Below the pieces are notes generated by a model that was given only the letters and a program-made list of their open reading frames with translations, made no database searches and had not been told where the DNA came from. 6,291 nucleotides of DNA from NCBI GenBank assembly GCA_020432595.1, contig JAGQGA010000334.1, positions 1-6,291 of the forward strand, read 5' to 3'. Shown here piece by piece: positions 1 to 6,291 of the stretch (positions are counted from its first letter, which is position 1; each line of letters begins with the position of its first letter). The DNA comes from Anaerolineales bacterium. GTDB lineage: Bacteria; Chloroflexota; Anaerolineae; Promineifilales; Promineifilaceae. The position numbers were made by a program, and so were the translations under genes.

Positions 1-2
1 AA

Positions 3-662
3 GCAATCCTGGACGCGACAGTGCGGTTTGAGATAGAGACTTGGGTTAGCTGTGGGGGTGGGTGCAAAATCAAACACAATGCAAATGGGCACGGGACGAT
101 CATGAACGGCCGTTATCTCCTCACCCACAACCACCTCGATGAAACTATTATTGCCAGGCTGCTTACGGGCAACAATCTACCAACCCTCACCATCACTCTC
201 TACGACAGCAACGGCCAACTCATTGCTAAACTGTCAGCCGAACATGTCGCCATCGCGGCTGTTGATTCAGAAGCCATCGTCCTAGATTTTGGCTATCAAA
301 ACGGCACGGGTTTCTTCCAGGCTCTCGGTTTGCCTTCAGCCCAATTTATAGCTGCAACTCAGCTAACATTGGAAGTGGGTGCCGTCGTCGCCCAAATTGA
401 CTGGGACGGCACAACAACCTGCGTAGAATGGGCAACCATTGATGCAATCGAAACCATTTCTGGCACCCCCGTTGCCCAACTATCCAACGGACTTGAACAC
501 GGAGCCTCAGGCGGTGGAGTCTATTGGAACGGCATTCACATTGGTAACAACTGGAAAACCTCAACGTGCATGACCACGCCATCAAAAACAATAGAGAACC
601 ACAGCTATGCTGCCCTCAATACGTCACACGTCCTGAACCCAGGGCAGCTTAAACCAAAGTGA
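3..662 (+). CDS. Trypsin/HtrA-fold serine protease, 5'-truncated by the window edge
   Basis: The frame is open to the left edge, so the N-terminus, and any signal peptide, lies outside; a GTG at 21 is the first internal start but probably not the real one. Numbering from that GTG (213 aa), LLTHNHL at 33-39 resembles the ILTNNHV histidine motif of HtrA-type proteases, making H38 the likely general base. GASGGG at 161-166 matches the GxSGG nucleophile motif, with S163 catalytic. The acid is less clear: in VDSEAIVLDF (81-90) D82 is a candidate, but strict alignment to the xDIALL motif puts E84 at the usual aspartate. C12 and C16 form a CGGGC pair, and C134 and C183 are also present, so disulfides are possible in an exported enzyme. 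No PDZ domain follows; the protein ends about 50 residues after the serine. The family hydrolyses peptide bonds; the substrate is unknown. It converges with the DinB-like gene. Confidence 0.75.
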   Translation, partial: AILDATVRFEIETWVSCGGGCKIKHNANGHGTIMNGRYLLTHNHLDETIIARLLTGNNLPTLTITLYDSNGQLIAKLSAEHVAIAAVDSEAIVLDFGYQNGTGFFQALGLPSAQFIAATQLTLEVGAVVAQIDWDGTTTCVEWATIDAIETISGTPVAQLSNGLEHGASGGGVYWNGIHIGNNWKTSTCMTTPSKTIENHSYAALNTSHVLNPGQLKPK

Positions 663-802
663 CATTTATCGTCGTGGCGGCCAAATTTTGTCACCAACAA
701 ACCGGCAACGGCTTCACGACTCTGTAACATCGGTCTCGGCACGCTAGGTGCTAGGCATTACCCGTTAAACCTATCAAATCAATGGTTCAATGCGAATCGA
801 GC

Positions 803-1285
803 CTATACCCCTTCCACCAAAATCCGTGTAATCTGCTCCAAATGGTCGTTGTCGTGATGACCTACCTGAACGGCGGCATCGGTCACACCAAAGCTATCCC
901 GTTCGGGGTGAATGCCGGTGCGTGCCCACTGCGCTGCATCCAACGATTTAAACAACGCCACAAACCGCTGCCGCGAGGCGACCAAATCGGCATATGCCTG
1001 GCGTAAATCTTGCTCGTTGTAGCGGCGGTCAATGGCGATCTGCTCGTGGTCATAAGCGGGCAGCATGGGATGGTCTTGTTCAAGCATCATCATCACGCGG
1101 TCATAAAAAAAGCCGTCAAAGTCGCGCAGATGGCAAACGACTTCGAGGATTGTCCAGCCGTTGGGCCCGTCGCGCCGGGAAACGGCCGTTTCCGGCGACA
1201 CAAAATGCAAAATATGCCCCAAAGTCTTCACACTGTTCTGCATCAGCCGAACATGACGCTTTTGCAACATTTCAATCGGTTCCAT
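803..1285 (-). CDS. DinB-like four-helix-bundle protein, putative metal-dependent enzyme
   Basis: A 160-residue protein, the usual size for the DinB/YfiT-like putative metalloenzyme superfamily. The expected metal triad is visible: H52 in the second helix (VVCHLRDFD) and the HxxxH pair H144/H148 in VGHHDNDHLEQI near the C-terminus. The N-terminal helix (MEPIEMLQKRHVRLMQ) and the GPNGWTILEVVCHL segment also fit the family. Members include thiol-transfer and stress-induced proteins, but most have no proven reaction, so no substrate is assigned here. I chose the ATG at 1285 because a purine-rich site (GGAAAGGA) lies just upstream; the frame extends further 5' but would overlap the preceding phosphodiesterase gene with low-complexity sequence unlike the family. 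It starts 22 nt after that gene's stop codon, suggesting a shared transcript. One copy of the ACGGCCGT palindrome lies within it (1182-1189), read as Thr-Ala-Val. Confidence 0.85.
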   Translation of the reverse strand: MEPIEMLQKRHVRLMQNSVKTLGHILHFVSPETAVSRRDGPNGWTILEVVCHLRDFDGFFYDRVMMMLEQDHPMLPAYDHEQIAIDRRYNEQDLRQAYADLVASRQRFVALFKSLDAAQWARTGIHPERDSFGVTDAAVQVGHHDNDHLEQITRILVEGV

Positions 1286-1294
1286 CGCTATTTG

Positions 1295-1302
1295 TCCTTT
1301 CC
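1295..1302 (-). promoter_or_regulatory. Ribosome binding site of the DinB-like gene
   Basis: On the minus strand this reads GGAAAGGA, with AGGA ending 9 nt before the ATG at 1285. It sits in the 22-nt gap after the phosphodiesterase stop codon and decides the start of the DinB-like gene. Confidence 0.7.
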
Positions 1303-1307
1303 TTTTC

Positions 1308-1997
1308 TCAACCCGCAGCGTGAGACAGCACCCGCTCTGGGTAATTCGTAAACACCCCATCCACCCCCCAGCCACGCAACTGAGCAATGTCGTCGGGTTC
1401 GTTGACGGTGTAGGGCAACACCAGAAAGCCGTGGTCGTGGGCTTCCTGCACAAACGGCTCTGTTAGCTGCTTGTACCAGGGATTGACCGACAACGCCCGC
1501 AACTGCTGCGCCGTCGGAATGGCTACATCCATGTTGCCCCACAGCAGCACTCCCAGCGGCACCTCGGTGTGAAGCTGACGGGCAACGGCCAGTTCGTCGT
1601 GGCGGAAGGAAGAGAGGAGGATTTGGTTAATATCCCAGCCAGAAGCTAGGTAAGATTGGAGGAATTGGAGGGTAGGAACGGCCGTTTCTGGCCCCTTTAA
1701 CTCCACATTAATCCCCACCCGTCTGTCCACCAAATCAAACACCTCGTGCAGCAGCGGAATCCGCTCCCCCTTACCCGCATCCAGCGAGCGCAAATACGCC
1801 AGCGATTGCGCCATCACCAACCCCGTCCCGTTCGTCGTCCGGTCTAGCTCATCATCATGGGTGACAACCAGTTCTCCCTCCACTGCATACACATCAATCT
1901 CAATCCAATCCACCCCCAATTCCAATGCCTTCGCCACCGAAAGCAGCGTGTTCTCCGGCTCATGCCCCATTGCCCCACGATGTCCAATGCACAACAT
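1308..1997 (-). CDS. Glycerophosphodiester phosphodiesterase (GDPD family), cytoplasmic
   Basis: A 229-residue, single-domain GDPD with a TIM-barrel pattern. Catalytic and metal-binding motifs appear in order: IGHRGAMGHEPENT (4-17) with H6 and R7; WIEIDV (31-36) with E33 and D35; THDDELDRTTNGTG (46-59) with H47; NVELKG (97-102) with E99 and K101; SSF (129-131); YTVNEPDD (196-203); and DGVFTNYPE (213-221). The family hydrolyses glycerophosphodiesters to sn-glycerol 3-phosphate and an alcohol. There is no signal peptide, and the length resembles the cytoplasmic UgpQ type rather than longer periplasmic GlpQ. The ATG at 1997 sits just before the conserved IGHRG, so the start is firm, yet no Shine-Dalgarno sequence is visible: the preceding minus-strand bases are CTGCCAAAAAACT. 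It lies 75 nt downstream of ppc and 22 nt upstream of the DinB-like gene. A palindrome copy at 1678-1685 encodes Thr-Ala-Val. No transporter neighbours are present, so the substrate is unspecified. Confidence 0.93.
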   Translation of the reverse strand: MLCIGHRGAMGHEPENTLLSVAKALELGVDWIEIDVYAVEGELVVTHDDELDRTTNGTGLVMAQSLAYLRSLDAGKGERIPLLHEVFDLVDRRVGINVELKGPETAVPTLQFLQSYLASGWDINQILLSSFRHDELAVARQLHTEVPLGVLLWGNMDVAIPTAQQLRALSVNPWYKQLTEPFVQEAHDHGFLVLPYTVNEPDDIAQLRGWGVDGVFTNYPERVLSHAAG

Positions 1998-2008
1998 AGT
2001 TTTTTGGC

Positions 2009-2077
2009 AGTAATCAGTAATCGGTAATCAGTAATCAGTTGGGGTCACTGATTACCCATCACTGATTACCGATTACC
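2009..2077. repeat. Heptamer repeat cluster with a 16-bp perfect inverted repeat, between ppc and the GDPD gene
   Basis: Four head-to-tail heptamers occupy 2009-2036 (AGTAATC, AGTAATC, GGTAATC, AGTAATC). Three inverted GATTACC units follow at 2050-2056, 2064-2070 and 2071-2077. The arms 2017-2032 and 2061-2076 are perfect 16-nt reverse complements, and a nested 9-bp stem joins 2031-2039 to 2047-2055 around a 7-nt loop. The ppc stop codon (2073-2075) lies inside the right arm, and the GDPD ATG is only 11 nt from the cluster. No T-run follows the stem on either strand, so it does not look like an intrinsic terminator; it could stabilise or process mRNA, or simply be a dispersed repeat. Confidence 0.85.
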
Positions 2078-4868
2078 CTGTATTCTTCAACCCCGACGCA
2101 ATACCATTGATTGTCAGGAAAATAATGCGGAGCAGCGACTGCCCCTCTTCACCCTGCTGCGCTTCTGGCGGCAGCGACCGCAGCCGCGACAGCAAACTCA
2201 CCTGAATAAAATTCAACGGGTCAATATACGGGTTTCGCAACCGCACCGACTGCTGTAGCACCGGGTCATTGTCAAGCAATTCTTGCTGCACCGTCACCCG
2301 CAAAATCCACGCTTCCGTCTCATCAAACGCCGCCTTGATGTGGCCGTACACCTGCTCCCGCACCTGTTCATCCTCCACTAGCTCCGCATAGAGCCTAGCA
2401 ATCCCCATATCGGCTTTCACCAACGATACCTGAGCATTGTCAATGACGGTGCGGAAAAACGGCCATTCGCGGTACATCTCTTGCAGCAGCACCCGCCGCG
2501 CTGGGGTAGAGCCAAACGCCGCCAGCGCATGGCCTACCCCGTACCACCCCGGCAGCACGTAGCGGCTTTGCATCCAGCTGAACCCCCAGGGAATCGCTCG
2601 CAGGCTGCTCAAAATATCGCCGCCCAGCCGCTTCGCCGGCCGTGACCCAATCCGCATCTGGCTAATCTCGTTTAGCGGCGTGGCTTGGCTCCAATATTCC
2701 AGCAGTTCTGGCGTTTCATAAATAAATTGGCGATAGGCATGGTAAGACGTGGCCGCCATTTCTGCCATCGCCTCGCGCCACGCCGGTTTGGGCTGGGGCA
2801 GTTGGCTTTTGTCCGGCGGCATACTTGCCAGCAGTACGGCGTGGATCACCTGCTCCAGATGGCGCTGGGCAATGGCCGGATGGCCGTACCGTTCCCCAAT
2901 CACTTCGCCCTGTTCGGTGATTCGCACCCGGCCGGCAACGGAGCCGGGGGGCTGAGCCAAAATGGCGCGATTGGCCGGTCCGCCACCCCGCGCAATGGTA
3001 CCGCCGCGCCCATGAAACAGCATCATCATCACCTCGTTGGCGCGGCAGCATTCTGCCAACTGTTCCTGCGCCTCGTACAGCTCCCAGTTGGCGGCTAAAT
3101 AGCCTGCGTCCTTGTTGCTGTCCGAGTAGCCAATCATGATCATTTGCTTGCGGCCAACCCGCTCCAGGTGAGGAGCGTAGGCGGGGTGGTGGAAGAGGGT
3201 GGTCATGACGGCCGGGGCTTCGCGCAAGTCGGCGCGGGTTTCAAACAGCGGCACAAAGGTCAACCCCTCAAAATCTTTATCTGGTGCGAGGCACAAATCA
3301 TGCCAATAGGCGAGCAGCAGCGGAGCCAGAATGTCTTCGGGGCCGTGGGTCATGCTGACGATATAGGTTCCCAAAATGTCGGGGCCATAATAAGTTACGC
3401 CGCGCCGCAGCACGTTGAATAAGTCTAGCGTCTCTTTGGTCTCTTTGGAGAGGTCGGTAAGGTGGGTGAAGTCAGGGATGGGTTCGGTGAGCAGTTGGGA
3501 AAGCAAATCGGCGCGTTGAGCGGGGGAAAGTTGGGCAAAGTGGGGAAAACGGCCGTTTTTCCGCAGTAATTCATCCAAAACGGCCGTGTTGTAATCGCTG
3601 TATTGCCGAATATCGAGCCGCGCTACGTGCAGCCCAAACACCTGTGCCTGGTGGCGTAATTTTTCCAAATCGTCGCTAGCAAGCTGCCCCAGCCCTTGCT
3701 CGCGCAGCGTCCGGTCAATCAGGTCAAGTTGGCGGCACAGCGTAGCCCCGCTGCGAAACTGTTTAGGAGGCGGTTCCTGCCCCAACAGCCGCTGCACCAT
3801 CTTGCCATCGGTACGCGCTGTTGCCAAATCTTCGCTAATCATCGCTGCCAGCAGCCGGTAGGGTTCGTTGGGATAGCGGTCGCGCAGGTAAGAGACGTGG
3901 CGCGATTCGACGGCGGCGTTGTGGATAGCTTGCAGCAGTTCTGGCTCAATGTCAACGAGTTGGTCGGAAACGGTGATGGAGCGGTTAAGCTGGCGCAGCA
4001 TCGGCTGGTGGAGCGTTAGCGCCTGGCCGCGATGGAGCCGCAGTGCTTCGGCAGTGACTTTGGCGGTAACATTGGGGTTGCCATCGCGGTCGCCGCCAAT
4101 CCAGGAGCCAAAGGTGAGGAAGCGGCTGGGCAGGGTAAGGTTGGGGTAATATTGCGCCAGGGCGGTCTGCATGGTGGCGTAGATTTTGGGAATGACGTTC
4201 CAAATCGTCTGCTCGAAATAGTACAGGCCGGTTTTGACTTCATCTTCGGGGGTATAAACGGCCGTTCTGCTCCGATTCGTCAGCCACAGCGAAGTAATTT
4301 CCGACCGTACATGGTGCAGCAATTCTGCCCGCTCATCCGGTAGCAAATCGCGCTCCTGTAAATCGGTCAGCATATCGGCCACCCGCCGCAGCTTGGAAAG
4401 CACCGTCCGCCGCTTGGCCTCGGTGGGATGAGCCGTAAAAACCAGCTCAATATCGAGCCGTTCCAACAGGGCGGCCATTTCCGCCTCACCCACGCCCCGC
4501 TCACGCAAGGTGCGAACGCCGGCCGTAATGGATTCACGCAGCGGTCTTGGGTGAGCTTTTCGCGCCCGCTGCCGCAGCACGCGCACCCGCTGCTGGTCTT
4601 CGGCCAGGTTGATTAGCTCAAAATAGACGGTGAAGGCGCGGGCAATGAGTTCGTCGCTGGCGCTGTCCAGGCTGCTGACCAGATGTTTCAGGTCGTCTTC
4701 AAATCGTTCGCCACCCGCCTCCCGCCGTGCTTTGGACAGGTTGCGGATATGTTCTTCTAGCTCAAAAAGCTGCTCTCCGGCCTGTTCCGTAATGACTTCG
4801 CCTAAAATGCCGCCCAGCAAACGAATATCTTGCCGCAGCAGCTCTTGTTCCTCTTCCGCTGATGCCAT
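2073..4868 (-). CDS. ppc: Phosphoenolpyruvate carboxylase
   Basis: This 931-residue enzyme carboxylates phosphoenolpyruvate with bicarbonate to oxaloacetate, replenishing the TCA cycle; it is a cytoplasmic enzyme, tetrameric in the family. Length is normal for bacterial PEPC. Family motifs appear in order: DIRLLGGILGEVI (14-26); FTAHPTEAKRRT (144-155) with catalytic H147; GGDRDGNP (258-265); VARLDIRQ (415-422); PLFETRADL (540-548); IGYSDSNKDAG (579-589); FHGRGGTIARGGGP (618-631); MRIGSRPAKR (738-747); and the terminal NTG (929-931). By alignment with E. coli PEPC, the residues that bind the inhibitor aspartate appear kept as R627, K818, R878 and N929, so feedback inhibition is likely. No plant-type N-terminal phosphorylation motif is seen. 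The start at 4868 is set by AGAGG 7 nt upstream and by the family N-terminus; the frame stays open to 5108, but those 80 extra residues run through intergenic repeats. Palindromes at 3549, 3580 and 4258 are coding. Minus-strand order is ppc, GDPD, DinB-like. Confidence 0.97.
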   Translation of the reverse strand: MASAEEEQELLRQDIRLLGGILGEVITEQAGEQLFELEEHIRNLSKARREAGGERFEDDLKHLVSSLDSASDELIARAFTVYFELINLAEDQQRVRVLRQRARKAHPRPLRESITAGVRTLRERGVGEAEMAALLERLDIELVFTAHPTEAKRRTVLSKLRRVADMLTDLQERDLLPDERAELLHHVRSEITSLWLTNRSRTAVYTPEDEVKTGLYYFEQTIWNVIPKIYATMQTALAQYYPNLTLPSRFLTFGSWIGGDRDGNPNVTAKVTAEALRLHRGQALTLHQPMLRQLNRSITVSDQLVDIEPELLQAIHNAAVESRHVSYLRDRYPNEPYRLLAAMISEDLATARTDGKMVQRLLGQEPPPKQFRSGATLCRQLDLIDRTLREQGLGQLASDDLEKLRHQAQVFGLHVARLDIRQYSDYNTAVLDELLRKNGRFPHFAQLSPAQRADLLSQLLTEPIPDFTHLTDLSKETKETLDLFNVLRRGVTYYGPDILGTYIVSMTHGPEDILAPLLLAYWHDLCLAPDKDFEGLTFVPLFETRADLREAPAVMTTLFHHPAYAPHLERVGRKQMIMIGYSDSNKDAGYLAANWELYEAQEQLAECCRANEVMMMLFHGRGGTIARGGGPANRAILAQPPGSVAGRVRITEQGEVIGERYGHPAIAQRHLEQVIHAVLLASMPPDKSQLPQPKPAWREAMAEMAATSYHAYRQFIYETPELLEYWSQATPLNEISQMRIGSRPAKRLGGDILSSLRAIPWGFSWMQSRYVLPGWYGVGHALAAFGSTPARRVLLQEMYREWPFFRTVIDNAQVSLVKADMGIARLYAELVEDEQVREQVYGHIKAAFDETEAWILRVTVQQELLDNDPVLQQSVRLRNPYIDPLNFIQVSLLSRLRSLPPEAQQGEEGQSLLRIIFLTINGIASGLKNTG

Positions 4869-4875
4869 AGCTTTA

Positions 4876-4880
4876 CCTCT
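4876..4880 (-). promoter_or_regulatory. Ribosome binding site of ppc
   Basis: AGAGG on the minus strand, 7 nt before the ATG at 4868. It supports the 931-residue start over the 80-residue longer open frame. I could not identify a convincing sigma-70 promoter upstream. Confidence 0.75.
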
Positions 4881-4926
4881 CTTACTACACTCTATCTGTA
4901 TCTTACTGCAATTTAGGTGATGGTGG

Positions 4927-5031
4927 GAGGAAAACGGCCGTTTTTGGACACGGAAGGACACGGAAGGACACGGAAAATGAACCTGTATCCTTCTATGTAT
5001 GGTAAAATTTTTTGAGGAAAACGGCCGTTTT
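4927..5031. repeat. Pair of 18-nt direct repeats, each containing a 14-bp palindrome
   Basis: GAGGAAAACGGCCGTTTT occurs at 4927-4944 and again at 5014-5031. The last 14 bases of each copy form a perfect palindrome (AAAACGGCCGTTTT). The pair brackets the 10-mer array. The right copy lies just before the sequence where Rhs similarity begins (about 5035), so it may mark the edge of the rearrangement that truncated the Rhs gene. Confidence 0.8.
4946..4975. repeat. Three perfect tandem copies of a 10-mer
   Basis: GGACACGGAA is repeated exactly three times without gaps. The array starts 2 nt after the 4931-4944 palindrome and lies in the ppc 5' region, about 80 to 110 nt upstream of its start codon. 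A 10-bp period is close to one DNA helical turn, so a protein bound to each copy would lie on the same face; this is an inference, and slippage-generated sequence without function is equally possible. Confidence 0.85.
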
Positions 5032-5139
5032 CTTAAAGGTGGGGAAGCCGTAGCGGTGCGGGTGGTGGCGTTGAGCAGGAGTGGGTTGGAGGTGGAGATC
5101 ATTGGCACGACGGGGCTGTTTTATATTCACGGCGACCAT
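4999..5139 (+). pseudogene. 5' piece of a split Rhs core domain, out of frame with the remainder
   Basis: In this frame the sequence reads GGEAVAVRVVALSRSGLEVE, then IIGTTGLFYIHGDH, ending at 5139. The tail is the well-known YxHGDHLGS segment of Rhs/YD-repeat proteins that leads into the core domain. The next expected residues, LGSSTTLTDPSG, occur in another frame from 5162. Nothing upstream resembles YD repeats, and a TGA at 4978-4980 closes the frame, so the thousands of bases that normally precede the core are absent. The ATG at 4999 is only the first available codon; there is no clear ribosome binding site. Rhs similarity seems to begin around 5035, directly after a palindrome copy. Confidence 0.7.
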
Positions 5140-6211
5140 CCCCGCTTTTGCGGGGACAAGCTTGGGCAGCAGCACGACGTTGACAGACCCAAGTGGTGGG
5201 TTGGTGGATGACATTGTGCGGTATGCGCCGTTTGGCGAAGTGCGGGGCGGGGCATTGCCAACAAACATTACCGACCGGGGTTTTACCGGGCACAAACACA
5301 ATGCCGAAATTGGGCTTATCTATATGAATGCCCGTTTTTATGACCCAAACACGAACCGAATGCTCACTCCTGACTCCATTGTACCCGATCCAACAAATCC
5401 GCAAAGCCTGAATCGCTATAGCTATACGCGGAATAATCCCATAAATAGGATTGATCCAACAGGTCATATAGATTGCAATATTTTGGGTACAGAAGAGTGC
5501 AATCCAGAAAATCCTGAGCAATATATAGACTCCTCATCTTTTCCATCATTGCCACCCCTTCCGGCGGCGGTGGATATTATTAATGAATGGCATAGATTGG
5601 GAATCATTAATGACCCAAGCCGAACTGATATTTTGAGGGTACCCATTATGAGCAATGACATGCTACTTGGATGGACATATGTCATGCCAGTAGGAAGCCA
5701 ACAATCATATGTTTCGGAAAACTCAATACAATATCAGTTCGGGAGGGGTTTGGCACAACTTGGCATAGGGCTAGATATGCTTGAATTGATGCTTACCGGT
5801 TCGCCAGACCCCGGTGCTGGAGGTGCTTTAGGTTTTGTAGATGCAGGTGTTACGTATGCCTCTGGCTTGCTGACAGGTGATAATTATGGTTTGTATCAAC
5901 ATCCTGACTTACCTCAGATGGTCGCGGTTAACCAAGATTTGTTAGTCAATGCAGGTGAAGCAATTATTGGCGGAACTGCTCCCTACCTTTTTGCTGCATT
6001 GGGTGCTGCATCAACTGTTGAAACTGGACCTGCTGGCATGGCAATTGGTGGAGGGACTGGTTTCATGCTGGGAAAAATGACAGATGCTGTTACCTCTACT
6101 GCGTCTGCTCTTTATGATGGTGGCAGATATAATGGTTCTATTTATAACCACCTAATGATCGGAGGCTCACAAGAGGGGATAGTTATAATATGGTGGCCAT
6201 CAGGCTCGTAA
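5081..6211 (+). CDS. Rhs/YD-repeat core domain with unique C-terminal tip, 5'-truncated remnant
   Basis: Numbered from a GTG at 5081 (376 aa), residues 28-129 are a classic RHS repeat-associated core: LGSSTTLTDPSGG, VRYAPFGEV, FTGHKHNAEIGLIYMNARFYDP, RMLTPDSI, LNRYSYTRNNPINRIDPTGH. The PxxxxDPxG motif (P120, D125, P126, G128) marks the core/tip boundary, where Rhs proteins are cleaved. In intact systems the YD repeats form a shell around a toxic tip that is released by secretion or contact. The tip here (130-376) matches no toxin I recognise; it has Gly/Ala-rich hydrophobic stretches (about 245-265 and 292-332) and ends in IVIIWWPSGS, so a membrane-active or pre-toxin role is possible but unproven. 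The repeats are missing, and residues 1-27 are an out-of-frame reading of the sequence before and through the inserted hairpin, so the true start is uncertain and the gene is probably a pseudogene or orphan tip cassette. From about 5280 the sequence is much more AT-rich. Confidence 0.8.
   Translation: MGWRWRSLARRGCFIFTATIPAFAGTSLGSSTTLTDPSGGLVDDIVRYAPFGEVRGGALPTNITDRGFTGHKHNAEIGLIYMNARFYDPNTNRMLTPDSIVPDPTNPQSLNRYSYTRNNPINRIDPTGHIDCNILGTEECNPENPEQYIDSSSFPSLPPLPAAVDIINEWHRLGIINDPSRTDILRVPIMSNDMLLGWTYVMPVGSQQSYVSENSIQYQFGRGLAQLGIGLDMLELMLTGSPDPGAGGALGFVDAGVTYASGLLTGDNYGLYQHPDLPQMVAVNQDLLVNAGEAIIGGTAPYLFAALGAASTVETGPAGMAIGGGTGFMLGKMTDAVTSTASALYDGGRYNGSIYNHLMIGGSQEGIVIIWWPSGS
5140..5161. repeat. 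22-nt REP-like hairpin inserted in the Rhs core
   Basis: CCCCGC-TTTT-GCGGGG (5140-5155) forms a 6-bp GC stem with a four-T loop, extendable by one T-A pair (5139/5156), followed by ACAAGC. It lies exactly between the codons for GDH (ending at 5139) and LGSS (starting at 5162). Removing 22 nt (one more than a multiple of three) restores an uninterrupted Rhs core. There is no T-run after the stem, so it is not an intrinsic terminator. Small dispersed palindromes of this CCATCCCCGC type are common in bacterial genomes. Confidence 0.7.
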
Positions 6212-6262
6212 ATATTAGAGTTGTTCCTTATTAAACAAATGGGTAAATTCTAAGCAAAAAGT

Positions 6263-6266
6263 GGAG
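6263..6266 (+). promoter_or_regulatory. Ribosome binding site of the next gene
   Basis: GGAG within AGTGGAGTAA, 7 nt before the ATG at 6274. It supports a real gene start at the window edge. Confidence 0.55.
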
Positions 6267-6273
6267 TAACCCA

Positions 6274-6291
6274 ATGAGTTTACAGATACGA
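6274..6291 (+). CDS. Start of a gene cut by the right edge; candidate Rhs-tip immunity gene
   Basis: Only six codons are visible (MSLQIR), preceded by GGAG at a 7-nt spacing. The ATG lies 62 nt after the Rhs stop codon on the same strand, in an AT-rich gap that shows no terminator hairpin. In Rhs and contact-dependent inhibition loci the small gene directly after the toxin tip normally encodes its cognate immunity protein, so that is the positional guess. Six residues give no sequence support for any function. Confidence 0.45.

What the first reader, a model, noticed from the sequence alone, without database searches (positions are those of the whole stretch)
5131..5170. A 22-nt hairpin splits an Rhs core exactly between GDH and LGSS
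The frame ending at 5139 reads GLFYIHGDH and the frame starting at 5162 reads LGSSTTLTDPSGG. Joined, these give the canonical Rhs sequence YIHGDHLGSSTTLTDPSGG with no residue missing. The intervening 5140-5161 is a compact palindrome (CCCCGC-TTTT-GCGGGG plus ACAAGC). This looks like a very recent, precise insertion of a REP-like element causing a frameshift, with little other decay in the core. A less likely alternative is a recoding signal such as ribosomal bypassing or frameshifting. No obvious target-site duplication is visible.
Basis: partly seen in the sequence, partly recalled or inferred. Interest (0 to 1): 0.7.

Follow-up and report, generated by a model that had tools for sequence, protein, structure and literature searches.

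The report
Mobile DNA hairpin inside Rhs gene
A 22-letter mobile DNA hairpin has landed in a broken leftover of an Rhs gene, and related hairpins sit at the same point of Rhs genes in several related bacteria, which shows how very small repeats spread but does not point to a new way of reading genes.

Summary
At 5139-5161 a hairpin with tail ACAAGC separates two in-register pieces of an Rhs core. The gene is also 5'-truncated next to ppc, so this is not a sound gene with one lesion.

Related modules (stem-loop plus CARGY tail, 22-24 nt) sit at the same GDH|LGS junction in six other genomes of the class and as 8-residue in-frame inserts in 11 of 132 proteins collected. Inserted and empty Rhs cores are intermixed on a tree: 11 changes, single clade rejected. 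Such modules are dispersed repeats: 38 and 57 copies in two genomes, control 0. Some type-1 copies lie inside the loop of larger REP-like hairpins.

Of seven 22/23-nt inserts, six have the upstream frame closed within 10-75 codons and one reaches the contig end; 24-nt inserts, all in one genome, have 212 open codons. That fits a mobile palindrome filtered by selection better than recoding.

Best reading: a REP-like element whose tail matches neither the GTAG nor the CGTC tag, inserted repeatedly at a permissive site. The mobilising enzyme is unknown, and the window's own genome is not held.

The parts
5139..5161 (+). hairpin module: stem TCCCCGC/GCGGGGA, loop TTTT, tail CAAGC; 22 nt, ends uncertain by one base (5139-5160 or 5140-5161)
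   Evidence: comparison with modules
5140..5145 (+). left stem arm CCCCGC
5150..5155 (+). right stem arm GCGGGG
5156..5161 (+). tail ACAAGC (ACARGY or GCARGY in other copies)
5047..5139 (+). short remnant of the upstream Rhs core, ending ...GLFYIHGDH
   Evidence: by-eye resemblance to the VAVRV...GLFYLxSDH stretch of P0006 and P0007. The piece alone has no Pfam match, and its 4999-5139 extension has no Rhs match in NCBIfam
5162..6211 (+). downstream Rhs core and C-terminal tip, 349 codons and stop
   Evidence: open for 349 codons; TIGR03696 at residues 21-102; relatives P0002-P0004
5222..5467 (+). Rhs_assc_core domain (TIGR03696, 71.7 bits against cut-off 32.5)
5081..5099 (+). direct repeat with 5196-5214; the relative P0005, judged from its protein, lacks the stretch between them, junction included
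5196..5214 (+). second copy of the direct repeat
2073..4868 (-). phosphoenolpyruvate carboxylase gene, the neighbour beside the truncated Rhs piece
   Evidence: PF00311, E 1.6e-301

Best explanation
The 22 nt are one copy of a small dispersed palindromic repeat: a stem-loop plus a conserved CARGY tail on one strand. It inserted without a visible target duplication at the GDH|LGS codon boundary of a 5'-truncated Rhs cassette in an uncultured Chloroflexota bacterium. Modules of the same design have entered this boundary several times in different Rhs genes. Shown by data: same-site modules in different genomes, dispersion in related genomes, stem covariation, a scattered tree, and a longer upstream frame where the insert is 24 nt. 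Inferred: that this window's own genome holds further copies; that the junction is favoured because its DNA (GACCAY before YTGGG) resembles the usual surroundings of the repeat and because an 8-residue insert is tolerated there; and that a single-strand (HUH, IS200/IS605-like) transposase moves the module in trans. The module most likely has no role in translation.
For: Same-junction modules: G027 23 nt and G381 22 nt, G011 23 nt, G035 24 nt in several Rhs copies, G010 two of 23 nt, G302 22 nt (L145). Protein level: 8-residue inserts exactly between DH and LGS in 8 of the 120 proteins listed, and in 3 of 12 new proteins from a search aimed at the insert. Tree: 16 inserted and 67 uninserted cores need 11 changes, at least 7 forced by starred branches; one clade rejected, p-AU 4.9e-46. 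Dispersion: at up to 3 mismatches 38 matches in G010 and 57 in G011, control 0; type 1 at up to 1 mismatch in G334 19 against control 1, G327 10 against 0, G257 8 against 0, G302 7 against 0 (a few hairpins there are counted on both strands). In 42 type-2 stem-loops chosen without regard to the tail, 34 carry RCARG, control 0; outer stem pairs covary (2 and 0 of 20000 shuffles reach the observed values; without array copies, n 33, 5 and 0). Frames: of seven 22/23-nt inserts, six have the GDH frame closed after 10-75 codons and the seventh reaches the contig end at 61; five 24-nt inserts of G035 have 212 open codons upstream.
Against: No transposase could be linked to the module: none of 12 Y1_Tnp loci (1.7-3.3 kb each, four genomes) holds a convincing copy (one 3-mismatch match), and G381 has no Y1_Tnp match at E 0.001. 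The window's own genome is not held. The 25-mer CAT+module at 3 mismatches was in 0 of 5 and 0 of 56 relatives. In 404 kb of G035 the only copies are in Rhs genes, so there the module spread with the gene, and the five 24-nt cases are not independent. The tail is less general for type 1: of 48 type-1 stem-loop rows chosen without regard to the tail, 17 have it on the strand read, 13 look CGTC-like, 11 have ATGT and 7 neither, and the reversed control gave 18. In one search, control hits occur in 29 of the 396 genomes at 1-2 each (my count of the rows), so single matches there are at chance level. G027 and G381 were found through the module itself and G010, G302 and three proteins by site-aimed searches, so the hot spot is overstated to an unknown degree. 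Two of seven uninserted loci also close early, after 9 and 112 codons. The type-2 stem is weak by energy (z 0.2 and 0.6).
Confidence: 0.83

Rival explanations
1. Recoding signal: the ribosome bypasses or frameshifts over the hairpin and makes one continuous Rhs protein, as for byps of yeast mitochondria or phage T4 gene 60 (both recalled).
For: Both flanks are in register and the downstream frame stays open for 349 codons. A hairpin near the take-off point is a known bypass feature (recalled).
Against: Insert lengths 22, 23 and 24 need different shifts. Such modules also occur in tandem arrays, simple repeats and larger hairpins. The upstream frame is only 52 codons long here and closed within 75 codons in five of the other six frame-breaking cases; in the sixth the contig ends.
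Confidence: 0.03
2. One ancestral insertion, inherited or passed on by recombination between Rhs genes, with the hairpin diverging later.
For: The Rhs-borne modules share the tail. G035 paralogues look like descendants of one insertion.
Against: Two unlike stems (type 1, type 2) occur at the site. Inserted rows are scattered and one clade is rejected. Such modules also lie at many other places in the genomes. Recombination limited to the junction cannot be excluded.
Confidence: 0.1
3. A DNA site with a function in Rhs evolution, such as a recombination or pause point that helps exchange of C-terminal tips.
For: Lies in truncated cassettes. The same truncated start occurs with a different tip in P0005.
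Against: 58 of 66 proteins with a readable junction and core end are empty there. The modules are common outside Rhs in G010 and G011.
Confidence: 0.04
4. Assembly or sequencing artefact.
For: A single metagenome contig whose reads cannot be inspected here.
Against: Related modules at the same site in six other genomes.
Confidence: 0.02

Closest known systems
CGTC-tagged REPs, incl. Neisseria dRS3 and Rickettsia RPE-4/RPE-6 (PMC3733652, passages seen)
   Same: Short palindrome, 4-5 nt loop, dispersed, sometimes inside genes and translated, no dedicated transposase known. The paper also tells of different REPs at about the same site of recB in two Xanthomonas species, a precedent for same-site insertion. 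GTCAT...CCCCGC forms that look like this family occur in the same genomes, though the paper lists CGTC repeats in five phyla without Chloroflexi.
   Different: No CGTC motif and no CCA tail here; stem 7 bp against 8-9 bp; tail is CARGY. In 13 of 38 type-1 rows the module lies inside an outer stem of 8 bp or more, 9 of them with ATTCCCGC on the left (no shuffled control was run for these stems).
GTAG-tagged REPs with RAYT/TnpAREP (PMC3733652, PMC8266576, passages seen)
   Same: Hairpin with a conserved motif at one end; reported from Chloroflexi too. E. coli TnpAREP cleaves at CT beside its REP; here CT lies within 3 nt of the tail's last base in 26 of 34 A-tail copies (background 27 of 58 four-base stretches).
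   Different: No GTAG. No convincing copy beside 12 Y1 transposase loci.
RPE-1 of Rickettsia (mentioned in PMC3733652, passages; details recalled)
   Same: Palindromic element inserted in protein genes.
   Different: RPE-1 is longer; here 22-24 nt, and the site in Rhs recurs.
Mobile bypassing elements (byps) of Magnusiomyces mitochondria (recalled)
   Same: Short hairpin inside a coding region.
   Different: No sign that translation skips it.

Membership tests
Rhs/YD core protein | Rhs_assc_core domain | tested here: met
   TIGR03696, E 5e-20, over cut-off, downstream piece only
Rhs/YD core protein | long YD-repeat core upstream (feature recalled) | tested here: not met
   upstream frame open for 52 codons only; ppc starts at 4868 on the other strand
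CGTC REP | CGTC (or TGTC, CCTC) unpaired tag at one end | tested here: not met
   Read on the other strand the tail gives TGTC, but its C is the first stem base, and other copies give TGTG or TGTA
CGTC REP | 4-5 nt loop, 8-9 bp stem | tested here: inconclusive
   loop of 4 met; stem 6-7 bp
CGTC REP | short unpaired CCA-like tail | tested here: not met
GTAG REP | terminal GTAG | tested here: not met
REP in the broad sense | 20-40 bp palindrome dispersed in many copies | tested here: met
   for related modules in G010, G011 and G334, G327, G257, G302
REP in the broad sense | many copies in the same genome as the window | not testable with these tools
   no whole genome held; one copy in 6.3 kb
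REPtron (RAYT-borne REP) | copies flanking a Y1 transposase gene | tested here: not met
   12 Y1_Tnp loci in G010, G011, G035, G027; one weak 3-mismatch match near one of them. Not tested in the window's genome
Translational bypass element | frame conserved by one insert length and a long upstream frame | tested here: not met
Translational bypass element | spanning protein product | not testable with these tools
   needs proteomics

The most novel reading that the evidence does not exclude
A superfamily of CARGY-tagged minipalindromes, distinct from GTAG and CGTC REPs, inserts into the loops of other REPs and repeatedly into one codon boundary of Rhs genes. Its insertion would be guided by pairing between the target base and the first tail base: T before the stem base in 32 of 34 A-tail copies, C in 21 of 22 G-tail copies, and CAT with ACARG or CAC with GCARG at all eight Rhs sites compared (window, G027, G381, G302, G011, G035 and two of G010). 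The same pairing is equally explained if that base belongs to the module's stem. If the guided reading holds, this is an uncharacterised single-strand transposition system.
Probability: 0.25. Interest if true: 0.62.

Novelty: new variant of a known kind. Interest (0 to 1): 0.42.

Why it matters
A site where unlike minipalindromes keep landing, in frame in longer genes and out of frame in remnants, gives natural replicates for how such repeats choose targets and how selection filters them. It also warns annotators: 8-residue peptides such as ASALLSTG or PSASSGQA between DH and LGS are very likely translated repeats (inferred for those seen only as protein), and frameshifts at that point need not be sequencing errors or recoding. 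An exact-text search of open-access papers for four forms of the type-2 repeat found none, which says little, since sequences are rarely printed as text.

Tried and rejected
Rfam: no family at gathering score in the window. The 25-mer at up to 3 mismatches: 0 of 5 and 0 of 56 genomes. A 22-mer with free loop at 3 mismatches gave 78 matches against 99 for its reversed control over 9 genomes (my sums), so dispersion was judged from calls with low or zero controls. GAYCAY-anchored type-1 search: 18 of 396 genomes; the two 0-mismatch places (G381, G302) are Rhs junctions, the 18 listed 2-mismatch places were not examined one by one. The first tree was discarded because the window row was cut to 12% of the columns and P0008 was wrongly scored as inserted; one search corrects both. 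In one search, loci with a stop before the core end or without a core end in range were skipped (the inserted L145, L191/L203 and one G035 copy among them), identical downstream rows were entered once, and P0041, P0122 and P0128 did not enter. The alignment of insert sites shows 8-residue module-like inserts only at DH|LGS among 113 cores (5 rows), but one G011 Rhs region has in-frame copies at another site, FLP|FGG (L269, L270). Plasmid search: 558 records with a match, none covering 80% of the query; 10 listed. Papers: PMC3733652 and PMC8266576, passages only; all others, search listings only. Searches for Rhs with REP (3 papers) and Anaerolineae with palindromic repeats (7 papers, 6 listed) showed nothing of this kind by title or abstract start.

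Full report
What is there. The window is a 6.3-kb contig of an uncultured Chloroflexota bacterium. Its phosphoenolpyruvate carboxylase is closest to an Anaerolineae MAG, at 59% identity in the best segment, and no genome is held for it. Right of ppc lies a short piece of Rhs core ending ...GLFYIHGDH at 5139, then the hairpin module, then an open frame from 5162 to 6211 with the Rhs_assc_core domain and a tip of unknown function. The hairpin is the only perfect one of its kind in the window and folds better than 200 of 200 shuffles.

The Rhs gene is not otherwise whole. The upstream frame is open for 52 codons, of which about 31 resemble Rhs by eye, and it abuts a stretch with the palindrome AAAACGGCCGTTTT next to ppc. 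A protein of an Ardenticatenaceae MAG, P0005, begins with the same 26 residues as the window's frame at 4999, shares the core, has another tip, and, judged from the protein alone, lacks the stretch between two direct repeats that contains the junction. So this truncated cassette exists with different tips in related genomes.

The same junction is hit elsewhere. Two Rhs loci with a module at exactly DH|LGS were found through the module itself: G027 (23 nt) and G381 (22 nt). G011 (23 nt) and G035 (24 nt) were found through the downstream core, that is, without bias towards the module; the junctions listed are ten empty ones, three inserted ones from G011 and G035, the two found through the module, and one 37-nt and one 70-nt or chance pattern match of no meaning appeared. 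Site-anchored patterns added G010 twice (23 nt) and G302 (22 nt). At protein level, 8 of 120 listed relatives carry eight extra residues at that point: HSASSGQA, PSASSGQA, ASALLSTS twice, ASALLSTG twice, PSAMLRTS and ASTLLSTG; many of the 120 start after the junction and say nothing. Three of 12 new proteins from a search aimed at the insert have it too. Among 66 proteins with a readable junction and core end, 8 have the insert and 58 are empty.

Independent events. On a tree of the downstream core alone (83 rows), 16 inserted rows need 11 changes, at least 7 forced by starred branches. Holding them together is rejected (p-AU 4.9e-46). The tree has few columns (103), and Rhs genes recombine (recalled), so the count is approximate. 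Two unlike stems also occur: type 1 (CCCCGC-N4-GCGGGG) and type 2 (N-CTTCG-RCANG-CTCAG-N').

The modules are dispersed repeats. Type 2, up to 3 mismatches: 38 matches in G010 and 57 in G011, reversed control 0, some in tandem arrays of 21-22 bp. Type 1, up to 1 mismatch: 42 of 396 genomes have a match, with 19, 10, 8, 7, 5, 5 and 5 in G334, G327, G257, G302, G361, G250 and G023, where controls are 1, 0, 0, 0, 0, 0 and 0 (a few hairpins are counted on both strands). By my count of the rows, control hits occur in 29 genomes at 1-2 each, so the many single matches are at chance level. In a set chosen without reference to the tail, 34 of 42 type-2 copies have RCARG after the stem, and the two outer stem positions covary. 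For type 1 the same kind of search gave 48 rows against 18 control hits, of which 17 rows have the tail on the strand read, 13 look CGTC-like, 11 have ATGT and 7 neither; the end letters of that pattern excluded part of the copies. The type-1 tail is therefore one form among several of this hairpin.

Type-1 copies often lie inside an outer stem: 13 of 38 rows have one of 8 bp or more, 9 of these with ATTCCCGC on the left (no shuffled control, and L316 repeats the place of L139). In six of the 13 the bases left and right of the module add up to 4, the loop length given for CGTC-1 REPs in PMC3733652. There the module looks like a guest in another REP.

Target. Of 58 type-2 copies outside arrays, Rhs and one larger repeat, 34 have an A-tail, 22 a G-tail and 2 neither. 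In A-tail copies 27 of 34 have AT before the stem base and 32 of 34 have T; CT follows within 3 nt in 26 of 34 (background 27 of 58). Of the G-tail copies 1 of 22 has T there and 21 have C. Many A-tail copies lie in CCAAT/CTCCC simple repeats, so the apparent target is partly that context. Rhs DNA at the junction reads GACCAY or GATCAC before YTGGG, which fits. The pairing of the base before the stem with the first tail base means that the module's ends are uncertain by one base.

Reading frames. For the seven 22/23-nt inserts the GDH frame closes after 10, 21, 23, 28, 52 and 75 codons, or reaches the contig end after 61. Five of these seven keep 220-349 open codons downstream; the other two have 40 and 69. 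Five 24-nt inserts, paralogues in G035, have 212 open codons upstream. Of seven uninserted loci, five are open to the locus end (429-1680 codons) and two close after 9 and 112. The 8-residue inserts in the protein database lie in continuous frames, as any listed protein must. A frame-breaking module is thus seen in remnants, as far as the contigs tell, and an in-frame one in longer frames. This needs no recoding.

Mechanism. Shown: palindrome, conserved tail in type 2, dispersion, repeated use of one site, no evident duplication. Inferred: movement by a single-strand transposase acting in trans. E. coli TnpAREP cuts at CT beside its REP (PMC8266576, passages), which resembles the CT beside the tail. 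However, none of 12 Y1_Tnp loci had a convincing copy nearby, and G381 has no Y1_Tnp match at E 0.001. PMC3733652 likewise reports no dedicated transposase for CGTC REPs, and tells of REPs at about the same site of recB in two Xanthomonas species, a precedent for same-site insertion.

Verdict. The details differ: the Rhs gene is a truncated remnant, the module belongs to a group with a CARGY tail, and the site is used repeatedly in related bacteria.

Noticed in passing
window 106, 1182, 1678, 3549, 3580, 4258, 4934, 5021: ACGGCCGT occurs 8 times against 0.14 expected; ACGGCCGTTTCC is the commonest 12-mer in 404 kb of relative G035, 133 copies. A highly iterated palindrome of this lineage; one text search (Chloroflexi with 'highly iterated palindrome') found no paper.
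   Followed up: partly
window 5162-6211: The piece after the junction has no Pfam match; relatives P0002-P0004 match at 44-83% identity over most of it, and P0005 has the same cassette start with another tip.
   Followed up: partly
window 2010-2076: Imperfect inverted repeat built of GTAATCAGTAATC-like units between the GDPD and ppc genes.
   Followed up: no
window 4946-4975: Three head-to-tail copies of GGACACGGAA upstream of ppc (by eye).
   Followed up: no
L269 and L270 (G011:C532): Rhs region with the type-2 module in frame at a second site, FLP|FGG, adding eight residues, while the DH|LGS junction in L270 is empty.
   Followed up: partly
L208 (G011:C31:16-213), L227 (G010:C21): Tandem arrays of the type-2 module with period 22 and 21 bp.
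   Followed up: no
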